Shown here piece after piece: positions 1 to 64,000 of a DNA stretch of 64,000 nt. The translations under genes and the position numbers were made by a program. This DNA is from Holophagae bacterium (lineage in GTDB: Bacteria; Acidobacteriota; Holophagae; Acanthopleuribacterales; Acanthopleuribacteraceae). Each line of letters opens with the position of its first letter. The first letter of the stretch is position 1. The notes below the pieces were generated by a model that saw only the letters and a list, made by a program, of their open reading frames with translations, ran no database searches and was not told the DNA's origin. The stretch is taken from contig JAJCXM010000003.1 in NCBI GenBank assembly GCA_029263455.1, positions 1 through 64,000 on the forward strand, given 5' to 3'.

Positions 1-396
1 CGCCATACGTACCATTTCTGCTTATGCCGCAATCGACGTTGATAGCGAATAAAACGCGCTTCCACCTCTTTTTCCGTAAACGCCGGTTTCAGCATGCTCA
101 ACACGATGTGGTAGCTTGCCGCGGTAGAGTTGCAAACAGCAATCTGGGATCATGGGCAATGTCTTGGCAACGAAAACGGGTGGTTGCTCATGACGGCAAT
201 CGCATGGAGATCCACGGTGTAGATCTCAGCTAATGCCAATATTTCCTGATAGATCCATTCTTTACTGACCTCGTCTTCGAACAAAAAGGCCTGCTTGCCG
301 CGCCATAGCTTAAGCGAAGGCGGGGCGCACCGTTCGATGCATGACGTGGTAAGCCTGACCATCCAAGTGCGACTTCAAACGACAATGACGTGCCAT
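1..396 (-). pseudogene. Broken RAYT/Y1 (IS200-like) transposase, runs off the left edge
   Basis: Reading leftward from an ATG at 396 behind a GAGGGGG ribosome site, the protein starts MARHCRLKSHLDGQAYHVMH, the usual opening of REP-associated tyrosine transposases. After HRTVRPAFA the frame stops. The sequence continues in another frame with WRGKQAFLFEDE and ends that block in VMSNH. The next expected residues, YHIVL, appear only 66 nt later, after an in-frame insertion containing TGA, and run on as KPAFTEKEVEARF to the edge. At least one frameshift and one stop-bearing insertion therefore inactivate it. Families of this type move or maintain REP palindromes, which fits the many palindromic repeats in this window. 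The HxH motif (NH...YH) is split, so no activity is expected. Confidence 0.8.
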
Positions 397-880
397 AAGT
401 TCCCCCTCAAAGAAATATGGTTATTGGTGATGGTTAAAACATGGGTCCCAAGAACTCATAAATCAAGAAGAAACGGTCGCCTTACTCAAGTCCGGATTCA
501 AAAATAGGCACTAAACTAGCTTAACGATGACATGTCCCCATTCATTACTTATCAAATACCTAATTTTGGGCTGACTACCTCCAATAAGCATACGTCAAGT
601 ATATCGGACCTAGCTGTCATAATTTTCATATCGTTCGAGGTAAGCGGATGAGCAGCGCCATCCGGATTAGATATGACTCAAATGTAACACAATGCGTAAC
701 GCCTGAGAAAATACGGGCGTTGTGCTGTTCGGTCTGGTCGACCGATGGGCGTCGTGTGAAGTTTCATTTTGGTGGTCAGGCCGATCACATTATCAATCGT
801 ACTGTATGCCTTTTGAAATCGAGATGTGGCAAACAACGGATCCGTAACAGCCTAGTTAAACGAAGGTTGAAGCGTCTTCC
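397..880. other. Intergenic stretch without a supported gene
   Basis: Short open frames exist here, but none has a ribosome site plus recognisable protein features. I see no tRNA, no terminator and no clear repeat before the palindromic unit that starts near 881. Confidence 0.5.
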
Positions 881-1061
881 GACGGAGTGCGGTATCGACA
901 GGAGCCCGAGCGACTGAGGTACCGCTTTGGACGAAGGGTTAGCCCCACCGAAGAGCTGATACCGAGCATCGAACGTAGTGAGGTGCTCGGGTATGTAGCT
1001 TGAAATCACGCGCACCTTCCTCTTCGCTTGCGAACCTCGCTGCGCTCGATTCACTGACCGG
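881..1061 (+). repeat. Palindromic repeat family R1, copy A
   Basis: This unit begins GACGGAGTGCGGTATCGACA and matches copies at 30792-30949 and 32830-33055. It contains GCGGTA...TACCGC, an inverted repeat, and a hairpin whose arms are CCGAGCA and TGCTCGG. In the other copies the left arm is CCGGGCA, which keeps pairing through a G-T wobble. CCCGAGC upstream can also pair with GCTCGGG downstream. This copy is more diverged than the other two but shares with the 33-kb copy an extension reading CGAACCTCGCT(g/a)CGCTCGATTC. It is a REP-like structured repeat rather than a gene. Confidence 0.75.
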
Positions 1062-1100
1062 ATTAACGCGAACCACGCCTCTTTGGCTAACAACAAGAGG

Positions 1101-1153
1101 GTTTGAGCCCCAATGAGGAGACAGATCATAGCCCCGGTCGTAAGGCCGGGGTT
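1101..1153 (+). repeat. REP-like repeat family R2, partial diverged copy
   Basis: The sequence has GAGCCCC followed by GACAGATCATAGCCCCGG and the hairpin GCCCCGG...CCGGGGT. It resembles the better copies at 1322-1402 (inverted), 32704-32784, 33089-33169 and 33287-33360 (inverted), which share GACAGGATATAGCCCCGACC and a closing GGTCGGGGT. Confidence 0.55.
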
Positions 1154-1253
1154 ACATGCCACACACCTAAAGACCCCCCTGGGCGTCTGGAACCCTGGTT
1201 TAAAAACGTCTTTTCTAGTAGTCCTAATATATTGATATCAAATATCTTAAGAC

Positions 1254-1272
1254 CACAGGCGTGACGCCTGTG
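1254..1272. repeat. Short perfect palindrome
   Basis: CACAGGCGTGACGCCTGTG has 9-bp complementary arms around one central base. It can fold as a 7-bp stem with a 5-nt loop. It sits in the repeat patch next to the broken RAYT gene and may be another REP element. It has no T tract, so a terminator role is unlikely. Confidence 0.5.
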
Positions 1273-1321
1273 CCACAGGGCACACCTGGGAACTCTCGAT
1301 TCCGTCTTGGGGGTTGGATGT

Positions 1322-1402
1322 ATCGCCCTATGGGGCTCAAGATTTCTTTTTTGACCTTACCCCGACCTCTCGGTCGGGGCTATATCCTGTCGCGCTTTGG
1401 CG
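1322..1402 (-). repeat. REP-like repeat family R2, inverted copy
   Basis: Read on the minus strand this gives CGCCAAAGCGCGACAGGATA, TAGCCCCGACCG, AGGTCGGGGT and then GAGCCCCATAGGGCG. It has the two-hairpin layout of the copies at 32.7-33.4 kb: a CCCCGACC/GGTCGGGG stem and a shorter GAGCCCC element. The orientation is opposite to the partial copy at 1101-1153. Confidence 0.7.
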
Positions 1403-1915
1403 TTTTCGGCTTGAGAAAGGACGAATTTGGGGACGTATCGCATGAAAGCTGTCGCGTGAAAGCTGGACCATCACCCAAATTGACGACCCTCAGTTCGACG
1501 AGATCGTGATCTGCCCGCCCCTTTTCGCATGTCTTACATACCAAATCCCACTTTCTGATCCGTGTTCGTGACATTATTCGGTTGACGCTCACGATCAGTG
1601 ACGAGGCTGAGTGCTTACCAACAAAAGAACCCACTCGCTCGAAAAGGAGTAGTTTGTCGTCGACCCCAAAACCTTAAGAAGCCCCCTGTTTGATGAGGTG
1701 CCATAAGGACAATGAGTTAAAAATGAAGGGCGACTAAATTGGAATAACGTATCTGCAAAGGTTAGTACCGCCCTCATCGGCACAGTTACTGGTAGGTCCA
1801 AAAATGCTACACGAAGACTTGCCACTATCGTCGTTGTCTGATCATCGACTCGGGTGTATGCTGACCTTATCAATTGCACAATCTATATCTAATCATTGAT
1901 TTGAGGTCAGCAACC
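1403..1915. other. Intergenic stretch without a supported gene
   Basis: No frame here has both a plausible start signal and recognisable protein sequence. I find no tRNA, repeat copy or strong hairpin. The last 15 bases hold the ribosome site of the next gene (TGAGGT). Confidence 0.5.
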
Positions 1916-3562
1916 ATGTTTGATGTCAGGATTTCGCTCGTTTATTTGAGTATTCACGTGTTGAGTTCCACCGTTTATGCGCTGGACGATCAACAGCCAC
2001 TGCCTTATTCACTTGGGGATTTTCATCGCCAAGTTTCATCGAATTCTCCACTAGCACAACTTTGGTTCGATCGCGGATTGGCACTTACTTTTGCTTTCAA
2101 CCACGAAGAGGCGGTTCGCTGTTTTGAGAAAGCGATCGAGTTAGATCCTTCATGTGCCATGGCGTATTGGGGAGCTGCCTACGCATCTGGGCCCAATATC
2201 AATAATATGGTCATGGACGAACACGCCGTTGAACGCGCGTTTAAGAACAGCCAACTAGCCACAAAACACATGGCTTCCATTGAACCCGTGGAGAAAGACC
2301 TGATCCAGGCACTATCTCATCGCTACACCAATGAGGTAAAAGAGGATCGCTCCCAACTCAATAAGGCGTTTGCCGAGGCAATGCGCGAGGTTTACAAAAA
2401 GTACCCGAACGATGCAGATATCGCGGCTCTATTTGCCGAATCGATGATGGTCTTACGGCCTTGGTACCACTGGACACCTGCCGGGGAAATGATGCCCGAA
2501 ACCAAAGAAATTGTGGCCGTTCTTGAAGTAGGTCTCAGTCGGTGGCCGCAACATCCGGCGTTATGCCATTACTACATCCACACCATGGAGGCTTCACCAT
2601 TTCCTGATAAGGCACTAAAAGCCGCGAATCAATTACGACAAGCCATGCCAGGAGCTGGTCACCTACTGCATATGCCTTCCCATATTGACGTATTGGTGGG
2701 TGACTATGAAGCGTCCATAAAAGCCAATCAAAATGCACTCGCCGCTGACGCCGCCTATCTAGATATGCGCGGCAACATGAATTTCTACACCCTGTACCGT
2801 ATTCACAACTACCACTTCATCGTTTATTCGGCCATGTTTGATGGACAAAGCGAATTGGCCTTAAAGGCGGCTAAGGAAATAGAGAAACAAATTCCCGACG
2901 GCCTGTTAGCCGCCATCCCTGATTTTTTGGAAGCATTTATCCCCACGGTGATGCATGTCTACATCCGTTTTGGCCATTGGCAAGAGATACTGAAACAGCC
3001 ACAGCCGGACGAGTCTCTATTTGTAACAAGAACCGTGTGGCACTATGCTCGCGCTCTCGCCTTTGCCGCGACAGGCGATATCCAGGCCGCGCAAAAAGAA
3101 AAGACAGACTTTGACCTGGCCTTATCCAAAATCCCAGAGACTCGCTACCTGTTCAACAATCGCTCTGATGCCATCATGGGTATCGCAGAATCCATGATCA
3201 ACGGTGAAATCGCGTATCGTAAGGGAGAATTCAAACAGGCTTTTGCCAATCTACGTGAAGCAGTCGACCGTGATGATGCGCTTAATTATGATGAGCCATG
3301 GGGTTGGATGCAGCCTGCCCGCCACGCACTAGGTGCGCTATTACTAGAACAAGGCCAGGTAGATGAAGCCGAACAGGTATACCGAGCCGACTTGAAGAAG
3401 CACCCCAATAACGCGTGGTCGTTACATGGACTGGCAGAGTGTTTAGCGCGAAAGAACCTGGACTCCGAGGCGAAAGACGTAAATAAACAATTGACCAAAG
3501 CTTGCAGCCGGGCTGATGTCGATATCAAGGCCTCGTGCTACTGTCGTTTGGGTGGTGAATAA
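1916..3562 (+). CDS. Secreted tetratricopeptide-repeat protein
   Basis: A 548-aa protein predicted to be exported: the first 22 residues (MFDVRISLVYLS...VYA) form a signal peptide. Helical TPR-type repeats follow, for example WFDRGLALTFAFNHEEAVRCF near residues 50-70, and again near the C-terminus (HALGALLLEQGQVDEAEQVY). I chose the ATG at 1916 because TGAGGT lies 9 nt upstream and the signal peptide starts exactly there; an ATG 42 nt upstream has no such site. Large exported TPR proteins of this kind are widespread and mostly uncharacterised; they usually act as protein-interaction scaffolds. It faces the convergent glnS with a 26-bp gap. No enzymatic motif is visible. Confidence 0.8.
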   Translation: MFDVRISLVYLSIHVLSSTVYALDDQQPLPYSLGDFHRQVSSNSPLAQLWFDRGLALTFAFNHEEAVRCFEKAIELDPSCAMAYWGAAYASGPNINNMVMDEHAVERAFKNSQLATKHMASIEPVEKDLIQALSHRYTNEVKEDRSQLNKAFAEAMREVYKKYPNDADIAALFAESMMVLRPWYHWTPAGEMMPETKEIVAVLEVGLSRWPQHPALCHYYIHTMEASPFPDKALKAANQLRQAMPGAGHLLHMPSHIDVLVGDYEASIKANQNALAADAAYLDMRGNMNFYTLYRIHNYHFIVYSAMFDGQSELALKAAKEIEKQIPDGLLAAIPDFLEAFIPTVMHVYIRFGHWQEILKQPQPDESLFVTRTVWHYARALAFAATGDIQAAQKEKTDFDLALSKIPETRYLFNNRSDAIMGIAESMINGEIAYRKGEFKQAFANLREAVDRDDALNYDEPWGWMQPARHALGALLLEQGQVDEAEQVYRADLKKHPNNAWSLHGLAECLARKNLDSEAKDVNKQLTKACSRADVDIKASCYCRLGGE

Positions 3563-3588
3563 CGGCACAACAATTGAGAACGAAAGGT

Positions 3589-5283
3589 TCAACCAGGCGC
3601 GTTAATTTTCTTTTCGATCTTGGCCCAGCTGTCTCGTAAGGTTACGGTGCGGTTGAAGATCAGATTCTCAGCCGTTGAATCTCTAGCGTCCAGACAGTAA
3701 TAGCCTTGGCGTTCAAACTGGACACGCATGCCGGGTTCCGCTGTGGCCAATGAAGGCTCCACCCTTGCGGCTAGACTCTTGGTTAACGAATTTGGATTCA
3801 CATGCTCGGTAAACGCCTGATCTTTATTAGCGCCAGGGTTGTCATCCAAAAATAAGGGTTCGAATTCACGGACTTCGGCTCGCAAGGCATGCGCTTCGGA
3901 GACCCAATGCAAGGTACCCTTCACTTTCCTACCGTCTTCCGACCAACCACCCTTCGTTGCGGGATCATAACTACATCGCAACTCGACAACTTCGCCGGCT
4001 TCATCCCTTATCACCTCGTCACAAGTCACGTAATAAGCGAACTTGAGGCGTACCTCTTTTCCAGGCGCTAACCTATACCATTTCTTGTGGGCTTCATCGC
4101 GGAAGTCGGCACGTTCAATTAGCAGATGTCGGCTGAAGGGAACCTTTCTAGAACCCCAATCCTTATCGTCCTGAAAATAGGCTGCATCGATTTCTTCGAC
4201 CTGATCTTCAGGATAATTGGTAATTGTTAGTTTAATTGGATCCAAAACCGCCATTACCCGCGGTGATGTTTTGTTCAAGTCTTCGCGAACGCAGAACTCA
4301 AGCAACGAAATATCAACCATGCTATCGGCTTTTGCGACTCCTATTCTCTCGCAAAATTCACGGATTGATTCCGGTGTATAGCCTCGGCGGCGCATGCCCG
4401 AGATGGTCGGCATTCGTGGATCATCCCAGCCGCTGACAAAGCCATCTTCCACCAGCATTAATAGTTTTCGTTTGCTCATGACCGTGTTAGATAGGTTCAA
4501 ACGGGCAAACTCGATTTGCTGTGGATGACAAGTCACTTCTAACTGCTCAAGTATCCAATCATAAAGGGGTCGATGATTCTCAAATTCCAATGTGCACAAG
4601 GAGTGAGTGATGGATTCTAATGAATCCGACAGGCAGTGTGTGAAATCGTACATTGGATAAATGCACCATTTATCGCCAGTCCGATGATGATGAACTTTTC
4701 GGATTCGATACAAGGCAGGATCGCGCAATTGAATGATTGGAGAAGCCATATCAATCTTCGCCCGCAACAAGCAGGCCCCGTCTTTAAATTCGCCTGCTCG
4801 CATACGTTGAAAGAGGTCTAGATTTTCATCGACGGATCGATCGCGATAAGGGCTGTTCCGTCCCGGTTCGGTTAAAGTGCCTCGATACTCGCGAACTTCA
4901 GCGGCATTTAGGTGACATACATAAGCTTTACCCTTACGGATAAGCGTTTGCGCAAACTCATATAGCTTTTCGAAATAGTCCGAGGCAAAATGCGGCTCAC
5001 CAGACCAACTAAAACCAAGCCATTTAACATCTTCCTGAATGGATTCGACGTATTCCTGTTCTTCTTTACTGGGGTTCGTGTCATCAAATCGCAGGTTACA
5101 TACGCCTTGGTAATCATTGGCGATGCCAAAATTTAAACAGATCGATTTGGCGTGACCGATGTGTAAGTAACCATTTGGTTCAGGCGGAAATCGAGTATGT
5201 ACCTGCGTGGTTTTGCCACTAGAGCGGTCCTCGTCGATTTTCATGCGAATGAAATTAGTAGGTTTGTTTTCAGACTCGGCCAT
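3589..5283 (-). CDS. glnS: Glutaminyl-tRNA synthetase
   Basis: A 564-aa class I aminoacyl-tRNA synthetase that charges tRNA-Gln with glutamine in the cytosol. The HIGH signature is seen as [15 protein letters not shown] near residue 32, and the KMSKS loop as VMSKRKL near residue 268. The second half fits the anticodon-binding beta-barrel domains of GlnRS, and the length matches the bacterial enzyme (about 550 aa). AGGAG lies 7 nt before the ATG. A dedicated GlnRS suggests direct glutaminylation, although an additional GatCAB pathway cannot be excluded from this window. An extended -10 element 54 nt upstream suggests its own promoter. Confidence 0.97.
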
Positions 5284-5336
5284 GAGTGGCTCCTAACGAT
5301 GACTTTCGCAACCAAATCGATCACGAGAAAGGCTGG

Positions 5337-5345
5337 ATTCTAACA
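5337..5345 (-). promoter_or_regulatory. Candidate extended -10 promoter of glnS
   Basis: The minus strand reads TGTTAGAAT, a TGn extended -10 element. Initiation about 7 nt downstream would give a leader near 45 nt before the glnS ATG. No good -35 is visible, as is common for extended -10 promoters. The same TGnTAGAAT form occurs before the acyl-CoA dehydrogenase and transketolase genes. Confidence 0.45.
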
Positions 5346-5354
5346 CAGGGAACG

Positions 5355-6785
5355 CTATGGCTGACTAGCAATCACCGATACTTCACCGTGTTCAGAATCC
5401 ACTAACACCACATCGGCGTTGCTGACGCCTTGCAGGTCGCCCCGCCAGGATACAGAGGGACGCTGTACCGAGCCCAAACCAAGAGGCTGGGTATAGAATC
5501 CGCTACTGCCTGCACTGCGAAAAACAACCGCATTATTGGATTTGATCTGCGGTGCCAGAATATCAATGGCTCCATCGCGATCCCAATCTATCCACTGCAT
5601 GTCGCCGATTGAATTCCCGGATAGACTGGTGACAATGCCCGTACTGAAAATGTCGCTATTGCTTCCCCACCACAGTACCAGGCTGTCTGAGCGGTTATTT
5701 ATCCATCGATGGCCTGCTAAATCGAGCCTGCCGTCCCCTGAAAAGTCTGCCACTAACATATCAACCACATCGGCCATATCGTCTTCCGTAAGGACTTGCG
5801 TTAATGAATCAAATTCAAAATCGCCGGTGCCAAAAGCTATATCGGTTCCAATCCCACTCCAAACGATAAGATCTGTGTAGCTGTCCAAGTCGATGTCAGC
5901 CAGCAACAAGCCTGGTTCGAAATGACCACTTATCATAGTGGCACTCAGATTGAATATGTCGTCACTTGTCCCTTCATAGATGAGAATGGCTCCATCGGTG
6001 GTGGCGAAAACGAGGTCGTTTCTTGCGTCGTTATTCATGTCTTGAACGTGAAGCGTATTAGCGCGAGGTATGTCAAAAACATTGAATCCGGTGTCACGAA
6101 CAAAGACACCAGCACCTCTGTTCTCGTACCGTGACAAGCCTGTCGCGTGCACAACCAACAGATCGGAAAGCTCTCCAGCTTCCACAGTCATCACCGCAGC
6201 TTGAATGCTTTCGTCCGCCTGGAACACAGGACCTGTCTCTATTAACTGGCTGCCATCATAAACGAGCCATTGAATCTCGCGATCGTATATGAGGCCAATG
6301 TCGTTGCCGACCAGATCGAAGACAGCGCCGCTGGTTAGACCGTCCAAGCCATCCTTAGTGTCAAGAAATGTCTGTTGGTAATTTGCATTCTCGATTTGAG
6401 TGAAAAGCGAACCTGCTTCGTTGTCAGATTGATTGCCGCCACGATCCACGGCGCGCACCAGAATTTCGTATTCAGTGCCTGGCTCTAAGCCCCGTAAAGT
6501 CACATTCAAGACGCCTTCATCCGTGATCAGGTTTTCTGGTTCTCGCGGATCCAAGGCTACACCCGATTCGGCTACCCAAATAGCGTATTTCAATTCGTAT
6601 GTCTCATTCAGATCATCGGTAGCTGGCGACCAGGCGACCGATGTCTGAGTGGACGTGATTGGGGTAATGGTGACAGATCCGCTAAATTCGGGTGCATCTG
6701 AAATGATGTCTGTGCAAGCCGCCGTTAAGATTAAACAGGCCGCAAGGAGCCATTGCACTCCCACCTTCAACGACCTTTTGTCCAT
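5355..6785 (-). CDS. Lipoprotein with fibronectin type III and FG-GAP-like repeats
   Basis: A 476-aa predicted lipoprotein. The N-terminus has a positively charged start, a hydrophobic stretch and a lipobox LTAAC, so Cys24 would be lipidated. Residues about 35-130 look like a fibronectin type III domain (TSVAWSPATDD, YELKYAIWV, GLEPGTEYEILVRAVD). The rest has calcium-loop-like FG-GAP/VCBS repeats such as DMNNDARNDLVFA, DIDLDSYTDLIVW, DFSGDGRLDLAGH and DWDRDGAIDILAP, which typically fold into a beta-propeller. It starts 2 nt after the acyl-CoA dehydrogenase stop, so the two are cotranscribed, although a functional link is not obvious. Surface adhesion or recognition is the usual guess for this architecture. 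Confidence 0.85.
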   Translation of the reverse strand: MDKRSLKVGVQWLLAACLILTAACTDIISDAPEFSGSVTITPITSTQTSVAWSPATDDLNETYELKYAIWVAESGVALDPREPENLITDEGVLNVTLRGLEPGTEYEILVRAVDRGGNQSDNEAGSLFTQIENANYQQTFLDTKDGLDGLTSGAVFDLVGNDIGLIYDREIQWLVYDGSQLIETGPVFQADESIQAAVMTVEAGELSDLLVVHATGLSRYENRGAGVFVRDTGFNVFDIPRANTLHVQDMNNDARNDLVFATTDGAILIYEGTSDDIFNLSATMISGHFEPGLLLADIDLDSYTDLIVWSGIGTDIAFGTGDFEFDSLTQVLTEDDMADVVDMLVADFSGDGRLDLAGHRWINNRSDSLVLWWGSNSDIFSTGIVTSLSGNSIGDMQWIDWDRDGAIDILAPQIKSNNAVVFRSAGSSGFYTQPLGLGSVQRPSVSWRGDLQGVSNADVVLVDSEHGEVSVIASQP

Positions 6786-6787
6786 GG

Positions 6788-7930
6788 TTAACCCAGCATT
6801 ATTTTTGCAATTGTATTGAGCTGCATGAAGGAGGTTCCTTCATAGATTTTCCCAATCTTCGCATCGCGATAGTACTTTTCCGCAGGGTACTCTTTAACGT
6901 ATCCGTAGCCGCCAAACAGCTCCAGCGATTTGGATGTAACGAACTCAGCCATTTCGGAAGATTTTAGTTTGGCAATGGCGGCCTCTCGGATGAAGGACCT
7001 TCCTGCTTCCTTAAGGCGTGCGGCATTGTAAACCAACAAGCGTGCGGATTCCCATTCAGCTTCCATGCGCGCCAATTCGTGTTGAACAGCCTGGAATTTA
7101 GAAATGGATTGTCCAAATTGAACGCGTTCCTTTACATATGCGGTCGCTTCGTCCAAAGCACCACGCGCCAGTCCAACCATTTGAGCACCGATACCGATGC
7201 GGCCCTCGTTCAATGTTTCGATGGCGACCTTGTAGCCTTTACCAACTTCGCCAAGCACATTACTGCGTGGAACCTTCACGTTTTCAAAGGAGAGCTCAAC
7301 GGTCGATGATGCACGAATCCCAAGTTTATCTTCCTTTTTTCCTCGGGTGAAGCCAGGCATATCGCCTTCAACCACAAAAGCCGTAATTCCGCGATATCCC
7401 TTTGATGCATCTATGTTGGCGAAGACAATAAATATCTCGGCCTCAAGTCCATTGGTAATCCATAACTTGGTACCGTTCAATAAAAAATGATCACCCATAT
7501 CTTTAGCAGCCATCTTGAGTGCGAAGGCGTCAGACCCCGAAGCAGGTTCTGATAGACAATAAGCCCCTAGTTTGTTGGCGGCTAATTGTGGGAAGTACTT
7601 AGCTTTTAGTTCATCGCTGGCCCAGTTCGTGATCGCGTTATTTACAAGGGTGTTATGTACATCGACCAAAACCCCGCAGCTGGCATCAACCCTAGACAAG
7701 GCTTCAATTACTAGAATGGCGGAAAAAAAGCCCGCGCCAAGTCCGCCGTATTCATCGGGGATCTCGATGCCCATATAACCGTTATCAAAGAAATCCTTTA
7801 TGAGCTGTGGTGCCATCTTCTGTTCCGCATCCATTTGCATACGTAACGGTTTAATAGCTGATTCCGCATACTCGTAGACGGCGTCATATAGCATTTGTTC
7901 TTCGTCATTGAATACTGTCAATGGATCCAT
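6788..7930 (-). CDS. Acyl-CoA dehydrogenase (short/branched-chain type)
   Basis: A 380-aa FAD-dependent flavoenzyme that oxidises acyl-CoA to trans-2-enoyl-CoA and passes electrons to ETF. The family features are YCLSEPASGSDAF near residue 120 (FAD/substrate loop), KLWITNG, the central RIGIGAQMVGLARGALD helix and the C-terminal IYEGTS, whose Glu is the catalytic base in short-chain and short/branched-chain members. Length is typical. GGGGGA lies just upstream of the ATG. A TGATAGAAT extended -10 element lies 26-34 nt upstream. The exact acyl substrate cannot be told. With the acyl-CoA synthetase at the right edge it points to fatty or branched acid degradation in this organism. Confidence 0.93.
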   Translation of the reverse strand: MDPLTVFNDEEQMLYDAVYEYAESAIKPLRMQMDAEQKMAPQLIKDFFDNGYMGIEIPDEYGGLGAGFFSAILVIEALSRVDASCGVLVDVHNTLVNNAITNWASDELKAKYFPQLAANKLGAYCLSEPASGSDAFALKMAAKDMGDHFLLNGTKLWITNGLEAEIFIVFANIDASKGYRGITAFVVEGDMPGFTRGKKEDKLGIRASSTVELSFENVKVPRSNVLGEVGKGYKVAIETLNEGRIGIGAQMVGLARGALDEATAYVKERVQFGQSISKFQAVQHELARMEAEWESARLLVYNAARLKEAGRSFIREAAIAKLKSSEMAEFVTSKSLELFGGYGYVKEYPAEKYYRDAKIGKIYEGTSFMQLNTIAKIMLG

Positions 7931-7955
7931 AAATCCCCCAATCTAGATTGGCGTT

Positions 7956-7964
7956 ATTCTATCA
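7956..7964 (-). promoter_or_regulatory. Candidate extended -10 promoter of the acyl-CoA dehydrogenase operon
   Basis: TGATAGAAT on the minus strand would place initiation near 7949, about 20 nt before the ATG at 7930. A T-rich TTTTTA lies about 17 nt upstream as a poor -35. It matches the elements before glnS and the transketolase genes. Confidence 0.45.
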
Positions 7965-7996
7965 AGAATCACGCGGCTTAAAAACTGAATAACGGT

Positions 7997-8704
7997 TCAA
8001 TCTTTGACAAACCGGGCCAATCGAACCTGGATCGCCAAAATTTGACAGGCCACATAAACGGCACCTGCCAGTCCGATGGCCACCAAAATAACGTTGGTCA
8101 TAGATAACTGGCCCGTTACTTTGAGTATATGAATCAGCTTAAAAACATCATCACTGATGAGGTAACCCTCAGGCCCCGGATAAGTTAACACTTCACCGAA
8201 CGGCGAAATGAACAGGGAAACCGCTTCATATAGATCGCCAAAAATTGACATAAACGGGATAAAGGCCAGCAGATAACCCAAGCCAGCGAGCCATACAAAA
8301 CGTTTGTTTGCTGACCATTTTAGGACAGCAAGACCAGCCAAGCTGAGAACGTAAGGCATCATGTCGGTGGCCACATATGACCAAACGGATGGCGTCGTAA
8401 AACCGGTCAATTGGCCGGCATATTCGCTGTCAGGCGTAATAAATGGGAAAATTTTCTTCAATAAATGAGCGCCGTATTCAGGCGCAAGGGCTAGCTCAGA
8501 AACGGAGCCGCCACTCCATTGACAGCCAGCCACGTGCAGTAATTCATGGATTGGCGTGTAAATGAACCAGGCGGCCAATAGCCCAACCATCAAAACCGCG
8601 ACATCAGTGAGCTTACCGCTAGACATGAGTTTATCTAACGACTTCCAGGCCAAAACAAGGCCTTCTCGTACCTCAAAGATCGGTAGTAGCCAATTTGCGA
8701 TCAC
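7997..8704 (-). CDS. Multi-spanning membrane protein with HExxH motif (putative zinc peptidase)
   Basis: A 235-aa integral membrane protein with about five hydrophobic segments. At the end of the first clear transmembrane segment (VAVLMVGLLAAWFIYTPIHE) it carries HELLH, the zinc-binding consensus of metallopeptidases. Membrane-embedded proteins of this shape are usually labelled putative zincin or M50-like peptidases. I do not see a certain third ligand, so protease activity is inferred only. The start is GTG at 8704, overlapping the TGA of the preceding lipoprotein gene as GTGA, which implies translational coupling and perhaps action on or with that lipoprotein. Confidence 0.7.
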   Translation of the reverse strand: MIANWLLPIFEVREGLVLAWKSLDKLMSSGKLTDVAVLMVGLLAAWFIYTPIHELLHVAGCQWSGGSVSELALAPEYGAHLLKKIFPFITPDSEYAGQLTGFTTPSVWSYVATDMMPYVLSLAGLAVLKWSANKRFVWLAGLGYLLAFIPFMSIFGDLYEAVSLFISPFGEVLTYPGPEGYLISDDVFKLIHILKVTGQLSMTNVILVAIGLAGAVYVACQILAIQVRLARFVKD

Positions 8705-9201
8705 ATGGGCTCCGTAAGTTGGCCAAGATCGATTTGGTACTGCTTTTCAGCCTCACCCCATACGGCCGTAATATTAAGTTGAAGATCATTTTCTTGAACG
8801 GGAAACGGCCAAATTGGACTGCGTCGAAGCATGGGGTACGACACGATCATAAAGCGTTCTGGGCGAACCCGAATCGGTGGCATCGTCGCTAATCTCTTTT
8901 GTTGGCGATGAGTATGATCGCCCCATAGCGTCAGGCGATGATCCCCTAACGACCAATATGTCTCAGCATGATTGATTTCCATGCTTTGATAGCTCAAATT
9001 TCTAAACTCATACTTCAAATTATTCTCACTGATGAAGATATCTAGTTGCAGCAGCTTGTCCGAATAGCGGAAATGGTTCTCCTGGGATTGCTCAAATACA
9101 CCGCGAACCGAACCAGATCGCAAGGCACATCCGGTCGCGAGCGTAAGACAAACTATAGGGAACGCGATTAACGCTTTAACCACTCCGCCACTCTGTCGCA
9201 T
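8701..9201 (-). CDS. Small predicted lipoprotein, unknown function
   Basis: A 166-aa protein whose N-terminal hydrophobic stretch ends in the lipobox LATGC, so it should be lipidated and exported. The mature part is rich in beta-strand-like sequence and ends QIDLGQLTEPM; I recognise no family. The ATG at 9201 overlaps the transketolase gene by 34 nt. A GTG at 9183 would also leave a complete signal peptide, so the start is uncertain. It lies between transketolase and the HExxH membrane protein, overlapping both, which argues for one transcript. Confidence 0.7.
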   Translation of the reverse strand: MRQSGGVVKALIAFPIVCLTLATGCALRSGSVRGVFEQSQENHFRYSDKLLQLDIFISENNLKYEFRNLSYQSMEINHAETYWSLGDHRLTLWGDHTHRQQKRLATMPPIRVRPERFMIVSYPMLRRSPIWPFPVQENDLQLNITAVWGEAEKQYQIDLGQLTEPM

Positions 9202-10115
9202 ATCGCTGGACCTGTAAATCCGTGTTTTGCATAAAGATCTGCAGGATCACCCGACTCACCGTAACCGTTTACACCAATTCGCAGAAGCGGAGCTGGTGCC
9301 ACTTCCGTTAAGGTTTCTGCGACTGCACCACCCAATCCACCATTAACCGAGTGATCTTCAAGGGTGACTAGATGACCGATACGATTTGAAACATCACGAA
9401 TATAGTCTTCATCTAAAGGCTTAATAGTGTGGATGTTCGTCACCTCAGCACGAATGCCTCTTTCAGCTAATAACGACGCCGCCTCCAAAGTCGCTTCTAG
9501 CAGCCCACCCGTCGCCAATAATGCAACATCTTGGCCCTTAACTAGTGGATCAGCTTTGCCAAATTGGAAACGGTATTGATCATCGTGTACCTGCGGCAGG
9601 TTTTGACGTGTTAGGCGTAAATAGACAGGACCCTTGTGGGCAGCTGCCCACGCGACAGCTTGTTTGGCTTCGCGATGATCGGCAGGTTGAATAATGGGCA
9701 CGTTGGGCAATGTTCGCATAACGCCAATATCTTCAAGCGCCATTTGGCTGTAGCCATCGGGCCCGATACCAATACCCACATGCGTGCCTACCAACTTAAC
9801 ATTGGCGTCGGCGTAGCCGATCGATAAGCGGATTTGTTCAAACCGACCGATCAGAAAACATCCAAACGAAGCTACAAACGGAATTTTGCCCATGGTTGCT
9901 AAACCGGCCGCCATGGTCACCATATTGCCTTCTTGTATTCCCACCTGAACATGACGTTCGGGGTAGGCATTCATGAACTTAACTGTTTTGGTTGATTTCC
10001 CTAAATCAGCGTCCATGACGATCATATTCGGGAACTGATCCGCGATATCCATCAAGGCTTCGCCAAATGATGCCCGCGTTGCTGTTGCTTTTCCGGTGGC
10101 TGCAATCATGGTCAT
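9168..10115 (-). CDS. Transketolase, C-terminal subunit (pyrimidine-binding domain)
   Basis: A 315-aa protein corresponding to the second half of transketolase: the transketolase pyrimidine-binding domain (VQVGIQEGNMVTMAAGLA, with the Glu that activates TPP) followed by the transketolase C-terminal domain (VTNIHTIKPLDEDYI, VTLEDHSVNGGLGGAVAE). With its partner it would move two-carbon ketol units in the non-oxidative pentose phosphate pathway. The ATG overlaps the stop of the N-terminal subunit gene as ATGA, so the two chains are made in equal amounts. Split transketolases of this form are common in archaea and many bacteria. Confidence 0.93.
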   Translation of the reverse strand: MTMIAATGKATATRASFGEALMDIADQFPNMIVMDADLGKSTKTVKFMNAYPERHVQVGIQEGNMVTMAAGLATMGKIPFVASFGCFLIGRFEQIRLSIGYADANVKLVGTHVGIGIGPDGYSQMALEDIGVMRTLPNVPIIQPADHREAKQAVAWAAAHKGPVYLRLTRQNLPQVHDDQYRFQFGKADPLVKGQDVALLATGGLLEATLEAASLLAERGIRAEVTNIHTIKPLDEDYIRDVSNRIGHLVTLEDHSVNGGLGGAVAETLTEVAPAPLLRIGVNGYGESGDPADLYAKHGFTGPAICDRVAEWLKR

Positions 10116-10948
10116 GACAAAGCTCCTTCTAATTCGGCTAACGCCTGCTTAGTTTGTTCGTCGTTAGGCGTTGCACCATGCCAGTCAATGACGCCTTCCA
10201 TAAAGGAGACGCCTTTACCTTTGATGGTGTTCGCAATGATCATGGTCGGTTTGTCGGAAGTGGATCTCGCGTTCTTCAATGCATCTGCTATTGCATCAAG
10301 ATCGTGACCATCAATCACAATGGTATGCCAATTAAACGCACGCCATTTATCTGCGATCGGTTCAAGATTCATGATCTCGTTGGTGGGTCCATCGATCTGA
10401 CCTTTGTTGTAATCAATCATGGCAACTAAATTGTTTAACTTAAATTTTGGAGCCGTCATGGCAGCTTCCCAGACTTGACCCTCTTGGGTTTCGCCATCGC
10501 CCATTAAGCAATAGACTCTGTTTGCTTTACCATCCATTTTTGCAGCCAACGCGGCGCCTGTCGCAAACGATAGTCCCATGCCGAGTGATCCGGTAGAGGC
10601 CTCTATGCCAGGCAGGAATCCCACCGAAGGGTGGCCTTGGAGTCGTGAGTCAACCTGTCTAAGTGTCTTTAGCTCTTCGTGGGGAAAATAACCGTGCTCT
10701 GCCATAACTACGTATTGAGCTGGAACACCATGTCCTTTGCTCAATACGAAAAGGTCACGATCCGCCCATTCAGGATTCTTAGCATCGTGCTTCATTTCGT
10801 GATGATAAAGGTAGGCGATGATTTCGATGGCGCTCAAAGATCCGCCCGGATGTCCACTACCCGCTCGATGTAACATTTTAATGATATCGATACGGTACTG
10901 ACCGATGTGTTTTTGTAACCTAACCTTTTCAGAATCAACCATCCCCAT
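10112..10948 (-). CDS. Transketolase, N-terminal subunit (TPP-binding)
   Basis: A 278-aa protein equal to the TPP-diphosphate-binding half of transketolase. Visible features are AGSGHPGGSLS (substrate/TPP His), LSKGHGVPAQY, GSLGMGLSFA and the GDG...N thiamine motif (MGDGETQEGQ...YNKGQ). I start it at the ATG at 10948, which follows AGAAGGGCGG by a short spacer. A frame extending 96 nt upstream adds an unlikely arginine-rich leader. It forms an operon with the C-terminal subunit (4-nt overlap) and probably the two membrane-associated genes downstream. An extended -10 element lies 54 nt upstream. Confidence 0.93.
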   Translation of the reverse strand: MGMVDSEKVRLQKHIGQYRIDIIKMLHRAGSGHPGGSLSAIEIIAYLYHHEMKHDAKNPEWADRDLFVLSKGHGVPAQYVVMAEHGYFPHEELKTLRQVDSRLQGHPSVGFLPGIEASTGSLGMGLSFATGAALAAKMDGKANRVYCLMGDGETQEGQVWEAAMTAPKFKLNNLVAMIDYNKGQIDGPTNEIMNLEPIADKWRAFNWHTIVIDGHDLDAIADALKNARSTSDKPTMIIANTIKGKGVSFMEGVIDWHGATPNDEQTKQALAELEGALS

Positions 10949-11001
10949 AAAAACCGCCCTTCTAAATCTTTGGAAACCACCCCTGGCTATGCTCGCTGGG
11001 G

Positions 11002-11010
11002 ATTCTAGCA
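11002..11010 (-). promoter_or_regulatory. Candidate extended -10 promoter of the transketolase operon
   Basis: The minus strand reads TGCTAGAAT. Initiation near 10995 would give a leader of about 45 nt before the ATG at 10948. It is the third TGnTAGAAT element in this leftward block. Confidence 0.45.
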
Positions 11011-11101
11011 AACGCAGGCTAACGCGGCTAGGTAAAGACGCCACTTAAGAGGATTCATTCAATTTCAGCTTCGATTGAGTGCTCGATTGTCCTATATTGA
11101 G

Positions 11102-11121
11102 GCATCTAAAACTGTAGATGC
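11102..11121. promoter_or_regulatory. Hairpin in the divergent intergenic region
   Basis: GCATCTA and TAGATGC form a perfect 7-bp inverted repeat with a 6-nt loop, 58 nt upstream of the propeller-amidohydrolase ATG. It is not followed by a T run on either strand, so an operator or a 5' leader structure is more likely than a terminator. Which neighbour it serves is unknown. Confidence 0.4.
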
Positions 11122-11178
11122 TTTCGGAACGTATTCTTGATGTCCGCAAACGCGTCTTCCATGACGAAAAGGAGCCTC

Positions 11179-14100
11179 ATGTACCGCCTATTGTTTGTCC
11201 TCATCAGCTTGATCGCATTTTCAGAAGAAGCAGAAAAACCGAAATGGGATGTCAATGCACCTCCCGGAGAACTGAAAGAGATCGAAATCGATACCCGCGA
11301 AGGGACATGGATGAATTTGGATGTGAGTCCAGACGGACAGCACATCGTGTTTGACCTCTTGGGCGATATCTACCGAATCCCCATGGCTGGAGGCGAGGCT
11401 ACCGCCTTAACACAAGGAATCGCATGGGACATGCAGCCCTGTTACAGTCCAGACGGTAAGTCGATTGCCTTCACAAGTGACCGCGGTGGCGGTGACAATA
11501 TTTGGACGATCGACGCGGATGGACAGGAGCCCAAGGCTGTCAGCAAAGAAGATTTCAGGTTACTGAATAGTCCTGCATGGTCACCCGACGGTGACTACAT
11601 AGCTGCACGTAAACATTTCACGGGCACACGATCACTGGGTTCAGGCGAAATATGGCTTTATCACCGACAAGGTGGGGCTGGCTTCCCCATGACGAGCAAA
11701 CCAAATGACCAAAAAGATGTCGGAGAACCTGTATTCTCAAAAGACGGTCGCTACCTCTTTTTCAGTCAAGATGTCACGCCTGGCAACGTTTTCGAATACA
11801 ACAAAGACCCTCACAAAGGCATTTACGCCATTCAAAGACTAGACCGCAAGAGTGGCAAGATCACTACTTTAATCCGAGGACCAGGTGGCGCAATTAGACC
11901 CACACCTTCTCCCGATGGCCGTTGGCTGGCTTTTGTGCGCCGCTTAGATTATGAAACAGCGATTTTCCTTTATGACCAGCAAAGCGGAGAAGTACGCCCT
12001 CTCTTCAACAAACTCGATCGAGATATGCAGGAGACTTGGGCTATTCACGGCGTTTACCCACGATTTGCTTGGACGCCAAATAGCAAATCACTGATTTTTT
12101 GGGCCGCTGGCAAAATAAACCGGCTCGATATTGAGAATATGACCTATACAGCACTACCGTTCCACGTGCAGGCCAAGCACAAAGTTGCTCCTGCTCGTCG
12201 AGAACAGATAGAGGTTGATCCCGACACGTTCGATGTCAAAATGCTGCGCTGGGTTGATGTATCTGCCGCTGGCGATCAGGCGGTCTTTCAAGCGTTAGGC
12301 CATATTTATGTGGCTGATCTGCCGTCTGGTAATCATCGACGGCTAACCACGCAGAATGACCATTTCGAATTCTATCCAAAATTCAGTCGCGACGGGAAGT
12401 CCGTCGTCTACACAACCTGGGATGACGTTGAATTGGGTTCCATTCGCACGGTACCTACTCGCGGCGCAAAAAACGGTAAGATCATAAGCAAGAACCCCGG
12501 TCACTATGTTGAGCCCAGTTTCTCTGCCGATGAGAAACATATCTTAGTTCGCAAAACGACCGGTGGTTTCCTGCGCAGTCCCTTACATTCGCTCGATCCC
12601 GGCATCTACTTGATGGATGTTCGAAAAGGCGACATGACTCTGGTCTCTGACGAAGGTACAGACCCACATTTTGGTGCCGTTGACGACCACATCTACTACA
12701 CCCTACCCGGCGAAAAACGAGTGCTGGTTCGAAAAGATCTGAGCAATGGACAGGTATATGAAATTGCTCGTAGCGAAATGGCAGCCGAGTTTAGAGTCTC
12801 GCCCGATTCCAATTGGTTAGCTATCAACGAAGCCTACAACGCTTATGTCATGCCCTTTCCTGCCGTTGGCAAAGTTGTTGACGTCTCACCCGAACAAAAA
12901 CAATTCCCCATCGTGCGTTTATCCGAGCATGCCGGCTACAACCTCTCTTGGCGCGCCGACTCCGGCCATTTGGCTTGGTCACTTGGGGCGAACCTGTCTT
13001 CGACAGCTATCTCATCGGCATTGTTCGAGCCAGATCACGAACCCGTCGTAACCACAACTCATATTTCGTTCAGCCAGGCCAGTGCACGCCCCACTGGCAT
13101 TCGAGCGTTAATCGGCGGCCGGCTGATCACCATGAACGGAAATCAGGTAATCGAAAATGGCACACTGATACTGGACGGAAACCGAATCGTTGCCATCGGT
13201 CCCGTTGATGAAGTCGAGATACCTGAAACGGCCACGCGTATTCAACTCAATGGGTCCACCTTAATGCCTGGTATTGTTGATGTTCATGCACATAGCGCTC
13301 ATTCCACCGACGGACTAACACCCGAGCAGAACTGGATGGATTACGCATCTCTTGCCTTTGGTGTTACCACCATTCACGACCCATCGCGCGACACGGAATC
13401 TGTCTTCTCGGCGAGCGAGATGGCAAAAGCCGGGATGATTGTCGCACCGCGAATTTATTCAACTGGCACCATCTTGTATGGCGCTCAATTGCCAGAACAC
13501 ACGGCTAAGGTAGAGAGTCGAGAGGATGCGCTACATCATCTCGCTCGTCTCAAAGCGGTCGGCGCCTTTTCCGTCAAGAGCTACAACCAACCACGCCGTG
13601 ATCAGCGTCAAAAAATAATCGATGCTTCACGCGAACTCAAAATGATGGTTGTGCCTGAAGGCGGTTCCTTGCTGCAACATAACCTGACCATGGTCGTAGA
13701 CGGCCATACTGGAATTGAACATTCGATTCCTATCGCACGTGCCTATTCCGATATCGTTCAATTATGGTCACAGACCGATGTCCACTACACGCCAACCCTG
13801 GTCGTGGGTTATGGCGGCATTTGGGGCGAAAACTATTGGTACCAAAAGACAGACGTTTGGAGCAATGAACGTCTACGCCGATTCGTACCGCCATTCGCAT
13901 TAGAGCCGCGCTCCAAACGACGTGAAATGGTTCCTGACAATGAATTCAACCACATACGCAACGCCGAAATCTGCAATCAGCTTTCGAAAGCGGGCGTGCG
14001 CGTAAACATTGGCGCCCATGGCCAACGCGAAGGCTTAGGTGCTCATTGGGAAATCTGGATGCTTGTGCAAGGCGGAATGAGTCCCCACCAGGCTTTAACT

Positions 14101-14403
14101 TGTGCCACCATAAATGGTGCCAAGTACCTTGGGTTGGACAAGGATTTGGGATCCCTTGAAGTAGGCAAACTGGCCGACTTCTTGGTTTTAGATAAGAACC
14201 CGCTCGAAAACATTCGTCATTCCGAATCGATTCGTAGCTTGTCGATTAACGGCGTTTTTTACGACGCCGAGTCCATGCACGAGGTGGGAGAAGGCGGACG
14301 AGTCAGAGAAGCCTTCTTTTGGAAACGCAGTGAAGTGACCCACATTTCCTTCCCGGCCGTTACGAAAAATTTGGGGGCCCATGGCTGTGTCTGCGGGCAT
14401 TAG
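11179..14403 (+). CDS. Exported TolB-type beta-propeller/amidohydrolase fusion
   Basis: A 1074-aa protein with a signal peptide (MYRLLFVLISLIAF). The N-terminal two thirds contain repeated PD40/WD40-like blades of the TolB type: LDVSPDGQHIVFD, YSPDGKSIAFTSD, WSPDGDYIAA, PSPDGRWLAFVRR. From about residue 660 an amidohydrolase domain follows: LILDGNRIVAIGPVDEV, the metal-binding VDVHAH, an EH near GIEHSI, and the typical C-terminal LGSLEVGKLADFLVLDKNPL. AGGAGCC precedes the ATG at 11179; in-frame ATGs upstream lack a signal peptide. Relatives are annotated as periplasmic amidohydrolases or prolidase-like enzymes. The propeller probably gates access of peptides or other amides, and the substrate is unknown. 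Confidence 0.9.
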   Translation: MYRLLFVLISLIAFSEEAEKPKWDVNAPPGELKEIEIDTREGTWMNLDVSPDGQHIVFDLLGDIYRIPMAGGEATALTQGIAWDMQPCYSPDGKSIAFTSDRGGGDNIWTIDADGQEPKAVSKEDFRLLNSPAWSPDGDYIAARKHFTGTRSLGSGEIWLYHRQGGAGFPMTSKPNDQKDVGEPVFSKDGRYLFFSQDVTPGNVFEYNKDPHKGIYAIQRLDRKSGKITTLIRGPGGAIRPTPSPDGRWLAFVRRLDYETAIFLYDQQSGEVRPLFNKLDRDMQETWAIHGVYPRFAWTPNSKSLIFWAAGKINRLDIENMTYTALPFHVQAKHKVAPARREQIEVDPDTFDVKMLRWVDVSAAGDQAVFQALGHIYVADLPSGNHRRLTTQNDHFEFYPKFSRDGKSVVYTTWDDVELGSIRTVPTRGAKNGKIISKNPGHYVEPSFSADEKHILVRKTTGGFLRSPLHSLDPGIYLMDVRKGDMTLVSDEGTDPHFGAVDDHIYYTLPGEKRVLVRKDLSNGQVYEIARSEMAAEFRVSPDSNWLAINEAYNAYVMPFPAVGKVVDVSPEQKQFPIVRLSEHAGYNLSWRADSGHLAWSLGANLSSTAISSALFEPDHEPVVTTTHISFSQASARPTGIRALIGGRLITMNGNQVIENGTLILDGNRIVAIGPVDEVEIPETATRIQLNGSTLMPGIVDVHAHSAHSTDGLTPEQNWMDYASLAFGVTTIHDPSRDTESVFSASEMAKAGMIVAPRIYSTGTILYGAQLPEHTAKVESREDALHHLARLKAVGAFSVKSYNQPRRDQRQKIIDASRELKMMVVPEGGSLLQHNLTMVVDGHTGIEHSIPIARAYSDIVQLWSQTDVHYTPTLVVGYGGIWGENYWYQKTDVWSNERLRRFVPPFALEPRSKRREMVPDNEFNHIRNAEICNQLSKAGVRVNIGAHGQREGLGAHWEIWMLVQGGMSPHQALTCATINGAKYLGLDKDLGSLEVGKLADFLVLDKNPLENIRHSESIRSLSINGVFYDAESMHEVGEGGRVREAFFWKRSEVTHISFPAVTKNLGAHGCVCGH

Positions 14404-14412
14404 GCAACTGTT

Positions 14413-16158
14413 TTGACCTTTGAGCTAATTACCAGAACACAACACTTGGACAGATTGAGCCAGTTGTTTACGTGTGACTGGGTTGCGCTTGACATAGAAA
14501 CGGCCGGCGCTAATGGTCTCAATCCTTACCAGAGCCGAATCCGGCTCTTGCAGCTGGCGGTGGAAGACCACGTCATCGTCATCGACTGCGACGCTGTCGA
14601 TCCGTTTCCGACCTTGAGAGATTGGCTTGAGGACGCTGATGTCACCAAAGTCATTCACAACGCGAAGTTCGACATAAAACACATTTACCACCACACCGGC
14701 ATCGAGGTTAAGCGTGTTTTCTGCACCTACTTGGCTTCTCAACTGCTGGCAATGGGCGATCGCGAAAAGAGACACTCGTTAGAGGCTGTTTCCTTGCGAT
14801 ATCTAGATCGTCACTTGGACAAACAAAATCAGACATCTGATTGGTCGGGACCACTCACCGACAGCCAAATTGAATACGCAGCCACGGATGTGGAAGTATT
14901 AGTTCAACTCTACCCCATCCTTTCAGAGGAGATCATTCAACGCAAATTGAGAAGGGTTTCGCAACTCGAGTTCCGAACGGTGATGCCCGTGGCAGCCATG
15001 GAATTACATGGCATGAGACTGGACCTCAAAGTTTGGGGTGAACTTGAGTCTCGTATGGAAGTTCGATCTCAAGAGCTGGAAGAACAGATTCTGACCTATC
15101 TGCGTCGTAGCGACGATCTTCCGGGCATGAACACCCTCAACCTCAATGCACCGGAACAGGTTCGCGACGCGCTGGCCGAGCTAGGCATCGAATTGCCAGG
15201 CACCTCGGAATCTCATCTCAAGAAACATATAGGCGATCACCCGGTAATCAAGCTGCTCTTGGATTTCCGACACGTCTCACGAATATTGCATTCAACCGTT
15301 CGGCAAGCGCGTTCCTCAATCGAGCCGGCGACCCAGCGAGTCCATCCGTCGTATCACCAAATTGCGTCTGCATCTGGCCGATTTGCATGCAGTGAACCCA
15401 ACATCCAGCAAGTCCCACGTGCCAAGGAAGTTCGCGCAGCGTTCATCCCTGACCCAGGTAAATGCTTCGTCATCGCCGACTACTCGCAGGTAGAGTTACG
15501 GGTAGCCGCTGGCATGTCGCAAGATCCGATTATGTTGGAGGCCTACAAGAATGGCGAAGACCTTCATCGCTTGACGGCTGCACTAACGATGGATAAGACA
15601 GCATCAGAGGTAACTGGCAACGAACGTCAGGCCGCCAAAGCCATCAACTTTGGGCTCATCTACGCCATGGGCGCACGCGGACTCATGCAATCAGCGGCCA
15701 ACTCCTATGGCGTTGAAATGACCATGGACCAAGCCACCCTATTTCGAGACCGCTTCTTCAATCACTATGCGGGCATCAAACGGTGGCAAGACAAATTGGC
15801 TAATATCGGTAAAAAAACACGTTATGTGCGCACGGCTGCGGGCCGCATTCGCGCCTATAACCCACGCGACGAAATCAGAGTTACTGAGCTATTCAATGTT
15901 CCGGTTCAGGGTACAGCCGCCGAAGGACTTAAATCAGCGATGTGTATCTTCTGGGATGAAGTGAAGGATCAATCACTTGACGCGTCGATCGTGGCCATCA
16001 TCCACGATGAAATCATTGTTGAAGTTGATGTTTCCCAAGCCGAGCAAGCAAAAACGACACTAATTGACGCCATGATTCGCGGCATGTCGTGGCTCATGCC
16101 CGGGGTCGTGTTTGAAGTTGATGCTCATACGGGATCATCCTGGGCTGATAAAGGTTAA
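14413..16158 (+). CDS. Compact family A DNA polymerase: 3'-5' exonuclease plus polymerase, no 5' nuclease
   Basis: A 581-aa DNA polymerase I relative. Residues 1-175 form a DnaQ/RNase D-type 3'-5' exonuclease with intact motifs: LDIET (Exo I), HNAKFD (Exo II) and YAATD (Exo III). From about 190 on is the polymerase domain with motif A DYSQVELR, motif B RQAAKAINFGLIYAMG and motif C HDEI. The 5'-3' nuclease domain of full PolA is absent, and length is well below the usual 900 aa. The only start giving the whole exonuclease is TTG at 14413, 9 nt after the in-frame TAG of the previous gene, with a weak AGG as ribosome site. It may serve repair, lesion bypass or plasmid-type replication; a full polA probably exists elsewhere. 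Confidence 0.9.
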   Translation: MTFELITRTQHLDRLSQLFTCDWVALDIETAGANGLNPYQSRIRLLQLAVEDHVIVIDCDAVDPFPTLRDWLEDADVTKVIHNAKFDIKHIYHHTGIEVKRVFCTYLASQLLAMGDREKRHSLEAVSLRYLDRHLDKQNQTSDWSGPLTDSQIEYAATDVEVLVQLYPILSEEIIQRKLRRVSQLEFRTVMPVAAMELHGMRLDLKVWGELESRMEVRSQELEEQILTYLRRSDDLPGMNTLNLNAPEQVRDALAELGIELPGTSESHLKKHIGDHPVIKLLLDFRHVSRILHSTVRQARSSIEPATQRVHPSYHQIASASGRFACSEPNIQQVPRAKEVRAAFIPDPGKCFVIADYSQVELRVAAGMSQDPIMLEAYKNGEDLHRLTAALTMDKTASEVTGNERQAAKAINFGLIYAMGARGLMQSAANSYGVEMTMDQATLFRDRFFNHYAGIKRWQDKLANIGKKTRYVRTAAGRIRAYNPRDEIRVTELFNVPVQGTAAEGLKSAMCIFWDEVKDQSLDASIVAIIHDEIIVEVDVSQAEQAKTTLIDAMIRGMSWLMPGVVFEVDAHTGSSWADKG

Positions 16159-16644
16159 TCAAAAGACCTGCATCCAAATACCTAAGAACCAATCCATAAC
16201 GGGTCCCAAACTGATACAAAACGTCAAGATCACTAACAACCATAACAAGTTAGCTATCAAGACAGCTCGTGTGAATTGGGAAAACGATATGCCAGACCCT
16301 GCAATGGCTGTATATCCCAAGTTGCGCATGGCGATTTGAAAACGAATGAAGGTCACCGTCAATAAGGGCCGACGTTTGAACGTTTCCATTATTCGTTGTC
16401 GCCTATCAGACAACCACTTTATCTTCCACAACCACGATCCCCATCCGCGTTTGCCTAAATAGAAGGCCAACATATCTCCGGCTACAGCGCCAAAAAAAGC
16501 AGGTATAGCAACGGAAACAACGGATAGTGGCCCTCTGAATATCGCGTAGCCACAAAGCATGAGGGTGAATTCGCCCTCCAAGAAACAGCCGACCAGTGCG
16601 ATTGCCCAGCCATATTCACCGACAAATGTCAGAAAATCTTGCAC
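16159..16644 (-). CDS. DedA family membrane protein (VTT domain)
   Basis: A 161-aa protein with several membrane segments. It carries the DedA signature region: FLEGEF near residue 21, GDMLAFYLGKRGWG near 56, a TFIRFQIAMRN segment with the conserved Arg, and a Gly-rich AIAGSGISFSQF. DedA/VTT proteins sit in the inner membrane and influence proton motive force, envelope integrity and, in recent work, lipid carrier recycling. Its stop codon abuts that of the convergent polymerase gene without any spacer or visible terminator. Confidence 0.85.
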   Translation of the reverse strand: MQDFLTFVGEYGWAIALVGCFLEGEFTLMLCGYAIFRGPLSVVSVAIPAFFGAVAGDMLAFYLGKRGWGSWLWKIKWLSDRRQRIMETFKRRPLLTVTFIRFQIAMRNLGYTAIAGSGISFSQFTRAVLIANLLWLLVILTFCISLGPVMDWFLGIWMQVF

Positions 16645-16677
16645 CTACTTGGTCGATCCCCCCTGACTAAATCAGGC

Positions 16678-16926
16678 TCAATCCCTTTGCTGAAGGGTGT
16701 GACTGAGCTCGTGGGCCGCCAATTGAAGTTTGGGCGGCGACACCACAACAACCGAGTTACCCGATGCATAGGCCTGTGCTCCGATGACCTGATTCACAAC
16801 CCGGCGTCCCTGATGACTGCGAGAGACCTCTCTCAACAAATTTTCAGCTTCCATAGGGCTGGAAGTTCGCTCAAGTTGACGACGTAGCTCTACTTCATGA
16901 TTGGGATTACTGCTGCTGAAGTACAT
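16678..16926 (-). CDS. Mini DUF4157-type protein with terminal HExxH motif
   Basis: An 82-aa protein ending IGAQAYASGNSVVVVSP...LAAHELSHTLQQRD. The AxAYASG-N, HELSH and QQR pattern is that of DUF4157, a metallopeptidase-like domain found in many exported, eCIS-associated or polymorphic-toxin proteins (usually ...LLAHELTHVVQQ). Here almost nothing lies outside the domain: a charged, helical N-terminal 45 residues precede it and the protein stops two residues after QQR. GAGGG lies 6 nt before the ATG, so it may be translated as such. It could equally be a leftover of a longer toxin gene. No toxin, immunity or injection-system gene is adjacent. Confidence 0.6.
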   Translation of the reverse strand: MYFSSSNPNHEVELRRQLERTSSPMEAENLLREVSRSHQGRRVVNQVIGAQAYASGNSVVVVSPPKLQLAAHELSHTLQQRD

Positions 16927-17099
16927 TTTTTACCCTCGCGCTAGTTTTTGCTTGGATTCGTTAGGTTTCAAGATAGAACCGAAATGGCCATTTAGCAACC
17001 ATAAGCTCTGCAAGTAACCCAGCAAAATCTGATCGACATAGGGTTGTGAATGTCGGCCGAGGCGGCAAATGCAGCCCCAGCCAACTGCATCAAAACGAT

Positions 17100-18344
17100 C
17101 TATTCAGCGTCAAACGAAAAGCCATTTGCCATGCGTTGAACTACTTGCATAGCGTCTTGGTTGATGAGCATGAGATCTCGAACTTGATACGGAGCCTTTA
17201 GTCCAGAATCGAACAAATCCGCCGTTGAAATTGGCATATTGAGCCAACCCTTTCCTGGCGAAAACAGCGCGGCACTATTTAGTAGTGCAAATCCTTCTAG
17301 TTGGCCTTCCGAGTTATGACCATATAAGACGCCACGCACCTCGTAACGAGCTGGAGTACCGATTTCTAGCCCCATTTGTAATTGAATCGCATCTGCCTTT
17401 TCAGTTTTGACTGAGACGCGGCCATCAAATTTGGCGGTGGCAACAGAAACAGCAAAGGCAGTGCGAACATGACGGCGGACCGTCAATGCACCCAAGTTTC
17501 CGACAACATCGAGCTCAGCCTCCCACAAACCAGGTCCCGCAATGAACCAAGTTGGCAAGGTTGCCGATAAGCTCAATTGCCCGGACTTTGCCGTTACATT
17601 AAGCGGGACGATCTGTCCTTCTGGTGAACGCAAAACAGCGTTAATTTCTTGGCTCAGCCAGCTGCCTCTGCCCGATTCCAACTGACTTTCCAACCTAATC
17701 GAACTGCCAGCATAATACTCAAAATGACTGGCTTGCAAACTAAGCTGGGTATCACTTCCCTTTTCAAATACGTGGACCATGTATGAAGATTTCGCGTCCC
17801 GATCCAAACCATCGGCATACAACCAAAACCGGCCAGCACCCAATTCGTTGCGTAACCGAAAAGCTGAAGTGCCCTGCGGGAAGGGGCTATCACTGGCCGC
17901 CATTTGCTCTGCTGTAACCAACAAATCAAAACCACGCCCGTTTTCATATACTTGATCATTGTTAGTAACCAATACCAAGCGCTCAGGATCGATGGCCGCG
18001 TTTTGGTCAAGTGAGCGAGAATCCGGACTCACCGCATGAACACGAATCAGAGCGCCGGCATCAGTGACGTCTATCGCCACGCCACCCACTAGCTCATCTG
18101 CCGTAACCGTCATTCTATACTCACGACTGCGAGCCACATACGGCCCAGCTGAATCACTAATCAGCATTCTTTCTATAGGCATCATCAAAGATATTGCTTC
18201 GGTTTCGCCATTCGATGGCGCTTTCAACGTTTGCCCAACGACGACTTCTTGCGGCGCAAGGTCATATTTACTGCCGGCCTGCCACTGTGGTTCTGAGCTA
18301 AATGCAAAACAAACACAAACAAAAATTATCATTGATTTTTTCAT
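17100..18344 (-). CDS. Exported protein resembling DUF4785, partner of the lipase-like gene
   Basis: A 414-aa protein with a signal peptide (MKKSMIIFVCVCFAFS). The mature protein is beta-rich and looks built from immunoglobulin-like domains (AIQLQMGLEIGTPARYEVRG, WLYADGLDRD). From memory it resembles secreted DUF4785 proteins of Legionella and relatives; this is not verified. I start at the ATG at 18344, five bases after GGGGTGG; a GTG nine bases upstream is possible. It follows the lipase-like gene by 11 nt, so both are probably made and exported together. No catalytic motif is visible. Confidence 0.75.
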   Translation of the reverse strand: MKKSMIIFVCVCFAFSSEPQWQAGSKYDLAPQEVVVGQTLKAPSNGETEAISLMMPIERMLISDSAGPYVARSREYRMTVTADELVGGVAIDVTDAGALIRVHAVSPDSRSLDQNAAIDPERLVLVTNNDQVYENGRGFDLLVTAEQMAASDSPFPQGTSAFRLRNELGAGRFWLYADGLDRDAKSSYMVHVFEKGSDTQLSLQASHFEYYAGSSIRLESQLESGRGSWLSQEINAVLRSPEGQIVPLNVTAKSGQLSLSATLPTWFIAGPGLWEAELDVVGNLGALTVRRHVRTAFAVSVATAKFDGRVSVKTEKADAIQLQMGLEIGTPARYEVRGVLYGHNSEGQLEGFALLNSAALFSPGKGWLNMPISTADLFDSGLKAPYQVRDLMLINQDAMQVVQRMANGFSFDAE

Positions 18345-18355
18345 CGTATCCACCC

Positions 18356-19207
18356 CTATAAATCGTTTCGCAAGATGACATCAAGTCCAAAACACTTGCG
18401 CCTGCTCTGGTTGTGGCTAAGGGGTTCGCTTCCTTGGGTAAACTGGGTATCGTAATACCAGACCGAGCCTGCACCTGCCTGACTTGAGCAATTGAGAAAT
18501 CCGTCAGAACAGTTGTCCAACCACGCCTGCGTGACTTCCAATCCCAGATTGAGCGTATAGCCACCACAATAGCTGTCCGGATCCCAAACAGCGGTTTCTA
18601 CATCACTGCCAACGACATTCCAAAAGCCTTTAGGTAAACCGGGTCTGCCTGCCGTGCCATAAAGCCATGTCGCGTTGTAGTACGACATCCAATGGGTTTG
18701 TTGCATTTGCACCATGTCACTTTGGTAGCCCAATATCCAACCGAGCGCCTGCTCAAAGACGGTGCCGTTCATGACCGCGTTTGCCAACGGCGTACCCAAA
18801 CTAGAGGCCGCAAGCGCGTTCACCCAACGTGTCTCTTGAATAATGGTGGGGAATTTCGAGTTCCAGGTCGGATTCGACATGATCCAGCGCATCACATTGC
18901 CTCCACCTGAATGCGTGATCACCACCAAGTCCGTGATGTTCTTGCTATTGATAAACGCATACAGCTGATCGGCCAATGAACCCGCCGCTCCAGCCGTCCA
19001 CATGTACTGCGAGAAGTCGCAATTGACCACCACGTAGTTACTTTGATTGGAGAGGCCCTGGCGGACAGAATTGACGAATTCACTCGTCCAATAATCGTTC
19101 AACGCGTTGCTTTGCTGCCCAGTACCGTGGACAAAGGCAACTCCAGTATTAGACCAACCAATCACGGCGCTAACCGCCAAGAAAACAAGAACATGCAGAC
19201 GCAACAT
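18356..19207 (-). CDS. Exported alpha/beta-hydrolase (lipase/esterase-like)
   Basis: A 283-aa protein with a signal peptide (MLRLHVLVFLAVSAVIGWS). An oxyanion-type FVHGTGQ lies near residue 26, and the nucleophile elbow is seen as VITHSGGGNVMRW around residue 97, with Ser as nucleophile. Several cysteines in the C-terminal half suggest disulfides, consistent with export. A perfect AGGAGG stands 5 nt before the ATG. It would hydrolyse esters outside the cytoplasm, but the substrate cannot be told. Operon with the DUF4785-like gene. Confidence 0.8.
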   Translation of the reverse strand: MLRLHVLVFLAVSAVIGWSNTGVAFVHGTGQQSNALNDYWTSEFVNSVRQGLSNQSNYVVVNCDFSQYMWTAGAAGSLADQLYAFINSKNITDLVVITHSGGGNVMRWIMSNPTWNSKFPTIIQETRWVNALAASSLGTPLANAVMNGTVFEQALGWILGYQSDMVQMQQTHWMSYYNATWLYGTAGRPGLPKGFWNVVGSDVETAVWDPDSYCGGYTLNLGLEVTQAWLDNCSDGFLNCSSQAGAGSVWYYDTQFTQGSEPLSHNQSRRKCFGLDVILRNDL

Positions 19208-19445
19208 AGGTTCCTCCTTAGGATTGGACGCAGCAAGGAATGCATGAATAAATGAGATTGGATCTCACCTCGCCCGCTTCAAAATGCTTAAGTTGTAAAT
19301 GTGAATCGATATTCATTTTTAATAATTGTGATTGAAGTGTCAACACTTTTTTTGAATACCCGTTCATTTTTTCCAAAGCAATTCGAATAGGACTTTACCA
19401 ACCGCCAACTGCTAAACTCTTGGCATTCTTTGCTGGAGGCGTCCG

Positions 19446-21068
19446 TTGATCGAGTTTTCTTTTCAACCTGTATTTGAGAAACAGAAGGACCAAACAAAAT
19501 ACTTGAAGCTAGAACTTGAGGGTGTCACCCAAAAAAGCCACGGAGAAATCGATGTCCTACACGTCGAGCCCCACGTATTGCAAGCCCTGGCTGCGCGTGC
19601 GTATCGAGATGTATCTCACTTGCTCAGGTCCAAGCATCTAGACATGCTGTCCAAGATCCTTAAGGACCCAGAAGCTTCAGAGAACGATCGCTTTGTCGCA
19701 CATGATCTCTTGAAGAATGCGGTAATTGCCGCCGAAATGGTCTTCCCCTCTTGTCAGGACACTGGCACTGCCATCGTGGTCGGCAAAAAGGGAGAGCGAG
19801 TCTGGACAGCTAGCAATGACGAAGAATGGTTGTCGCGCGGCATCTTTGACACCTTTACGCAAACCAATTTGCGTTATTCGCAGGTGGCACCGATGACTAT
19901 GTACGAAGAAAAGAATACAGGTAGCAACTTACCTGCTCAGATTGATCTTCAAGCCGTACCAGGCGACGCCTATCACTTCCTGTTCATCGCCAAAGGTGGC
20001 GGAAGTGCCAACAAGACTTATCTGTATCAAAAAACCAAATCGCTGCTCAACCAAGAGTCCATGCACGATTTTGTGCGTCAAGCGATAGTCAGTTTGGGAA
20101 CGGCAGCTTGTCCTCCCTACCACCTAGCTTTAGTCATTGGCGGAACCTCGGCAGAGATGACGCTAAAAACCGTCAAGATGGCGTCATGCGGATACTTGGA
20201 TGATTTGCCCACCACCGGCAATGCGGGTGGACGCGCATTTCGGGATACACAATTAGAGTCAGAAATAGAACAGATCGCGCGCGAAACAGGGATTGGGGCT
20301 CAGTTTGGGGGCAAGTACTTCGTACACGATGTACGGGTCATTCGCCTTCCTCGCCACGGCGCTTCATGTCCTGTTGGGTTGGGCGTTAGCTGTTCCGCAG
20401 ACCGCCAAATAAAGGCCAAAATCACCTCTGACGGTGTTTTTCTAGAAGAGTTAGAGCGTAATCCAGCACAATTCCTACCCACTAGCTTGGAGGATCCGAA
20501 CCAAGAGGCTATCTCAATCGACCTCAATCAACCTATGCCCGAGATATTAGCCACGTTAAGTCGCCTGGACGTATCGACTCGCGTCATGCTTACGGGTCCT
20601 ATGATCGTGGCGCGCGACACGGCGCACGCGAAGCTCAAACAGTTATTAGATGAGGAGGGGGCGCTGCCAGATTATTTCAAACAGTTCCCTGTCTATTACG
20701 CGGGTCCGGCAAAGACACCCGATGGCTTCCCTTCAGGTTCTTTTGGGCCAACCACCTCACAACGCATGGACCCGTACGTAGACGAATTTCAAAAACACGG
20801 TGGATCGATGGTGATGTTGGGCAAAGGCAACCGCAGCGCCCAAGTGGCAGAGGCCTGTAAGAAGCACGGCGGTTTTTATTTAGGCTCCATTGGCGGTCCT
20901 GCGGCTCGCTTGGGGAAGGAATGTATTACCAAGGTCGATGTTCTAGCCTACAAAGAACTAGGCATGGAGGCCATTTGGAAGATAGAAGTCAAAGATTTTC
21001 CCGCTTTCATCATCTCGGACGATAAAGGCAACGACTTCTTCAATCGACCCGCCGCTTGGCAACTTTGA
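19446..21068 (+). CDS. Class I fumarate hydratase (iron-sulfur)
   Basis: A 540-aa enzyme of the FumA/FumB type, which reversibly hydrates fumarate to malate in the TCA cycle using a [4Fe-4S] cluster. The three cluster cysteines are visible in SCQDTGTA (near residue 103), MASCGYLDD and [11 protein letters not shown]. The C-terminal half has the tartrate-dehydratase beta-type domain ([36 protein letters not shown]). Length equals E. coli FumA. The start is TTG at 19446 with GGAGGC seven bases upstream. An upstream TGCTAAACT could be an extended -10. Confidence 0.95.
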
Positions 21069-21117
21069 TTTGCTAAACCACGTAAGTAATGCCGTTACAA
21101 ATGGCAATGGGGGAATT

Positions 21118-22653
21118 ATGAAACGCGTCGCTCTAAGCGCTGCTCTTGTCTTATTAAGTTTTGTGGGATGTCAAAAACAACCCACCAAGCAACTCATAAC
21201 CCCTGTCACAACAGGTATCCGATATCAGATTGATTTGACTCAACGTGGAGACGACCTCTTTCGTGTGAGCATGTTCTTGGATGAATTTGACGATGAGTCG
21301 CTCGTTATCCAGTTCCCGGCGTCAGCGCCAGGAACTTACCAAACCATGGATATTGGACGCTATGTGCGTGATTTTAAGGTGACTGACGTAGCGGGCAACG
21401 CCGTTGTATCCGAACAAATTAACGTCAATCAATGGCGCGTCAATTCAGCCACAGGCATGCGAATCGACTATACGATCGCCGAGACTTGGGATACACATGT
21501 CGACGAAAACAGAATCTTTCGCATGGCAGGCACGTCACTTGAGGACGATCACACATTGATCTGTCCTCATGCCGTATTTGCATTCCCGTTGGGCTATCAA
21601 GAACGGCCCGTATCACTGCAGATGATCCTACCCGACACTTGGCAAGTTGGTACGGCCTTGGCGCTTAAGGATGGTACCTATCACGCGGACGATTACGATC
21701 AATTTGTGGACTCCCCTATCCTTGCTGGCCGTTTATCAATCGCTGAAGAAACCATAGACGGTTGCCGATTTGGCGTTTACGTTTATTCAACTTCAGGCGA
21801 AAAACAAGCACAAGAGATACTTGATCAGTTGCGGCCCGTCATTGAAGCAACCAGCCAGATGTTAAATGGCTTCCCCAATGATCATTACGATTTCTTATTT
21901 CATTTCGCAGATTTGAGCATGGGTGCTTGGGAACATGCTTATAGCTCGAACTACGTTTTGAGTGATACAGCCAACCAGACCTATGCGTATAAGTCGATGG
22001 TTCACATGGCGGCCCACGAAGTCTTCCACATGATTACGCCGTTACACATTCATAGCGAAATGATTGATCCTTTTGATTTCCAATCGCCAAAACCATCCAA
22101 ACACCTCTGGTTTTACGAAGGTGTGACCGAATGGGCTGCTCGCATCATGATGCTACGCAGCGGGCATCAGGAGCTAGAACACTATTTGAAGATGATGACC
22201 CGTTCGATCATGACATCTGCCTTTTTTAATCCTGAAGTCAGTCTGACCGAATTGGGTGAAATGTCATTCTCCAAAGAAGGACAGGCCTTATTTGGGAACA
22301 TCTACATGAAGGGCGCTTTAACGGCCGCATTACTCGATTTAGAGATCCTGCATGTGACTAATGGCAAAATGGGACTACGCGAGCTGATTCTAGGTTTGGC
22401 CAACGATTTTGGGCCGCAACGCGCCTTTTCAGAAGCGGACTTCTTCGATGAAATATCACGCCGGTCCGCCCCAGAAGTGAAAGACTTTTTACTTAATTAC
22501 ATCGAAGATATACAGCCCCTACCCATTGGGCGTTGTTTTGACTATGTCGGTATCGATTACGATACCGAGAAAGGCACATTCTCCGTGTCCGAAAGCCCTA
22601 CAAGCGTTCAACTTGCGCTTCGTGAGACGTGGCTGAAGCACATTAGTCTATAG
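21118..22653 (+). CDS. M61 family peptidase (glycyl aminopeptidase-like) lipoprotein
   Basis: A 511-aa predicted lipoprotein (lipobox LSFVGC, Cys about 18). The N-terminal beta domain (PASAPGTYQTMDIGRYVRDF) and the catalytic domain fit peptidase family M61. The zinc motif is AAHEVFHMITPLHIHSE, with the third ligand in FYEGVTEW. These enzymes are gluzincin aminopeptidases that remove N-terminal glycine or alanine. Unlike many relatives I see no PDZ domain: the C-terminus is short and ends in an FSVSESP region. GGGGGAATT precedes the ATG at 21118, which is preferred to an in-frame start 48 nt upstream because it gives a proper signal peptide. Confidence 0.9.
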   Translation: MKRVALSAALVLLSFVGCQKQPTKQLITPVTTGIRYQIDLTQRGDDLFRVSMFLDEFDDESLVIQFPASAPGTYQTMDIGRYVRDFKVTDVAGNAVVSEQINVNQWRVNSATGMRIDYTIAETWDTHVDENRIFRMAGTSLEDDHTLICPHAVFAFPLGYQERPVSLQMILPDTWQVGTALALKDGTYHADDYDQFVDSPILAGRLSIAEETIDGCRFGVYVYSTSGEKQAQEILDQLRPVIEATSQMLNGFPNDHYDFLFHFADLSMGAWEHAYSSNYVLSDTANQTYAYKSMVHMAAHEVFHMITPLHIHSEMIDPFDFQSPKPSKHLWFYEGVTEWAARIMMLRSGHQELEHYLKMMTRSIMTSAFFNPEVSLTELGEMSFSKEGQALFGNIYMKGALTAALLDLEILHVTNGKMGLRELILGLANDFGPQRAFSEADFFDEISRRSAPEVKDFLLNYIEDIQPLPIGRCFDYVGIDYDTEKGTFSVSESPTSVQLALRETWLKHISL

Positions 22654-22706
22654 AGCAATTCAAGATAAGCAATTAATCACAGCGCGTTCTGTGATTGAAT
22701 AGCAAC

Positions 22707-23333
22707 ATGAACAGTATCGTTTTGAGTTTTGCTGGCGTCTTCAGCTTGTTGACATTAATCTCAACCTGGTTGCTGATTCGCAATCTGCGCCGTAAACGGC
22801 TATTGAGGGCACTTCGCCAAATGGTTGTCTTTATGCTGTTTGCCGCTTTGGCGACGCTCGCCTACACCTTGCAAATCTCCATCCTCGGTTATCAGAACCT
22901 CAGTCGAGAGGAACGGGTTGCGAAGATCGAGATCAAACCGCGTCCTGGCGCTCAACAATTCGAAGCTCACGTGACCTACGCTGATGGATCGGGAGCTAGT
23001 TATTTGTTGGCAGGCGACGAGCTATATGTCGACGCGCATATCCTTAAGTGGCATGGCTGGATCAACCTCTTGGGCCTGCATACGATGTACGAACTGGATC
23101 GCATTGGCGGACGTTATCACTCACTGGATGACGAGTTCAAGCAGCCGAGAACCTTACATCAATTGTCCAAACCAAAATTCATCAATGCGTTTGTTGTGCG
23201 GCAGAACAATGAGTTCTTGTCGCCCGTTGTCGATGCCCAATACGGATCGGCGAGTTTCGTTCCGGCCAATGAAATCACGCGTTATGACTTAATGGTTTCA
23301 ACGTCTGGGCTCTTGTTAAGACGAACGAATTAG
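22707..23333 (+). CDS. Conserved membrane protein of unknown function
   Basis: A 208-aa protein with two N-terminal membrane segments (VLSFAGVFSLLTLISTWLLI and VVFMLFAALATLAYTLQISI) joined by an Arg/Lys-rich loop, then a soluble domain of about 140 residues (IEIKPRPGAQQFEAHVTYADG). I do not recognise the family beyond a general resemblance to uncharacterised transporter-like proteins of Gammaproteobacteria. A TTG 12 nt upstream is an alternative start. Its last codons (GLLLRRTN, stop) recur at 29063-29092 beside the intact ceramidase-like gene, evidence that this gene originally neighboured that gene. Confidence 0.75.
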   Translation: MNSIVLSFAGVFSLLTLISTWLLIRNLRRKRLLRALRQMVVFMLFAALATLAYTLQISILGYQNLSREERVAKIEIKPRPGAQQFEAHVTYADGSGASYLLAGDELYVDAHILKWHGWINLLGLHTMYELDRIGGRYHSLDDEFKQPRTLHQLSKPKFINAFVVRQNNEFLSPVVDAQYGSASFVPANEITRYDLMVSTSGLLLRRTN

Positions 23334-23540
23334 TCAGCATTTTTCTCCGGTGTAGCCATAATAATCAGAGCGACACCTAGCGCCGCAAAACCATGCTTCA
23401 GGCTATGACCTGAAATAGACTCAGCAGCTAATTGGTAGATACACAAAACGGCCAACTCCAGAACCTTAGCTCCAGCAAAGGCTGCCTGAGCCCACCAAAG
23501 TGACAAGAGCGTGCAAAGCCGTAGGGCCAGACAGTAAGAC
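23301..23540. repeat. Left direct copy of a duplicated gene junction
   Basis: This stretch covers the last codons of the 208-aa membrane protein gene and a decayed 3' part of a ceramidase-like gene. It aligns with 29061-29305 in the same orientation, including an exact run CTTGTTAAGACGAACG/A and a long run through GAGCGACACCTAGCGCCGC. The two copies bracket about 5.7 kb of accessory genes. Confidence 0.75.
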
Positions 23541-23548
23541 GTTGGCAT
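23330..23548 (-). pseudogene. C-terminal fragment of a ceramidase-like membrane protein
   Basis: The deduced 3' end reads WWAQAAFAGAKVLELAVLCIYQL, AESISGHSLKHGFAALGVAL and IIMATPEKNAD. It matches the end of the intact gene at 29089-29856 almost residue for residue, but the N-terminal two thirds are missing and the upstream part is unrelated. It is a partial duplicate with no sign of translation. Its stop overlaps that of the 208-aa membrane protein gene, and the right-hand copy preserves the same convergent arrangement. Confidence 0.75.
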
Positions 23549-23605
23549 AAAGAAGAGTTAAACCACTCGGCGCCAATTGGTAAGGGCTTTTAACTACCTT
23601 CACCC

Positions 23606-23632
23606 TTGACTATAACAAATTACTTATATAAT
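23606..23632 (+). promoter_or_regulatory. Promoter of the first ArsR-SRPBCC operon, apparently leaderless
   Basis: TTGACT (23606-23611) and TATAAT (23627-23632) are separated by 15 nt. The ATG lies only 10 nt after the -10, so transcription would begin at or a few bases before the start codon. No Shine-Dalgarno is visible. Confidence 0.55.
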
Positions 23633-23641
23633 CTATGCATT

Positions 23642-23983
23642 ATGAAGACACTAAACGCCACCTTCTTTGCCCTTTCTGACCCAACTCGCAGAGCCATTCT
23701 TGCCCGACTTGCCTTGGGCGAGGCCACGGTTACGGAACTGGTTGAGCCTTTCGCAATCAGCCAACCGGCGATCTCGGGACACTTGAAGGTGCTTGAAAGC
23801 GGAGGGCTGATTTCACGCAGGATCGACGGTTCGAAACGACCTTGTCGTATAGATAAGAAAGGTATTGAGGTCGTAGACCAATGGCTCGCGATGATGCGCC
23901 ACGCACTGGCAAAAAACTACGACCGGTTGGACCAGCTGCTGACTGATCTGCAACACAACGAGAATGACGCGAAAGGAGACTAA
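23642..23983 (+). CDS. ArsR family transcriptional regulator
   Basis: A 113-aa winged-helix repressor: LNATFFALSDPTRRAILARL is the classic ArsR opening, with the recognition helix in EPFAISQPAISGHLKVLE and the wing near SRRIDGSKRP. There is no CxC metal site, so this is not a metal sensor; it belongs to the group that is typically found beside SRPBCC (AHSA1) genes. The ATG at 23642 lies 10 nt behind a TATAAT box. The SRPBCC gene follows after 2 nt with a good ribosome site. Autorepression of the pair is expected. Confidence 0.92.
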   Translation: MKTLNATFFALSDPTRRAILARLALGEATVTELVEPFAISQPAISGHLKVLESGGLISRRIDGSKRPCRIDKKGIEVVDQWLAMMRHALAKNYDRLDQLLTDLQHNENDAKGD

Positions 23984-23985
23984 AA

Positions 23986-24474
23986 ATGAACAAGTTGACA
24001 CTAACCACCGAGGGCGAAAAGTATGTTGTGGTAACGCGAAGGTTTGCGTTTCCAAGGAAGCTAGTTTATCTCGCCCATATCGATTCGGAGTTAATCAAGA
24101 AATGGCTGTTGGGACCGGATGGTTGGACGATGCCGGTGTGCATCAACGAAGCGAAGCCAGGTGGGCGCATCCGCTATGAGTGGTCTGACGGCAAGGATGG
24201 CGGATTTTTTCTAACAGGCGAGTACGTGGAGCTCACGCCGTATAGCAAGATTGTTCACATCGAACGGATGCACATTCCAGATCCAACGCCAGACAACCAC
24301 GTCGAAACCAGATTTGAGGTTGACGGCGACGGGACGTTAATGACGATGCGTATGACGCTACCGGATGAACAAACACGTGCGGCAATGCTATCGACCGGCA
24401 TGGAACATGGCATGGAGGACAGCTATGCGCGGCTTGAGGACACGCTCTCAAAAAAACAGGTTATCCGGCAATAA
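23986..24474 (+). CDS. SRPBCC/AHSA1-domain protein 1
   Basis: A 162-aa protein with one START/Bet v1-like (AHSA1) domain: RRFAFPRKLVYLAHIDSELIKKW, then a GGRIRYEW turn, and the C-terminal helix GMEHGMEDSYARLED. Such domains bind hydrophobic ligands in a deep cavity; most bacterial members have no proven ligand. AAAGGAGAC precedes the ATG. Paired with ArsR regulators, these are presumed to sense or sequester the same small molecule. Three further copies lie at 26.8-28.3 kb, themselves led by another ArsR. Confidence 0.88.
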   Translation: MNKLTLTTEGEKYVVVTRRFAFPRKLVYLAHIDSELIKKWLLGPDGWTMPVCINEAKPGGRIRYEWSDGKDGGFFLTGEYVELTPYSKIVHIERMHIPDPTPDNHVETRFEVDGDGTLMTMRMTLPDEQTRAAMLSTGMEHGMEDSYARLEDTLSKKQVIRQ

Positions 24475-24502
24475 CGTACAACACCACGGCTTACTGGAAA
24501 TG

Positions 24503-24548
24503 GTCGGGAACTGACCCGACAGACACTGCCAGATTCCCGAGAGGCAGT
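24503..24548. other. Two tandem hairpins downstream of the SRPBCC gene
   Basis: GTCGGG/CCCGAC (24503-24520) and ACTGCC/GGCAGT (24525-24548) are two 6-bp inverted repeats side by side. No U-rich tail follows. They may be structure at the transcript 3' end or remnants of a recombination site; I cannot decide. The rest of 24475-24666 shows nothing. Confidence 0.3.
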
Positions 24549-24666
24549 TACAATCTTATACGTCCGTTCCTGGCGAAGCGTAACGGTCGTCAAGTATTAA
24601 GCGAATATCCGCTTTCGCCAGTATTTGTGGCTCTAAACGAAAGTCGCTTCTACCCATGAGAACTGA

Positions 24667-24975
24667 TCACTTTTTCGGTTTTTTGTCGATCAACACATCT
24701 TGCTGCCATTTGCTGGGTTTCTTGTCGGTGCGGTGAATACAGCCCGGCCAACAACATGGGCGTTTTCGACCTTCAAGAAGCTCCTCTACCGTTCGATTGA
24801 TCCGCCGTGCACGAGTCTTTACTTGTTTCGCATCCTCAACCCAACAAATAAACTCGTTTCGCGCGATCGGCGTCAGGCTTTCCCAGAGGCTGGTGATGCT
24901 TTTGGTTTCAGTCAGCGCCTTGACTAAGTCAGCGGGAACTATGTGTACCAGGCCATCTGAAATCTTCTTGTTCAT
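24667..24975 (-). CDS. YdeI/OmpD-associated family protein (short form)
   Basis: A 102-aa protein that matches the C-terminal part of the bacteriocin-protection YdeI/OmdA family: LWESLTPIARNEFICWVED, KTRARRINRTVEELLEGRKR and the cysteine motif PCCWPGCIHR. Members often sit near SRPBCC genes and quinone- or toxin-resistance loci. Their biochemical role is unclear. It is a single gene on the minus strand between the first ArsR pair and the beta-lactamase-like gene. The ATG at 24975 has no strong ribosome site. Confidence 0.8.
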   Translation of the reverse strand: MNKKISDGLVHIVPADLVKALTETKSITSLWESLTPIARNEFICWVEDAKQVKTRARRINRTVEELLEGRKRPCCWPGCIHRTDKKPSKWQQDVLIDKKPKK

Positions 24976-25171
24976 ACACTCAATCTAGCAAATACACCGT
25001 GCCTGTCAATCGTTCCCCATACTACTGTACAACGAAGCGCCGGCGGTTCTGGCGATCACCAAGAACGCCCCGCTCCGGCCGACTTGGATGAGCGGTTCAC
25101 TTTCAGAGTCCCCGCCACGAGTCTCGCCCAGACCCTACTTCATCAGACCTGAAGTAGCTATTTCGAACAGC

Positions 25172-26359
25172 TTAGTTCGCAGTCTTAGTAGCTTCCTTTG
25201 CCTCATATGCGGCAATCCAGCCGCGGTACAAGGGCGCTATTCTGGATCCCGGATCAAGTTTTTCAAGTATGTCCACCAAGGCGCTGGCGCTTTTTTCGTT
25301 AGGACCATTCAGAAAAACTACGACGCCATTTCGAGAGTCCGGGTCAAAGTAGGCCATCGCACGCTCAGACCAATCGCTACCGCCATGGCTCACGATGGTT
25401 GCATCGGAGAATCTGAATATCTCCCAACCGAAACCGTAGCCTTGGTCAATTGGACATTTGGACTTGTCGGAGAATGGACAGGCTAATACAGCATCGTCTA
25501 CCGTGCTGGTTTGAATGGATAGGCGATTCGCTTGAACGGCGTCGTTCAGGCCGTTACCTTGCATGACGTTGATCAAAAACACGACGTAGTCTTCTACCGT
25601 TGTAACCATATCGTCAGCAGCCGACCAGTCGCCCAATTCTGAACACCAGCGCTCGTCGGGACCACTGCAAAACGGCTTGTGACGTTTGCCGTTCGCATCA
25701 ACCGGTTTTGCAAGACGGGCAACAACCCATTGTTGATAACTGACAGACGTGTTCTTCATTTGCAGTGGTGTCAGCACATACTCGCTTACTAATTCATCAA
25801 ATCCTCTCTCGAATTTCTTTTCCAAGAACCGAGCAAGATAATCGTAGCCTTCACCGGAATAACCAAATTTCACACCGGGATCAGATACAAATCTCAATTT
25901 GAACTGGTCGTCCATATAACGCCAGTTGAGGAAACCTGTTTTGTGGCTGAGGGCTATCCCGGGTGTTAGTAGATGGTGTCGCTCATCCTCAATCAGATCT
26001 GGGTCAACCCAATACACAGCCATGCGTTCATCAAGCGACAGTTTCTTGGCTTCAATTAGCCGCATCACCAATTCAGCGGTGACGGTTTTGGTGATTGAAG
26101 CGACGTTAAAAAGCGTGTCTTTTGACGCTGGGACGCCAGGATTTTCTTCCCCGAAATAACTTGACCATACCAAATGACCGTCCTCGATTATGGCTGTTCC
26201 CGCGGTTGCAATCCCATACTGAACCCTGATCGATTCGATATCGCTGTCCAGACTCAAACGCTCTCTCACAGCTTCATTTGCTTGAGCGCAGGCGTTTTTG
26301 CCGCCCACGATGAGTAGCACCAATAGGCAAAGCTCTGCAGACAAACGTGTTCTATGCAT
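25172..26359 (-). CDS. Exported serine hydrolase of the class C beta-lactamase/PBP-like family
   Basis: A 395-aa protein with a signal peptide (LCLLVLLIVGGKNACAQ). The family motifs are SITK (Ser88-x-x-Lys91, nucleophile and base), YSGEGY in place of the YxN motif, and HGG (SHGGSDW) in place of KTG. It is likely periplasmic or secreted. Most proteins with this degenerate set are esterases or peptidases rather than drug-hydrolysing beta-lactamases, so resistance should not be assumed. It lies alone inside the segment bracketed by the duplicated junction. Confidence 0.88.
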   Translation of the reverse strand: MHRTRLSAELCLLVLLIVGGKNACAQANEAVRERLSLDSDIESIRVQYGIATAGTAIIEDGHLVWSSYFGEENPGVPASKDTLFNVASITKTVTAELVMRLIEAKKLSLDERMAVYWVDPDLIEDERHHLLTPGIALSHKTGFLNWRYMDDQFKLRFVSDPGVKFGYSGEGYDYLARFLEKKFERGFDELVSEYVLTPLQMKNTSVSYQQWVVARLAKPVDANGKRHKPFCSGPDERWCSELGDWSAADDMVTTVEDYVVFLINVMQGNGLNDAVQANRLSIQTSTVDDAVLACPFSDKSKCPIDQGYGFGWEIFRFSDATIVSHGGSDWSERAMAYFDPDSRNGVVVFLNGPNEKSASALVDILEKLDPGSRIAPLYRGWIAAYEAKEATKTAN

Positions 26360-26847
26360 TTAGACATCCCATCGAGAACGAAAATACGAACGACCTACTA
26401 TATTGAACCTACCCGTCGCCCGTCGAGTCATTTCTTGAGATTCACTTCGTGAAGCTTGCTTCGCGAGCGCTGATGTCGGGATACTCACTCTAACTTTAGT
26501 AAGCGATTCGATAAAATCGCTCGCCTAACAAACTCGACGATTTCAGGTCCTCCCATCCGCCAACGCTTCGATCAAAGCGGCGGCAAACCGCCGTATTCCA
26601 CATAAAACCCGCAGCTCACTGATCATCGGACCCACATGGGGATGCGTGTTGATGAGGCTGCGAGAGAGCTGGCTCGATTTCATGGTGTGCTGTCCACAAT
26701 CCGCGACCAACCTGGTTGACCATCGCGGGCACCAATCCCGGCCGTCATTTCTATCGATGGTCTTCCTTCATATAGCTTCAACATTCATCCTGACAAGGGG
26801 CGTTCATAACAATCCCCTTACTTCCGCGTCCCTTTTCACCAATGCCT
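26360..26847. repeat. Intergenic stretch holding a copy of repeat family R4
   Basis: No gene is supported. Two hairpins are shared with 33542-33703. The first is GAAGCTTGCTTC followed by GAGCGCTG (about 26450-26472); the second is GCGGCGGCAAACCGCCGT followed by ATTCCACAT (26577-26603). Between them lies another stem, AGCGATT/AATCGCT. In the 33-kb copy the second stem reads GCGGAGG...CCTCCGC, so a C-G pair has become A-T. That covariation means the fold, not the sequence, is conserved. Confidence 0.65.
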
Positions 26848-27303
26848 TCACGCTAGATACTTCCCCAAATTGTCTAGCGCAGACTTCCAGCCCCCTCTAG
26901 TTCCTACAATCATGTTCTCACCGACGAAAGAGGCAACTTGAACCGTTAGATCGATTTTGGTGGCCGCGCCAGACTCTGAGAATTGAGCAGTGATGAGCGA
27001 CACGCATAGCAAATGGTCGCCCCTGGAAACACGCTCTGTAAACAACAAGCACGACGGTTCTTGAATGTCGTAATAAATCGTATCCACCCGAAAGTGCAGA
27101 TCACCTTTTTGTCCGCACAAATGCACGTCTTTACCGCCGACTCGAAAATCAGTTTCAAGAAACTCAATTGCTTCATCGTCCGATGGTGGCCCCCATTTGG
27201 ATCTAGCTATTGGGTCTGCCCATGCGTTGAACACTTGTTGCGCCGAAGCGTTGATCGTCCTCTCAATGGTTATTGAGTCGTGTATTAATGTGGCCTCATT
27301 CAT
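26848..27303 (-). CDS. SRPBCC/AHSA1-domain protein 4
   Basis: A 151-aa protein with a START-like AHSA1 domain: SITIERTINASAQQVFNAWADP, RSKWGPP, an FRVGGKDVHLCG turn and a C-terminal GGWKSALDNLGKYL helix. It is the last gene of the ArsR-led operon, 12 nt behind the preceding SRPBCC gene, with GAGGAACAG as ribosome site. Ligand unknown. It differs clearly from its two operon neighbours, so the three are not a recent tandem duplication. Confidence 0.88.
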   Translation of the reverse strand: MNEATLIHDSITIERTINASAQQVFNAWADPIARSKWGPPSDDEAIEFLETDFRVGGKDVHLCGQKGDLHFRVDTIYYDIQEPSCLLFTERVSRGDHLLCVSLITAQFSESGAATKIDLTVQVASFVGENMIVGTRGGWKSALDNLGKYLA

Positions 27304-27315
27304 GTTCTCTGTTCC

Positions 27316-27837
27316 TCATCTAATTTTGGCATCTGCAACACTGGACTTGTCGGCGACGTGATTTGCAAGTTTGTCCAAAGTCTGCGCACCGTATTCAGCG
27401 GCACCAAATTTAATCACGTTGGCACGACGCTCGACAGTCGGGTGCATCTGACGCAAAGTGACAACCGTTTTGCCATTATCTTGTTCGTCAAAGGTAACCA
27501 GTAACCGAAAACTTCCCGAGTCGTTGTCAACGTCTGCGCCGTGATTGGCTTCGAGAAATTTTGGCGGCTCGATTCGCAGAAACTCCATGCGATTGGAGTA
27601 ACGTGTTCCGTCTGGCGCAATCATATCAAACCGCCACATACCACCAACACGTATGTCGGCTTCAAGCGATTCAATACGAAACCCATGGGGTCCGAACCAC
27701 TGAACTATCTGCGATGGATCAGTCCATGCGCGGAACACCGTCTCGCGGTCTGCGTCGACAACACGAGCAATAACGATTTCTCGTTCCAGTGGAAATGACG
27801 CCCATTCCGATACGCTATTTTTGCTTTGTTCAGCCAT
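27316..27837 (-). CDS. SRPBCC/AHSA1-domain protein 3
   Basis: A 173-aa protein with the AHSA1 fold: EREIVIARVVDADRETVFRAWTDP, VQWFGPHGFR, VGGMWRFDMIAPDG, and the C-terminal EYGAQTLDKLANHV helix. The ATG at 27837 overlaps the previous gene by 8 nt and follows GGAGGAGAC; the frame stays open 138 nt further upstream but only inside the neighbour. Members of this subgroup are usually called activator of Hsp90 homologues or polyketide cyclase-like, which says little about their role. Confidence 0.88.
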   Translation of the reverse strand: MAEQSKNSVSEWASFPLEREIVIARVVDADRETVFRAWTDPSQIVQWFGPHGFRIESLEADIRVGGMWRFDMIAPDGTRYSNRMEFLRIEPPKFLEANHGADVDNDSGSFRLLVTFDEQDNGKTVVTLRQMHPTVERRANVIKFGAAEYGAQTLDKLANHVADKSSVADAKIR

Positions 27838-28297
27838 TTGTCTCCTCCTCCACCATGTCGGCAAGCTGATTGAGTGCCGTACCCCAACCATCCACAAAGC
27901 CCATTTCCGCATGCTTCTGGCGATCCTCATCGTTCTTGTGCAATGCAGTGGCCGTGTAGAGCGTACCTTCGGCATGCTCTTTTAGTGTGATGACAGCGGA
28001 GAAAAACGCTTGTTCGTTTGGACGCCAGCCGCCTTGTAGCGCATCAGTGAAGACAATTCGTTCATTCTCCACAACCTCTAAAAAGCAACCTTCCCCCTCG
28101 TTCATGACCGTACCATCTTTAAGCTTCATCGTTGTGTCGAAGCCACCTTCTGTAAAAAAATCGTGCTTGTTGGATGTCGTCACAACGGGCGTAGGCGCCC
28201 ACCATTTCACGAAATGCTCCGGCTCTTTCCGCGCCTTCCATACAGTTGCGCGTGGCGCCCTGATAACTCGGGAAATAGTTAAGTCTTTTTCCGTCAT
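27830..28297 (-). CDS. SRPBCC/AHSA1-domain protein 2
   Basis: A 155-aa START-like protein: KDLTISRVIRAPRATVWKARKEP, FVKWWAP, GGFDTTMKLKDGTVM and a C-terminal GFVDGWGTALNQLADMVE helix. The ATG at 28297 comes 2 nt after the ArsR stop, with AGGAGG ten bases upstream; a TTG six bases earlier is also possible. It is coupled to the next SRPBCC gene through an 8-nt overlap. Confidence 0.88.
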   Translation of the reverse strand: MTEKDLTISRVIRAPRATVWKARKEPEHFVKWWAPTPVVTTSNKHDFFTEGGFDTTMKLKDGTVMNEGEGCFLEVVENERIVFTDALQGGWRPNEQAFFSAVITLKEHAEGTLYTATALHKNDEDRQKHAEMGFVDGWGTALNQLADMVEEETNG

Positions 28298-28299
28298 GC

Positions 28300-28641
28300 T
28301 CAAAAATCCTCCTTTGCTAGATTGTTTTCGACGTATTCAGAAAGCCGATCTAAACGGCCCTCCCACAAGGCGCGTTGCTCGGACATCCAGGTTTCAGCGG
28401 CGGCCATTCTCTTCCCTTTTATTTTGCAGGTCCGCACCCGCCCTACTTTCTTCGAGCCAATTAGCCCCGAAGCTTCAAGCACACCGATGTGTTTCATGAA
28501 GGACGGCAAGGCCATGTTGAACGGCTCGGCCAATTCGCTGACAGTTGCCGATCCCCTACCAAGCTGTTGAATGACAGCGCGGCGAGTGGGGTCTGCCAGT
28601 GCATGAAAGACGGAATTGAGTGCAGTTTTATTGTTTTCCAT
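28300..28641 (-). CDS. ArsR family regulator heading the SRPBCC operon
   Basis: A 113-aa winged-helix protein: LNSVFHALADPTRRAVIQQL, recognition helix in EPFNMALPSFMKHIGVLE, wing near SKKVGRVRTCKI. No metal-binding cysteine pair. It heads a four-gene operon (ArsR plus three SRPBCC genes). The ATG lies 7 nt after a -10 box and the promoter spacer holds a perfect inverted repeat, so autorepression from a leaderless transcript is likely. It is clearly related to, but not a close duplicate of, the ArsR at 23642. Confidence 0.92.
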   Translation of the reverse strand: MENNKTALNSVFHALADPTRRAVIQQLGRGSATVSELAEPFNMALPSFMKHIGVLEASGLIGSKKVGRVRTCKIKGKRMAAAETWMSEQRALWEGRLDRLSEYVENNLAKEDF

Positions 28642-28646
28642 GTGGC

Positions 28647-28677
28647 TAACTATAAGTGTCTTGAATAGTTAGGTCAA
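28647..28677 (-). promoter_or_regulatory. Promoter with embedded ArsR operator
   Basis: On the minus strand TTGACC (28677-28672), a 17-nt spacer and TATAGT (28654-28649) form a good sigma-70-type promoter. The perfect 7-bp inverted repeat TAACTAT-N11-ATAGTTA (28671-28647) fills the spacer and the -10. A dimeric ArsR bound there would block RNA polymerase. The -10 lies 7 nt from the ATG, so the mRNA would be leaderless. Confidence 0.7.
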
Positions 28678-28680
28678 TGG

Positions 28681-29060
28681 CTAAGTTTTAGTTTCTATTA
28701 GAGAACAGCCTTGTCGTTTCCGCCCACCAACTCTCACCTATCCTTTTAGTGGCTTCTAAGTATCTGTGCTTCAACATAAGCGGTTTCGTCGGGTGAATCT
28801 CTCTGCTCAATTCCATTTCTGCCCTTCGCGTCCACGGTCATATGGTAAGCGAGATTTTCCGGGATTTTGTGTCGTGCAATCCGTCAAAACCTCGGCGTCA
28901 TTCGCAGGGGGTTTGTAGCAACCCCAATACGCGGCGTTCTCATCGGCATCTGGCAACTAGGCCGACTAGGCAGTGGTTGAAAAGATACAGCACATGAGCA
29001 AAATGAAAACCGCCATTATTCTTTATGTGCGAGGAGGAGTGTGGTCACAAGTGATCTATT
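28681..29060. other. Intergenic stretch without a supported gene
   Basis: I see no reading frame with a start signal, no RNA gene and no repeat copy here. The last bases before 29061 may retain a decayed piece of the 208-aa membrane protein gene, but similarity is weak. Confidence 0.5.
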
Positions 29061-29305
29061 CGTTTGGATTCTTGTTAAGACGAACAAATTAGTCTGCGTC
29101 TTTTTGGGGTGTGGCGACAATGATCAGAGCGACACCTAGCGCCGCAAAACCATGCTTCAGGCTATGGCCGGATAAGGATTCAGCTGTTAATTGGTAGATC
29201 CACATGTCGGACAGCTCCAGAACCTTAGCTCCAGCATAGGCTGCTAGCGCCCACCAAATTGGACGTCCCTTTAAGACGCCGTTGGGGTATAGGACTAAGA
29301 TGACC
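29061..29305. repeat. Right direct copy of the duplicated gene junction
   Basis: Contains the codons for GFLLRRTN and a stop, a relic of the 3' end of the 208-aa membrane protein gene, followed by the convergent 3' end of the intact ceramidase-like gene. It matches 23301-23540. Confidence 0.75.
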
Positions 29306-29856
29306 GGTAATAAGACTAAGGGCAAATATTGCACAAGGATGTACAACCTCAAATCGCCTTGACCTGACTGTTCGCTCCACCACCACCAAAAAACCGAAAA
29401 CAGCCCCAATACGACAAGACCAAGCAAGCTTCTGCGGCCCAGTCGTTCATGAATTCGATCACCCAGCACCATGGCAAAGAACGCCATAAAAGCAACCGTC
29501 ATAGGTAGACGATCCCATAACAAAGACGCAGTCGTTGGCTGCAAGTGATAATATGCCGAACCCAAGGCCACAACCATGACAGCGATGACAAACACCAAGT
29601 AGCCGGACTTCAAGCTAGCTGGCAGATTTGGTTTTCGTCTCAAGCCCCATACCCCGACTAGCAAGAATGGAAGATTGCTTATCAAGTTCCAAAAGTTGGG
29701 TAACCCTAAGATGAGTCGTTGATCCGCGAACTGGTGATAGCCAATGTCTTGAGCAATTGGCCCGAGTGAGAACACGTAGATAACGGCAATCACAGCCAAC
29801 AACACCCAAAGACGGCCTCGAATGGCCGGTCTTTTTGAAGCAACAGGATCAATCAT
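29089..29856 (-). CDS. Ceramidase-like integral membrane protein
   Basis: A 255-aa protein with about seven membrane segments and the pattern of the alkaline ceramidase/CREST superfamily: an NxxSNLPFLLVG segment near the start, GSAYYHLQPTTASLLWDRLPM with a conserved Tyr-His and Asp, and the C-terminal GHSLKHGFAALG with two histidines. In the family these His/Asp residues bind zinc and hydrolyse lipid amides; activity here is inferred. I start at the ATG at 29856 (MIDPVASKRP); a TTG 69 nt upstream is in frame. A truncated second copy lies at 23330-23548. Confidence 0.82.
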   Translation of the reverse strand: MIDPVASKRPAIRGRLWVLLAVIAVIYVFSLGPIAQDIGYHQFADQRLILGLPNFWNLISNLPFLLVGVWGLRRKPNLPASLKSGYLVFVIAVMVVALGSAYYHLQPTTASLLWDRLPMTVAFMAFFAMVLGDRIHERLGRRSLLGLVVLGLFSVFWWWWSEQSGQGDLRLYILVQYLPLVLLPVILVLYPNGVLKGRPIWWALAAYAGAKVLELSDMWIYQLTAESLSGHSLKHGFAALGVALIIVATPQKDAD

Positions 29857-30044
29857 GGCGGTAATGATTGCATAAATTTTCGCCACACACAGGTTATGAA
29901 ACCCGTCGATATGGTTTTCGGTCAAAGACTCGGTTCCCTGGTTGCTAACCTAGCATGAAGCGTCTTCTGGTCCTTTTACTGTGATTGCCTCGTAGCTCAA
30001 ACGGATTTGGTCTTTGATATTATGGCTAAATCAGCTGTGTGTCA

Positions 30045-30299
30045 TCAATAATGGTAGCGACATTGAATGATTAATATTGCCTCGGACTCGGCTTTATAGA
30101 CGAGCCGATGTTCGCGGTCGATTCGTATGGACCAGTATCCCGCTAGATTATGTTTCAATGGCTCGGGGTCGCCAAGACCGCTAAAGGGAGTCCGTTGAAT
30201 ATCTTTTATCAATTTGTTGATTCGATTGACTTTTATCCGATCACTACTCAGCCAATACACATAGTCTTCCCAAGCCAGTTTCGCCCAGGCAAGCGTCAA
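30045..30299 (-). CDS. yoeB: YoeB family toxin (ribosome-dependent mRNA endonuclease)
   Basis: An 84-aa RelE-superfamily toxin. It shows the Txe/YoeB pattern AWEDYVYWLSSDRIKVNRIN, the LSG-type loop FSGLGDPEPLKHNLAGYWSIRI, DREHRLVYK and the terminal RYHY, corresponding to the catalytic Arg, His and Tyr of E. coli YoeB. When freed from its antitoxin it cuts mRNA at the ribosomal A site. Its ATG overlaps the antitoxin stop as ATGA, the usual order for this system. Confidence 0.95.
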   Translation of the reverse strand: MTLAWAKLAWEDYVYWLSSDRIKVNRINKLIKDIQRTPFSGLGDPEPLKHNLAGYWSIRIDREHRLVYKAESEAILIIQCRYHY

Positions 30300-30550
30300 T
30301 TCTCGGCCAAACTATGGTCAAGCGTTTCTCCGGCATCAACTTGAGCAATTGCTTCAGCTAGTTGCGCAGCGTTGCGTGGGCTGGCTAACAGATAAGCGGT
30401 TTCCTCGTAGGACTCAAAGTCAGCCAGCGAAAGGACAACAGCGGGTTTCCCATTCTGTCTAGTGATCAGCATTGGCTTGTGATTCTCATTGACGAGATCA
30501 AGCGTACGCGCAAGATTCTTTCGAAATTCAGAATAAGAGATGGTCTCCAT
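30296..30550 (-). CDS. yefM: YefM/Phd family antitoxin
   Basis: An 84-aa antitoxin and autorepressor: METISYSEFRKNLARTLDLV, PMLITRQNGKPAVVLSLADFESYEET is the Phd/YefM DNA-binding half, and the C-terminal tail neutralises YoeB. AGGAGGGGG lies 3-4 nt before the ATG at 30550. Two hexamers just upstream match the known YefM operator layout, so the pair should autoregulate. Confidence 0.95.
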   Translation of the reverse strand: METISYSEFRKNLARTLDLVNENHKPMLITRQNGKPAVVLSLADFESYEETAYLLASPRNAAQLAEAIAQVDAGETLDHSLAEN

Positions 30551-30563
30551 GCCCCCTCCTTTC

Positions 30564-30604
30564 ATTGTACAGGTTATTGTACGCCGACATATGGATCCAA
30601 GCAA
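30564..30604 (-). promoter_or_regulatory. yefM-yoeB promoter and operator
   Basis: On the minus strand TTGCTT (30604-30599), a 17-nt spacer and TACAAT (30581-30576) give a promoter. Overlapping it are CGTACA (30583-30578) and TGTACA (30571-30566), with centres 12 bp apart. In E. coli, as I recall, YefM binds long and short palindromes with TGTACA cores at exactly this spacing. Confidence 0.75.
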
Positions 30605-30791
30605 AGCTAATTCGACCTGGCAACGGCCGCCCGAAGGGGCTCTGTGCGGTGTTGAAAAAATCCCTGGCTTTATGGACCGGGGCTATAATCTACCGCCACT
30701 TCGAGTCTGAAAACATCGACGCGCATGCTCATCCGGGACTCAGCCGATCAAGCAGCAAGCATTGTGGTATTTCAGGGCTATGATGTAAGCC

Positions 30792-30949
30792 ATTTGTTTA
30801 AAATAGCTTAACTCCTTATTTGCCGAAGGCAGACGGAGTGCGGTATCGACAGGAGCCCGAGCGACTGAGGTACCGCTTTGGAAGAAGTGCTAGCCACATT
30901 GAAGAGCTTGTACCGGGCATCGAACGCCGTGAGGTGCTCGGGTAAGTGG
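30792..30949 (+). repeat. Palindromic repeat family R1, copy B (left flank of AbiE)
   Basis: A 158-bp unit identical to 32830-32987 at all but 3 positions by my alignment, in the same orientation. It includes the GCGGTA...TACCGC inverted repeat and the CCGGGCA...TGCTCGG hairpin. Together the two copies bracket the AbiE toxin-antitoxin genes. Confidence 0.85.
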
Positions 30950-31037
30950 TTGGAACTTGCAGCATTGCCAATCACTGCTAGCATGAAGAACCCTTGGCGA
31001 CCCTAAACACCTTGAATACGTCCTTGTTTCCCTCATT

Positions 31038-31979
31038 CTATAGCCTGTGTGACCACACATTTATGTGGTCCATGATGGTTCGGAAGGCAGGCTGTCCCGA
31101 GTAATAGAGCGTTGACGTATTCAAGTACTCCCGTTCGTAGAGTTGATAGGTGTCGTCTTGCAAAGCAAAAGCGGGGTTCACCGCAATTGTCCGTTGATCT
31201 TCTTTGCGAAAGCGCCTCTTTTTATGGGCCAAGTAGTCCGGTGAGCCTATGAAAGTCTGGACTGTCGAGTCCTGAAGCAAACGATAGACATCATAGTAGT
31301 GGCGGATGAAATTACTTGGAAAAGTGCCTCTGGACTGCTGCATGCGGAATTTGGTTGAAATAGCCTGCAGCTTCTCGACCAGCGTATAACCAGGAATATA
31401 ACAAGCAACAAGTTTGGCGCGATTGTCGATGACATCCACATCCATGTTTGCTGCGTGATCAAACGCCCATGAACTAATCCTGCGAGGCTCATTTGGTTTT
31501 ACATCGTCGAATCCCACTTCCAGTAAAATGCCATGCTTTATGCCCTTCGAAAGCCCTGTAGCGTTTTTATAGTACAAACGTATTCCTCCGCTACGATATT
31601 TATCGTCGTCAAAGGCCACGTCTCGCTCCACATTCACTATTCCGTCAATGGCGATAGTTTCTGCAAGCCAATCATAAAAATCCTTCCGGGATATGCAGTG
31701 AGCGAGTTTGTTGTGGTTACGACCAATTTTCACGGCGCGATCCGCTGGCGGCTCAATGCGAATGTCTATGTCCTCGGAAAACCGCTGAATGATGCCATAG
31801 CCTTTGGAAAGTGATGTTCCGCCCTTTAATTCGAAAGACAGACCCATTTCCTGCAGTCCATATAGACAATGCATTATCCAATAGTCTTTTTCAACCGGAA
31901 CCGGGTCGATCTTGAGATTCTGTCCGACAATTCCGATCAGAGAAGCAAAGTCAGAATGATTGTGTAGGAAATTAGGCAT
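31038..31979 (-). CDS. abiEii: AbiEii-type nucleotidyltransferase toxin
   Basis: A 313-aa toxin of the AbiE (type IV-like) toxin-antitoxin/abortive-infection family. The nucleotidyltransferase core is visible as LKGGTSLSKGYG followed by RFSEDIDIRI, and the later TLVEKLQAI carries the conserved Lys. Relatives transfer nucleotides to tRNA acceptor ends or bind GTP and arrest growth. The gene overlaps the antitoxin by 8 nt, the usual layout. Growth arrest on phage infection is the role known for AbiE; for this copy it is inference. Confidence 0.92.
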   Translation of the reverse strand: MPNFLHNHSDFASLIGIVGQNLKIDPVPVEKDYWIMHCLYGLQEMGLSFELKGGTSLSKGYGIIQRFSEDIDIRIEPPADRAVKIGRNHNKLAHCISRKDFYDWLAETIAIDGIVNVERDVAFDDDKYRSGGIRLYYKNATGLSKGIKHGILLEVGFDDVKPNEPRRISSWAFDHAANMDVDVIDNRAKLVACYIPGYTLVEKLQAISTKFRMQQSRGTFPSNFIRHYYDVYRLLQDSTVQTFIGSPDYLAHKKRRFRKEDQRTIAVNPAFALQDDTYQLYEREYLNTSTLYYSGQPAFRTIMDHINVWSHRL

Positions 31980-32568
31980 CGCGATTTAGTGATTCGTCGT
32001 TCAGTGCGTCGGCAAAGAACCTTTTCGTCCCGATTTTGCCGTAACGCCGCACAGCACTGCTTAGACGGCGTCCAGCCATCGCGCAAGCCCTAACTTTGGC
32101 ATGCTCCAGCACCTTTTCCCTATCTTCTGCCAATTGCTCCAGATTATTCACTAGCTCAACCAGCAAGAATTCATTGTTCAGCTTGGTGGGCAAGAATGGT
32201 TTCCTTCGAAAATCAAACACCCGCCCACCTAAACTGAATTTGCCATGACGTTTGTAGTTATAGACTATGGTTTCGTTATAAAGCTGGGTAGTGCCGGCGC
32301 CCAGGGTATTGTAAGCATTAGGCGAGCTCAGCAGGAAGCGGCTATCTTTGAGGAAGGCTCTCACCAGCGTTTCATCCGTTGCTGGCGCTGGACCAAACAC
32401 GGTTTTCTTAGGGTAGCTATACAGCCCTCCCGATAGCTTTACCAGCGTGCCGTTTTCCACTAGTTTTTTCAGATGGCGATCGACCGCATTGGAATATTGT
32501 CTAAGATCCGCTCGCCGATATACTTGTCCAGCACGCATGTGCTTTTTCAGATCATTCAGTTTTGACAT
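31972..32568 (-). CDS. abiEi: AbiEi-type antitoxin with N-terminal winged helix
   Basis: A 198-aa protein: the N-terminal 60 residues look like a winged helix (HMRAGQVYRRADLRQYSNAVDRHLKKLVENGTLVKLSGGLY), the rest matches the AbiEi/DUF6088 antitoxin region (LGGRVFDFRRKPFLP, LVELVNNLEQLAED). Such proteins repress their own promoter and neutralise AbiEii. The ATG at 32568 follows GGGAGGAAC; a start 48 nt upstream lacks a ribosome site. Upstream TTGCAT and TATAGC elements may form its promoter. Confidence 0.88.
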   Translation of the reverse strand: MSKLNDLKKHMRAGQVYRRADLRQYSNAVDRHLKKLVENGTLVKLSGGLYSYPKKTVFGPAPATDETLVRAFLKDSRFLLSSPNAYNTLGAGTTQLYNETIVYNYKRHGKFSLGGRVFDFRRKPFLPTKLNNEFLLVELVNNLEQLAEDREKVLEHAKVRACAMAGRRLSSAVRRYGKIGTKRFFADALNDESLNRDA

Positions 32569-32703
32569 AACATTGTTCCTCCCTGACAAGCTATAAGTAG
32601 TAGAAGAATAATGCAAGTATTTTTAGTAAAAAACCATGCAACTAGTGAAACTTAGAACCAAAAGACACATGGTTGTATTTTGTTGGTCCCTCAAACCTCC
32701 CAA

Positions 32704-32784
32704 GCGCCCTAGCGCGACAGGATATAGCCCCGACCGCGAGGTCGGGGTGACATCACAATAGTTATCCAGAGCCCCATCGGGCAG
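32704..32784 (+). repeat. REP-like repeat family R2, direct copy
   Basis: GCGCCCTAGCGCGACAGGAT, ATAGCCCCGACCG and AGGTCGGGGT followed by GAGCCCCATCGGGC: two hairpins about 30 nt apart. Same layout as 33089-33169 and the inverted copies. Confidence 0.75.
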
Positions 32785-32829
32785 CAGAGAATACAGCAAG
32801 CAGCAAGCGTAACGTTAATGACGTAAATT

Positions 32830-33055
32830 ATTTGTTTAAACTAGCTTAACTCCTGACTTGCCGAAGGCAGACGGAGTGCGGTATCGACAGGAGCCCGAGC
32901 GACTGAGGTACCGCTTTGGAAGAAGTGCTAGCCACATTGAAGAGCTTGTACCGGGCATCGAACGCCGTGAGGTGCTCGGGTAAGTGGCGTGAAATTACGC
33001 TCAACTTTGCTCCCTCAGCGCTTGCGAACCTCGCTACGCTCGATTCGCAGACCCG
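32830..33055 (+). repeat. Palindromic repeat family R1, copy C (right flank of AbiE)
   Basis: The first 158 bp are nearly identical to 30792-30949. The remainder, through CTTGCGAACCTCGCTACGCT, is shared only with copy A at 881-1061. Confidence 0.85.
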
Positions 33056-33088
33056 GTCACTTCCACTCATTCCACCTCTTCGGCGAAT

Positions 33089-33169
33089 GCGCCAAAGCGC
33101 GACAGGCTATAGCCCCGACCGACAGGTCGGGGTAGGTGAAAAAGAACCCCGAGCCCCTTCGGGCGGCAC
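33089..33169 (+). repeat. REP-like repeat family R2, direct copy
   Basis: GCGCCAAAGCGCGACAGGCT, ATAGCCCCGACCG, AGGTCGGGGT, then GAGCCCCTTCGGGCGGCAC. The CCCCGACC/GGTCGGGG stem is perfect with the loop GACA. Confidence 0.75.
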
Positions 33170-33286
33170 ATCCGGCCTCCGACGTTCGCGTAAGATCTCC
33201 GTTGTCATATCGGTATGTGGGTTCAAAATATTCAATACCAATAATTTGCGTCAATATCCAATCAACAAATATTAGCCCAATTTCCT

Positions 33287-33360
33287 GCCGCCCGATGGGG
33301 CTCTTGGCTGATTTTGGTGTTTGACCCCGGCCTTACGATCGGGGCTAAATTCTGCCGCCT
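33287..33360 (-). repeat. REP-like repeat family R2, inverted copy
   Basis: Contains GCCGCCCGATGGGGCTC, then GACCCCGGCCTTACGATCGG followed by GGCTAAATTCTGCCGC. It is the reverse of the copies at 32704 and 33089 and more diverged; the stem survives as CCCCGG..TCGGGG with a mismatch. Confidence 0.65.
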
Positions 33361-33462
33361 CGGTAAGGCTAAAAGCCACGGCACACAAGGTGATCGACGC
33401 CACCTCAAGCGTCATGCATCAAGCTCCGATATAGAGAGCGAGCAGCTCGTTGCCGCTGCAGG

Positions 33463-33508
33463 TTGCTGCCGCCGCAGATTGCTGCCGCCGCAGATTGCTG
33501 CCGCTTTA
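33463..33508 (+). repeat. Tandem 16-bp repeat
   Basis: The unit TTGCTGCCGCCGCAGA is repeated twice exactly and a third time partially. It is not coding and probably arose by slippage. Confidence 0.7.
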
Positions 33509-33541
33509 GTTAGGTGTTTCAAAGGTGATGAAGAGACAATG

Positions 33542-33703
33542 TCGACGAGCTTGCTCGTCGAGCGCTGTCCTTCGGAATATTGTGAAGCCTGCAATGCATC
33601 GATACGGTATAGATTCGCGCTCGCGACGCAAGCATCGCGATACCACCATTCGTGTTCAACATTAATACGCGAAAAAGCGGAGGCACGCCTCCGCATTCCA
33701 CAT
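33542..33703 (+). repeat. Repeat family R4, second copy
   Basis: Opens with the perfect hairpin TCGACGAGC-TT-GCTCGTCGA followed by GCGCTG and closes with GCGGAGGCACGCCTCCGC followed by ATTCCACAT. It is the counterpart of the copy around 26443-26603, with paired base changes in both stems. The surrounding 33170-33790 shows no gene. Confidence 0.65.
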
Positions 33704-33792
33704 CGGAAACCGCGCTCTATCGTCGGTGATTTACTTCATACTTCCCTGCGCTGACTAACGTACCAGTGCGCGCAGCTCGCTGCCGCTGCAGA

Positions 33793-33934
33793 GACTGCAT
33801 GGTCTAAGTCCCGGCTACGCATCGCTTCGCTCCAGCTTCGCCGCGGCACCAGGCTACGTTCCCGCTATATTCGTAACTCACGTTTCTGTCATCCATTTTC
33901 TTGGCTTGCCGGGGCGTAGCTCCACTGGATGTGG
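33793..33934 (+). repeat. Repeat family R3, copy 1 (3' flank of the GIY-YIG gene)
   Basis: A 142-bp unit starting GACTGCATGGTCTAAGTCCC and ending in the palindrome-like CCACTGGATGTGG. It matches 34388-34529 at all but 2 positions, and its last 88 bp match 34247-34334. The GIY-YIG stop codon lies only 2 bp beyond it. Confidence 0.85.
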
Positions 33935-33936
33935 TA

Positions 33937-34191
33937 TCAAAGATGCTTTTTGGCCCAAGCACGACCCGCATGAGATTTCAGGTACTTTTCAAAAGCGATG
34001 GCCTTTACCTCATCTTTAAACGCCACCACGTTCTTGTAGCGCCATGGCCGTCCTTTAGCGGTATGTTTTACTCGGCCCAAGTTATGGGCACTCAGCCTGG
34101 CTTCCAAGTCTTTAGTGATACCAGAATAATAACTATGCGGTTGTGCCAATGTTTCTAAGATGTAGACGTAAACGAATTCGCTTTTCGGCAC
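33937..34191 (-). CDS. Small GIY-YIG domain nuclease
   Basis: An 84-aa stand-alone GIY-YIG domain: FVYVYILETL (GIY strand), YYSGIT (YIG strand), the catalytic-site Arg in DLEARLSAHN, and a C-terminal AIAFEKYLKSHAGRAWAKKH with the conserved Glu. Such short proteins are common, often multicopy and mostly unstudied; the fold is that of UvrC, Slx1 and homing endonucleases. The start is GTG at 34191 with an AGAAG upstream. Repeat copies R3 flank it on both sides, and it lies 348 bp from the tmRNA 3' end, so it may be a nuclease tied to the spread of that repeat. Confidence 0.88.
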   Translation of the reverse strand: MPKSEFVYVYILETLAQPHSYYSGITKDLEARLSAHNLGRVKHTAKGRPWRYKNVVAFKDEVKAIAFEKYLKSHAGRAWAKKHL

Positions 34192-34246
34192 GGGCTTCTT
34201 TTCACAATCTGTAAGGATATGGTGGAGCTAAATGGCTGTATGCTTT

Positions 34247-34334
34247 CACCAGGCTACGTTCCTGCTATATTCGTAACTTACGTTTCTGTCATCCATTTTC
34301 TTGGCTTGCCGGGGCGTAGCTCCACCGCAGGTGG
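34247..34334 (+). repeat. Repeat family R3, copy 2 (5' flank of the GIY-YIG gene)
   Basis: An 88-bp partial copy starting CACCAGGCTACGTT and ending CCACCGCAGGTGG, with a few substitutions relative to copies 1 and 3. The terminal palindrome arms CCACC/GGTGG are kept while the loop differs (GCA versus GGA). Confidence 0.85.
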
Positions 34335-34387
34335 CGAGATGTTGATCGATGAAATCTTGGTTTGAGAGCGAATCGGTAAAATTGTAT

Positions 34388-34529
34388 GACTGCATGGTCT
34401 AAGTCCCGGCTACGCATCGCTTCGCTCCAGCTTCGCCGCGGCACCAGGCTACGTTCCCGCTATATTCGTAACTCACGTTTCTGTCATCCATTTTCTTGGC
34501 TTGCCGGGGCGTAGCTCCACCGGAGGTGG
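34388..34529 (+). repeat. Repeat family R3, copy 3, adjoining the tmRNA 3' end
   Basis: Full-length 142-bp copy ending CCACCGGAGGTGG, 9 bp from the CCA end of tmRNA. Copies 1 and 3 are nearly identical, so the spread is recent. Confidence 0.85.
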
Positions 34530-34538
34530 AACGGAGCC

Positions 34539-34892
<354 letters not shown>

Positions 34893-34918
34893 ACGGCGAC
34901 GCATCTTCAGGCTCACAA

Positions 34919-34927
34919 ATTGTATCA
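34919..34927 (-). promoter_or_regulatory. Candidate extended -10 promoter of tmRNA
   Basis: TGATACAAT on the minus strand lies 26 nt upstream of the mature 5' end, leaving a short leader for RNase P to remove. No clear -35. Confidence 0.5.
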
Positions 34928-35166
34928 CAAGTTGCGATCCACCAGCGATCGAGCGATTGCGCGCAAGTAAAAAGCTGACGCCCAATGGTCATGACACCTG
35001 TCACACAAACTAATGACCCGCGTCCCTTTGTCTCCCTTTCAAATGAACTATGTTCGGGTTAACACACAGGTATTAAACAAATTTATCGAATTCAAGAAAG
35101 TTGCGTTTTGCAGACAACATTGCAAGACGGATCACTTTCATTTGCAGTCAATCTGCGTAGGGGGAA

Positions 35167-36123
35167 ATGATGAAGATATGGCTATTCGTTGTCCTTGGGG
35201 CTGTTCTGTTTGCGCCTGTATTCGGCCAAGAGGTCGAAAGCGAACCCAGCGCCGAGTCAACCCCAACAGCTGAATCAACTACAACTGAACCAGAAACATC
35301 CGCAGAGCAGCCAACTGCAGCCACCGAAGAGGACCCAAAAGGAACTGTCAAAGAACCCGAAAAGGTGTTTGTTTGGAGCGACGAAAGGCCCACCAATACC
35401 GAGCTGAAGCTCTCGCGCATGAAAACACGCTCTTCCAATTTCCACTTTGAGGATGAATCTGGTAACAAATTTGGCGCGCCCGCCTACGCCCGATTCTTCG
35501 TCACGTCCTACGATCCGGTAAAAAAGATCTATTCTTTGTATTTCACCGGTATTAATGACGGTAAGGCATCCGATGATTCAAAGAAACAACGACGATCGGC
35601 ATCCAAAAAGAAACAACAGGCTTACAACTCGTTTAATCAGGCCCTAAGCGAGCTACAGCCAAGTAGAGTGGCTGCTAAAGCTGCGGTCAAAGATTCAACC
35701 GAAGAAGTTCAACTCTATACTTACTACACGATTAAAGAAGAGCATTTCACCTACGGTATCCATTTTGACAAGCTCAATTCCATTGTTCATGGCACACTCG
35801 CCGTGCCCTTTAAATACAGGAACAATACGCAACAAGTGACTGGCGACGGCACCATTGGATATTACGCAGGTATCTCGTTTCACAATCGGCGGTGGTCCTA
35901 TGCGCCGATCCTCGCGGGAGGTGTCTCTAATGTCAAAGTGGTTACGGACGGCGCGGAAAAAGACGAGTTTGGTATTACGGTCACAACTGGCATGCTGGTG
36001 ACTTTTCGCGACAAATTCCAGATCGGCGTCGTCGCAGGCGTAGACCGAATCTCGGATTCTACTTGGGAGCATAATGGCAAACTCTGGACCAGTTTCATGA
36101 TCGGTTACCAATTCGGTCAATAG
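35167..36123 (+). CDS. Exported protein with acidic PTE-rich linker and beta-rich C-terminus
   Basis: A 318-aa protein with signal peptide (KIWLFVVLGAVLFAPVFG). Residues about 22-62 are a low-complexity linker of Glu, Pro, Thr, Ser and Ala, typical of a cell-wall-spanning or flexible tether. The C-terminal half alternates hydrophobic residues and ends GYQFGQ, which suggests an outer-membrane beta-barrel or a periplasmic beta domain. GGGGGAA precedes the first of two ATG codons. I recognise no family. It stands alone between tmRNA and sbcD. Confidence 0.7.
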   Translation: MMKIWLFVVLGAVLFAPVFGQEVESEPSAESTPTAESTTTEPETSAEQPTAATEEDPKGTVKEPEKVFVWSDERPTNTELKLSRMKTRSSNFHFEDESGNKFGAPAYARFFVTSYDPVKKIYSLYFTGINDGKASDDSKKQRRSASKKKQQAYNSFNQALSELQPSRVAAKAAVKDSTEEVQLYTYYTIKEEHFTYGIHFDKLNSIVHGTLAVPFKYRNNTQQVTGDGTIGYYAGISFHNRRWSYAPILAGGVSNVKVVTDGAEKDEFGITVTTGMLVTFRDKFQIGVVAGVDRISDSTWEHNGKLWTSFMIGYQFGQ

Positions 36124-36216
36124 CCTACCGACTCTATCGTTGCCCGAATGCTTCAGCCCCTTCCACGTGACGAAGTTTGCTATCCTTTGGGACGTTAAAG
36201 CAACGGAGCTCGCTGG

Positions 36217-37437
36217 TTGAAAATCCTACATACATCTGATTGGCACTTGGGTCGTTCCTTACATGGCCACAAGCGTTATGACGAATTCACCGCATTCTTG
36301 GATTGGCTCGTGGAAACGATCCATCAACAAAACGTAGATGTTTTGCTGATTGCAGGTGACATATTCGATACCCAAACACCCAGTAACCGTGCGCAGGAAC
36401 TGTATTACGGCTTTCTGTGCCGCATGGTCTCTTCTCCCTGCCAGCATGTGATCGTCATCGCCGGAAACCACGACTCACCCTCCTTCCTAGACGCGCCTAA
36501 ACATCTTTTACGCGCCCTGAATGTTCATGTTATTGGCTCTGCGACCCAACTTGAAGATCAAGTGGTTCCACTCAAAGACGGCGACGGCAACACAGAATTG
36601 CTTGTTTGCGCGGTTCCCTATTTACGCGATCGTGAAATAAGGATTTCAGAGCCAGGAGAGAGTATTGACGATAAGGAACTCAAACTGATTGCAGGGATAC
36701 GAGGTCACTACGCCCAGGTAGTTCAGTTGGCTCATGAAAAGAGCCAACAAGGTCAGATCCCCATTATCGCCATGGGTCATCTGTTCACCGATGGAGGATT
36801 GACCATTGACGGCGACGGTGTGCGCGCCCTCTACATGGGCAGCCTTGCTCATGTCACAGCCGATATATTTCCGAGCTGCATTCGCTACCTGGCCCTTGGC
36901 CATCTGCACGTACCACAAATGGTGAACGACTCGCCCGTCATGCGTTATAGCGGATCGCCTATTGCTATGGGTTTTGGTGAAGCTAGCCAAATAAAGAGCG
37001 TGTGCTTGATTGATCTTTCGCAAGACAAGACAGGCGTTTCCTTACTAGAGGTGCCCGTTTTTCAGAAATTGATTCGCTTTCAAGGTGATTGGCAGGAGAT
37101 TCGTTCGCAAATACATGATCTCAGCCTATCTGACGAGCAGATTTGGGCCGAAATCATCGTTGAAAGTGACGAGATCATCGGGGACCTTCGTGAACAAGTT
37201 GATGACGCTGTTAGGAATACAGGAATTGACGTCTTGAAACTGAGAATCACACGCACTGGCGAAAGCAATCTTAAGCCGCTTGAACCGAAAGAGAGCTTGG
37301 ACGACTTAGATGAATTTCAGGTTTTCCAAAGATGTATGGACGCCAAAAATGTCCCTGACTCGCAACGAGAAATTTTGCTGGCCTCGTACCTGGAAATTGT
37401 GCGCACGCACCATGAGACCGACGCCCGAGCTGAATAG
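36217..37437 (+). CDS. sbcD: Exonuclease SbcD (Mre11-like nuclease subunit)
   Basis: A 406-aa metallophosphoesterase. The Mre11 motifs are intact: SDWHLGR at the start, GDIFD, GNHD, MGHL and LGHLHVPQ. With SbcC it forms the SbcCD complex that cleaves DNA hairpins and protein-blocked ends, a fitting activity for a genome rich in palindromes. The start is TTG at 36217 with GGAG nine bases upstream. sbcC follows after 9 nt. Confidence 0.95.
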   Translation: MKILHTSDWHLGRSLHGHKRYDEFTAFLDWLVETIHQQNVDVLLIAGDIFDTQTPSNRAQELYYGFLCRMVSSPCQHVIVIAGNHDSPSFLDAPKHLLRALNVHVIGSATQLEDQVVPLKDGDGNTELLVCAVPYLRDREIRISEPGESIDDKELKLIAGIRGHYAQVVQLAHEKSQQGQIPIIAMGHLFTDGGLTIDGDGVRALYMGSLAHVTADIFPSCIRYLALGHLHVPQMVNDSPVMRYSGSPIAMGFGEASQIKSVCLIDLSQDKTGVSLLEVPVFQKLIRFQGDWQEIRSQIHDLSLSDEQIWAEIIVESDEIIGDLREQVDDAVRNTGIDVLKLRITRTGESNLKPLEPKESLDDLDEFQVFQRCMDAKNVPDSQREILLASYLEIVRTHHETDARAE

Positions 37438-37446
37438 GTTTAATGC

Positions 37447-40400
37447 ATGCGTATCCAAAAGATAACCCTTAGAAACCTTAACTCACTGGTCGGAACATGG
37501 CATATCGACTTGACCCACAACGCCTATATTGCCGACGGTATCTTCTCGATAACCGGGCCCACTGGTTCCGGTAAATCAACCATCCTGGATGCCATTTGTT
37601 TGGCGTTATATGGCAGAACACCGCGCCTAGCCAAAATAACCAAGAGTGCCAACGAGATCATGTCCAGAAAGACCGGCGATTGCATGGCCGAGGTTACTTT
37701 TTCAACTCAGGCTGGCGTTTATCGCTGCCATTGGGCGCAACACCGTGCGCATAAAAAAGCGTACAAAGAGCTTCAGAACCCGAAGCACGAGATTTCAGAC
37801 GAAAAAACAGGCAAAATCATCGAATCCTCGCTGCGAGCTGTGGCCACAATCGTTGAACAAGTTACAGGTATGGATTTTGACCGTTTTACGCGTTCTATGT
37901 TGTTGGCCCAAGGCGGTTTTTCTGCCTTTTTACAAGCGGCAGCCAACGAGCGGGCTCCTATTCTCGAACAAATAACGGGCACCGAGATATACAGTCAAAT
38001 ATCCATACGAGTTCATGAGCGCCGCTCCGATGAACGAAATAGGCTAAATATTCTCCAAGCAGAAACAGTTGGCATATTGATTCTGGATCCAGAACAGGAA
38101 GCAGAGATCCAGTCATCACTCAGTTCTAAACAAGTAGAAGAGTCGGACCTGGCTGTCAAATCCGCGGCCGCAGAGAAAGCGATTGCCTGGTTGACCACAA
38201 TCGACAGTTTGAAAAAGGAAATCAGCGGCCTAAAAGGAGAAGCGAGCGATCTGCAAAGTGACATTGCGGATTTCAAGGATGACCGTGACAAACTAGCAAA
38301 GGCTAAGAAAGCTGGGTCACTAGACGGCTTATTCGCGACCCTAACTGCCATTCGAAAAGAACAAGGGGAAGATCAAACGGCTAAGTATAAAGAGGAAGAG
38401 TCTGTTCCTGTGCTGGAACGCTTAGCCACAGAACAAGCTAATTTGCTGAAATTGGCCGAACAGCAAACCCTTAGAGCTAAAGAGGAGCTGAAGACAGCGG
38501 CACCGCTTCTTCAGAGAGTTCGTTCCCTCGACCAGAGTCTTTTGGATCGAAAAACAGCTGTTACGGAAGCTGCAGAGATCTGCCAAAAAGATGCGTTAAT
38601 CATTGGTACGAATAAAAAAACGAGGTTAAGGGAGCTTCAGAATCTCACTGATTGGCAGACTAAACAAAGACTAGTTGACGATTATCTTAAGAATAATGGA
38701 CGGGATGAATGGCTAATTGGCGAACTGGCTGGAGTTGAACAACAGTTAGGCAGCCTGTTCTCCGTGCAAAACGAAATCGTTCAAGTTGAGGCCGATCAAA
38801 ATGTAGCCGCGAAAGCTCTGGAACTGGCATCACAATCACTGCAAAACTGTCAGAAGCTGTGTGACGACCGCAAGCAGGACCTGAACCAGTCACGACAGCA
38901 AATCCAGCAAGGCAAGCATGCTTTAAGCCAGTTATTGGGCGATCGTCAGTTGCGTGAATACCGGAAAGATCTGGAAACGTTGCTACGTGAAATGGCTTTT
39001 CTGGCAAGGATTACTGAGCTTGAAGAGCAGCGAAACAAACTGGAAGATGGCCAACCCTGTCCACTCTGTGGTGCAAACGACCACCCATATGCCGTAGGAA
39101 ATGTCCCTGTCCCAAATGAAAATGAACGCATGATTGAGGCGGTTACGCAGCTAATCAACAACGCTGAAACACAAGAATCCGCGATCGACAAACTTGAAAA
39201 AGCTGAGGTTAAAGCCCGTGAACATTTGATAGAAGCCGACAAGCTGGTGGCAGCAGCAGCTAATCGCAAAGAAGCAGCCGAGAAAACGATAACCGAATTG
39301 CAGGGAAGGTTAAACAAAAGTCGATCCACTTTTAGCGAGCTGAAGCAAGTCGTATCGTTCAAGCTCAAACCCCTTGGTATCACGGAAATCCCTGAATCCA
39401 TTTCGTCGCTGCTGGAATCGATGCGCAAGCGTTTGGCTACCTGGCAGTCTCAGGTCAAGAAAAAGGCTGATATCGATCAACAGATTGCAGGTTTCGAAAG
39501 CGAGATCAAGCGCCTGGATGCGGTTATCAATACCCAAGACAAAGCTCTAGCTGAGAAAAAGGAGCGACTGGAAGCCCTTAGAGAAGCGTACGCAGACGGA
39601 AAAGAGGAACGGATTGCGTTGTATGGGGACGCAATTGCCGACGTTGAAGAGAGACGTTTGAACCAGGCTGTAGCTAGTGCCGAGAATGCCGAAAAGAAGG
39701 CCAGAAACATTTATAACGAACAGCAGCATTTATGCGGCTCCGCGCAAGCCCGCGTTGAAACGTTGACCAAACGCATTGAACAGAGAGAGTCAAACCTGAA
39801 GCAGTCGGAAATTGAGTTTTCCAAAGGCCTCAAGTCCGTCGGCTTCACGGATGAAGCATGTTTTCTTGAGGCCAAGCTAACCATTGAGCAAACGAATGAG
39901 CTGTCTGACAGAGCAAAAGTGCTGGATGATCGCCAATTAGAACTCGAAGCCAGACGCAAGGATCGAGAGTCACGTTTGGCCCTGGAAGCCGCCCTAAAGG
40001 TGACAGACAAGTCGCTATTGGAACTAGAACCCATCTTCAATGCTTACAAAGATACGCTGCAAGAGTTGCAAAACACCATTAGCGGTCTCAAACACAAACT
40101 GCTTGAAAACACCGCCGCCAAAGCGCGTATTGAAGAAAAACATGCGCACATCGAGTCCCAAAAAGAAGAGTGCCGCAGATGGGAAAACCTGCATGAACTC
40201 ATCGGCTCCGCAGATGGTAAAAAGTACCGAAATTTTGCCCAGGGCCTGACCTTCGAGTTGATGATCGGTCACGCCAATCGCCAACTCCAGGACATGACTG
40301 AACGCTACGTATTGATCCAAGACGATTCACAACCCTTGGAACTCAATGTCATTGATAACTATCAAGCTGGTGAAGTCCGATCAACCAAGAATCTATCCGG

Positions 40401-40710
40401 TGGCGAAAGCTTCATTGTCAGCTTGGCTTTAGCCCTTGGTCTGTCTCAAATGGCTAGCAAGAATGTGAGGGTCGATTCGCTTTTTCTGGACGAAGGTTTC
40501 GGCATGCTGGATGAAGAATCCTTAGAAACGGCGCTCGAAACCCTTGCCAACTTACAACAAAACGGCAAGCTAATAGGCATCATTTCCCACGTTCCCGCTC
40601 TAAAGGACCGCATTAGTACGCAAATCAAAGTTACGCCGAAAGCTGGTGGCGTCAGCCTGATTTCAGGGCCCGGATGCGGGAGGCTAACGGAAATAGTCTC
40701 ATCAAATTGA
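37447..40710 (+). CDS. sbcC: Exonuclease subunit SbcC (Rad50-like ATPase)
   Basis: A 1087-aa SMC-like ATPase. Walker A GPTGSGKST lies near residue 34; long coiled coils run both ways from a zinc hook CPLCGANDHP near residue 538; the C-terminal lobe has the LSGGES signature and Walker B LFLDEGFGMLDEES. Length is typical of SbcC. It dimerises through the hook and drives the SbcD nuclease. Operon with sbcD; no terminator is evident downstream. Confidence 0.95.
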   Translation: MRIQKITLRNLNSLVGTWHIDLTHNAYIADGIFSITGPTGSGKSTILDAICLALYGRTPRLAKITKSANEIMSRKTGDCMAEVTFSTQAGVYRCHWAQHRAHKKAYKELQNPKHEISDEKTGKIIESSLRAVATIVEQVTGMDFDRFTRSMLLAQGGFSAFLQAAANERAPILEQITGTEIYSQISIRVHERRSDERNRLNILQAETVGILILDPEQEAEIQSSLSSKQVEESDLAVKSAAAEKAIAWLTTIDSLKKEISGLKGEASDLQSDIADFKDDRDKLAKAKKAGSLDGLFATLTAIRKEQGEDQTAKYKEEESVPVLERLATEQANLLKLAEQQTLRAKEELKTAAPLLQRVRSLDQSLLDRKTAVTEAAEICQKDALIIGTNKKTRLRELQNLTDWQTKQRLVDDYLKNNGRDEWLIGELAGVEQQLGSLFSVQNEIVQVEADQNVAAKALELASQSLQNCQKLCDDRKQDLNQSRQQIQQGKHALSQLLGDRQLREYRKDLETLLREMAFLARITELEEQRNKLEDGQPCPLCGANDHPYAVGNVPVPNENERMIEAVTQLINNAETQESAIDKLEKAEVKAREHLIEADKLVAAAANRKEAAEKTITELQGRLNKSRSTFSELKQVVSFKLKPLGITEIPESISSLLESMRKRLATWQSQVKKKADIDQQIAGFESEIKRLDAVINTQDKALAEKKERLEALREAYADGKEERIALYGDAIADVEERRLNQAVASAENAEKKARNIYNEQQHLCGSAQARVETLTKRIEQRESNLKQSEIEFSKGLKSVGFTDEACFLEAKLTIEQTNELSDRAKVLDDRQLELEARRKDRESRLALEAALKVTDKSLLELEPIFNAYKDTLQELQNTISGLKHKLLENTAAKARIEEKHAHIESQKEECRRWENLHELIGSADGKKYRNFAQGLTFELMIGHANRQLQDMTERYVLIQDDSQPLELNVIDNYQAGEVRSTKNLSGGESFIVSLALALGLSQMASKNVRVDSLFLDEGFGMLDEESLETALETLANLQQNGKLIGIISHVPALKDRISTQIKVTPKAGGVSLISGPGCGRLTEIVSSN

Positions 40711-40940
40711 TAAAGTGCTGCAAGGTTTCCTGTAAGCCGTACCGTCAATTTTGATTGAATCCATTCGTGCGTTAGACACTGGATTGATCGCGCTCATCAC
40801 GCATACTAATCCAGCGATTAACTCACTGCCTATTGCCTTGAAGCAACGATTCCTATTGGTTAACCCTAATAAAACTAAATTCCTATTGAGTCGGATCAAG
40901 TGGAGGACTAGGATTGGGGTAAACAGCTTGGAACAAATCC

Positions 40941-41486
40941 GTGGAAGTTAAAGTAAACCAAGATGATACCCAACCGATGTCCATTCTTACGCTGCAAGGG
41001 CCGATGTTTCAACCCTTGCTCGTATCCATGGCTGAAGGCATTCACGCTCTGACATCAGAGTCGAACGCCAAAATGGGTAAAAGACTGGTGCATGTTTTGA
41101 TCGAATTGGGTCAGAACATTCTCCACCACTCAGACGAACGCGTGGCCTTGACCAGTGGTGGATCGGTCGGTATAGGCCGTTTAGATCTATTGGAGACCGA
41201 TGATGATTGGGTGGTTGCCGCGACAAATCTCGTCCGTCTGAGCAAGGTTCCCGATTTAGAATCCAGATGTTCTCAACTCAACAGCAAGCAAGAAAATTTG
41301 AAACACAAGGTAATGAAGACCCTAAAGAGCCCGACCACAGGCCATGGCGGAGGCATCGGTTTGATGCATATGGCACGTCTAAGCGATAGCAGAATTGAGA
41401 CGCGGTTCATCGAGAAAGACTCCGACCGTGTGAGCTTCGAAATCAAGGTCCGGATCAGCAAGAAAGCCAATAATCATCCCACTTAA
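40941..41486 (+). CDS. siaB: SiaB-like protein kinase (GHKL-type, DUF6272)
   Basis: A 181-aa protein that fits the SiaB family of partner-switch kinases. The N-box is seen in LIELGQNILHHSDE and the glycine-rich ATP lid in GHGGGIGLMHMARLS. In Pseudomonas aeruginosa SiaB phosphorylates the anti-anti-sigma-like protein SiaC, reversing the action of phosphatase SiaA. The start appears to be GTG at 40941; an in-frame ATG lies at 40977. A SiaC homologue lies 7 kb downstream, convergent. It heads a run of four same-strand genes ending with the PP2C phosphatase. Confidence 0.85.
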   Translation: MEVKVNQDDTQPMSILTLQGPMFQPLLVSMAEGIHALTSESNAKMGKRLVHVLIELGQNILHHSDERVALTSGGSVGIGRLDLLETDDDWVVAATNLVRLSKVPDLESRCSQLNSKQENLKHKVMKTLKSPTTGHGGGIGLMHMARLSDSRIETRFIEKDSDRVSFEIKVRISKKANNHPT

Positions 41487-41507
41487 CTCAACTTTGGAGG
41501 AACACAT

Positions 41508-42674
41508 ATGACAGAAGCGCTCAACGACACCTTTTTAGACAAAATGCGTTTGACAACCGATCCTTTAGCCGAAGATGCCGTTGCATGCGTCTTAAGCCGC
41601 GGAGCTGGCTATGAATGGACCATTAATAAGCTTTTGGATCAATTGGTGTCGAATAGTTCACCTCAACCCGCGGACTTGCCTGCCGAGCTGCAGAGCTATT
41701 TCAGTACCACTTCGCAGCTACCTCCGTGGGCCGATATGTCCAAAATTCAAATGGGCGAATGTTTCTTCGAAGCCTACGGAGCGGAATGCGTGCTCGTGTT
41801 GTTTTGCAAGTCGCTTCCCGAATGTTATGCCGCTCACCGTGGAGCCGAAGTCTTGTACCGAACGGGAAGATTAATGCAGACGGGCAAAAATCTTAAACCA
41901 CTTACACGCCGTATCATTGAGACAGCGCAATTCCTATTGAATGTGATGGCACCTGATGGTTTTGGGCCTCAAGGAACAGGCCTGGTAACCGCGCAAAAAA
42001 TTAGACTGATTCACGCATCCATCAGAGCCTTCCTGAAACAGCAAGATTGGGATACTGGCCAGTTTGGCGAGCCCATAAATCAGGAAGATATGGCTGGAAC
42101 ACTGTTGGCGTTTTCGCTACAGACCCTTGAAGGCCTTAGAGCGTTGAAACTGGACATGAAAGCAGAGGAAGAGGAAGCTTTTCTCCACACCTGGAACGTG
42201 GTTGGCTATGTCATGGGGATCGACGAGCGTTTGTTGATGCCTGACATCAAATCGGCACGCGCATTGTGGGCCAAGATACGACAACGTCAATTCGGAGCAT
42301 CAACCGCGGGACAAGAGCTAACTAAGTCACTGATCGAATTTTTAGAGCAGATCGTTCCGGGCAATGCGCTACGCGAAATGCCCGTCTATCTTATGCAACA
42401 GTTGATGGACCCGGAAATGCGCAAATGGTTGGCTATTCCCGAAACGCATTCGTGGCTAGACACTGTGCTCACCAAAGCGCTGGAAGTGCTATTCCGTATT
42501 GAAACAAGTCTCGAGCTGGAAGATCCTCGCTTTCGGAAAGTGGTTTCCCTGTTTAGTGAGAAACTACTGCAGGGTTTAGTGCTTTCGTGGAACGGCGAAA
42601 AACAAGTGCCCTTCGAAATCCCACCTTCATTGCAGGGGAATTGGCCAGACCTCTCCCCTACCAAAGCCAAGTAG
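41508..42674 (+). CDS. MpaB/rubber-oxygenase-type (DUF2236) protein
   Basis: A 388-aa protein with the helical DUF2236 domain found in latex-clearing protein Lcp and MpaB: GAEVLYRTGRLMQTGKN, RRIIETAQFLLNVM, then KIRLIHASIRAFL, where the His is the candidate haem ligand, and WNVVGYVMGIDERLLMP. Members studied so far are b-type haem oxygenases cleaving polyisoprene or other prenyl chains. No signal peptide is seen, so it is cytosolic or membrane-associated. GGAGG precedes the ATG; it follows siaB after 21 nt and precedes the membrane protein by 9 nt. A function in a signalling operon is unexpected. Confidence 0.8.
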   Translation: MTEALNDTFLDKMRLTTDPLAEDAVACVLSRGAGYEWTINKLLDQLVSNSSPQPADLPAELQSYFSTTSQLPPWADMSKIQMGECFFEAYGAECVLVLFCKSLPECYAAHRGAEVLYRTGRLMQTGKNLKPLTRRIIETAQFLLNVMAPDGFGPQGTGLVTAQKIRLIHASIRAFLKQQDWDTGQFGEPINQEDMAGTLLAFSLQTLEGLRALKLDMKAEEEEAFLHTWNVVGYVMGIDERLLMPDIKSARALWAKIRQRQFGASTAGQELTKSLIEFLEQIVPGNALREMPVYLMQQLMDPEMRKWLAIPETHSWLDTVLTKALEVLFRIETSLELEDPRFRKVVSLFSEKLLQGLVLSWNGEKQVPFEIPPSLQGNWPDLSPTKAK

Positions 42675-42683
42675 GAGGACTGC

Positions 42684-43358
42684 ATGCATCAACCCTGGCT
42701 TAACTTAGAAACATACTCACCGCTTATGCTGACGTTGTTCATCAGCGGCTGCGTCCTCTGGGTCGTTGTCTATGTGATTGTCATTTACAACATTCGCGTA
42801 AACCAGTTTGTTGAGATACCGCTCATCGGTGTTTCCGCCAATATTTGCTGGGAATTCATTTGGAGCTTTGTTTACCAGCCTGATATGGGGAAGTTGGTCC
42901 TAATTGGCTATGCCGCTTGGTTTTTTCTAGATTGTTTTATCTTCTATGCGCTGCTTCGCTATGGTTGGAAGCAATTGAATACCCCGGCACTGCGAAACAA
43001 TTCTAAGAAGTTGATCTTATTCATGACGGTGTCTTGGGCTGCTCTATTTATTGGCCTGGCTCAGAGCCACTATGATACGCCCATTGGCACGATTTCGGCC
43101 TATTGGGACAACCTTGTCTTTTCAGGCGCCTATTGCTGGATGATCCTAAATGCGACTAGCCCCAAGTATTACTCCTCCGCAGCTGGTTGGTGTAAAGGAC
43201 TAGGCACCGGTCTCATAGGTGTAGCCGTCCTGATCCAATGGCCAGACAACAGCTTCTTGTGGGCCATCGTTATCACCACCGCTTTGTTGGACGCCTTCTA
43301 TTTGGTACAGCTAAGAAGAATCCACGCTGGCCATGCAACTCAACCACAAGGATCCTAA
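42684..43358 (+). CDS. Seven-helix membrane protein resembling transmembrane terpene cyclases
   Basis: A 224-aa protein with about seven membrane helices. The segment IGVSANICWEFIWSFVY with Glu57, and Asp203 in LLDAFYLVQLRR, recalls the PaxB/Pyr4-type terpene cyclases, in which a Glu in helix 2 and an Asp in the last helix are needed for proton-started cyclisation. This is a pattern match from memory and could mislead, as short helical membrane proteins look alike. AGGAGG lies 5-6 nt before the ATG. It directly follows the DUF2236 oxygenase, which would fit a shared prenyl substrate. Confidence 0.6.
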   Translation: MHQPWLNLETYSPLMLTLFISGCVLWVVVYVIVIYNIRVNQFVEIPLIGVSANICWEFIWSFVYQPDMGKLVLIGYAAWFFLDCFIFYALLRYGWKQLNTPALRNNSKKLILFMTVSWAALFIGLAQSHYDTPIGTISAYWDNLVFSGAYCWMILNATSPKYYSSAAGWCKGLGTGLIGVAVLIQWPDNSFLWAIVITTALLDAFYLVQLRRIHAGHATQPQGS

Positions 43359-43395
43359 TCTACGAGCGCGCAGCTAACGTCAGGAATTCTATTAC

Positions 43396-46300
43396 GTGAT
43401 TCAACTTCTAGACCAAGAAAAATGGCAGGTTTGGCATCAGGATCCGGATTTCCATTACTACCGCACGTCCACCGTAGATGGCCAGGAAGTTCTGATTAAG
43501 GTCATGAAGAAGACGCACCCTACCTGGGAGGAAAGTGCCGTTCTGCATCGAGAGTTTGACCAAGCAAAAGAACTCGGGCAAGCGCAAATCTTTCATCCTT
43601 TGGGTTTTGTTCAGGCAGCTAATCGGGCGGTTTTGGTTTGGCCATTTATGAGCCAAAAACCGTTAAGCGCGTTTCTAGGAGGATCCGACCCGGAACCTGG
43701 GGTCCATATTGAGTTGTTTATCGCGATTGCCGAGGCGCTCGCCAGCTTGCACCAAGCTGGCTGGGCACACTACCAGCTCAACACCAACGGGATCTGGTTT
43801 GCTGATGGCAAAGCGTTCTTAACGGATCTAAACCGAATCGGACCCTTCAAAAACGAGGAACCGAAACCTTGGTCGAACCGTTATCTGCCCTATCAGGCAC
43901 CTGAACAGTCAGGTCGAACAGCCCAATCACCTGATTTCCGCGCCGATTTTTACGCCTTGGGCTGCGTGTATTTTCAGATCCTTACCGGGCAACCTCCCTT
44001 TAAGGTTGAGGAACCATCCAAACTCGTTCATGCCCATTTAGCCAAAATTCCAACCCCATGCCATGAGTTGGTAAAGGGCATACCAACCGGCCTTAGCCAT
44101 CTGATTCAAGTCTTACTAGATAAATCACCCAAACAGCGTTATCAAAGCGCGTTTGGCGTGTTACAGGACCTCAGAATAGCGGCAGATATATGGGGGGAGA
44201 ACAAGACTTTAACTACTTTTTTTCCCAGTCACCGTCAACACTCTCAGCAGTTTAAGCTATCTCAACGTTTGTTTGGACGTGAGTTAGAGCAGGAACAAGT
44301 TGATCAGGCTTTGGCCCGCGTGCGCTCAGGTGGCTCTGAGCTGGTGTGGATCAGTGGTCCGTCCGGTGTCGGGAAAACCGCGCTCGCCATGGCACTAAAG
44401 GCGAAACAGGGTCCCGAGCGCATCCTTGTTGGACAAGGCGATACACTCGGGCAGGTTCGTCCATACCAAGCGTTACTTGAAGCCATATCGCAGTTCATCC
44501 AACAAGTGATCGGTCTTCCTGATGACGAACTATCTATTTGGCGATCAGACATCCAAAAGGCGCTTGGCGCCAATGCAGCGGTATTGGTCGAAGCCGTTCC
44601 CAGCTTGAAGCTGCTCTTGGACAACGTATCCAAGGTTCCTCAACTTCAAGCCCACCAAAGTAAGAACCGTTTTTTCATGGTCGTTCAGCAACTCTTGACC
44701 TGTCTTGCCCGCAAAGATAGCCCGCTACTTCTTATCATGGACGATTTTGACCAAGCTGATTCCGCCAGCCTTGAGTTGCTGGAATGGGTTCTGCGGCAAC
44801 TTCAGATTCCACATTTCATGGTCGTGGTAACAAGTCAGGACACCCGCGAAACCCCAAACCTTCCATTCAACCAATTTTTATTAGGAGTGGAAGAAAGCGG
44901 TCTACCACTCTTGTCCCTTCATTTACACAACCTTGTGGCCGAGCAGCTCGTCAAATTCTTGGTTGAAAGCCTGGCAATATCCGAGAACCGGGCTGGTACG
45001 CTTGCACAAGTGCTACTTGAAAAAACCCACGGAAACCCATTCTTCGTTCATCAGTTCCTAGCTGATCTGCACCGCCAATCTCTCATTTGGTTGGACATCC
45101 AAGCCGGATGGCATTGGCAAACCGAGCACCTAAACCAAATGGAGGTCACGGATAACGTCGTCGACTTCATCTTGGTGAAGTTGAAGAGATTGAATCCCGA
45201 ACGCCAATACCTGTTGTCGATGGCTGCCTGTCTAGGAAACAGATTTGATGCCGCCATCATGGCAGAAGTACCTGAAATCGCTTCCTCGTTGGAACGTAAC
45301 CTGCCCTATTTCGTGCAGCAAGAATTGATCATCCCCGAATTGGGTCCAAGCCAACCAGAAATGGGGTCCACGACAAGCTATCAATTTGCTCATGTTCGGA
45401 TTCGCGCCGCCGCCTTGTCGCTGCAAGCAGCCAATACAATTGCCAAGATTCATTTCGAGTTATCGCAGGTTTTCCAAGTGTTATGGACCTCAGATCCTGA
45501 GGTTCTTAACGAATTACTTTTCCACTTAAAGGCAGGTCTCGCATGGCGGCCTGACGGCGTTAACCCTGCGGAGGCATGTCGTTGGAATTTACGCGCTGGC
45601 CGTAAAGCACGCGCATCGGGCGCCAACAAGGCTGCATCTGAGTTTCTTGAAGATGCTATCGACCTGTTCAACCATACTTGGTGGGGAAATGACTACGAGT
45701 TTTCGTTTGAGTTGTTCCTGACGGCAGCTGAGTGTGCGTACCTCATCGCCCAATTCGAGCGCGCGGAACACCACTTCAACGAGCTTTTCAAGAACGCTCA
45801 TTCGGCCATAGATCATTGCCGAATACTGAACCTAAAGGTAGTCCTCAATACCCATCGCGATCGTGCCGACGACGCCGTTAAGTTTGGTCTAGAAGCACTA
45901 GCGTTGCTTGGTGTAAAGATCCCACTCCGTCCAAAAAAGTGGCAGTTGGCTCTCGCCATGATTCGCATCCGATGGCTGTTGCTTAGGCATCGTTTTAAAT
46001 TGACTGAAATGAACAAAATGGCTGATGACAGCATGGCCTTAGCCATGGAGATTTGCGGCAACCTTCAAGCACCCGCCTACATACTCAATTCAGATTTGTA
46101 TGCCAAGGTCACCTTCACGATGGTGGAAATCACCCTTCGCAATGGAACGAGGTCTATTAGCTCCGTGGCCTTCATCAATTTCAGTGTCGTCACCGGAAGT
46201 GCCTTAGGCGACTATAAACTTGGCCGCAAATACGCCAACTTTGCCCTTAAATGGAGTACAGAATTTCAAGACAATTGGAGTCGAGGTAGATGTCAATTGA

Positions 46301-48591
46301 TCTTTGGCGCCGTCATCAACCATTGGATGAAACCTGCGGCTCAGAACTTGGAATACTTGGCTACAGCCCGCATTCTCAACCAGGAGTCGGGCGACCTTTT
46401 GGGTGTCAGCTACGCTAGCCATTTCGAGACCATGACACGTTGGGTCACCGGTCAGCCCATCGACAGTGTGCTGGGCCGAGTAGATCAACTGATCCAGTGG
46501 ACCGAATCATTACGTTACACGCACTACGGGCTGGATGCTGTTGCTCAAATGGCGCGCAACCTTAAAGGATTAACCCATTCATTTGGGTCATTTTCAGACG
46601 AGTCATTTGACGAAGAATCCTGGTGTGAAGTGGCGCTCAATGCCGTTAATGTTGTGGAGGCTGTGCTTTACCGTGTCATCAAGATGCAGGCTACCTACCT
46701 CTCCGGGCAATGGACCGAAACGCTGGCTCAATCTAGGGCAACGGAACCTCATCTTTTTAGTGTGCTTGGTCAATTGATCCTGCCCCAATACCACTTCTAC
46801 ACTTTCTTGGCATTATGTGCAGCTAATCCGAGCTCGATGGCACGCAATGATAATAAATCGGCATTGAAGCACCTGTCTAAGATGAAGAAGTGGGCCGCTG
46901 TTGGACCTGAAAATTTCGCGCACCTCTATCACCTGATGCAAGCGGAATGGGCCAAACGCTCCGCTGACCATGTTGAATCCGAAAAACAATATGAGCAGGC
47001 TATTATTGCAGCGCGTCACAACGGCTTTATCCAAGACGAAGCTCTTGCCCACGAACGTTACGGGGTTTATCTGTGGGAACGCAGCAAGAAATTAAGCGCT
47101 CGTGCCTATTTCGAAGAGGCAATTCGACTTTACAGGGCTTGGGGCGCTGAGGCTAAGTGTAAACACCTGCTACGCACATGTCCTGCCTTCAAGAAGAACG
47201 ATTCGAGTGAATCCATATTTCAAAAGCAAACCGTTCAATCGCTGCAAGCAGATGCGCTTGACTTGAACACGGTTCTTAAAGGGGCCCAAACCCTTAGTGG
47301 TGAAATGCGTGAGGATCGCCTCATCGAAACCATCATGGATATGGCCATGGAATCGGCAGGCGCACAAATGGGAGCGTTGGTATTTTCTAACGATGATCAA
47401 CTGCAATTGGCGTGTCTGGTTAGAGCAGGAAAGCATGAAGCCGTTCATACCGACAGCCTGCAAAGTGGTCAGGCATTGGCGATCGGACCTCTTCATTTCG
47501 CCATGCGCACAAAGGAAGCCCTTGTTCTTGATGATGCCTTTAAAGATCCTCGATTTTCGAATGACAGCTATATCCATAACCACAAAACACGCTCTCTCGT
47601 ATGTGCCCCCTTACATCTCAAGGGACGACTATTAGGCATGCTTTATTTGGAGAACAATGCATTGACCCACGCATTCACGCCGAGCCGAATAGGTATTTTG
47701 CAGTGGCTTGGAACTCAGGCGGCCATCGCCCTGGAGAATGCCAGGCTTTATGCTGACATGGAGAGCCATTCGCAGCGATTGGAACAAAGAGTAGCTGAGC
47801 GTACGCTCGTTATTCAGGAAAAAAACCAGCAAATTCTTTCCAGTATTCGTTATGCGCAACGGATTCAGGAGTCATTGCTTCCCTCCGAGGCGATGCTGAA
47901 TGATCACATCACCGAAAAATTCTTAATATTCAAACCGCGTGACCTTGTTTCCGGTGATTTCTTCTGGGTTCGCAACGAAGGGTCCTTGTTAGTTGCGGTG
48001 GTTGATTGCACGGGCCACGGAGTTCCAGGCGCTTTTATGTCCTTGGTAGGTTTGTCGTTACTTAACCAAATTGTCAGTCGTCATATGGCTAACGATCCCG
48101 CCAGTATCTTGACCCAGTTAGATGTCTTGGTTCGAAACACTCTGAAGCAATCTGACGGCCCGGGCCACACCTCTGAAGGCATGGATGTAGCCCTATGCCA
48201 ATGGTTTCCTGAAGAAGGCCGCCTGATATTTGCTGGAGCTAAACGCCCCCTGTACATTGTCCGAAGCAAGGCTGGTTCTTCCACATTAGAGGAAGTTAAA
48301 GGCGATAATCGGACCATTGGAGGCTATGGCAAGACCAAGAGTTCCACCTACCACAACCGCGAATGTCTCGTGCAACCGGGCGATATGCTCTACCTGGCGA
48401 GCGACGGGTTCGCTGATCAGAACGATCCCCAAAACAAGAAGTACGGCAGCAAGACACTCAAAATCCTGCTCAGTCAGATCGCCTCGTGGGATGTAGAAAC
48501 CCAGAAAGAGACGTTAGTTCACGAACTCAACCGGCACCAAGGGAATGAAGCTCAGCGCGACGACATTACGCTGCTAGGGCTAAGACTCTGA
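43396..48591 (+). CDS. Giant sensor phosphatase: pseudokinase, ATPase, TPR, GAF, PP2C
   Basis: A 1731-aa cytosolic protein. Residues 1-265 are a protein-kinase fold with Lys35 (VLIK) and an APE motif, but the catalytic loop reads HYQLNTN instead of HRDLKxxN and DFG reads DLN, so it is probably a pseudokinase. Residues about 292-570 are a STAND-type AAA ATPase (Walker A GPSGVGKT at 321-328, Walker B LLLIMDDFD). A long TPR-like helical region follows, then a GAF domain (about 1305-1450), a coiled coil and a SpoIIE/PP2C phosphatase (about 1495-1731) with all metal Asp residues: SGDFFW, VDCTGHG, SDGFAD, RDDITL. It may replace SiaA as the phosphatase for the SiaC homologue. The start is GTG with AGGA 11 nt upstream. 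Confidence 0.9.
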   Translation: MIQLLDQEKWQVWHQDPDFHYYRTSTVDGQEVLIKVMKKTHPTWEESAVLHREFDQAKELGQAQIFHPLGFVQAANRAVLVWPFMSQKPLSAFLGGSDPEPGVHIELFIAIAEALASLHQAGWAHYQLNTNGIWFADGKAFLTDLNRIGPFKNEEPKPWSNRYLPYQAPEQSGRTAQSPDFRADFYALGCVYFQILTGQPPFKVEEPSKLVHAHLAKIPTPCHELVKGIPTGLSHLIQVLLDKSPKQRYQSAFGVLQDLRIAADIWGENKTLTTFFPSHRQHSQQFKLSQRLFGRELEQEQVDQALARVRSGGSELVWISGPSGVGKTALAMALKAKQGPERILVGQGDTLGQVRPYQALLEAISQFIQQVIGLPDDELSIWRSDIQKALGANAAVLVEAVPSLKLLLDNVSKVPQLQAHQSKNRFFMVVQQLLTCLARKDSPLLLIMDDFDQADSASLELLEWVLRQLQIPHFMVVVTSQDTRETPNLPFNQFLLGVEESGLPLLSLHLHNLVAEQLVKFLVESLAISENRAGTLAQVLLEKTHGNPFFVHQFLADLHRQSLIWLDIQAGWHWQTEHLNQMEVTDNVVDFILVKLKRLNPERQYLLSMAACLGNRFDAAIMAEVPEIASSLERNLPYFVQQELIIPELGPSQPEMGSTTSYQFAHVRIRAAALSLQAANTIAKIHFELSQVFQVLWTSDPEVLNELLFHLKAGLAWRPDGVNPAEACRWNLRAGRKARASGANKAASEFLEDAIDLFNHTWWGNDYEFSFELFLTAAECAYLIAQFERAEHHFNELFKNAHSAIDHCRILNLKVVLNTHRDRADDAVKFGLEALALLGVKIPLRPKKWQLALAMIRIRWLLLRHRFKLTEMNKMADDSMALAMEICGNLQAPAYILNSDLYAKVTFTMVEITLRNGTRSISSVAFINFSVVTGSALGDYKLGRKYANFALKWSTEFQDNWSRGRCQLIFGAVINHWMKPAAQNLEYLATARILNQESGDLLGVSYASHFETMTRWVTGQPIDSVLGRVDQLIQWTESLRYTHYGLDAVAQMARNLKGLTHSFGSFSDESFDEESWCEVALNAVNVVEAVLYRVIKMQATYLSGQWTETLAQSRATEPHLFSVLGQLILPQYHFYTFLALCAANPSSMARNDNKSALKHLSKMKKWAAVGPENFAHLYHLMQAEWAKRSADHVESEKQYEQAIIAARHNGFIQDEALAHERYGVYLWERSKKLSARAYFEEAIRLYRAWGAEAKCKHLLRTCPAFKKNDSSESIFQKQTVQSLQADALDLNTVLKGAQTLSGEMREDRLIETIMDMAMESAGAQMGALVFSNDDQLQLACLVRAGKHEAVHTDSLQSGQALAIGPLHFAMRTKEALVLDDAFKDPRFSNDSYIHNHKTRSLVCAPLHLKGRLLGMLYLENNALTHAFTPSRIGILQWLGTQAAIALENARLYADMESHSQRLEQRVAERTLVIQEKNQQILSSIRYAQRIQESLLPSEAMLNDHITEKFLIFKPRDLVSGDFFWVRNEGSLLVAVVDCTGHGVPGAFMSLVGLSLLNQIVSRHMANDPASILTQLDVLVRNTLKQSDGPGHTSEGMDVALCQWFPEEGRLIFAGAKRPLYIVRSKAGSSTLEEVKGDNRTIGGYGKTKSSTYHNRECLVQPGDMLYLASDGFADQNDPQNKKYGSKTLKILLSQIASWDVETQKETLVHELNRHQGNEAQRDDITLLGLRL

Positions 48592-48993
48592 TCAATCGAC
48601 GCTTGGTTTTTCCTCTTCTGTAGGACAGAAAATGATCGGGACTCTGATGTCCTCGGCAAATTCTTTTCCAGACTCCAGCATGTCATCATCATCTGGTTCA
48701 TACAGCCACTTCACTACCACTTCGCCTTGCTGCTCGACATAGGACTCTAGAATCTTGAATAGGTCGATAATGCATTTAAGTGAACTGGTATTTAGGTAAT
48801 CAAATTTCAGGTTGAGCGCGATGGGCTTTTGAATCTCAGCCACATACTGCTGAATCCATTCATAAATTGGCGTAAAGAATTCGAAGGCGTTCTCAGGATA
48901 CGAAGAACCTTCCATTTCCAATAACCCTCGACTAGCAGAAAAAGAAACAGCCAACGTGTATTTGGTCTTGGCTATGGATAGATCTTCCATCAC
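48592..48993 (-). CDS. siaC: SiaC-like regulatory phosphoprotein (DUF1987)
   Basis: A 133-aa protein with the SiaC hallmarks SSYPENAFEFF and YLNTSSLKCIIDLFKILE. In P. aeruginosa SiaC the threonine in the equivalent NTSS is the phosphosite (T68); here it is Thr69, or 68 if the second Met is the start. Unphosphorylated SiaC activates the diguanylate cyclase SiaD. Its stop abuts the stop of the giant phosphatase gene, and it follows the diguanylate cyclase gene after 64 nt on the same strand. Confidence 0.88.
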   Translation of the reverse strand: MMEDLSIAKTKYTLAVSFSASRGLLEMEGSSYPENAFEFFTPIYEWIQQYVAEIQKPIALNLKFDYLNTSSLKCIIDLFKILESYVEQQGEVVVKWLYEPDDDDMLESGKEFAEDIRVPIIFCPTEEEKPSVD

Positions 48994-49057
48994 CCTACTC
49001 TGACCCCCGAAATTTTGAATGTCACTATATCAGTCAAGCGCATTGGCAGCAACGCGT

Positions 49058-49798
49058 TCATGGTGATACGCCATCGATCACCATTTGGTTGCGACCTCTA
49101 ATCTTGGCCTCATACATCGCCTGATCGGCGCGTAACAAGAACACGTCTCGGTTAACATCCCGTGTACTTGAGAACTGGGCTAATCCAAGACTGATCGTGA
49201 TCGTAATTTTGTGCACACCGATAGCAAAAGGATCGGCGCTAACTAGCGTCCGTATCTTTTCGGCGACCAGTGCTGCATCGGCAACTTCAATTCCAGGTAG
49301 GATCAAGAGAAACTCTTCGCCCCCGTAACGGCCAAACGTGTCTTGCTGCCGAACCTGACCTTTAATTCGCTGCGAGACGGAGCGCAGGACTTCATCACCG
49401 ACTTGATGTCCAAATTCATCATTGATTTGTTTGAAATGATCTAGATCGATTAGGATTAGAGCAAGTGGCGAGTCATGTCTTAAGGCCTTGGCAAACTCTT
49501 TTCCATATTGATCCATCAAGTAATAACGATTATTGACCTCAGTCAAAGAATCAAAGATAGCAAGATGGTAATTCTCGCGGTTTAGGCGTTCGATTTCTTC
49601 TTTGGCTTTAATCAAACGTCTGTAGCTGAGATCGCCCGCTGCTGTAAGTTTCATGCTATCGCGTAGCAGCGACGCAAATTGGTCGCACAGCGCAATGTAT
49701 GCGGATCGCCAGGCGTCCACACTTTCATTGGCTGACGCTCTATCTTGTTCGATAAGTAACTGGGCTTCATTTAGAACGTTCTGTTCCGCTTTGAACAT
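49058..49798 (-). CDS. Diguanylate cyclase (GGDEF), SiaD-like output
   Basis: A 246-aa protein with an N-terminal helical region of about 90 residues and a GGDEF domain. The active site is GGEEF (RYGGEEFLLILPG), with an RxxD product-inhibition site (RQQD) five residues before it. DSLTEVNNRYYL and IDLDHFKQINDEFGHQVGDEVL are typical. It makes c-di-GMP. Its position before siaC suggests the role SiaD has in Pseudomonas. I chose ATG 49798 (GGA upstream); ATG 49828 and TTG 49849 are alternatives. Confidence 0.9.
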   Translation of the reverse strand: MFKAEQNVLNEAQLLIEQDRASANESVDAWRSAYIALCDQFASLLRDSMKLTAAGDLSYRRLIKAKEEIERLNRENYHLAIFDSLTEVNNRYYLMDQYGKEFAKALRHDSPLALILIDLDHFKQINDEFGHQVGDEVLRSVSQRIKGQVRQQDTFGRYGGEEFLLILPGIEVADAALVAEKIRTLVSADPFAIGVHKITITISLGLAQFSSTRDVNRDVFLLRADQAMYEAKIRGRNQMVIDGVSP

Positions 49799-50105
49799 AT
49801 ACTTTTTCCGTGGTTTGATGTTAATCATGCAGAGATTGAACCTATTCAAGCGTTAAATAAACGCACTTTCCAGTCAAGCATAAACCACCACGCAACACTC
49901 CCCAACGGTTTTGTCGCATGTGCGATGGCAAAAACGTAAAAATACGTCGCGTTAGCCGAAGTTGCAGACTTCGACTTCAAATAAATAAGACCCACTCCGA
50001 ACTTAGGCCGATTGAAACCCTTCCGGTCAGCTTGACTGATGACCTCAATTAGTCGAAACTAAACCGGTTAAACTGACGTTCTAAAGGGATTTTCGAGGGC
50101 CTGGA

Positions 50106-52505
50106 ATGAACATTGTCCTGTTGACTATGTTTAGCATTATGCAAAGCAATACAGGTGGGATCAAACTTGAGATAAGTGGTGGTCCACTCGCAAAGCCCGT
50201 GTTTGTCAGCATATACAATCCAGATCAGCGATTGACATTGGCACAAGAAGTTCTTGAAGCAACTCACATAGAGTTAAGTGACCTAAGTACAGGTACCTAC
50301 CGAATGACGGTTACCAGCGGTTCACAGCTTGTTCAAAGCCACAAAATCCTGGTCACATCGAATCAGGTCACTCAAATCGACTTAGATCTAGATCTACTCT
50401 TAACGGTAGATGACGTCCTCACCGTGCATGCGGTTTCCAGACGCAAACAGAATATATTGAAGGCGCCAGCAGCCGTTTCTGTTATTCGCGGCTTTGACCT
50501 TGAGGCAGGCTCACAAGCCGGCCAACTCCCCTTTGCGCTAAACCATTTGCCAGGGGTACAAATTAGCCAAACCGGGACCTTTGATTTCAACATCAACACA
50601 CGCGGTTTGAATTCTTTTCTCAATCGCCGAGTCGTGGTCTTGCTTGACGGACGAAACACCGCCGTCACGCAATTGGGCAATCAAGAATGGTTCGCCATGG
50701 GATTGGCACCTCAAGATATTGAAAGTATGGAGTTGGTACACGGCCCTGGCTCGGCCCTCTACGGAGCTAATGCATTTAATGGGATTCTAGATATCCGCAG
50801 CAAAGCACCTGCCGATAACCCAGGTGGCAGCCTACAACTGACGCTAGGCGAGCAGGACATGTGGGGAGGCCACCTCCAGCATAATTGGCGTATCAGTGAC
50901 CGATTAGCCATTGGCATTAAAGCGGGCACCTTTTTTTCAGATCAGTGGGAACAATCCCGCACGGCCGACGATCCCGTCGAATACCCAGGCGTTCCTACCG
51001 AAGTTCTACCGCTTGATCGTCCTGGCTTGGCGCCCAACGGAACGACCGTCAACTTGGATACTCGTCTCGAGAGTCGTCACGCCTCGCTTAGATTGGATTT
51101 CCGGCCCAATCAAACGTGGCTTATGACTGCCGAGCTAGGGACCGCGGTGGCCGAAAATTTTGTCGGTGTCGCCGACATTGGCAGAGGCCACATACGCGAG
51201 GTAGAAAGGCCCTGGGCGCGCCTGGCAGCTGAAACAGAATCCCTGCATTTCTCGTTCTGGCGTACAGAACGCAAGACACCGGAAGATGAACATTTCCTCG
51301 CATCAGGAGGCATTCTCTGGGAAGACAGTTATGACCAACAGGCAGAGTTGACTTGGGATCCCCTGCTCCCAAATGATGATTTCACTTTGGTTGTTGGGGC
51401 CAGTTACCATTGGCAGAACCTCGACACTTCCAAACCTGGTGATCCGGAAAATCGGCAATCATCCATTCAGGAGCCTGTTAAAGCGGATCAACAATCCCTA
51501 TTCTCCCAAGTAACTTGGCAGCCTAATGCTGAATGGGAGGTCGTGCTCGCTGATCGCTATGATCGATCTAGCCTCCACCCCAGTCGTCATTCGCCGAAAG
51601 CGGCGCTGGTATGGATTCCCAGACCCAATCAAAGCCTTAGGCTGACCTATAACAAAGCCTTTCAACCACCCAGTTTTCCGGACTTCTTTCTCTACGCACA
51701 AGCGGGAGCACTTAATTTGAGTGGCCTGGAAGAAGCACTAGAATCCGCCGTTGGTCAATCTCTACCCACTGATTTTGGGCTCACGCCCATCTTGGCGGTA
51801 GGCAATCAATCGCTTGAGGTGGAACGAATCGAAACAATCGAATTAGGCTATCGTGGCTTATTGGCAAACAGTTGGTTTGCGACTTGTAATATTTATCGCA
51901 GTGAGGCACACGATTTTGTCACCGAACTGCTACCGGGCGCTAATCCTAATATCGCGCCTTACCAACTACCAGCTTCCTTGCCAGACGCACTTGCGCCTAT
52001 TATTCTGAATGCGTTACAAGGCGCGCTGGGCCCTTTTTACGCCGGGCTCGCCAATGCGGCAGATGGTTCTCCATATCTGGCTCTTAGTTATACCAACGCC
52101 GGTAAAGTTAATTTGACAGGCATTGATGCGTCCTTGATATGGACGCCGACCCAATCCTGGCAGTTTGATGGTTTTTATCATTGGCTTGATTACGACAGCC
52201 AAGATGAAAACCTTGCTTCAAACGCTCCAAGCCGGAGCCTGGGAGTGGGTTTTGTATTTACGCAACCGAAATGGAACGCGAGTTCGCACTTGAATTTCCG
52301 TAATGGTTACGATTCCGCAGGCGGAATATTCGCTGGCTATGTGCCGAAATACACGGCATGGGACGCACAAGTTTCTTACCAAATCACCAGACAATGGCAG
52401 TTGTTATTTAACGGCAGTAATTTGCTGGACGACGCCCATTATGACCAGTTTGGCGGTGCTTTGATCGGTCGCATGACTAGCTTGAGCTGCCGCTTGACTT
52501 GGTAG
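50106..52505 (+). CDS. TonB-dependent outer-membrane receptor
   Basis: A 799-aa protein. A carboxypeptidase-regulatory-like domain at 18-95 is followed by a plug domain (KAPAAVSVIRGFDLEAG, NHLPGVQISQTG, LDGRNTAV, MELVHGPGSALYGANAFNGILDI) and a 22-strand-type barrel, ending RMTSLSCRLTW with a terminal aromatic residue. It imports a siderophore or other large ligand with TonB energy. GAGGG lies ahead of the ATG. The signal peptide is short and not typical. No iron-regulator site is obvious; it is divergent from the diguanylate cyclase gene. Confidence 0.93.
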   Translation: MNIVLLTMFSIMQSNTGGIKLEISGGPLAKPVFVSIYNPDQRLTLAQEVLEATHIELSDLSTGTYRMTVTSGSQLVQSHKILVTSNQVTQIDLDLDLLLTVDDVLTVHAVSRRKQNILKAPAAVSVIRGFDLEAGSQAGQLPFALNHLPGVQISQTGTFDFNINTRGLNSFLNRRVVVLLDGRNTAVTQLGNQEWFAMGLAPQDIESMELVHGPGSALYGANAFNGILDIRSKAPADNPGGSLQLTLGEQDMWGGHLQHNWRISDRLAIGIKAGTFFSDQWEQSRTADDPVEYPGVPTEVLPLDRPGLAPNGTTVNLDTRLESRHASLRLDFRPNQTWLMTAELGTAVAENFVGVADIGRGHIREVERPWARLAAETESLHFSFWRTERKTPEDEHFLASGGILWEDSYDQQAELTWDPLLPNDDFTLVVGASYHWQNLDTSKPGDPENRQSSIQEPVKADQQSLFSQVTWQPNAEWEVVLADRYDRSSLHPSRHSPKAALVWIPRPNQSLRLTYNKAFQPPSFPDFFLYAQAGALNLSGLEEALESAVGQSLPTDFGLTPILAVGNQSLEVERIETIELGYRGLLANSWFATCNIYRSEAHDFVTELLPGANPNIAPYQLPASLPDALAPIILNALQGALGPFYAGLANAADGSPYLALSYTNAGKVNLTGIDASLIWTPTQSWQFDGFYHWLDYDSQDENLASNAPSRSLGVGFVFTQPKWNASSHLNFRNGYDSAGGIFAGYVPKYTAWDAQVSYQITRQWQLLFNGSNLLDDAHYDQFGGALIGRMTSLSCRLTW

Positions 52506-52560
52506 AATATGAGCTTGTTTTCAGCGCCCCATAGATTTGAATTCGGTCACACTGAACCGT

Positions 52561-53514
52561 CTAATCTGTTGACAAGATACGGCCGATGACTTCGTCGACC
52601 AATTCGGTTACCACATCGGGTCGCCGAGAATTGACATGCTGACTATCAAGCCAGATCATGGTCTTGGGTTCAGCTGCCAAGTCAAAAAGCAGATCAACAC
52701 TGGCCCGTGGAATCAATTCATCCTCACTCGCGCCAATCAGTACGAATTGTCTTGGCGAAATATCGGCTACGTAACGGCCCGGATCTAAGTGACGAACAAG
52801 CAACGATGAAGCCTGTACGAGAGACTCCCGTATAAACTTTGGTCTAACTCGATGCCCTGCACTGCGCAGAAGTAAGGGGACATCAGCGCCACCATGGACA
52901 CACCACACGCGGTCGAATCGATCGTCCAACGCCCCAGCCGCACAAACCAACACCGCGCCTAGACTTACGCCTACCAACTCGATTTGATCTGCATTTAGGT
53001 CAGGGCGAGTTTCCATATAATCCACAGCCGCGCACAAAGCAGGGACGACATCATGCAGCGCGCTAATGAGCTGTCGCAGATTCGTCAAATAGTCCAGCCC
53101 GTGCAAATCAATATCACCAAAGTAGGGGTAGTCCACAGCCACAAATGTCATCTCATCTTGCTGCGGGATCAGTTCGATCGCACTTCGCCCCTTAGTGAGT
53201 CCACCCAACAAGAAAACCAAACGTGAAGAATGAATGCGTGCAGGCATGATGGCTATTTTCAACGTTGATGTGCCCGCTGCGCCAATGTCGACCCACTCAA
53301 TATGCGAATCATCTGTCCGAATACTGACCTGTGATGGATCGATCGATTGACGTCGCTGCTGCACGTAGTCAGAAAAGGATCCAAACCACAAATCGATGGG
53401 CATCAAATAACCGTAAGAAACACTCAAAATAGCGATTATCAAAAGGCATGCGCGAAGCAACCAGCGCCTTCTGCGATGCCAAATGGCTATTTCTTGAGCA
53501 CTTTTTTTCGTCAT
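52561..53514 (-). CDS. Membrane-anchored alpha/beta-hydrolase
   Basis: A 317-aa protein with an N-terminal membrane anchor (LLRACLLIIAILSVSYGYLM) after a basic stretch. The hydrolase triad is plausible: GVSLGA elbow (Ser near residue 186), Asp in GASEDELIP, and His in DSQHVN. The domain should face the periplasm. Substrate unknown. It stands alone, convergent to the TonB receptor gene. Confidence 0.8.
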   Translation of the reverse strand: MTKKSAQEIAIWHRRRRWLLRACLLIIAILSVSYGYLMPIDLWFGSFSDYVQQRRQSIDPSQVSIRTDDSHIEWVDIGAAGTSTLKIAIMPARIHSSRLVFLLGGLTKGRSAIELIPQQDEMTFVAVDYPYFGDIDLHGLDYLTNLRQLISALHDVVPALCAAVDYMETRPDLNADQIELVGVSLGAVLVCAAGALDDRFDRVWCVHGGADVPLLLRSAGHRVRPKFIRESLVQASSLLVRHLDPGRYVADISPRQFVLIGASEDELIPRASVDLLFDLAAEPKTMIWLDSQHVNSRRPDVVTELVDEVIGRILSTD

Positions 53515-53689
53515 AAATGAACGACCCGTTGTTGGTTTGTGATTATGGCATGGTTAATCTCTTGTACGCTTGGCACGATTCGTTATGGTGTTTGTTGCTA
53601 ACTAGACGTAAGTATTATTGGTCCACACCAAAATCAACTAAACCAGCTTAAAACTCGTAACGTTAACCTTCCATCCGCTGGAGGAATAC

Positions 53690-55123
53690 ATGCCTTGGTT
53701 CGCCTTGCTGATGCTGACCTCGATCGTAAAAAGTGATGCCCCTGTGTTAACTCTCGATGGTCATCCATTAAGAATCGCCTGGCATGACCTAGATGGAGAC
53801 GGTGTTCGTGACCTTATCGCGCTTATGATTCGCAATAAATCTGAATCAGACATCGAAGCTTTTTACGCGCAGGGCACCATTTGGGGCGCATACGCCGAAC
53901 ATACTGAAAAAGACACTTATTTGGTGTGTTATCTAAGGAAAGACAATCAATTCCAGCTCGACCTTAGGACAGAATTTGGGACAGAGCATATTGTTGGCAT
54001 CCACATCGAAAAGGACCAGCCAGGGAGATTGTGGATTTGGGATCAACGAGGCCTTCATCAGTGGAAATGGTCGATTGATGGCTGGGCGACAGAATGGAGT
54101 CGCCCATTACCTGCCTTACAAGCACCCGTGCCCTTAACGTCACCTGAGCTGCCTATTTTGCTCAGGAATAATGGAGGCTTGCTGTGGTTGGTACCCGATA
54201 TTGAAGGTACTCATTTAGTAAGCCAAGAGACGCACTTCCTTGACTATCCAGAACATGCCATCGAGCAGCACGGTTCTATGCAGGGTGACTACCAAGCGAT
54301 GGAGATCACTGTTCCCATTCTCTTAAACGTATATGGAGGTGATCAAAAGGACCTTGTTTTCAGCTCATCTGATGATCACACCGTTTATCGCGCAAATGAC
54401 TTTTCAAGCGAGACACTCCAACACGAAGGCCAGCTTTTCGATCTCAATAACGATCAATTTGCCGATTTAATCCAAGTAGAAGAAGTTGATGATGTTGAAG
54501 GTCCCAAAGATCTTCCCAAGATGAAGTCGATCATTCGCTACTACCTGGCCAAATCGCCGCTCACTTTCGACGAAGAACCTAATGTGGAGCAAGAGGTTCC
54601 AGGCATCGTTTTTACGACTGCATCCACACCGCTCACCATGACCGACCCCTTCTTTGACATGAACGGCGATGGCTTGATGGATTTAGCAGGTGTCGCCATG
54701 AAGTTCTCCGTGTTTCAGATGGCAAAAATCGTCGCCATAGGACGTATGAAGATGACTTTCTTGATGCATTTGAGTGTACAAGAGGCGGACGGCAGCTTTC
54801 GCACTTTAGCCGGAGGCCCGTTTGAGATTGATTGGAAAATCAATATTCGGCGCTTAAAAATGCCGGACTTTGGGCAAATTACAGCGGATATTGACGGTGA
54901 CGGCTGGATTGATATTTTTACGGCCCATGGTCGACAAATCAAAGTTGTTCCCGTCGACAACAACGGGATCCACCTCAAAAGGCAGTACAAAATCAAAATG
55001 CCTGCCGAACTTAAAGATCCAGACCAAATTTTTGGGCAAGACATGGACAATGACGGTAAAGCGGAGCTAATTCTGACCAAGTTTACGACGCAAACCACGT
55101 TGATTAGCGTGATTAAGCCATGA
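53690..55123 (+). CDS. Exported FG-GAP/VCBS repeat protein A
   Basis: A 477-aa protein with a short signal-like N-terminus (MPWFALLMLTSIVKS). Calcium-loop-like repeats are seen as WHDLDGDGVRDLIAL, DLNNDQFADLIQV, DMNGDGLMDLAGV, DIDGDGWIDIFTA and DMDNDGKAELILT, suggesting a beta-propeller. GGAGGAATAC precedes the ATG. It overlaps the next gene (ATGA), which encodes a similar but not identical protein. The function is unknown; surface binding is a reasonable guess. Confidence 0.82.
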   Translation: MPWFALLMLTSIVKSDAPVLTLDGHPLRIAWHDLDGDGVRDLIALMIRNKSESDIEAFYAQGTIWGAYAEHTEKDTYLVCYLRKDNQFQLDLRTEFGTEHIVGIHIEKDQPGRLWIWDQRGLHQWKWSIDGWATEWSRPLPALQAPVPLTSPELPILLRNNGGLLWLVPDIEGTHLVSQETHFLDYPEHAIEQHGSMQGDYQAMEITVPILLNVYGGDQKDLVFSSSDDHTVYRANDFSSETLQHEGQLFDLNNDQFADLIQVEEVDDVEGPKDLPKMKSIIRYYLAKSPLTFDEEPNVEQEVPGIVFTTASTPLTMTDPFFDMNGDGLMDLAGVAMKFSVFQMAKIVAIGRMKMTFLMHLSVQEADGSFRTLAGGPFEIDWKINIRRLKMPDFGQITADIDGDGWIDIFTAHGRQIKVVPVDNNGIHLKRQYKIKMPAELKDPDQIFGQDMDNDGKAELILTKFTTQTTLISVIKP

Positions 55124-56463
55124 TGCTGTTGGTGTGTTTTCCTTTGCTGTTCTGGCTCGACGAACCGCTGCGTTTACCGGCTGAATTTGAGTCCGCAAAC
55201 TTTTTTTGGGAGGATGTGGATGCAGATGGTCTGAACGATGTCTGGGTTCGCACCGATCAAAACGAACTGTGGTTGTGGAATGGACGTCAAGAAGATGCAA
55301 ATTTCAGCCTCTTGGCCCAATCACAAGAATTCACTAACATGCGACCTGCACAATCGGAACAAGGAATCGTCGCAAGCGCCTATGCGCCGGGCATTATCTT
55401 CTATCAAAAGGATGGTGCTTGGTCGGTCTGGGACAATTTGGACGAGTTCACGTCACGGCGGCGTTTGGGCTACGCCTATGAGGGAGGTTTGTTTATCTTA
55501 CCTACTCCGGGCGGTTATTTGCGACAGCGTCCCACCTGTGAACCAATTTCACTTGACGTCAAGCCGACGTTAAATCGGCAAGACGACGAAATGAGAATCG
55601 TGTATCCGGTTCCGCACCACGAGCAACGAATTGGGGCGTATTGGTACCTCCCTCCTGTCATTGATCATGAACGAGGTCGCCTATCGGTTCAGGTACTTGA
55701 CGAAAATTCTAGTTTCAAATCCATAGGAAACTGGGTTTCATTCCCAACTGGTATGGCCATTGCCAAATATGCGTACGGTGACTTGAACCGAGACGGCTGG
55801 ATAGACCTTGCGGTCTTGACAAGGCCGGCCAAAGATTTTTCGTTATTTGATGAGCTGTCTTTAGTGGTGGTTTTAGGTAAAGGTCCAGGTGAATTTGAAG
55901 ATCACACCTTAGTTCAACTCAAGTCCGAGCAAAATCTGTGGCAAAGCGGGCCTTTAACCATCGAACCGGGCGCATTGGTGACGCATTATTACAAAGGGCT
56001 CATTCGGGCCAAATTCAGGCGCGACGTCTATAACTGGGATGAGGCAGGTTTCGTGGAACCCGAGCCCAAGACCATGAAGTGGAAAGTCGAGGATGCGGAT
56101 CGTGGCTCAATCGCGGTTGATCTTGATATGGGCGGAGACGCCAGACCCGATTTGTTATTGGTTGATAACCACGGACTGCGCGTTCATGTAAGGACAGGAT
56201 CTGAGCGCGTCGAGGCCTTTGACGAGAACCCAATTACATTGAAATTCTCATCAAACAGTGGCTTCAGTGTTCATATAACGGCTGGCTCCGGTGGATCTGA
56301 ATTCGAACTGGATTCCGATTTGGCCGTGCGTAACCGATTCCGGGGTCGTGGTGGACATGTGCTTGTGGTGACCGGCAAGCAGGCAGTCATTTGGGAATTG
56401 GCCGATTTTGGCGATCACATCCAGTTACAAGCGTTACCAAGAGCATCGATTCAACGAAACTAA
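55120..56463 (+). CDS. Exported FG-GAP/VCBS repeat protein B
   Basis: A 447-aa companion of the preceding protein. It has a hydrophobic N-terminus (MMLLVCFPLLFWL) and repeats such as WEDVDADGLNDVWVR, DLNRDGWIDLAVL and DLDMGGDARPDLLL. The start overlaps the stop of protein A by 4 nt; the second Met is an alternative start. Similar domain layout and order suggest an old duplication within an operon. Confidence 0.8.
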   Translation: MMLLVCFPLLFWLDEPLRLPAEFESANFFWEDVDADGLNDVWVRTDQNELWLWNGRQEDANFSLLAQSQEFTNMRPAQSEQGIVASAYAPGIIFYQKDGAWSVWDNLDEFTSRRRLGYAYEGGLFILPTPGGYLRQRPTCEPISLDVKPTLNRQDDEMRIVYPVPHHEQRIGAYWYLPPVIDHERGRLSVQVLDENSSFKSIGNWVSFPTGMAIAKYAYGDLNRDGWIDLAVLTRPAKDFSLFDELSLVVVLGKGPGEFEDHTLVQLKSEQNLWQSGPLTIEPGALVTHYYKGLIRAKFRRDVYNWDEAGFVEPEPKTMKWKVEDADRGSIAVDLDMGGDARPDLLLVDNHGLRVHVRTGSERVEAFDENPITLKFSSNSGFSVHITAGSGGSEFELDSDLAVRNRFRGRGGHVLVVTGKQAVIWELADFGDHIQLQALPRASIQRN

Positions 56464-56498
56464 AATATGCGTCATGGTCATAAATCGACATTTCGCAC

Positions 56499-56527
56499 TT
56501 GACAGCCTACCAACTAGTAGGTACATT
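56499..56527 (+). promoter_or_regulatory. TetR gene promoter with operator-like palindrome
   Basis: TTGACA (56499-56504), a 17-nt spacer and TACATT (56522-56527) form a promoter. The near-perfect palindrome TACCAACTAGTAGGTA (56508-56523) covers the spacer and the -10. The same half-sites occur twice before the gene at 57203. Confidence 0.75.
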
Positions 56528-56544
56528 GGTGGCGAGGGCTAATA

Positions 56545-57114
56545 ATGACCATTGCCGTTGATACGCGACAACAGATTCTCGATACTGCGCAAGATTTGCT
56601 GCAGCGATTGACGTATCACGCCTTCAGCTATAGCGATATCTCAGCTGAAGTCGGCATTCGTAAAGCGAGCATCCATTATCATTTCCCCACCAAAGAAGAT
56701 TTGGGCGTCGCCATCATTGATCGCTATATTGAAGAATTTGAATTGTGGCGTGGCGAGATTAAGCGCCAGAAAATTGGCCCGCGGGCTCAATTGGACGCTT
56801 ATTTCTGTATCTTTTCCTGTATAGAAACTGACAAGATTTGTCCCTTGGGCACCCTTTCTGCCTCGTTTGCCGGATTACCAGAAAAGGTTCAAGAGAAATT
56901 ACGTGAATTAATTTGCACCCATCGAACATGGTTGCGAGAGACCCTGAAAATCGGTCAAGAAACCGGCGAAATAGTTGCGGACGTGCCCTATACCGAACTG
57001 TCAGCCCTGATTGGTTCTTCGCTACTTGGTGGGCTACAAATCGCAAGGGCGACAGACAGCCAACAACTCTTCGAGGGTGTCATTGCTCAGCTAAGGCGCT
57101 CCATCACCCCATAA
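56545..57114 (+). CDS. TetR family transcriptional repressor
   Basis: A 189-aa regulator: RQQILDTAQDLLQRLTYHAFSYSDISAEVGIRKASIHYHFPTKEDLG contains the helix-turn-helix. The C-terminal ligand domain starts near residue 75 and carries ICPLGTLSASFAGLP with a conserved Cys-Pro pair seen in NemR-like members that sense electrophiles; this sensing role is inference. Ribosome site GAGGG. Palindromes at its own promoter and in front of the next gene suggest autorepression and control of the downstream gene. Confidence 0.92.
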   Translation: MTIAVDTRQQILDTAQDLLQRLTYHAFSYSDISAEVGIRKASIHYHFPTKEDLGVAIIDRYIEEFELWRGEIKRQKIGPRAQLDAYFCIFSCIETDKICPLGTLSASFAGLPEKVQEKLRELICTHRTWLRETLKIGQETGEIVADVPYTELSALIGSSLLGGLQIARATDSQQLFEGVIAQLRRSITP

Positions 57115-57141
57115 CTGCTTTTTTTTAAAGCTCAACCCCTC

Positions 57142-57182
57142 TACCTATTAATAGGTAAGAACGACTTACCTTCTGGTAGGTC
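57142..57182 (+). promoter_or_regulatory. Two TetR-operator-like palindromes upstream of the small TPR gene
   Basis: TACCTATTAATAGGTA (57142-57157) is a perfect 16-bp palindrome. TACCTTCTGGTAGGTC (57167-57182) keeps the ACCT-N6-AGGT half-sites. Their centres are 25 bp apart. Both resemble the operator at 56508-56523. Confidence 0.72.
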
Positions 57183-57202
57183 AGCATCTCAAGGAGTTTT
57201 TC

Positions 57203-57508
57203 ATGTTACACCTTCTAGTATTCTGTTTTGCAGGTTTGTCTCCGGTCACCGTTAATGAAACCGATGTCCAGAAACCAGCCATTGAGGTCACACTCGAGCA
57301 AGCTCGAGAAGCCATGAGCGAGAAGCGCTGGGCAGATGCGCACGGCCTACTTAAAGACGCAAAAAAACAAGATAAGAAGAATCCAGAAGTCTATCTTCTG
57401 CTAGGCGATCTGCAAGCCGCGCTCAACAAACCATCAATGGCTAAGAGCTATTACAAAAAGGCACAGAAACTTGGTGCCGATGTCGGCGAACGCGTCGCCG
57501 CTCTCTAA
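57203..57508 (+). CDS. Small exported TPR protein
   Basis: A 101-aa protein with a short hydrophobic N-terminus (LHLLVFCFAGLSPV) and one to two TPR motifs: LEQAREAMSEKRWADAHGLL and EVYLLLGDLQAALNKPSMAKSYYKKAQKL. It is probably periplasmic. AAGGAG lies 6 nt before the ATG. The two palindromes upstream make it the likely target of the neighbouring TetR protein. Function unknown. Confidence 0.8.
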   Translation: MLHLLVFCFAGLSPVTVNETDVQKPAIEVTLEQAREAMSEKRWADAHGLLKDAKKQDKKNPEVYLLLGDLQAALNKPSMAKSYYKKAQKLGADVGERVAAL

Positions 57509-57579
57509 ACACATTCAAAACAAGCATCTTTAGCCAACGGGCGCTTTCAACTATGATGTGATCAGGAGCCTAACCTGTC

Positions 57580-58365
57580 ATGTCTGTAGAAAGCGCCCAT
57601 TCCCTTTTATTAGCTGAATTATCCGTAAAATTAAGACACAGCAAACGCTTATTGTTTATTACTGGAGCGGGTATATCAGCAGAGTCGGGATTACCGACCT
57701 ATCGAGGCATTGGCGGACTATACCAAAACCTAGACACGCCCGATGATTTACCCATCGAAGTCGCCTTGTCAGGCCAGTTCTGGCAAACAAGACCCGAACT
57801 GACGTGGCAGTACATATTGCAATTGGAGACAGCCTGCCGTGGCGCTCGTTACAATCATGCGCACCAGTTTATTACCAGCTTCCAAGAGCATCACGATGTG
57901 GTGGTGTTCACTCAAAATGTGGACGGTTTCCACCTAGATGCCGGGACCCAAAATGTAATTGAAATCCATGGTAATTTGAAGTCCTTGCGTTGCGTGCAAT
58001 GCGCCTACCGAACCAAGGTCGTGGACTTCAGCAAACTGTCCATACCTCCCCGATGCCCTGAATGTAATCACTTGATACGTCCGGAAGTGGTTCTATTTGG
58101 AGAAATGTTACCGACAATCGCTTTGCAGCGCTGGCAGGATGAGTGGGATCAGGGTTTTGACATGATCTTCTCTATCGGAACATCGTCCCTATTTCCCTAT
58201 ATCGTTGAACCCATCGTTCAAGCCTCGTTCAACGACATTCCCACCATAGAAATCAATCCCGAGGAAACTGATATTTCCAGATTATTCAAATACAAGATAG
58301 CCAAGCAGGCTGGCGCTGCGTTAACCAATCTGTGGCAGCAAACCTATGGAGAAAATGAATCGTGA
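57580..58365 (+). CDS. Sirtuin, NAD-dependent protein deacylase
   Basis: A 261-aa Sir2-family protein. Visible motifs are GAGISAESGLPTYRG (NAD binding), TQNVDG, the catalytic EIHG and two CxxC pairs (CVQC, CPEC) for zinc. It removes acyl groups from lysines while consuming NAD. AGGAG lies upstream of the ATG. Its TGA overlaps the GTG start of the next gene. Whether it prefers acetyl or longer/acidic acyl groups cannot be read with certainty. Confidence 0.94.
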   Translation: MSVESAHSLLLAELSVKLRHSKRLLFITGAGISAESGLPTYRGIGGLYQNLDTPDDLPIEVALSGQFWQTRPELTWQYILQLETACRGARYNHAHQFITSFQEHHDVVVFTQNVDGFHLDAGTQNVIEIHGNLKSLRCVQCAYRTKVVDFSKLSIPPRCPECNHLIRPEVVLFGEMLPTIALQRWQDEWDQGFDMIFSIGTSSLFPYIVEPIVQASFNDIPTIEINPEETDISRLFKYKIAKQAGAALTNLWQQTYGENES

Positions 58366-59042
58366 AAGTAACCTGCCCTAGTTGTCACAACGAAGTCTCC
58401 GTCGCCGACATAAATATGGATCAAATGATGGCAAGGTGCCTGCCCTGCAACGAGCTCTTCGACTGTCGACAGATTGCCAATCTCCATACGCCTCGGGCAC
58501 AAATTGAACTACCTAAAGGCATCGACATTGACACCAGTAGTAGTGAATTACACATCAAGAGGAAATGGTTTGGACTAACGGCCATTGGGCTTACCATCTT
58601 TTGTGTTTTTTGGGACGGCTTCATGGTCGTTTGGTTTGGCATTGCGATAAGCCAAGGCGAATGGCTGATGGCCGCGTTTGGGAGCATCCATGGATTGGTT
58701 GGGATAGGTATTACATACGTTTGTATCGCCATGTACGTCAATACAACCACCATTCATGTTGCATGGAGTGAATTGACTATTAGACATGCTCCGTTACCGT
58801 GGAGAGGCAACCGCACCTTGAATCCCCGTGACATCCAGCAGTTTTTTGTCAAGGAACGTATTCATCGTAATAAGAATGGCACCAGGTCCACCTACGAGCT
58901 TCACGCCCTGAGTCAAAGCGGTGATGACCACAAACTGGTAACCGGCCTTTCCTCAAGCCAGCAAGCGCTTTATTTGGAACAACAGATAGAGAGCTATCTA
59001 CGTTTGCGCGATGTGCCCATCGAAGGAGAACTGCACCGCTAG
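58362..59042 (+). CDS. Zinc-ribbon membrane protein of unknown function
   Basis: A 226-aa protein with an N-terminal zinc ribbon (CPSCHNEV...CLPCNELF, residues 5-35), two membrane segments (FGLTAIGLTIFCVFWDGFMV and MAAFGSIHGLVGIGITYVCI) and a C-terminal soluble domain with WSELTIRHAPLPW. GTG start overlapping the sirtuin stop (GTGA), so translation is coupled. The family is uncharacterised as far as I know. Confidence 0.8.
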   Translation: MKVTCPSCHNEVSVADINMDQMMARCLPCNELFDCRQIANLHTPRAQIELPKGIDIDTSSSELHIKRKWFGLTAIGLTIFCVFWDGFMVVWFGIAISQGEWLMAAFGSIHGLVGIGITYVCIAMYVNTTTIHVAWSELTIRHAPLPWRGNRTLNPRDIQQFFVKERIHRNKNGTRSTYELHALSQSGDDHKLVTGLSSSQQALYLEQQIESYLRLRDVPIEGELHR

Positions 59043-59064
59043 CAGTCCTCCCATCTAACTGAGA

Positions 59065-59811
59065 CTACGATTTCTTCTCAAATAGAAAAACGAAGCGATC
59101 AGAACGTCTTCTCATATCCTTGTCAAAAACCGATTTGCTGTGGTCATCCTCGGTATTCTTTAATACGTCGGTTGAACGCATAAATTTGAAGCCTGCCTTT
59201 TCGATCTCGCTCTTGGCGAAAGCGGGGTCAATACGATGAAGTGTTTTGGCATCATCAGTACCCGAGCCATCCTTAGCAATATGATCAATGACACACAGCT
59301 TACCGCCTGGCTTTAAGGCAGCCTTGATTTGGCTCATAAACTTTTCTGCATCAATATCCCAGCCTTGATCTTTAAAGAACAGATCATGGTAGGCCATGAC
59401 CAAAAAAACGGCGTCGAATTGGCTCTCACCTAATTCCATCTGCTCAGCCTCTTTTAGCAGACGCTTTACGTTAGGTAACCGCCCTTCAGTATATCGGGCC
59501 TCTAGCTCTTCCTTAACAAAGGGAATATAGGCCTGGTTATTGTGAGACACGACCAATCCTTCTTCACCCACAACACTGGCTAATAGTTCCGAATAATAAC
59601 CACCTCCTGCAAATAGATCGGCAATCTTCATGCCGGTCTGAATGTCGAAGAACGCCATAATCTCGTCCGGTTTACTGGTTTCGTCTCTTTTCAAATCAGA
59701 TTCAAGCCGCCCTGGCGCTTTAAGCGCTGCCTCATAAATAGATTCACCTGCAAAGGCTGCGGGTACACAAATGGCCATCAAAACGGCCGCGACACAAGTC
59801 AGAATTTTCAT
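59065..59811 (-). CDS. Exported SAM-dependent methyltransferase-like protein
   Basis: A 248-aa protein with a clear signal peptide (ILTCVAAVLMAICVPAAFAG). The class I methyltransferase fold is visible: IADLFAGGGYYSELLA (SAM motif I), FDAVFLVMAYHDL and LKPGGKLCVIDHIA. Export is odd because SAM is cytosolic; related periplasmic methyltransferase-like proteins are known but unexplained. GGGGAGAAG precedes the ATG at 59811; an upstream frame adds 22 residues without a ribosome site. Confidence 0.85.
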   Translation of the reverse strand: MKILTCVAAVLMAICVPAAFAGESIYEAALKAPGRLESDLKRDETSKPDEIMAFFDIQTGMKIADLFAGGGYYSELLASVVGEEGLVVSHNNQAYIPFVKEELEARYTEGRLPNVKRLLKEAEQMELGESQFDAVFLVMAYHDLFFKDQGWDIDAEKFMSQIKAALKPGGKLCVIDHIAKDGSGTDDAKTLHRIDPAFAKSEIEKAGFKFMRSTDVLKNTEDDHSKSVFDKDMRRRSDRFVFLFEKKS

Positions 59812-60063
59812 TGCTTCTCCCCTATTGCGATGGTTGATATCTATGCACTCTACGACCACAGCCCCAATTCGTTGCAATCGGTTTCAATACTCGTCATTTC
59901 GCGAGGCTCAAATAGAAATCACTTGCCTACAACGATGGGCAACCGTAGGATTTAGTAAATTACTTTCTCTCAACGAATCATCAACTCTGCAGATTTTCGC
60001 TTTTGGAAATTGTTCAAAAGCTAATTATTGTTTTTAGTATCTGGAACCTTCCTTGGAGGCCGT

Positions 60064-61995
60064 ATGACCGTGCGTTGGACAAAAATAATGGAAAAGGACG
60101 AATTAGGCGAAGGCCGTGTTCAAACTGTTACGGCTGGAGCTCACAGTTTTTGTGTCACGCGCTTTAAAGGAAAAATAGCCGCACTTGATAACCGCTGTCC
60201 GCATCAAGGAGGTCCGTTGGGCGAAGGCTCAATAGAAAATGGCATGCTGCGTTGTCCATGGCACGGATGGGATTTCCATCCGACGACGGGTAAATCACCG
60301 GGCGGTTATGACGACGGTGTTCCCACTTTCCCCATTGAGGAGAGACCAGATGGCGTTTATCTTGGTATCCAAGATGAGGCACCTCATGAACGAACGATCT
60401 CTGACTTAATGATTGAGACGCTGGTAAATTGGGGTGTCACCCACGTATTTGGCATGGTTGGGCACTCAAATTTAGGCGTAGCTGACGCTATGCGCCGTCA
60501 AGAAGAAGCCGGTAATTTGACCTTCATCGGCATTCGCCACGAAGGGGCAGCAGCTTTTGCCGCCTCAGCATTCGCTAAGTTGACGGGAAACCCAGCCGCC
60601 TGTTTCTCAATCGCTGGGCCGGGTGCCACTAATTTGCTGACGGGATTGTGGGACGCTAAGGTGGATCGAGCGCCAATACTTGCCATGACCGGCCAAGTAG
60701 ATACACAAGTTTTAGGTCCTGGTGCCTTTCAAGAGGTCGACCTTAATCAGGCATTTCAGGGTGTTGCTGCCTGGAGCCAGACGGTCCTTGCCAGCTCAAA
60801 ACATGCTGAGTTAATGACGTTGGCGCTAAAAAACGCTACTATCCATCGGGACGTTGCCCATCTTATTTTTCCCAATGAAGTACAAAAAATGCCTGCTGGC
60901 GAAACGCCGGCCTCGGCGCCAACAGGGCGCTTAGCCCCACAATCCATTCGCGCGCCCGTCGAGTCATTTAGCCAGGCCCTGAATGCCTTGCGCGGCAGTA
61001 AACGTCCCGTAATTATTGTCGGCCACGGGGCTCGTTTTGAAATGTCTGCCATTATCCAATTGGCCGAGAGACTCAAAGCACCCGTCATTACCACCTTTAA
61101 AGGTAAGGGCCAGATATCTGATCATCATCCATTAGGTTGTGGTGTACTCGGTCGCAGTGGAACGCCCATCGCCTCGTGGTTCATGAACGAATGTGATCTT
61201 CTGATCGTGTTTGGCGCATCCTTTTCCAACCATACCGGTATCACACCCAAGAAACCCATCATCCAAGTCGACTTTGACCGCATGGCGCTGGGCAAGTTCC
61301 ATGCAGTCACCTTCCCCGTATGGGGAGAAATAGGCGAAACAGCACGTGAATTCAACAAGCAGTTAGGTGTCATAGACCCGGTTGATCAGCGTGCCGAAAT
61401 AGCCAAGCGCTGGAAAATTTGGCGTACAGAAAAGGCACGCCGTCAATTGGATCAGCGTGGTCAGGGAATCAATTCCGCCATTCTGTTTGCGCACCTGAGT
61501 AAGCTGATTGATGATGATGCCGTAATTGCGGTTGATGTCGGTAATAACACCTATTCTTTTGGACGCTATTTTGAATGCCAGAGGCAATCGGTTTTGATGT
61601 CTGGATATTTGGGATCAATCGGTTTTGGATACCCAGCCGCAATTGGTGCTTGGTGTGCGGACCCCAATCGACAAACCATTTGCATTACTGGAGATGGCGG
61701 GTTTGGTCAGTACCTGGCTGAGCTCACTACTGCCGTCAAATACAAGATGAACATCACCCATTTTTTGCTTAATAATGGCGAACTGGGCAAGATTTCTAAA
61801 GAACAGCGTGCCGACGAATTGGCTGTCTGGCAAACCTCACTTCACAATCCTAATTTTTCCAAATATGCGGAGAACTGTGGTGCGTTCGGTCGTCGAGTTA
61901 ACGACGCCAATGATCTGGAAACAGCGATACAGGCCGGTCTCGATCATCAAGGACCAGCACTCATTGAAATCATGACCGATGCCATGCTGATTTGA
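60064..61995 (+). CDS. Rieske ferredoxin-TPP enzyme fusion
   Basis: A 643-aa fusion. Residues 1-110 form a Rieske [2Fe-2S] domain with Cys45-x-His47 and Cys64-x-x-His67. Residues about 115-643 form a complete TPP-dependent enzyme of the acetolactate synthase/pyruvate oxidase group: catalytic Glu in GIRHEGAAAFAASA, and the TPP motif GDGGFGQYLAEL...LLNN. The Rieske part may pass electrons from the TPP intermediate to an acceptor, giving an oxidoreductase; this is inference. GGAGGCCGT precedes the ATG at 60064. Confidence 0.9.
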   Translation: MTVRWTKIMEKDELGEGRVQTVTAGAHSFCVTRFKGKIAALDNRCPHQGGPLGEGSIENGMLRCPWHGWDFHPTTGKSPGGYDDGVPTFPIEERPDGVYLGIQDEAPHERTISDLMIETLVNWGVTHVFGMVGHSNLGVADAMRRQEEAGNLTFIGIRHEGAAAFAASAFAKLTGNPAACFSIAGPGATNLLTGLWDAKVDRAPILAMTGQVDTQVLGPGAFQEVDLNQAFQGVAAWSQTVLASSKHAELMTLALKNATIHRDVAHLIFPNEVQKMPAGETPASAPTGRLAPQSIRAPVESFSQALNALRGSKRPVIIVGHGARFEMSAIIQLAERLKAPVITTFKGKGQISDHHPLGCGVLGRSGTPIASWFMNECDLLIVFGASFSNHTGITPKKPIIQVDFDRMALGKFHAVTFPVWGEIGETAREFNKQLGVIDPVDQRAEIAKRWKIWRTEKARRQLDQRGQGINSAILFAHLSKLIDDDAVIAVDVGNNTYSFGRYFECQRQSVLMSGYLGSIGFGYPAAIGAWCADPNRQTICITGDGGFGQYLAELTTAVKYKMNITHFLLNNGELGKISKEQRADELAVWQTSLHNPNFSKYAENCGAFGRRVNDANDLETAIQAGLDHQGPALIEIMTDAMLI

Positions 61996-62046
61996 GCGAC
62001 ATACTTCGTGCTAACATCCGTCGAGATTATCTAATCGGAGGACGTA

Positions 62047-62511
62047 TTGTTTTTACTTATGTGGATGATGTTCGTTCCTGGCGAAGGTCCCTATGACGCA
62101 AAACTTGATGCCAATGATCAGATCGAACAGGCCCTAATTCAGGCAAAATCATCGGGTAAACACGTCCTTATTCAAGTCGGCGGCAATTGGTGTAGTTGGT
62201 GCCTCAAACTAGACAAACTCTTGGCTAGCGACGAAATGTGCCAAGCACAACTCTCCTCGCAGTTTGTTTTCATTCACGTTAATTACTCCAAGGAAAACAA
62301 AAACCTTGCGGTCATGGAACGACTTGAGTTCCCGCAGCGCTTTGGCTTTCCAGTTTGGGTTATTCTTGACAGCGACGGCCGTCGCTTGCACACGCAAGAA
62401 TCCAGTGCCCTTGAAGCAGCGGAAGGCAAAGTGCATGATCCAGACAAAGTATTGGCTGTTCTTAAGAACTGGGGACCCGAAGCACTGGAGAAAACGCAAT
62501 ATCAAAACTGA
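62047..62511 (+). CDS. Thioredoxin-fold protein (thiol:disulfide type)
   Basis: A 154-aa protein with the thioredoxin active site WCSWC near residue 48 and the cis-Pro region RFGFPVWVILDSDG. The layout resembles DUF255/thioredoxin_7 proteins that use a single CxxC domain. The N-terminal hydrophobic residues are too short for a certain signal peptide. TTG start with GGAGG upstream. Confidence 0.85.
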   Translation: MFLLMWMMFVPGEGPYDAKLDANDQIEQALIQAKSSGKHVLIQVGGNWCSWCLKLDKLLASDEMCQAQLSSQFVFIHVNYSKENKNLAVMERLEFPQRFGFPVWVILDSDGRRLHTQESSALEAAEGKVHDPDKVLAVLKNWGPEALEKTQYQN

Positions 62512-62547
62512 TCGCTTTGCGACCAGGCAGCGATTGCTTAAGAATAT

Positions 62548-64000
62548 CTAACTCTCTTCCTCGTACATGCGGTCAATCAAGGCTTCGAATTTCTTATTGA
62601 TGACTTTGCGCTTGATCTTGAGACTAGGGGTAAGCTCCCCTGTTTCCACGTCAAATGGCTGTGAAATAATCTCAAATTTCTTGACCTTTTCGTAGCGCGC
62701 AAAGTCTTTCATTTGATAGTCGATCTCATGCATGAGCAACTCTCGAAACGGTGCGTGTTTCGACAAAACTTCAGGATCACTGGACCATTGCTGTTTAGCA
62801 GACCATTTAGCGACCGTTTCCCATGGAGGAACAATCAAGGCGGTTATGTAGTTTCTGCGGTCACCGATAACTACCGCATTCTCTATATATGGGCTAAGTT
62901 TTAAGGCACTTTCGATGGGTTGTGGCGCCACGTTTTTTCCGCCAGAAGTCACAATTATTTCCTTCTTACGATCCGTAATCCGCAAAAAACCATCGTCGTC
63001 AATGACGCCGATATCGCCCGTATGGAACCAACCGTCAACGATCGCCTCTTCGGTTGCTTTGTCGTTATTGTAATAGCCCATCATCACATTAGGACCTCGA
63101 GCTAATATTTCACCGTCTTCTGCAATGCGAATTTCCACGTTGGAAATTGGGGGACCAACGGTTCCGGGCTTCAAATGTTCGGGCGTATTACAGGTGAGAA
63201 CAGGTGAGGTTTCGGTGAGCCCATAACCTTCAAGTATCTTTATACCAATCCCCAAGAAAAATTCACCGATATCTTTCGACAACGGCGCGCCGCCCGATAC
63301 AAGGTATTTTAGGCGGCCACCGGTTTTCTCGCGTATTTTTGAAAAAACAACTTTATCGGCCATTCGGTAGCGCACACCAAGCGTTCCAGGAAGCGGTTTT
63401 CCGTTCACGAAATAGGGCGTCGCCTCTTTAGCAACAGCCAACGCCCACTTGAACAAACCGCGTTTTACGAGACCAGAACTGGCGGCCTTCTCCTTGATTC
63501 CAGCATAAATTTTTTCGAATAAGCGCGGAACCGAAATCATAACGGTCGGTTGTACTTCAACTAGGTTGGCTTGGATCGTTTTCATGTTTTCTGCATAAGC
63601 AATCGTAACCCCACAACACACCATCAAATAGAAGCCCGACATCCGTTCTAAGACATGGCATAAAGGTAAATGCGACAGATGCGTATCCGTTTGGTTGCAA
63701 GGTACTGCATCTATCACACCTTCGACATTTGAAAGCAGATTGTGATGAGAAAGCATAACGCCTTTAGGTGGGCCAGTCGTTCCACTGGTATAAATCAAGG
63801 TCATCAATTGTTCGCGCTCAATATCGGCGGTACGTTTTAACAAAGCTTCTTCATTGTCTGTACCCGAGCCCAAGCCCTCGATTTCTTTCATCGATTTTAC
63901 GTCGGCAGGCAAATCGGACCCTTGATCCATGACGATGATGTATTTCAGCATTGGCAGATCTTTTTTTACGGTCATGATCTTTTCCACTTGATCTTGATCT
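62548..64000 (-). CDS. Long-chain acyl-CoA synthetase, N-terminus beyond the window
   Basis: 484 residues of an AMP-forming acyl-CoA synthetase; the frame runs past the right edge, so the start is outside. YTSGTTGPPKG is the ATP/AMP-binding signature. GYGLTETSP, WFHTGDIG and RKKEIIVTSGGKNVAP are the later A-motifs, and the latch Lys lies in SLKIKRK. It activates fatty acids for beta-oxidation or lipid synthesis and resembles the eukaryote-like FadD15/ACSL group. Confidence 0.93.
   Translation of the reverse strand, partial: DQDQVEKIMTVKKDLPMLKYIIVMDQGSDLPADVKSMKEIEGLGSGTDNEEALLKRTADIEREQLMTLIYTSGTTGPPKGVMLSHHNLLSNVEGVIDAVPCNQTDTHLSHLPLCHVLERMSGFYLMVCCGVTIAYAENMKTIQANLVEVQPTVMISVPRLFEKIYAGIKEKAASSGLVKRGLFKWALAVAKEATPYFVNGKPLPGTLGVRYRMADKVVFSKIREKTGGRLKYLVSGGAPLSKDIGEFFLGIGIKILEGYGLTETSPVLTCNTPEHLKPGTVGPPISNVEIRIAEDGEILARGPNVMMGYYNNDKATEEAIVDGWFHTGDIGVIDDDGFLRITDRKKEIIVTSGGKNVAPQPIESALKLSPYIENAVVIGDRRNYITALIVPPWETVAKWSAKQQWSSDPEVLSKHAPFRELLMHEIDYQMKDFARYEKVKKFEIISQPFDVETGELTPSLKIKRKVINKKFEALIDRMYEEES

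Follow-up and report, generated by a model that had tools for sequence, protein, structure and literature searches.

Locus architecture

The locus considered here raises the question of why genes for a haem oxygenase-like protein and a seven-helix membrane protein lie between the kinase and the phosphatase of a Sia-type partner switch. It is located in the window (the whole stretch of 64,000 nucleotides of the Holophagae bacterium contig that was analysed), in which all six open reading frames were recovered, four genes on the + strand and the siaC and GGDEF cyclase genes converging on them on the - strand. Domains were named with Pfam and NCBIfam profiles.

40941..41486, + strand: SiaB-like GHKL protein kinase, DUF6272, 181 aa (PF19788, 78 bits; NF038262, 84.9 bits)
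41508..42674, + strand: MPAB/Lcp-type (DUF2236) haem oxygenase-like protein, 388 aa, cytosolic (PF09995 MPAB_Lcp_cat, 71 bits)
42684..43358, + strand: Pyr4-type seven-TM terpene-cyclase-like membrane protein, 224 aa (PF25129 Pyr4-TMTC, 62.8 bits)
43396..48591, + strand: 1731-aa pseudokinase-AAA-GAF-PP2C protein (Pkinase, AAA_16, GAF and SpoIIE matches)
48595..48993, - strand: SiaC-like phosphoprotein, DUF1987 (PF09345, 138 bits)
49061..49849 (likely start ATG 49798), - strand: SiaD-like diguanylate cyclase with helical stalk (PF00990, 155 bits)

The genes thus form two convergent operons, the + strand operon being tightly spaced and running in the order siaB-like, MPAB, Pyr4-like and 1731-aa protein. 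Positions and profiles agree with the earlier sequence-only reading, which had placed a DUF2236 oxygenase and a membrane protein between kinase and phosphatase. That reading would have been abandoned if the genes never co-occurred elsewhere; the locus is kept in a congener (L005), and the combination of MPAB, Pyr4 and signalling genes recurs across Bacteroidota. Because gene order and strands are the same in the congener, a chance arrangement is excluded, and chance co-location is ruled out by this conservation together with the multi-genome survey described below.

Components of the Sia-type switch

A SiaB-like kinase, a SiaC-like phosphoprotein and a GGDEF cyclase with family hallmarks had been recognised before, and the profiles and the motifs NTSS, GGEEF and RxxD bear this out. 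The kinase exceeds the cut-off of PF19788 and falls just under that of NF038262 (SiaB_fam_kinase, cut-off 85); it matches Pseudomonas aeruginosa SiaB (6kko_A) with 23 bits and carries an N-box (ELGQNILHH) and a G-box (GGGIGL). In the SiaC-like protein, the phosphosite T69 lies within YLNTSS and matches that of P. aeruginosa SiaC (alignment to 6kko, 85 bits). The GGDEF protein has an intact GGEEF motif with RxxD (RQQD) five residues upstream, and scores 104 bits against SiaD (7e6g) and 166 bits against the SiaD profile NF038266 (cut-off 290); by alignment of the stalk, the Asp is kept and the position of SiaD Q86 is occupied by Tyr. In the described system, T68 phosphorylation prevents SiaC-SiaD binding, and SiaD is activated by unphosphorylated SiaC (PMC8457831).

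The 1731-aa protein comprises a pseudokinase (27-250), an AAA_16/STAND ATPase (291-477), a helical/TPR-like region, a GAF domain (1307-1446) and a SiaA-type PP2C domain (1528-1730). The kinase part has HYQLN where HRDLK is expected, which confirms its earlier designation as a pseudokinase, and the metal-ligand Asp residues of the phosphatase, likewise described before as intact, were found in GDFF at 1520, DCTG at 1537, SDGF at 1669 and QRDD at 1720. The proposed TPR region is plausible, but no Pfam TPR match was obtained in this protein. SiaA (6k4e, 125 bits) was the sole significant PDB sequence match of the PP2C domain, and the C-terminus covers positions 378-657 of 658 of the NF038263 profile (206 bits). 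A membrane SiaA had been reported as not seen; this stands insofar as no transmembrane helix is predicted in the 1731-aa protein, but the SiaA-type phosphatase domain itself is present as its C-terminus.

The MPAB and Pyr4-like proteins

The MPAB protein scores 113 bits (profile) against the rubber oxygenase LcpK30, whose haem residues R164, T168 and H198 (PMC6311187) correspond to R135, T139 and H169, all invariant in 10 homologues. The distal haem lysine is lost (K167 of LcpK30 corresponds to E138), so the chemistry of the MPAB protein may differ.

The seven-helix protein, left unnamed in the sequence-only reading, matches Pyr4-TMTC (cut-off 27 bits), and its AF2 model has seven TM helices (pLDDT 88.7). 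In the Pyr4 alignment, E57 and D83 are each conserved in 44 of 44 sequences and D203 in 43 of 44; the E57 and D203 columns are the same in Streptomyces and Nostoc homologues and match the acidic residues E60 and D214 of DmtA1 (PMC6173783), a comparison made without aligning DmtA1 itself. Judged by its sequence, the protein is predicted to belong to the Pyr4-type transmembrane terpene cyclases, the expected catalytic acidic pair being intact. Since the surrounding genes include no prenyltransferase and no P450, an ordinary terpenoid gene cluster was ruled out. Neither prenyltransferase nor prenyl synthase was found in the cassettes surveyed below, and the substrate would therefore be a housekeeping lipid. 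Searches with the window's Pyr4 gave no matches on plasmids, and the Pyr4 profile had no real match among PDB sequences.

Oxidoreductases linked to Pyr4 across genomes

The survey recovered a clade of linked Pyr4 proteins (36 loci from Bacteroidota and Acidobacteriota; clade support 96-98%) and a second, orphan clade (7 loci) without links to oxidoreductases or signalling genes. An oxidoreductase lies within three genes of Pyr4 in 34 of the 36 linked loci and in none of the orphan ones (Fisher 1e-6; the surveyed genomes are partly related and Fisher values therefore optimistic), leaving two linked loci without one. It is an MPAB protein at 14 loci, a phytoene-desaturase-like FAD enzyme at 19 and another flavoprotein at one; at none of the 36 do MPAB and a flavoenzyme occur together. 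None of the 13 MPAB-type genomes searched encodes the FAD enzyme anywhere, and in the 15 genomes with an FAD-type locus every match to it adjoins Pyr4. From these distributions, the unrelated MPAB and FAD enzymes appear to substitute for each other across loci. Despite its MPAB neighbour, the window's Pyr4 clusters with FAD-linked ones (93/89, one tree), which makes a swap of the oxidoreductase likely. A direct search of the order to which one of the genomes (G293) belongs found no further Pyr4 loci.

Sensors and outputs of the linked signalling proteins

In 30 of the 36 loci, a gene for a signalling protein is found no more than three genes away from Pyr4 (at the other 6, none is in reach). 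Outputs include PP2C phosphatases, class III cyclases and histidine kinases (HK), and sensors include 6TM, MASE7 and 7TMR-DISM domains and a PK-AAA-GAF scaffold as in the window. One 6TM domain recurs with different outputs, joined to HK in L006-L009 but to PP2C in L018 (37%, E 8e-42), and in the 15 genomes searched it adjoins Pyr4 exclusively; a shared origin of the MASE7-type (L010/L011) and 6TM sensors was unsupported by hhalign. Three genomes (G105, G144 and G399) each encode a single full-length PK-AAA-GAF protein, and in all three it adjoins Pyr4. Loci with PP2C output occur in SiaC-positive genomes (6/6) and those with cyclase output in SiaC-negative ones (8/8), and SiaB/SiaC in cis with the cassette is known from this genus only.

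By this comparison of loci, the MPAB and Pyr4-like genes form the constant part of a cassette distinct from Sia, whose output varies and is a Sia switch in this locus. The earlier idea of a Sia switch with a cytosolic phosphatase and a chemical step is thereby supported, but not that of enzymes embedded as inserts. Passive insertion of foreign genes into a canonical Sia operon is likewise a misfit, as the enzymes accompany a PK-AAA-GAF-PP2C protein, and relatives of that protein are linked to Pyr4 too. That the genes are co-transcribed for convenience only, the Sia switch sensing something unrelated through the GAF/AAA protein, would fit family relatives in which siaB, siaC and GGDEF genes are grouped without the enzymes and in which PK-AAA-GAF paralogues are common; it is very improbable given the association in both Bacteroidota and Acidobacteriota, the mutually exclusive oxidoreductases and the shuffled sensors, which are far beyond chance.

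Since Pyr4 is constant while sensors and outputs vary, it could itself be the receptor, a seven-TM sensor signalling by contact, with the oxidoreductase supplying or turning over a ligand or chromophore. The window's PK-AAA-GAF protein, without TM helices, could use such a membrane partner, the FAD enzyme is carotenoid-desaturase-like, and the predicted fold is nearest to the KDEL receptor, cystinosin and SWEET (by VIA-align only, Z 11-14 versus 6 for the next unrelated rows; Foldseek E values were above 0.1). To judge from the model, however, this likeness is probably one of fold and not of function. We consider a receptor role unlikely: the cyclase acidic residues are retained, the alignment offers no invariant Lys that could form a Schiff base, many neighbours carry their own 6TM or 7TMR-DISM sensor, and tandem copies of Pyr4 (L052) and of the FAD enzyme (L050) look more enzyme-like.

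Proposed mechanism

Which domains are present, that the catalytic residues are intact, that the two operons converge and that an oxidoreductase and Pyr4 recur with an interchangeable signalling protein can all be read directly from the genomes. The reading we prefer, with a probability of roughly 45%, is that the cassette in this locus both makes and senses a ligand and is coupled to a partner switch of the Sia type. The MPAB haem protein would oxidise a hydrophobic membrane substrate that is probably an isoprenoid, and its product would then be cyclised by the Pyr4-like protein through acid catalysis (E57/D203). The product, its depletion, or the oxygen or redox state thus reported would be sensed by the pseudokinase-AAA-GAF part, which would set the C-terminal PP2C. 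By homology, PP2C would dephosphorylate SiaC and the SiaB-like kinase rephosphorylate it, and unphosphorylated SiaC would activate the SiaD-like cyclase, setting c-di-GMP. Weighing against this reading are the lack of prenyltransferase and prenyl synthase genes in the cassettes, the lost distal haem lysine, the Tyr at the position of SiaD Q86, and the two linked loci with no oxidoreductase and six with no signalling gene in reach.

The reverse direction, in which a second messenger or phosphorylation tunes membrane-lipid production by the enzymes (a role inferred for the kinase/cyclase genes of certain biosynthetic clusters), draws on the tight spacing within one operon and on the AAA part, which scores 86 bits against TIGR03903 (TOMM system kinase/cyclase fusion), a family named for biosynthetic gene clusters. 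We doubt it, because second-messenger enzymes and partner switches, which act on targets throughout the cell, serve as outputs and vary from locus to locus, the sensors track the enzymes across loci, and no regulatory domain was seen on the MPAB or Pyr4-like protein.

Beyond the window, the enzyme pair beside many different signalling proteins suggests an undescribed way to make and sense a small molecule. It is possible, and we propose it tentatively, that this is a widespread principle, in which a membrane module of two enzymes, an oxidoreductase (MPAB or carotenoid-desaturase-like) and a Pyr4-type terpene cyclase, makes a terpenoid or oxidised isoprenoid signal for interchangeable sensors. 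These would lead to outputs through cAMP/cGMP, c-di-GMP/Sia or two-component systems, the window being the c-di-GMP version. If so, terpene-cyclase-type enzymes would serve bacterial signal transduction beyond natural-product synthesis, a candidate ligand pathway would lie next to the orphan membrane sensors that cyclases, kinases and PP2C phosphatases carry, it would become testable what the 6TM anchors of cyclases respond to, and the Sia c-di-GMP switch would gain a new upstream input.

Comparison with known systems

Searches of the open-access literature found nothing relevant that ties Pyr4-like or DUF2236 proteins to signalling. SiaABCD of P. aeruginosa shares with the window the SiaB-family kinase, the SiaC NTSS motif, the SiaA-type PP2C and the stalked SiaD-like cyclase with GGEEF and I-site. 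However, SiaA is a membrane protein, whereas the phosphatase here forms the C-terminal end of a pseudokinase-AAA-GAF protein that is soluble, the genes form two convergent operons in which MPAB and Pyr4-like genes separate siaB from the phosphatase gene, and NCBIfam equivalog cut-offs are not reached.

Pyr4, XiaE/XiaH, DmtA1 and TylF have PF25129, seven TM helices and the Glu in TM2 and Asp in TM7 in common with the Pyr4-like protein; their neighbours are prenyltransferases and P450s, whereas the proteins studied here form a separate clade beside signalling genes and one oxidoreductase. A previous survey of bacterial Pyr4-like proteins listed 1107 homologues and took further 264 with nearby terpenoid genes (PMC13307353). 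LcpK30 and the MPAB/DUF2236 family share the fold family and the haem-pocket residues R164, T168 and H198, but the window's protein is cytosolic, lies in a signalling operon and has Glu for the distal haem Lys. Further comparisons are with synthase-receptor pairs for lipophilic signals (CqsA/CqsS) and with ligand-regulated 6TM adenylate cyclases (PMC4821796). Here, too, enzyme genes lie beside the gene of a putative sensor, and in some of the linked loci the sensor is a 6TM domain joined to HK or to a class III cyclase. Unlike CqsA/CqsS, the enzymes are an oxidoreductase and a Pyr4-like protein, and the window's sensor is a soluble PK-AAA-GAF protein.

The Sia-type locus and its layout

The sequence-only reading described six open reading frames, which are present at 40941-49849 of the window (49% G+C; genome of 6.2 Mb in 40 contigs). 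Pfam and NCBIfam assigned them as listed, and the order and strands of all six are identical in the congener's locus L005.

Genes of the locus in order, with strand and identity to L005
SiaB-family kinase, plus strand, 45%
MPAB_Lcp_cat protein (MPAB, a DUF2236/Lcp-type haem oxygenase-like protein), plus strand, 77%
Pyr4-TMTC protein (seven-helix, terpene-cyclase-like), plus strand, 79%
Pkinase/AAA_16/GAF/SpoIIE protein of 1731 aa, plus strand, 66%
SiaC, opposite strand, 74%
GGDEF protein, opposite strand, 64%

The gaps between the four plus-strand genes are 9-37 bases, and siaC and the GGDEF gene converge on the 3' end of the 1731-aa gene. An SbcD/SbcC nuclease pair (36217-40710) lies immediately upstream and a TonB-dependent receptor gene (50106-52505) downstream, neither with an evident link to the locus.

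In Pseudomonas aeruginosa, the phosphorylation state of SiaC T68 is set by SiaB and SiaA, and the stalk of SiaD is bound and activated by unphosphorylated SiaC (PMC8457831). The window encodes T69 in an identical YLNTSS motif, a SiaB-like kinase and a GGDEF protein that has a stalk and an I-site, so that, by homology, the natural reading of these sequences is a locus following the same logic. As had been proposed, the 1731-aa protein begins with a kinase fold that lacks the catalytic Asp (HYQLN), i.e., a pseudokinase, and the metal ligands of its PP2C domain are all intact; the Walker A and Walker B motifs are likewise intact, and no TM helix was predicted in the protein. The single PDB match of the PP2C domain is SiaA. 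The remainder is the PK-AAA-GAF (pseudokinase-AAA_16-GAF) scaffold of the proteins at loci L012 and L020 of other genomes, with PP2C replacing their C-terminal class III cyclase. Among Pyr4-positive genomes, SiaC occurs in all six with a PP2C output and in none of the eight with a cyclase output. The PK domain of the PK-AAA-GAF-cyclase protein at L012 (10689-15836, Bacteroidota) retains HKD; that of the window, L005, L020 and L025 is degenerate.

The oxygenase-like and Pyr4-like proteins

A profile built from ten MPAB homologues scores 113 bits against LcpK30, a rubber oxygenase. H198 (the axial haem ligand), R164 and T168 of LcpK30, which are near-invariant in DUF2236 and required for Lcp activity (PMC6311187), align with the invariant H169, R135 and T139 of the window's MPAB, whereas the distal Lys167 is replaced by Glu138.

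The seven-helix protein scores 62.8 against Pyr4-TMTC (gathering score 27), and its AlphaFold2 model has seven TM helices (pLDDT 88.7). The closest folds are the KDEL receptor, cystinosin and SWEET (Z 11-14; next unrelated chains about 6; Foldseek E-values > 0.1). In the alignment of 44 homologues, E57 and D83 are invariant and D203 is present in 43, and Streptomyces and Nostoc members carry the same acidic residues in the same columns. By position and motif, E57 and D203 appear to correspond to E60/D214 of DmtA1, a characterised cyclase in which these two residues are said to match those proposed as catalytic in Pyr4 (PMC6173783).

Conservation within the family

In three family members (L028, L030, L031), siaB, siaC and the GGDEF gene form one operon, and in a fourth (L029) siaB and siaC occur together, in each case without MPAB and Pyr4; no Pyr4 homologue at all was found in these genomes. 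The Sia core is therefore probably older within the family than the enzyme input, which, together with the multidomain phosphatase, is probably particular to the window's genus. Family relatives G003 and G005 have 5-7 PK-AAA-GAF-type paralogues per genome and no Pyr4.

Pyr4 loci beyond the genus

Homologues were sought by a genome-contig scan and by PF25129 searches of 295 Bacteroidia-class genomes, 347 from the window's phylum and 299 from the order to which G105 (Chitinophagaceae) belongs, and the neighbourhoods of 43 Pyr4 genes and the window's own were read. Linkage was Fisher-tested, with p-values serving as guides only because the genomes are partly related. The tree splits into two clades (support 96-98%). 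The smaller (seven loci) groups with Streptomyces and Nostoc sequences and has no oxidoreductase nearby and no signalling gene except one histidine kinase three genes off. In the larger clade (36 loci, 37 genes, the window included), an oxidoreductase lies within three genes of Pyr4 at 34 of 36 loci (14 MPAB, including L041, detected by tblastn alone; 19 flavoenzymes related to HpnE/phytoene/zeta-carotene desaturases; one different flavoprotein) and a signalling protein within three genes at 30 of 36.

MPAB and the FAD enzyme (the desaturase-like type) are mutually exclusive among linked loci: the latter is missing from each of the 13 MPAB-type genomes searched, and wherever a FAD-type locus is present (15 genomes) each match adjoins Pyr4 (G103 has a partial copy at another contig end). 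Since these non-homologous enzymes substitute for each other beside a constant partner, the neighbourhoods point to both performing the same reaction step. At L054 (6044-8984), Pyr4 is accompanied by a histidine kinase and a different flavoprotein of 735 aa, possibly a third oxidoreductase type. Tandem duplications affect Pyr4 at L052 (7758-9206) and the FAD-enzyme gene at L050 (8869-12652).

A second and independent sign of function is the shuffling of sensors among outputs at Pyr4 loci. One 6TM sensor domain, which Pfam does not name, is encoded after Pyr4; L006-L009 carry it fused to a histidine kinase, L018 to PP2C (37% identity, E 8e-42). It is single-copy and beside Pyr4 in all three genomes having it. 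A related 6TM domain occurs as a fusion with class III cyclase (hhalign probability 97%) and, at L059, with a histidine kinase. The sole full-length PK-AAA-GAF protein of G105, G144 and G399 likewise adjoins Pyr4. At L010 and L011, Pyr4 is followed by a MASE7-HisKA_2 histidine kinase and a response regulator. Four loci of one Bacteroidia order (L016, L017, L019, L022) carry MPAB-Pyr4-(7TMR-DISM PP2C) at a constant site adjoining apparent rpsO/pnp and rpsP, judged from ORF starts only.

Proposed mechanism and comparison with known systems

In our model, the oxidoreductase would oxidise a membrane isoprenoid or similar lipid and the Pyr4-like protein would cyclise it; the product or redox state would be sensed by the PK-AAA-GAF part, raising or lowering PP2C activity, with which SiaC phosphorylation and then c-di-GMP would change. 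Two alternatives are serious: that the Pyr4-like protein acts as a receptor, and that control runs in the reverse direction, from the signalling proteins to the enzymes. The enzyme order of our model parallels that of Pyr4 pathways, where an oxidised prenyl chain can serve as substrate of the cyclase. A P450 provides an example (PMC13307353).

Searches of the open-access literature found nothing that describes Pyr4-like or DUF2236 proteins within signalling operons. The largest bacterial Pyr4 survey located took further 264 of 1107 homologues, those with neighbouring terpenoid genes, a selection that would set aside the window's clade (PMC13307353). Related ideas do exist, namely synthase/receptor pairs for lipophilic signals and a class III cyclase that can be driven by the CqsS receptor domain (PMC4821796). 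We therefore regard the locus as a Sia-type switch whose enzyme-linked input is new, and there is a real chance that the cassette of oxidoreductase, Pyr4 and signalling protein represents a novel type of signalling system.
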